From NCBI GenBank assembly GCA_947478535.1, contig CANJXD010000096.1, positions 1-14,117 on the forward strand: 14,117 bases of DNA, written 5' to 3'. Positions within the stretch are counted from its first letter, which is position 1, and each line of letters starts with the position of its first letter. The DNA is from Acetobacteraceae bacterium (lineage in GTDB: Bacteria > Pseudomonadota > Alphaproteobacteria > Acetobacterales > Acetobacteraceae). The notes under the pieces were generated by a model. It was not told where the DNA came from, ran no database searches, and saw nothing but the letters and a program-made list of their open reading frames with translations. The position numbers were made by a program, and so were the translations under genes. Positions 1 to 14,117 of the stretch are shown one piece after another.

Positions 1-266
1 GAGTTCTCGGTTTGCTGGCCGCGCGCACCGCCTCCTCCATCGTCTTCACCTTCGCCCCGCGCACCCCTCTGCTGGCGGCGATGCACAATGTCGGCAAGCT
101 GTTTCCGCGCGGCGATCGTGCACCCTCCATCGTGCCGGTGGCGCCCGCCTTGTTACGCCGCCTGATCGCGGCGGAGCCTGCCCTGGCGGACTGGACGATC
201 GGCCGCGAACGGCGTGTTGCCCGTGGCTTCTATACGTCCCAGGCGCTGGAGCTGCGCCGCCGATGA
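1..266 (+). CDS. bchM: BchM, Mg-protoporphyrin IX O-methyltransferase (C-terminal part only)
   Basis: The reading frame is already open at the left edge (first full codon at position 3) and ends with TGA at 264-266. The visible ~87 residues contain the segment SSIVFTFAPRTPLLAAMH followed by GKLFPRGDRAPSIVPV. This resembles my recollection of the C-terminal part of BchM, the SAM-dependent enzyme that methylates the propionate of Mg-protoporphyrin IX in bacteriochlorophyll synthesis. The SAM-binding domain would lie to the left of the window. The stop overlaps the lhaA start in an ATGA motif, and the order bchM-lhaA-puhA is the usual one in purple alphaproteobacteria, which supports the call. 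The TTG at 12 is an internal codon, not the start. Confidence 0.85.
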   Translation, partial: VLGLLAARTASSIVFTFAPRTPLLAAMHNVGKLFPRGDRAPSIVPVAPALLRRLIAAEPALADWTIGRERRVARGFYTSQALELRRR

Positions 267-1714
267 GCAAGCCCGCCGGCCGGATCATCCGTCTTTGGCA
301 AGGCGTTGGGCCGCATCTGCTGCCCTTCGCCAGCGCCACATCGGAACGCCTGCCGATGTCGCGGCTGTTGCGGCTGTCGCTGTTCCAGATTTCCTGCGGC
401 ATGGCGGCGATCCTTCTGGTCGGTACGCTGAACCGGGTAATGATCGTGGAGCTGAAGGTGCCGGCCTGGCTGGTGGCGGCCATGGTGGCGCTGCCGCTGG
501 TCTTCGCGCCGCTGCGCGCGCTGATCGGCTTCCGGTCCGACAACTACAAATCCGTGCTTGGCTGGCGCCGCGTGCCCTATCTCTGGCTCGGCACGACGAT
601 CCAGTTCAGCGGTCTGGCGATGATGCCCTTCGCGCTGCTCGTGCTGTCCGGCGATACCTGGGCCGAGCCCTGGACCGGCCAGCTTGCCGCGGCCATCGCC
701 TTCCTGATGACGGGGGCCGGCATGCACATGGTGCAGACGGTGGGCCTCGCGCTGGCTACCGACCTGTCGCCGCGTGACCAGCAGCCGAATGTCGTGGCGA
801 TGCTATCGGCGATGCAGTTGTTCGGCATGGTGCTGGCGGGCCTGATCTTCGGTGCCCTGCTGGCGGATTTCAGCCAGCTGAAGCTGATCCAGGTGGTGCA
901 GGGTTCCGCCGCGCTGACGCTGATCCTCAACCTCGTCGCGGTCTGGCAGCAGGAAGGGCGGGACCCGTCCCGCACCGCCAGGCTCGCCGATCAGGCGAAG
1001 GAGCCCGGTTTCCTCGAAAGCTTCCGGCTGCTGCGGCAGACCGGCCCCTGGAACCGGCGTCTTCTGGGCGCGGGCCTCGGCACCGCGGGTTTCGCGATGC
1101 AGGATGTGCTGCTGGAGCCCTATGGCGGCCAGATCCTCGGCCTGAGCGTTGGCGGCACGACGGCGCTTTCCGCGTTGCTCGCCGCCGCCGCGGTCGTCGG
1201 CTTCCTGCGCGCCGCGCGCCGGCTGAGCCTGGGCGCGGATGCGCATCTGGTCGCAGCCCATGGCGGGCTGTTCGGGATTGTGGGCTTCAGCCTGATCGTG
1301 ATGTCGGGCGTTATCGGTCAGACACCGATCTTCGCCCTCGGCGTCTGCGTGATCGGCTTCGGCGCCGGCCTGTTCGGCCATGCGACGCTGACAGCCTGCA
1401 TGGCGGCGGCGCCTTCGGAGCAGACGGGCCTCGCGCTTGGCGTCTGGGGTGCCGTGCAGGCAACGGCCGCGGGCTGCGCGATGGCCTTTGGCGGCGCGTT
1501 GCGAGACGGCGTGACGGCGCTGACGGAAAGCGGGTGGCTCGGCGATGGGCTGATGCACCCCGCCACTGGCTACGTTGGTGTCTACCTGATCGAGATCGTT
1601 CTGTTGTTCGTCACCCTCGCGGTCGTTGGCCCGCTGGTGCGCCGTGCGCATCCGCGGGTCACGCGGCCCGAGCTCCTTACCGGATCCGGCCTTGCCGGCC
1701 CCGCGCCTATCTGA
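263..1714 (+). CDS. lhaA: LhaA/PucC-family light-harvesting complex assembly transporter-like protein
   Basis: A 483-residue, strongly hydrophobic protein with about twelve predicted membrane segments, matching the PucC/LhaA branch of the major facilitator superfamily. The family hallmark is visible near residues 90-115: RALIGFRSDN followed by KSVLGWRRVPYLWLGT. Later segments such as GAGMHMVQTVGLALATDLSP and GAGLFGHATLTACMAAAP are also typical. Family members help insert and assemble LH1 (LhaA) or LH2 (PucC) in the inner membrane, and a role in bacteriochlorophyll delivery has been proposed. Its place directly upstream of puhA favours LhaA over PucC. The ATG at 263 overlaps the bchM stop (ATGA), implying translational coupling. 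Length is normal for the family. In Rhodobacter, puhA promoter activity lies within this gene, but I cannot identify such a promoter here. Confidence 0.9.
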   Translation: MSKPAGRIIRLWQGVGPHLLPFASATSERLPMSRLLRLSLFQISCGMAAILLVGTLNRVMIVELKVPAWLVAAMVALPLVFAPLRALIGFRSDNYKSVLGWRRVPYLWLGTTIQFSGLAMMPFALLVLSGDTWAEPWTGQLAAAIAFLMTGAGMHMVQTVGLALATDLSPRDQQPNVVAMLSAMQLFGMVLAGLIFGALLADFSQLKLIQVVQGSAALTLILNLVAVWQQEGRDPSRTARLADQAKEPGFLESFRLLRQTGPWNRRLLGAGLGTAGFAMQDVLLEPYGGQILGLSVGGTTALSALLAAAAVVGFLRAARRLSLGADAHLVAAHGGLFGIVGFSLIVMSGVIGQTPIFALGVCVIGFGAGLFGHATLTACMAAAPSEQTGLALGVWGAVQATAAGCAMAFGGALRDGVTALTESGWLGDGLMHPATGYVGVYLIEIVLLFVTLAVVGPLVRRAHPRVTRPELLTGSGLAGPAPI

Positions 1715-1746
1715 CCTGAATTCGAGCCAAGGAAGCGGAGACCCGC

Positions 1747-2514
1747 ATGTCCACGCCCGTAAACTTCGACATCGCCGCGATGTCGCTCTACGCCTTCTTC
1801 GCCTTCTTCGTCGGCTTGGTGCTTTGGCTGCACCGTGAAGGGAAGCGCGAAGGCTATCCGCTGATCTCCGATCGGCCGGACAAGCCGCTGCGCGCGCCGA
1901 TCCACGGCTTCCCCGGCACGCCGGAGCTGAAGGTGTTCAAGCTCGCGCATCCCGCACATTTCCCGCCCCGCGCGGAGGAACGCGACATCAGCGCGCATGT
2001 GGTGCCGTACGACAACGCACCGGGCGCCCCGCTGATCCCGACCGGGGATGCGATGAAGGATGGCATCGGCCCGGCGGCCTGGGCGCACCGCGCCGATGTG
2101 CCCGACATGACCTTCGACGACAACATGCCGAAGATCGTGCCGCTGCGCGCCGCACCGGGCTGGCACATCGAGGCGTCGGACCCCGACCCCCGCGGCAAGC
2201 CGGTGATGACGCTGGATAACAAGGTTGCGGGCACGGTGGTCGATCTCTGGGTCGACAAATCCGAATACATCCTCAGGTATGTCGAGGTGGAGACTGCTGC
2301 GGGAGATCGTCGCGTGCTGGTGCCGATGTTCCTCTGCACCATCAATGGGGAGGGCACGGTGCGCGTAGTGTCCGTCACCTCCGAACAGCTGGCCGCGGCC
2401 CCTGGCATCCGGAACCCGGATCAGGTGACGCTGCTCGAGGAAGACAAGGTTTCGGGCTATTTCGGCGGTGGCCACTTCTTCGCGACGCCCGCGCGCAGCG
2501 AGCCGCTGGTATGA
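1747..2514 (+). CDS. puhA: Photosynthetic reaction centre H subunit
   Basis: A 255-residue protein of the normal length for the H subunit. A single N-terminal membrane helix runs from about residues 11 to 29 (SLYAFFAFFVGLVLWLHR), followed by the basic REGKREGYPL stretch that leads into the cytoplasmic PRC-barrel domain. The barrel motifs are clear: GKPVMTLDNKVAGTVVDLWV (about 150-169), YILRYVEVE (174-182) and VTLLEEDKVSGYFGGG (227-242). E180 aligns with the glutamate (E173 in Rhodobacter sphaeroides) that relays protons to the QB quinone. PuhA caps the L/M core and stabilises the complex. A strong ribosome-binding site (AAGGAAGCGGAG, 1730-1741) precedes the ATG at 1747 after a 32-bp gap, the clearest independent initiation signal in this part. 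The stop overlaps the puhB start (ATGA). Confidence 0.97.
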   Translation: MSTPVNFDIAAMSLYAFFAFFVGLVLWLHREGKREGYPLISDRPDKPLRAPIHGFPGTPELKVFKLAHPAHFPPRAEERDISAHVVPYDNAPGAPLIPTGDAMKDGIGPAAWAHRADVPDMTFDDNMPKIVPLRAAPGWHIEASDPDPRGKPVMTLDNKVAGTVVDLWVDKSEYILRYVEVETAAGDRRVLVPMFLCTINGEGTVRVVSVTSEQLAAAPGIRNPDQVTLLEEDKVSGYFGGGHFFATPARSEPLV

Positions 2515-3188
2515 CCAGCCGCACCCGGCCTTCGATCTTCGAGCACGATTGGGAACCCATCCCGGGCCTACCGGAGGCGCTTCCCGAGGGGGAGCACATC
2601 CTGTGGCAGGGCGCGCCGCGCTGGGGCGGGATCGCGCGCCGCGCGCTGCATTTGCGCGGCATGGCGATGTATTTCGCGCTGCTCGGCGTGCTGCGCGGCA
2701 CGGCGATGGCGGCCGAAGGGGCAACGTCGATCGATGCGCTGATGGGCGGCCTGCTCATGCTCGCCGTCGGTGCGGCGCCGATCGGATTCCTCGCGGGCTT
2801 CGCGGTGCTGTCGGCGCGCACGTCGCTCTACACCATCACCAACCGGCGCATCGTGCTGCGGATTGGCGTCGCCCTGCCGATGACTATCAACCTGCCCTTC
2901 GCGCTGATCCAGTCGGCAGGCGTGACGCGGCATGGCGATGGCACGGGAGACATCACCGTCTCACTCGTCGCGCCGCACCGCATCGCCTGGCTGGCTGTCT
3001 GGCCGCATGCGCGCAGCTTCCGCCTGGCGCGGCCCGAGCCGATGCTGCGGGGCCTGGCCGATGCGGAGCAGGCGGCACAGATTCTCTCGCGCGCGCTCGC
3101 GGCCCATGCCGCGGTTCCCGTACAGCCGATGACGCAGGCCGATGCCGCACGCGATGCTGCACGGTCCGGCGCCGCGGCAATGGCCTGA
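2511..3188 (+). CDS. puhB: PuhB, reaction-centre assembly protein (bacterial PH-like domain)
   Basis: A 225-residue membrane protein. The N-terminal part has the family pattern FEHDWEPIPGLPEALPEGE, then ILWQGAPRW, which begins the PH-like photosynthetic complex domain. Hydrophobic segments lie at about residues 45-65 and 75-103 (LLMLAVGAAPIGFLAGFAVL). The stretch YTITNRRIVLRIGVALP (about 106-122) is characteristic. In Rhodobacter, PuhB (orf214) is needed for efficient reaction-centre assembly and indirectly for LH1. The last 30 residues are Ala-rich and poorly conserved in appearance. The ATG at 2511 overlaps the puhA stop (ATGA), so the two are probably co-translated. Position between puhA and puhC fits exactly. 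Confidence 0.93.
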   Translation: MTSRTRPSIFEHDWEPIPGLPEALPEGEHILWQGAPRWGGIARRALHLRGMAMYFALLGVLRGTAMAAEGATSIDALMGGLLMLAVGAAPIGFLAGFAVLSARTSLYTITNRRIVLRIGVALPMTINLPFALIQSAGVTRHGDGTGDITVSLVAPHRIAWLAVWPHARSFRLARPEPMLRGLADAEQAAQILSRALAAHAAVPVQPMTQADAARDAARSGAAAMA

Positions 3189-3201
3189 GGGGGAGCCAAG
3201 C

Positions 3202-3657
3202 ATGGCACAGGCAATCCGCAGGGGCGCTTCGGTCAAGGGCGGGCTTCTCGGCTCCGCTCTGGTCATCGCAGGTATGCTGGCGGTGACGACGATGCCGCCC
3301 CTCGGCAGCACGCGAGAGGACCGCGCCGCAGCCACTGTGCTGGCCTCGCGTGACATACTCTTCGCAGATCGCAGCGATGGCGGCGTGGTCGTGACGGACG
3401 CGCTGACGCGACTGCAGGTGGCGACCCTCGAGCCCGGCGAGGACGGCTTCGTGCGAGGCGCGATGCGCGGTCTGGTGCGCGGCCGCCGGCTCGGCGGCGT
3501 GGGTGACGAGACCCCTTTTCGCCTGACCGGCTGGTCAGACGGACGACTGACGCTCGAGGATCCCACCACCCGGACGCGGCTCGACATGGCCGCCTACGGG
3601 CAGACCAACGTGGAATCCTTCGCGCGTTTCCTTCCAACCATGGAGAACCAGAGATGA
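3202..3657 (+). CDS. puhC: PuhC, photosynthetic complex assembly protein
   Basis: A 151-residue protein with a single N-terminal membrane anchor (about residues 12-30, [19 protein letters not shown]) and a periplasmic domain. The domain carries the family-like pattern [17 protein letters not shown], then [18 protein letters not shown] and [18 protein letters not shown]. The sequence ends with [14 protein letters not shown], typical of PuhC. In Rhodobacter, PuhC (orf162) affects LH1/reaction-centre assembly and organisation. An in-frame ATG at 3142 would overlap puhB by 47 bp. I chose 3202 because a purine-rich site (GAGGGGGAG, 3187-3195) precedes it at a good distance and the membrane anchor then lies at the expected place. 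The stop overlaps the next ORF start (ATGA). Confidence 0.88.
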
Positions 3658-3974
3658 ACGGCCACTGGGGAGTGGGCCGGGCGATCTTCGGGGGGGGCGA
3701 GACCCTCGAAGTGCCCTGTTCAGTGGATATCGAACGTACCGCCGACAGCTTCCACGCCTATGCGGTGCCGGAGAATGTGTTTCTCAATCCCGGCGACCAA
3801 GTCATCGTTCACGGCACGACCGGCCGCGTGGAATTCGGCGAACGCTATACCTTCGAGACGCATGCGACCGTGATCCGCGCCAACGCCCTTCAGCGTTTCT
3901 GGACGCAATGGGTCGCGATCTTCGAGCTGACGGAGCTCTACCACTGCGGGTTCGAGCCGAAGGAGGCTGCGTGA
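3654..3974 (+). CDS. Small conserved-looking protein of unknown function in the puh-acsF operon
   Basis: A 106-residue soluble-looking protein with no signal peptide or membrane helix. It starts at an ATGA overlap with puhC and ends at a TGATG overlap with acsF, so it is clearly translated as part of the operon. The interior has a beta-rich pattern: [20 protein letters not shown], then a GDQVIVHG turn, [20 protein letters not shown], and a C-terminal helix rich in aromatics ([23 protein letters not shown]). Small ORFs are often found between puhC and acsF in purple bacteria, and I believe this is one of them, but no function is known to me. Its tight link to acsF suggests a role in cyclase function or complex assembly. 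That is inference only. Two cysteines (in EVPCSV and YHCGF) are visible, with no metal motif. Confidence 0.8.
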
Positions 3975-5119
3975 TGGAAACGCTGATCCTCGGCGGGCCC
4001 AATGAAGGCACGCCCGCACAGATATCCCAGACCTCCGGGGGGGCTCCCAGTGGTACTCCCGGTGGCCGCCCCGATGCCGATGGCGTCGCGACCCGGATGG
4101 CGCTGACGGAGACGGTGCTCTCGCCCCGCTTCTACACCACCGATTTCGACGCGATGGACAAGATCAGCATCGAGCCCGTGCGCAAGCAGTGGGACGAGAT
4201 GATGGCGGAATTCCACGCCGACCCGAATCGCGGGCACTTTACCCGCACAGCAGAATTCGACGAATTCGACATCAAGAAGCTGCCGCAGCCGCTGCAGAAG
4301 GAATTGCTCGAATTCCTCGTCAGCTCCGTCACCGCCGAATTCTCGGGCTGCGTGCTCTACGCCGAGATCAAGAAGCGCGTGACGAATCCCGACATGAAGG
4401 ACATCTTCAGTGTCATGGCGCGTGATGAAAGCCGGCACGCCGGCTTCATCAACGACGCGCTGAAGGACCTTGGCGTCGGCGTCGATCTCGGCTTCCTGAC
4501 CAAGGCCAAGAAATATCACTACTTCCAGCCGAAGTTCATCTTCTACGCAACCTACCTCAGTGAGAAGATCGGCTACGCCCGCTACATCACCATCTTCCGT
4601 CAGTTCGAGCGGCACCCGGAGCTGCGCTTCCACCCCATTTTCAAGTGGTTCGACAACTGGTGCAATGACGAGTTCCGCCATGGTGAGGCCTTCGCCCTGC
4701 TGATGCGGGCGAACCCGCATCTGCTGCATGGCATGAACACCTATTGGGTGCGCTTCTTCCAGCTCGCGGTCTTCGCGACGATGTATGTGCGCGACCACGC
4801 CCGACCTGCCTTTCATGAGGCACTGGGCATGACGCCAACGGAATACGACATGTGCGTCTTCCGCATCACGGAGGAGATCTGCCGCCAGGTTTTTCCCGCG
4901 ACGCTCGATGTCGACAATCCGAGCTTCCTCCGTGGCCTCGAGCGCCTTCGCAAGATCGCCGATGCGATGGGTGCGGCGCGGCGCCAGGGTGGCGTGGTGG
5001 GGGGTGTCAAGCGCATCGGCCTTTCCGCCGCCGCGGCTGCGTCCTTCGCGCGCCTGTATTTCCTCCGCCCCCGTCGCCACGCGTTGCCTGATGACGCGCG
5101 GCTGGCGCCGGCCTGGTAG
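3974..5119 (+). CDS. acsF: AcsF, aerobic (O2-dependent) Mg-protoporphyrin IX monomethyl ester cyclase
   Basis: A 381-residue diiron enzyme that closes the fifth (isocyclic) ring of bacteriochlorophyll using O2, giving divinyl-protochlorophyllide. The family start region [16 protein letters not shown] lies at about residues 49-64. Probable iron ligands are in [15 protein letters not shown] (E122, E131), [10 protein letters not shown] (D151 to H155), EKIGYARY (E197) and [10 protein letters not shown] (DE 232-233, H236). The first ~45 residues are Gly/Pro/Thr-rich and look like an unstructured extension. A second in-frame ATG just before ALTETVLSP is possible. I favour 3974 because AGGAGG (3961-3966) sits 7 bases upstream and the ATG overlaps the preceding stop (TGATG). 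No frameshift or lost ligand is seen, so the enzyme looks functional. This matters because bchE in the same window is broken. Confidence 0.96.
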
Positions 5120-5136
5120 GGCGGGGCATAGCCAGC

Positions 5137-5928
5137 ATGGCCGAACATGGCCTTCCCGCGCTGTTCACGCTGTTCCTCTGGTGGTTCAGCACGGGGGTGA
5201 TCATCTATCTCGACGGTCTCCGCCCGGAGACCTTCCGTTGGACCATGCTGGGTGCCACCACGCTGCTTCTCACCGGCCTGCTCGGCCTGCACCTGACGGC
5301 GTGGTACACCACGGCGACCAGCGCCTATCTCGGCTTCGTCTTTGGCGTGCTGGTCTGGGGGTGGATCGAGACCGCTTTTCTGACCGGGCTGGTGACGGGG
5401 CCGCGTCGCGTGGCATGCCCGCCAGCGGCCGAAGGTTGGGTGCGTCTGCGGGCCGCACTCGCTGCGATTCTCTGGCATGAGTTCGCGATCATCGCGGGCG
5501 CCCTGCTGATCGCGGCCATCACCTGGGGCGCGCCGAATCGGATTGGGCTGTGGACCTTCCTCGCCTTCTGGGGAATGCGGCAGAGCGCCAAGCTGAATGT
5601 GTATCTCGGCGTGCGGAACCTGGCGGAATCCTTCCTGCCGGATCACCTCCGCTACATCGAGAGCTTCTTCCGCCGGGCCCGGATGAACTGGCTGTTCCCG
5701 ATCTCCGTCATCGCCGGCGCGGCGGCCTGCGTGCTGCTGTCGATGCAGGCGGCGGCTCCCGCCGCCACGCCCCACGAAGTGGCGGGCTTCTCGCTGCTGG
5801 CCAGCCTCGTCGCGCTGGGGCTGCTGGAACATTTCTTCATGGTGATGCCGGTGCCCGCGGATGCGTTGTGGCGCTGGGGAATGGCATCGCGGAAGGAAGG
5901 GCGGCCCGCGCCGTCCCCCGCTACGTGA
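5137..5928 (+). CDS. puhE: PuhE, photosynthetic complex assembly membrane protein
   Basis: A 263-residue protein with about seven membrane helices, beginning with [20 protein letters not shown] (residues ~10-28) and including [38 protein letters not shown] and [17 protein letters not shown]. The loops carry [27 protein letters not shown] and [16 protein letters not shown], which are typical of the PuhE (orf274-like) family. In Rhodobacter, loss of PuhE changes bacteriochlorophyll and LH1/reaction-centre levels, and its biochemical role is unresolved. It begins 17 bp after acsF behind a G-rich stretch (GGGCGGGG, 5119-5126). acsF-puhE-hemA is a common order in alphaproteobacterial photosynthesis clusters. 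The last ~10 residues are Arg/Pro-rich and not hydrophobic. Confidence 0.9.
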
Positions 5929-6007
5929 TGCCGCGCTATCGTGCCTTTGCCTTCGTTCCGCCGGGGCTAGCCCGGCTCAAGCCAGAATTGGCCATGGGGG
6001 GTCCGAG

Positions 6008-7219
6008 ATGAACTACGAATCCTTCTTCCGCACGCAGCTCGACACCCTGCGCCGTGAAGGTCGCTACCGCGTATTCGCGGATATCGAGCGCCGCGCCGGT
6101 GAATTCCCGCGCGCCGTGCGGCATCGGAACGGCCGCACCAGCGAAGTCACGGTATGGTGTTCGAACGACTATCTTGGCATGGGGCAGCATCCGAAGGTTC
6201 TGGCCGCGATGCATGGCGCGCTGGACCGCTACGGCGCTGGCGCCGGCGGTACGCGCAACATCTCCGGCACCAATCATGAGCATGTGCTGCTCGAACGCGC
6301 GCTGGCCACGCTGCATGGCACGGAAGACGCGCTGCTGTTCAATTCCGGCTACATGTCGAACTGGGCGTCGCTGTCCACCCTCGCATCGCGCATGCCGGGC
6401 TGTGTCATCGTCTCCGACGAGATGAACCACGCCTCGATGATCGAGGGCATGCGCCACAGCCGCGCCCAGCGCCGCATGTTCCGCCACAATGACGTGGAGG
6501 ATCTGGAGCGCGTGCTGTCGGAGATCGACCCCTCGGCGCCGAAGCTGGTGGCGTTCGAGAGTGTCTATTCCATGGATGGCGATATCGCCCCCATCGCTGC
6601 CATCTGCGACGTGGCGGAGAAGTATGGCGCCATGACCTATTGCGACGAGGTCCACGGCGTCGGCCTCTATGGCGCGCATGGCGGCGGTGTGACGGATCGT
6701 GATGGGGTCGCGCATCGCCTGACCGTCATCGAAGGCACCTTGGCAAAGGCGTTCGGCGTGATCGGCGGCTATATCGCCGGCAGCACGGCGATGTGCGATT
6801 TCGTTCGCAGCTTCGCCTCCGGCTTCATCTTCTCCACCGCCCTGCCGCCGGCCGTCGCCGCCGGTGCACGGGCGAGCATCGAGCATCTCATGGCCTCGAA
6901 TGTGGAGCGCGAGCGGCTGCATGAACGGGCGGCGACGCTGCGCAAGCGCCTCGATTCCATCGGTGTGCCGCATCTCGACAATCCTTCCCACATCGTGCCG
7001 GTGATGGTGGGGGATCCCGTGGTCTGCAAGGCGATCAGCGACATCCTGCTGGATGAGCATGGCGTCTATGTGCAGCCCATCAACTACCCCACCGTGCCGC
7101 GCGGTACGGAACGGCTGCGCATCACGCCCGGCCCGGTCCATAGCGACGCGGATATGGACCACCTGGTTGCCAGCCTGTCCGCCGTGTGGTCCCAATTCAG
7201 TCTCAGGCGGGCCGCCTGA
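6008..7219 (+). CDS. hemA: 5-aminolevulinate synthase (Shemin pathway)
   Basis: A 403-residue PLP-dependent enzyme that condenses glycine with succinyl-CoA to give 5-aminolevulinate, the first committed step of all tetrapyrroles. Motifs in order: [20 protein letters not shown] at the start, [12 protein letters not shown] (51-62), [17 protein letters not shown] (76-92), [14 protein letters not shown] (183-196), [17 protein letters not shown] (211-227), and the PLP-binding lysine K247 in [16 protein letters not shown]. Length matches alphaproteobacterial HemA (about 400-407). The ATG at 6008 follows a G-run (5996-6001) at 6 bases. An upstream in-frame extension through 5861-6007 is rejected because it overlaps puhE and lacks family similarity. 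The placement here, feeding the pigment operon, suggests that precursor supply is co-expressed with photosystem assembly. A second, housekeeping ALA synthase elsewhere is possible but cannot be seen. Confidence 0.97.
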
Positions 7220-8343
7220 TGGATCTGGCGGCCGGAAGCCTGCCCGCGGCGGGGGAGGGGACGACGGCTACGGATTCTGATGACGTACCGGTGCGCGCGA
7301 CGCGCGCCCGGGCGAAGCCCCAATCGGGGCGTGTTGTCTTCCCCTTCGATGCCATTGTGGGGCAGGAGGAGATGAAGCTCGCGCTGCTGATCGCGGCGGT
7401 CGACCAGTCCGTCGGTGGCGTGCTGGTCTTCGGCGATCGCGGCACCGGCAAATCGACGGCGGTGCGGGCCCTCGCGGCGCTGCTGCCGCCGATGGAGGTG
7501 GTCGCCGGCTGCCGCTTCGGCTGTGATCCGGCGCGGCCTTCCGGCAGTTGTGAACATTGTGCCGGCAAGTCGAGCCTGCGCGCAGCAACCGTGCCCGTCC
7601 CGGTCGTCGATCTGCCGCTGGGTGCGACGGAAGATCGCGTCGCGGGCGCGCTGGATATCGAACGCGCCCTGGCGGAAGGCGTGAAGGCCTTCGAGCCAGG
7701 CCTGCTGGCCCGCGCGCATCGCGGCTTCCTCTACATCGATGAGGTCAACCTGCTTGAGGACCACCTGGTGGACCTCCTGCTCGATGTCGCCGCGAGTGGG
7801 GAGAATGTGGTCGAGCGCGAAGGCATCTCGATTCGCCATCCCGCGAAATTCGTCCTCATCGGTTCCGGCAACCCCGAGGAAGGGGAATTGCGCCCGCAGT
7901 TGCTGGACCGATTCGGCCTGAGCGTTGAGGTCCGCACGCCGACCGACCTGCCGACGCGGGTCGAGGTTGTCCGGCGGCGCGATGATTTCGAACACGACCC
8001 GCACCGCTTTGTCGCGAAGTGGGAGAAGGCGGCCGGTGCGACGCGCCGGCGCATCCTCGCGGCGCGTCGGCTGCTGCCGCGTGTCGTGGTGCCGGACAAG
8101 GCGCTGGAGGATGCGGCGAAGCTCTGCATGGCGCTCGGCACCGATGGGCTGCGCGGTGAACTCACGCTGATCCGCGCCGCCCGGGCGCTGGCGGCGCTGG
8201 AAGGCGCGCGGGGTGTCGCGCTGGATCATCTGAAGCGCATCGCCGCCCCCGCGCTGCGCCATCGCCTGCGCCGCAACCCGCTGGATGAGGCGGTGGCGAC
8301 AACGCGGGTGGAGCGCGCGGTGGCGGAAGTCTTCGGCCCGTGA
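7219..8343 (+). CDS. bchI: Magnesium chelatase subunit BchI (AAA+ ATPase)
   Basis: A 374-residue AAA+ protein that powers Mg insertion into protoporphyrin IX together with BchD and BchH. Family landmarks: FPFDAIVGQEEMKLALL (41-57), Walker A GDRGTGKST (72-80), the GCRFGCDPARP insert with CEHC (98-114), PVVDLPLGATEDRVAGALD (128-146), Walker B LYIDEVNLL (171-179), and GSGNPEEGELRPQLLDRFGL holding the sensor and arginine-finger region. The ATG at 7219 overlaps the hemA stop (TGATG), which argues for coupled translation. This start gives about 38 residues before the first family-like segment, longer than many BchI proteins. A later start is possible, though no better ribosome-binding site stands out. 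The stop overlaps the bchD GTG start. bchH was not seen and is expected to the left, in the bchFNBHLM block. Confidence 0.96.
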   Translation: MDLAAGSLPAAGEGTTATDSDDVPVRATRARAKPQSGRVVFPFDAIVGQEEMKLALLIAAVDQSVGGVLVFGDRGTGKSTAVRALAALLPPMEVVAGCRFGCDPARPSGSCEHCAGKSSLRAATVPVPVVDLPLGATEDRVAGALDIERALAEGVKAFEPGLLARAHRGFLYIDEVNLLEDHLVDLLLDVAASGENVVEREGISIRHPAKFVLIGSGNPEEGELRPQLLDRFGLSVEVRTPTDLPTRVEVVRRRDDFEHDPHRFVAKWEKAAGATRRRILAARRLLPRVVVPDKALEDAAKLCMALGTDGLRGELTLIRAARALAALEGARGVALDHLKRIAAPALRHRLRRNPLDEAVATTRVERAVAEVFGP

Positions 8344-10145
8344 CGGACGACCCGGGCGCTTCGCCCGTGGGGGGTCCGGGCTACTCGCCCGCGCTGGATG
8401 CGGGACAGGCGGCGCTGCTGCTGGCCATTGATCCCGTGGGCCTTGGCGGTGCGGTGTTGCGAGCGGCGCCGGGCTTCGCGCGGGACCGCTGGCTGCGCCT
8501 GCTGCGCGAAGCCCTGCCGGAAGGCACCCCCTGGCGCCGCCTGCCCGCGGGCGTGCCGGATAGCCGCCTGCTCGGCGGCCTCGATCTGACCGCGACATTG
8601 GCCGTCGGCCGTCCCGTCGCGGAGCGCGGCGTGTTGGCGGAAGCCGATGGCGGCCTGGTCATCGCCGCGATGGCGGAACGGATGGAAACCGCCACGGGCG
8701 CCAAGCTCTCCGCGGTGCTGGATGCGCGGGAAGTCGCGGTGCAGCGGGACGGGCTTTCGCTGATGCTGCCCGCGCGGATTGCCGTCGTGGCGCTCGACGA
8801 AGGGGTGGCGGAGGAGGAACAGCCTCCCGCCGCCCTGGCGGAGCGTCTGGCCTTCCGCCTGCGGCTGGAGGATCTGCCCCAGGCCGGCGTCGCGGCGTGG
8901 CAGGGCGCGACGCCTATCGTCGTCCAAGGCGCCCGGGCGCGGCTCCCCTACGTCACCGTGCCCGACGCGGTGACGGAAGCGCTTTGCGCCGCCGGGATCG
9001 CCTTCGGTATCGGCTCCGCCCGCGCGCCCCTGCTGGCGCTGCGTGCTGCCCGTGCCGCCGCCGCGTTGGCGGGGCGGGAGACCGTGGAAGCTGCGGATGC
9101 CGGCCTTGCCGTGCGGCTCGTCTATGGCCCGCGCGCGACGCAATTGCCGCCTGAGGAAGCGCCACCGGAGGCCGAGCCACCGCCGCCAGAGCCGCCTCCG
9201 CCTGAGGCCGAGAACGAGGCGGACCAGCAGCCGGAGGATGGCCCAGACCCGCAGGCCTTGCAGGAAATGCTGCTGGCGGCGACTCGCGCTGCGCTGCCGG
9301 CTGGGCTGCTCGCCGCACTGGGTGTCGATGCGCGCAATGCAGCGCGGCGTGCCGCCGGGCAGCAGGGGCGCGCCGGGCAGCGGCGGAAATCGGCGCAGCG
9401 CGGGCGGCCGATCGGCACCCGTGCCGGCGCTTTGCGGGATGGGGCGCGACTGTCGCTGGTGGAAACGCTGCGCGCCGCCGCGCCCTGGCAGCCGCTGCGG
9501 TTGCGCGAACGCGCGGGTCGCCCCGGGCCACGCATCCTCGTCAAGCGCGACGATGTGCGTCTGATGCGCTTCCAGCAACTGGGCGAGACGACGGCTATCT
9601 TCGTCGTCGATGCCTCAGGGTCCGCCGCGCTCAACCGCCTGGCGGAGGCGAAGGGCGCGGTGGAGATGCTGCTGGCGGATTGCTATGTGCGGCGGGACCG
9701 CGTGGCCGTTGTCGCCTTTCGCGGCTACGCGGCGGATCTGCTGTTGCCACCGACGAATTCCCTGGTTCGCGCCAAGCGGAGCCTGGCCGGCCTGCCCGGC
9801 GGCGGGGCAACACCGCTGGCATCCGGCATCCAGGCGGCTTCGCGACTGGTGGAGGAGGAAGGGCGGCGCGGCCGCACGCCACTGGTCATCCTGCTGACGG
9901 ATGGGCGGGCGAACATCTCCCTGGCCGGTGCGCCGGGGCGGCCGCAGGCGGAAGCCGATGCGTTGGCTGCCGCCGGGCCGCTGCGCGCCGCCGGTATCGC
10001 GGCGCTGGTGGTGGATACGGCGCCGCGCCCCGTGCCCTTCGCGAAGACCCTGGCGACGGCGATGGGCGCGCGTTACCTCGCCTTGCCCGCGGCGAATTCC
10101 GAACGCCTTTCGGCCGCGGTCGCTTCCACCCGCGGCGCGGCGTGA
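8340..10145 (+). CDS. bchD: Magnesium chelatase subunit BchD
   Basis: A 601-residue protein starting with GTG inside a GTGA overlap with the bchI stop. BchD is the platform subunit of Mg chelatase. The N-terminal half is an AAA+-like domain without a recognisable Walker A lysine, as in other BchD proteins, but with segments such as GTPWRRLPAGVPDSRLLGGLDL and LPYVTVPDAV that parallel BchI. A Pro/Glu-rich linker follows (about residues 269-306, with runs like EPPPPEPPPPE). After an Arg-rich basic stretch comes the C-terminal von Willebrand A (integrin I) domain. Its metal site is DASGS at residues 424-428 (DxSxS), with GGGATPLASGI and LLTDGRANISLAG further on. The length is normal. The basic RAGQRRKSAQRGRPIGTRAG region just before the vWA domain is typical. 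Confidence 0.96.
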   Translation: MTDDPGASPVGGPGYSPALDAGQAALLLAIDPVGLGGAVLRAAPGFARDRWLRLLREALPEGTPWRRLPAGVPDSRLLGGLDLTATLAVGRPVAERGVLAEADGGLVIAAMAERMETATGAKLSAVLDAREVAVQRDGLSLMLPARIAVVALDEGVAEEEQPPAALAERLAFRLRLEDLPQAGVAAWQGATPIVVQGARARLPYVTVPDAVTEALCAAGIAFGIGSARAPLLALRAARAAAALAGRETVEAADAGLAVRLVYGPRATQLPPEEAPPEAEPPPPEPPPPEAENEADQQPEDGPDPQALQEMLLAATRAALPAGLLAALGVDARNAARRAAGQQGRAGQRRKSAQRGRPIGTRAGALRDGARLSLVETLRAAAPWQPLRLRERAGRPGPRILVKRDDVRLMRFQQLGETTAIFVVDASGSAALNRLAEAKGAVEMLLADCYVRRDRVAVVAFRGYAADLLLPPTNSLVRAKRSLAGLPGGGATPLASGIQAASRLVEEEGRRGRTPLVILLTDGRANISLAGAPGRPQAEADALAAAGPLRAAGIAALVVDTAPRPVPFAKTLATAMGARYLALPAANSERLSAAVASTRGAA

Positions 10146-10151
10146 CGGGCG

Positions 10152-11021
10152 ATGCCGCAATGGCCGGCATGGGCCCGCGAAGGCCGGGACTGGCCGAATC
10201 GCGAGGCGAGCCGTTTCGTCGAGGCCGCCGGCATCCGCTGGCATGTGCAGGTGATGGGGCAGGGTCCGGTGCTGCTGCTGCTGCACGGCACAGCCGCCGC
10301 GACGCATTCGTGGCGGGACATGCTGCCGCTGCTGGCCGGTCATTTCACCGTGGTGGCGCCGGATCTGCCCGGCCATGGCTTCACCCAGGGCGTGCCCCAG
10401 GCGCGGCTTTCGCTGCCGGGCATGGCGGCGTCCGTCGGTGCGTTGCTGCGGGCGCTGGGGCTGGAACCGGCCTTCGCGGCCGGGCATTCCGCGGGGGTCG
10501 CCATCCTGCTGCGGATGGCGCTGGATGGCCGCATCGCGCCGGATTCCATCATCAGCCTGAACGGCGCCTTGCAGCCGCTGGGCGACCGGCACGCGGCCTT
10601 CTTCACGCGAACGGCCCGGCTGCTGGCCGGGCTGCCCTTCGTGCCGAGCCTGTTTGCCTGGCGGGCGGCGGACCGCGCCGTGGCGGAACGGCTGCTCACG
10701 GATACCGGCAGCCGTATCGATGCCCGCGGCGTCGATCTCTACGCTCGTCTGTTCCGCCATTCCGGGCATCTCGCCGCCGCGCTCGGCATGATGGCGCATT
10801 GGGATCTCGTGCCGCTGTTGCGGGATCTGCCAAGGCTTTCGGCCCGGCTGGTCCTGGTGGTGGGCGCGCAGGATCGCGCCGTGCCGCCGGCGCAGGCCGC
10901 GCGCGTGCACGCCATTCTGCCCGGCGCGCGGATCGTCACCCTGCCGGGCCTCGGTCACCTCGCGCATGAGGAGGCGCCGGCACCATGTTCCGCTTTGATC
11001 ACGGCCGAGGCTGCCCCATGA
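10152..11021 (+). CDS. bchO: BchO, alpha/beta-hydrolase linked to Mg chelatase genes
   Basis: A 289-residue alpha/beta-hydrolase-fold protein. The oxyanion-hole region is LLLLHGTAAATHSWRD (41-56), followed by VVAPDLPGHGFT (67-78). The nucleophile elbow is GHSAG (111-115, serine S113). The acid is probably in LVLVVGAQDRAVPPAQA and the histidine in LPGLGHLAHEEAP near the C-terminus. BchO sits after bchD in most purple bacterial clusters. It is classed with Mg-chelatase-associated hydrolases, but its substrate is not established. It begins 6 bases after the bchD stop with no strong ribosome-binding site, suggesting re-initiation. The ending is short (ITAEAAP). Confidence 0.92.
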   Translation: MPQWPAWAREGRDWPNREASRFVEAAGIRWHVQVMGQGPVLLLLHGTAAATHSWRDMLPLLAGHFTVVAPDLPGHGFTQGVPQARLSLPGMAASVGALLRALGLEPAFAAGHSAGVAILLRMALDGRIAPDSIISLNGALQPLGDRHAAFFTRTARLLAGLPFVPSLFAWRAADRAVAERLLTDTGSRIDARGVDLYARLFRHSGHLAAALGMMAHWDLVPLLRDLPRLSARLVLVVGAQDRAVPPAQAARVHAILPGARIVTLPGLGHLAHEEAPAPCSALITAEAAP

Positions 11022-11043
11022 TGCGGGGCGGGGGGGGAATTTC

Positions 11044-12066
11044 ATGATCGATGACGCCACCGGCGCGGAGGATCTCGCGGCGTGTCATGCGCTGCTGTCG
11101 GGCGGTTCGAAATCCTTCCGCGCGGCTTCGCTGCTGCTGCCATCCCGCATCGCCGATCCCGCGGCCGCGCTGTACGCCTTCTGCCGCGTCGCGGATGATG
11201 AGATCGACCTCGCGGAGGCGACCGAGGCGGCGCTGAATGGGCTGCGGGCGCGGCTCGATGCCATCTATGCCGGGCAGCCGCATGCGCATGCGGCGGACCG
11301 CGCCTTCACCGGCGTGGTAGAGGGCTTCGCCATTCCCCGCGCGCTGCCGGAAGCGCTGCTGGAAGGCTTCGCCTGGGATGCCGAGGGGCGCTTCTACCGG
11401 GACCTGCCGGCCTTGCAGGATTACGCCGCGCGGGTCGCCGCCGCCGTAGGCGCGATGATGACTCTGCTGATGGGCGTCAGGGATCCCGTGGCGATGGCGC
11501 GGGCCTGCGACCTCGGCGTTGCCATGCAGCTCACCAACATCGCTCGCGATGTGGGGGAGGATGCCCGCAATGGCCGGCTCTACCTGCCGTTGGACTGGAT
11601 GCGGGAGGAAGGGGTGCACCCCGCCGATTTCCTGGCCAACCCCATCTTCACCCCGGCCATCGGCCGGGTTGTCCAGCGGCTGCTGGATGCGGCGGATGCG
11701 CTGTATGACCGGGCGGAGCAGGGCATCCCCCTGCTGCCGCGCGATTGCCGGGCGGGCATCGGTGCGGCGCGGCGTGTCTATGCCGAGATCGGCCGTGCGG
11801 TGGAACGCCAGGGGCTCGATTCGATCAGCCGCCGCGCCGTGGTGCCGGCCCGCCGCAAGGCCTGGCTGCTGGCGCGCAGCGTCTCCGCCCTCGCCTTGCG
11901 CCCGGTGCAAAACGCGGCCCCGGCACTGCCCGCGACCCGCTTCCTGGTGGAGGCGGTGGCGAACACGCCGCCACCGCGGGATGCGATGCCGCAGAACCTG
12001 GCGGAGCGCATCACCTGGGCGGTCGAGTTGTTCGACCGGATGGAGCGTGGTCAGCGTGTTGCCTGA
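11044..12066 (+). CDS. crtB: Phytoene synthase (squalene/phytoene synthase family)
   Basis: A 340-residue all-helical prenyltransferase that joins two geranylgeranyl diphosphates to phytoene, the first carotenoid step. The first Asp-rich motif is YAFCRVADDEIDL (DDEID at 51-55) and the second is MQLTNIARDVGEDARNGRLYLP (161-182, containing RDVGED). GGSKSFRAASLLLP near residues 20-33 is also characteristic. The squalene synthases of the superfamily share these motifs, but the photosynthesis-cluster context after bchIDO favours CrtB. The ATG at 11044 follows a G8 run (11030-11037) that probably serves as ribosome-binding site, 22 bp after bchO. The desaturase gene crtI, which is its usual neighbour, is not in this window on either side. 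Confidence 0.93.
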   Translation: MIDDATGAEDLAACHALLSGGSKSFRAASLLLPSRIADPAAALYAFCRVADDEIDLAEATEAALNGLRARLDAIYAGQPHAHAADRAFTGVVEGFAIPRALPEALLEGFAWDAEGRFYRDLPALQDYAARVAAAVGAMMTLLMGVRDPVAMARACDLGVAMQLTNIARDVGEDARNGRLYLPLDWMREEGVHPADFLANPIFTPAIGRVVQRLLDAADALYDRAEQGIPLLPRDCRAGIGAARRVYAEIGRAVERQGLDSISRRAVVPARRKAWLLARSVSALALRPVQNAAPALPATRFLVEAVANTPPPRDAMPQNLAERITWAVELFDRMERGQRVA

Positions 12067-12141
12067 TCCGCGCCAGCGCAACGCCCGGATGGCGGCGCTT
12101 CGCCACGACCGGGCAGGATCGAGGCGGCCAAGGAGACCGCC
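12067..12141. other. Short gap between crtB and the DUF1203 gene
   Basis: A 75-bp GC-rich gap. I see no convincing promoter or terminator. An AAGGAG ribosome-binding site (12130-12135) lies 6 bases before the ATG at 12142. It falls in the loop of a potential small hairpin, GGCGG (12123-12127) pairing with CCGCC (12137-12141). Confidence 0.5.
12130..12135 (+). promoter_or_regulatory. Ribosome-binding site of the DUF1203 gene
   Basis: AAGGAG with a 6-base spacer before ATG 12142. It decides this start among the possible ones. It sits between 5-base complementary arms, as noted for the gap. Confidence 0.7.
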
Positions 12142-12615
12142 ATGCCCCGCTTCCGCTGCACACCCATCCCCACCGAAACCGCCACGCGCTGGCGCGCCAC
12201 CGGGCTTGATGATCGGGGGCTGGCGCTGCATCGCCGCAGCGTCGATGGCCCCGGCTTTCCCTGCCGCCATTGCCTGCGGCTGGGCGAGGTGGGGGAGGAG
12301 ATGCTGCTCGGCAGCTACAATCTTCCCCATCCTCAGGGCGTGTACTGGACGCCGAGCCCGATCTTCCTGCATGCGCGGGACTGCGCTCGCTTCACGGCGG
12401 AGGATGAGATCGCCCCCATCGTGCTGGCGAATGGCATCGTCTCCGTGCGGTCCTACGACGCGGCGGAGCTGTGCCTTTATGACCTCGGTGCGGTGAGCGA
12501 GGGGCGTGAGGTTGCCCCCATCCTGATGCGGGCGCTGGCCGACCCGCGAACCCGCTTCATCAACATCCACACCGCTCGGCCAGGCTGCCTGCTGACGGCG
12601 GTGGAGAAGTGTTAA
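12142..12615 (+). CDS. DUF1203-family protein of unknown function
   Basis: A 157-residue soluble protein. I recognise the pattern of the DUF1203 family: a short N-terminal MPRFRCTPIPTETATRWRAT, then GPGFPCRHCLRLGEVGEEMLLGSYNLP (about 36-62), WTPSPIFLHARDCARF (70-85), VSVRSYDAAELCLYDLGAV (102-120) and, at the end, DPRTRFINIHTARPGCLLTAVE. Cysteines are abundant (C7, the CRHC pair, one in HARDC, and others up to the last residue), but they do not form a known metal-binding motif. The family has no assigned activity that I know of. The gene is probably the last one read from upstream. Its TAA stop falls inside the palindrome preceding bchE. Whether it serves photosynthesis or is a passenger is open. 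Confidence 0.8.
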   Translation: MPRFRCTPIPTETATRWRATGLDDRGLALHRRSVDGPGFPCRHCLRLGEVGEEMLLGSYNLPHPQGVYWTPSPIFLHARDCARFTAEDEIAPIVLANGIVSVRSYDAAELCLYDLGAVSEGREVAPILMRALADPRTRFINIHTARPGCLLTAVEKC

Positions 12616-12630
12616 GATTAATTGACACTT
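12607..12630. promoter_or_regulatory. Putative PpsR/CrtJ operator upstream of bchE
   Basis: The sequence reads AAGTGT-N12-ACACTT, a perfect 6-base inverted repeat containing the TGT-N12-ACA core (12610-12627) of the PpsR/CrtJ aerobic repressor of photosynthesis genes. It lies about 100 bp before the bchE ATG and overlaps the last codons and TAA stop of the DUF1203 gene. PpsR/CrtJ control of bch genes is established in Rhodobacter. That this site works here is inference. Only one such site was noticed, although PpsR often uses pairs. Confidence 0.72.
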
Positions 12631-12726
12631 GAATCGTCAACAAAACTTGACACGCATCAAGGTCGCGCCCTCCCGATCGGGGCGAGACTTGGCCCCAGTA
12701 CCGGTCCGAACCGGCGGAGGGCGTCC
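12616..12726. other. Regulatory intergenic region upstream of bchE
   Basis: The left half (about 12610-12660) is clearly AT-richer than the rest of the window and holds the PpsR-type palindrome and the FNR-type box. The right half is GC-rich and ends with a GGAGGG ribosome-binding site (12716-12721) 5 to 6 bases before ATG 12727. I see no intrinsic terminator for the upstream operon. Confidence 0.65.
12647..12660. promoter_or_regulatory. Putative FNR/FnrL box upstream of bchE
   Basis: The sequence TTGAC-ACGC-ATCAA differs from the FNR consensus TTGAT-N4-ATCAA at one base. FnrL is known to activate bchE under low oxygen in Rhodobacter. The site centre (about 12653.5) is 73 bp before the ATG. 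If it acts from about -41.5, transcription would start near 12695. No strong -10 box is visible at the matching place, as expected for an activator-dependent promoter. It also contains a TTGACA that could act as a -35 element. Confidence 0.65.
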
Positions 12727-13969
12727 ATGCGAATCGTGCTCATCCACCCGAATTATCACTCCGGCGGCGCCGAGATCGCCGGCAAGTGGCCACCCGCCTG
12801 GGTGGCCTACCTCGCAGGCTATCTGAAGGCGGAGGGCTATTCCGACCTCACCTTCATCGACGCGATGACCAGCGACATGACGGATGATCAGGTGCGGGAC
12901 GCGCTCATCCGCCTGAAGCCCGATGTCATCGGCGCCACCGCCATCACCCCCGCGATCTACGCGGCGGAGAACATCCTGAAGCTGGCAAAGGAGACCTGCC
13001 CGAAGGCGGTCACCGTGCTCGGCGGCATCCACGGCACCTTCATGTATCCGCAGGTGCTGGGGGAGGCCCCCTGGATCGACGCGGTGGTGCGGGGCGAGGG
13101 CGAGCAGGTCTTCCTCGACTTGGTGCGCTGCATTGACGAAGGCCGCTGGCCGGCGGACCGCGCGACGGTGAAGGGGATCGCCTACGCCGAGGATGGCAAG
13201 GTGGTGGCGACTCCGGCCTGCCCGCCCATCAAGGACATGGATCGCATCACGCCGGATTGGGGCGTGCTGGATTGGAAGCAGTACATCTACATCCCGATGA
13301 ACACCCGCGTCGCCATCCCCAACCTGGCGCGCGGCTGTCCCTTCACCTGTTCCTTCTGCAGCCAGTGGAAATTCTGGCGCGACTATCGCGTGCGGGACCC
13401 GAAGAAGGTGGTGGACGAGATCGAGGATCTCGTGCGCAACCACGGCGTCGGCTTCTTCATCCTGGCGGATGAGGAACCGACCATCCACAAGAAGAAATTC
13501 GTGGAGTTCTGCGAGGAGCTGGTCGCGCGCAACCTGCCGGTGCTGTGGGGCATCAACACCCGTGTTACCGACATCCTGCGGGATGAGGCGCTGCTGCCGC
13601 TGTATCGCAAGGCGGGGCTGATCCATGTCTCGCTCGGCACGGAAGCGGCGGCGCAGCTGAAGCTCGACCGCTTCAACAAGGAAACCACAGTCGCGCAGAA
13701 CAAGAAGGCCATCCAGCTGCTGCGCGCCAACGGCATTGTCGCGGAGGCCCAGTTCATCGTCGGCCTCGACAACGAGACGCCGGAGACGCTGGAGGAAACC
13801 TATCGCATGGCGCTGGACTGGGACCCGGACATGGCGAACTGGGCCATGTACACGCCCTGGCCGTTCAACGACCTGTTCAAGGAACTCGGCGACAAGGTCG
13901 AGGTGTTCGACTTCTCGAAGTACAACTTCGTGACGCCGATCATGAAGCCGGATGCGATGGACCGCGCCA
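12727..13969 (+). pseudogene. bchE: BchE, anaerobic (O2-independent) Mg-protoporphyrin monomethyl ester cyclase, truncated by an insertion sequence
   Basis: The first 414 codons are intact BchE: the N-terminal cobalamin-binding domain ([20 protein letters not shown], then VLGGIHGTF at about 98-106 and [10 protein letters not shown]), followed by a radical SAM domain with the 4Fe-4S motif CPFTCSFC (C204, C208, C211). The frame continues as family sequence to [16 protein letters not shown] (399-414), then changes abruptly at 13969/13970 into unrelated sequence and stops at 14082 after 37 foreign residues. Purple bacterial BchE is usually well over 500 residues, so roughly 100 or more C-terminal residues are missing. 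The start at 12727 is supported by GGAGGG at 12716 and the typical first residues. The enzyme uses water-derived oxygen under anoxia, doing the job AcsF does with O2. I judge it non-functional, though a partly active truncated protein cannot be excluded. The missing 3' part may lie beyond the insertion. Confidence 0.88.
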
Positions 13970-14002
13970 GTAATTGCTCACCCCCATCCGTTGTAATTTG
14001 GC

Positions 14003-14030
14003 TTGACACGGTCACGGCTGGTTCGATTCA
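14003..14030 (+). promoter_or_regulatory. Possible promoter of the transposase gene
   Basis: TTGACA at 14003-14008 matches a -35 consensus fully. GATTCA at 14025-14030, after a 16-base spacer, is a poor -10. It lies just upstream of the GTG at 14040, which would leave a very short leader. Confidence 0.3.
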
Positions 14031-14039
14031 CCGGCGTGT

Positions 14040-14117
14040 GTGGACCGCGCAACCCTTCTCACGCTCTCGCGCGATGACCTGATTGCCCTGCTCGAAGCGC
14101 AGGCGCAGCAGATCGCC
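14040..14117 (+). CDS. Transposase N-terminus, probably IS66 family TnpC-like (partial)
   Basis: Starting with GTG at 14040, the frame stays open to the last base: 26 codons beginning [20 protein letters not shown] and ending in QAQQIA. This Leu/Gln/Ala-rich amphipathic opening looks like the coiled-coil N-terminus of IS66-type TnpC transposases, which precedes a zinc-finger and DDE domain. Canonical IS66 elements carry tnpA and tnpB before tnpC. Here the frame starts only 70 bp from the end, which would fit a single-gene (ISBst12-like) variant. The catalytic part is outside the window, so this is a moderate-confidence call. Confidence 0.55.

Follow-up and report, generated by a model that had tools for sequence, protein, structure and literature searches.

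Probable interruption of the anaerobic cyclase gene bchE by an IS66-type insertion sequence in the photosynthesis gene cluster of a Falsiroseomonas-like bacterium

We report here a photosynthesis gene cluster in which bchE, the gene of the anaerobic Mg-protoporphyrin IX monomethyl ester cyclase, is with high probability interrupted at codon 415 by an IS66-type insertion sequence (IS). According to the mechanism that we propose, an element of about 1.5 kb with one transposase gene and an 8-bp target duplication, as found in its complete relatives, would have transposed into bchE. The reading frame then ends 37 codons past the break, the anaerobic cyclase is most likely dead, and bacteriochlorophyll synthesis would rely on AcsF, the O2-dependent cyclase, whose gene is intact in the same cluster. 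Such an insertion is an ordinary kind of mutation, and it illustrates a route by which bchE may be lost from aerobic light-using bacteria. The trend towards loss of bchE and bchJ (bchEJ) in aerobic phototrophs is already known; to our knowledge, the steps of this loss have seldom been seen, and the present case is of value because it probably captures an early stage of a gene loss that has occurred more than once.

The DNA analysed is a stretch of 14,117 nucleotides, referred to below as the window, and its sequence points to a Falsiroseomonas-like bacterium as the source. It is a piece of a photosynthesis gene cluster with the gene order bchM (end), lhaA (PUCC family), puhA, puhB, puhC, acsF, puhE, hemA, bchI, bchD, bchO, crtB, a DUF1203 gene and bchE. 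The crtB product scored 405.4 bits against the phytoene-synthase model, below the model cut-off of 500. The DUF1203 gene (12142..12615, forward strand; PF06718, 84.6 bits), which sits between crtB and bchE, had no match in the loci of 18 relatives (E ≤ 1e-10) or in a set of nine loci used to compare gene order (E ≤ 1e-4). The reading frame at 12142-12615 was also considered as bchJ, a candidate ruled out by its assignment to DUF1203 in Pfam.

The truncated bchE gene and the inserted element

The 5' part of bchE (12727..13969, forward strand) starts with ATG at 12727 and consists of 414 clean codons up to 13968 and the first base of codon 415 at 13969; foreign DNA (GTAATTGCTCACCCCC...) follows from 13970. 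The fused reading frame (12727..14082, forward strand) encodes the 414 BchE residues and 37 unrelated residues before it stops. The 414-residue product scored 682.5 bits against the BchE model TIGR02026, above the curated cut-off of 481.35 although it is truncated. It covers positions 1-413 of the 497 profile positions and ends abruptly, short of full length; the full BchE of F. bella extends to position 492. Because the truncated protein passes the cut-off, profile surveys would count it as a working anaerobic cyclase. Both the B12-binding domain (PF02310, 82.0 bits) and the Radical_SAM domain (PF04055, 86.8 bits) are retained.

The window BchE is 91% identical to that of F. bella, and identities to the nearest proteins of Falsiroseomonas, Neoroseomonas and Roseomonas are 87-91% over the 414 residues. 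More distant relatives comprised four B12/radical-SAM proteins, the only ones returned by a search of solved structures, and six plasmid records with 60-80% identity. Among the best 80 of 579 confirmed candidates in the genome collection, the bchE frame goes on beyond codon 414 in every case, and the protein is 519-599 residues long in 79 and 472 residues long in one (L053). A DNA query across the junction (13000-14117) matched 10 of the 15 genomes sampled from the genus of F. stagni, and each match ended near the break (at 13969 in seven genomes, at 13967 in two and at 13952 in one). The original prediction had described a frame clean for 414 codons with its domain motifs, and a fused frame with 37 extra residues and a stop at 14082; these points were borne out, and the comparison with relatives that had been suggested as a check showed bchE continuing past the break.

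The foreign DNA appears to be the left end of an IS66-type element (13970..14117, forward strand). The window spans its first 148 bases, and the transposase gene is cut by the window end. The break coincides with the first base of a 16-nt terminal repeat (GTAATTGCTCACCCCC; 13970..13985, forward strand), which is of the type present in two complete related elements and shows one difference from their termini. Adjoining the IS end is the putative left copy of an 8-bp target-site duplication (CCGCGCCA; 13962..13969), equal in length to the duplication in both complete elements. A transposase gene opens with GTG and runs for 26 codons to the window end (14040..14117, forward strand, 3' open). When compared by eye with the copy in genome G218 and with other relatives, these codons resemble the N-terminus of IS66 transposases; the 26 residues alone gave no Pfam match. 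The GTG at 14040 is preferred to an upstream TTG start because the preceding spacer is, by eye, a single base different from that of the complete element in locus L097. The IS-type end and the transposase-like frame, both noticed earlier from the letters of the sequence, are in keeping with an element of the IS66 type. Past the window end we would expect the right half of a complete IS and, behind it, the missing 3' portion of bchE.

The identification as an IS66-type element draws on the copy in G218 and on the two complete, more distant relatives. Genome G218, from the same family, matches the 148 foreign bases with 97% identity over bases 3-148 (G218:C132:5865-6010); base 2 differs. Its transposase-like frame continues over two contigs and by eye looks like the transposase of the relatives. 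The contigs break inside the element, and in one of them (C151) the transposase frame turns into other sequence after about 215 residues (by eye). The complete elements (L097, 1807-3288, 1,482 bp; L096, 4258-5856, 1,599 bp) are more distant than the G218 copy. Their ends are 16-nt inverted repeats (94% complementary) of the type seen in the window, with perfect 8-bp repeats outside (TAAAATAC and CCCGTAAT). Each has a single transposase gene, whose product hits NF033517, 'IS66 family transposase' (266 and 259.8 bits), and also PF03050. In L096 the right end is present twice in tandem, and the 8-bp repeat pairs with the outer copy. We take the subgroup to be that of IS66-family elements with a single transposase gene (ISBst12-like).

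In a set of 299 genomes from the family to which F. bella belongs (the family sample), five matched the IS end at E ≤ 1e-5. Two of the weaker of these matches led to the complete elements in L097 and L096, and that in G002 was 33 bp long and apparently belonged to another gene. Eight matches from a first search of 18 genomes, 19-33 bp in length, lay by eye in apparently unrelated genes and were dropped. A second, short match in G218 (locus L094, 3359-3407) is a lone 49-bp IS-like end that is 94% identical to the window IS end and is followed by different sequence; some 2.5 kb separate it from the other copy, and it is oriented away from that copy. No plasmid DNA matched the 148-bp IS end, and the 31 plasmid records found at the protein level for the G218 transposase piece were all less than 60% identical; the element is therefore not assignable to a named IS.

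Age and consequences of the insertion

Pairwise dN/dS ratios (NG86) between the 414 codons of the window and eight relatives were 0.105-0.187, and the 28 pairs among those relatives gave 0.039-0.264. The codons are without sign of relaxed constraint in this test, which is coarse, since at a dS of 0.46-0.58 to the nearest relatives a brief unconstrained period would stay hidden. Because the ratios lie within the range of intact relatives, the insertion is probably recent, in agreement with the original prediction. The same ratios, together with 414 codons free of a second lesion, imply that it may also not be fixed. The population could then be mixed, with the insertion in some cells only and the assembler having taken that path. 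This is compatible with the interruption of bchE that we favour, and we regard it as rather unlikely, though worth bearing in mind; a young insertion that is already fixed would look identical.

AcsF and BchE carry out the same ring closure, with and without oxygen, respectively. The gene for the aerobic, O2-dependent enzyme is intact (acsF; 3908..5119, forward strand; TIGR02029, 478.7 bits, profile positions 3-335 of 337), although its true start is probably later in frame, since the match begins at residue 61. As acsF is intact in the same window, loss is expected for the oxygen-independent route alone, and the lesion would be tolerated because the organism makes its pigment under oxygen. 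The available portion of one article ascribes the same ring closure with oxygen to AcsF (PMC12654162), and the available portion of another treats both cyclase enzymes in Elioraea tepida (PMC8781829). It is unlikely that the organism has a second, intact bchE; 33 of the 34 bchE-bearing genomes of the family sample gave one match at E ≤ 1e-150, and one gave two.

The insertion may have polar effects on bchJ and the genes beyond. In five intact loci (L134, L133, L132, L002 and L047) the gene order is crtB-bchE-bchJ-crtE-crtF-bchC, with BchJ identified by TIGR02019. Polarity on these downstream genes would end phototrophy as a whole and not just the anaerobic cyclase. In L047 the gap between bchJ and crtE is only about 90 bases, which would suit such an effect. 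In L002, by contrast, the two genes are about 1.0 kb apart, and in the F. stagni group, which is closest to the window by neighbouring genes, the distance is about 2.4-2.5 kb. The gap in L002 holds an open reading frame on the opposite strand, and crtE there therefore probably has its own promoter. On balance, we consider a complete loss of phototrophy improbable and retain the reading in which the anaerobic cyclase is lost and AcsF remains.

The junction at 13969/13970 could itself be an assembly error that attached an IS end from a different locus to the contig, while the cell has an intact bchE. Assemblers often fail in repeat-type elements, and the window stops 148 bases into one. The join, however, falls on the terminal base of the IS, as transposition yields, whereas a chance chimera would be free to join at any point of the element, and we judge such an error very improbable.

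With 414 of 566 residues retained (F. bella numbering), the protein is shortened by about a quarter at its C-terminus. As judged from the alignment of relatives, the truncation removes a conserved region, though one that is less conserved than the core. Among the best 80 of 579 relatives, residues 415-490 have a mean majority fraction of 0.77-0.81 with 10 of 76 positions invariant (8/26, 2/30 and 0/20 by block), residues 301-414 have a mean of 0.91 with 55 of 114 positions invariant, and the last 76 residues are variable. That the 414-residue BchE with its 37-residue tail still works is hardly credible: both domains are present, the product scores above the BchE cut-off and invariant positions are rarer in the lost stretch than in the core, but residues 415-490 are conserved in the 80 relatives, 79 of which have at least 519 residues. 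With this part of the protein removed, we infer a loss of BchE activity and thus of O2-independent ring closure, the outcome that had been proposed. As a separate observation, the BchE C-termini of L001, L002, L004, L011 and L047 carry two ACGGG(T/S)-type motifs (e.g. KACGGGTEQL) within a tail that otherwise varies; the motif occurs in Falsiroseomonas and relatives, and in single copy in several others.

The region upstream of bchE contains two candidate regulatory sites. The first, TTGACacgcATCAA (12647..12660), fits a pattern that we take to be that of an FNR-type box; it is the sole match to the pattern in the window and ends 66 bases before the start codon. Of the 18 relatives' loci, 7 have the same pattern no more than 300 bases upstream of bchE, including those of F. 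bella, F. oryziterrae and F. stagni. The second is a putative TGT-N12-ACA site (12610..12627), presumably a PpsR/CrtJ-like motif, which has one other match in the window (6336, inside hemA) and was found upstream of bchE in 5 of the 18 loci. In Rhodobacter capsulatus, bchE is activated by FnrL, according to the available part of the source (PMC5643017). The FNR-type box, taken with this activation, would fit a low-oxygen use of bchE.

Distribution and history of bchE in relatives

In the family sample (n = 299), acsF was found in 95 genomes (E ≤ 1e-60) and bchE in 34 (E ≤ 1e-150). Both genes were present in 33 genomes, acsF alone in 62 and bchE alone in one (G022); single absences may be gaps or remnants, because the bchE threshold is strict and genome completeness is not given. 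Among the 15 genomes of the F. stagni genus, 14 had a match for acsF and 10 for bchE; all 10 bchE carriers also had acsF, and G244 had neither gene. In the remaining four genomes (G209, G112, G314 and G315), which have acsF and gave no bchE match, crtB is followed by crtE, and neither bchE nor bchJ was found in the 18-19.5 kb cluster at E ≤ 1e-4. The genes acsF, puhE, hemA, bchI, bchD, bchO, crtB, crtE, crtF and bchC are collinear in all four. A protein search also failed to find bchE in G209 and G112; G314 and G315 were searched genome-wide at the DNA level, and a diverged bchE may exist elsewhere in these two. The window would thus represent a probable first step of loss, and these four species of the same genus a completed absence from an otherwise collinear cluster.

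The history of these losses was examined in two trees. A tree of five neighbouring proteins (window 6008-12063; 19 rows, ultrafast bootstrap), in which the rows of F. oryziterrae, rubea, CECT 9278 and Paracraurococcus comprise only 655-851 residues, places G112 with F. bella and F. oryziterrae (support 100) and unites G209, G314 and G315 in a separate clade (100). As these acsF-only genomes fall in separate clades, at least two separate losses of bchEJ must have occurred if none was regained. In the window, bchE would have been inactivated in addition to those losses.

F. stagni, G310 and G312 group with the window in the same tree (100), whereas the tree of bchE itself (12727-13968) groups the window with F. 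bella, F. oryziterrae and Neoroseomonas, apart from the F. stagni group (99), which falls with Paracraurococcus (94) and the Roseococcus group. This conflict is most simply read as acquisition of bchE from elsewhere by the F. stagni group; alternatively, bchE may have been replaced in the line of the window. Since the bchE tree of the F. stagni group conflicts with that of the neighbouring genes, a re-acquisition can be envisaged there. We offer as a tentative possibility that bchE passes through cycles of loss and regain in Falsiroseomonas, with the window at the start of a loss, the clade of G209, G314 and G315, adjacent to the window and the F. stagni group, at its end state, and the F. stagni group itself having re-acquired the gene from a Paracraurococcus-like donor.

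Irregular bchE genes were also seen in other genomes. In G062 (L112) the frame shifts once near codon 386 on a 3.4-Mb contig, which is either a real frameshift or a sequencing error. In G101 (L113, 5269-6641) the bchE match breaks off near codon 367 and gives way, in another frame, to the 3' part of bchJ, which resembles a deletion. The damaged genes of G062 and G101 fit recurrent loss, but assembly errors are possible, and the two genomes are therefore left out of the main argument. The 472-residue BchE of L053, from a Rubrivivax MAG, ends in a foreign-looking tail near the contig end (about 7360-7499), perhaps another insertion; the tail had no match among the fetched loci. In F. selenitidurans (L072), bchE is located away from crtB, bchJ, crtE, crtF and bchC. 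Genome G218, which carries the closest copy of the IS end, is absent from both the acsF and the bchE lists of the family sample.

Comparison with known systems

The window bchE resembles its counterparts in Falsiroseomonas, Neoroseomonas and Roseomonas in its location downstream of crtB and in the FNR-type box, which is found upstream of several of them; it differs in the break at codon 415 and in the DUF1203 gene that follows crtB. The literature searched held no report of an interrupted bchE, a result that says little about the subscription literature.

Like members of the IS66 family, the complete relatives of the inserted element possess an NF033517/PF03050 transposase, a shared terminal repeat and an 8-bp duplication; the window copy differs in that it is cut at 148 bp and has no close named element. 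For Paracoccus, two IS66 elements of greater length (2,731 and 2,829 bp) are tabulated, with the value 8 in what appears to be the direct-repeat column, as far as the available part of that paper extends (PMC3281130).

The available text of a review of aerobic anoxygenic phototrophs states that bchEJ are missing in the majority of these bacteria and ascribes this to little use under oxygen (PMC12654162). Compared with the losses described in that text, the window is alike in that acsF is kept and the function of bchE is most likely lost, and it differs in that the lesion would be an IS insertion that leaves most of the gene in place, and not a completed deletion.
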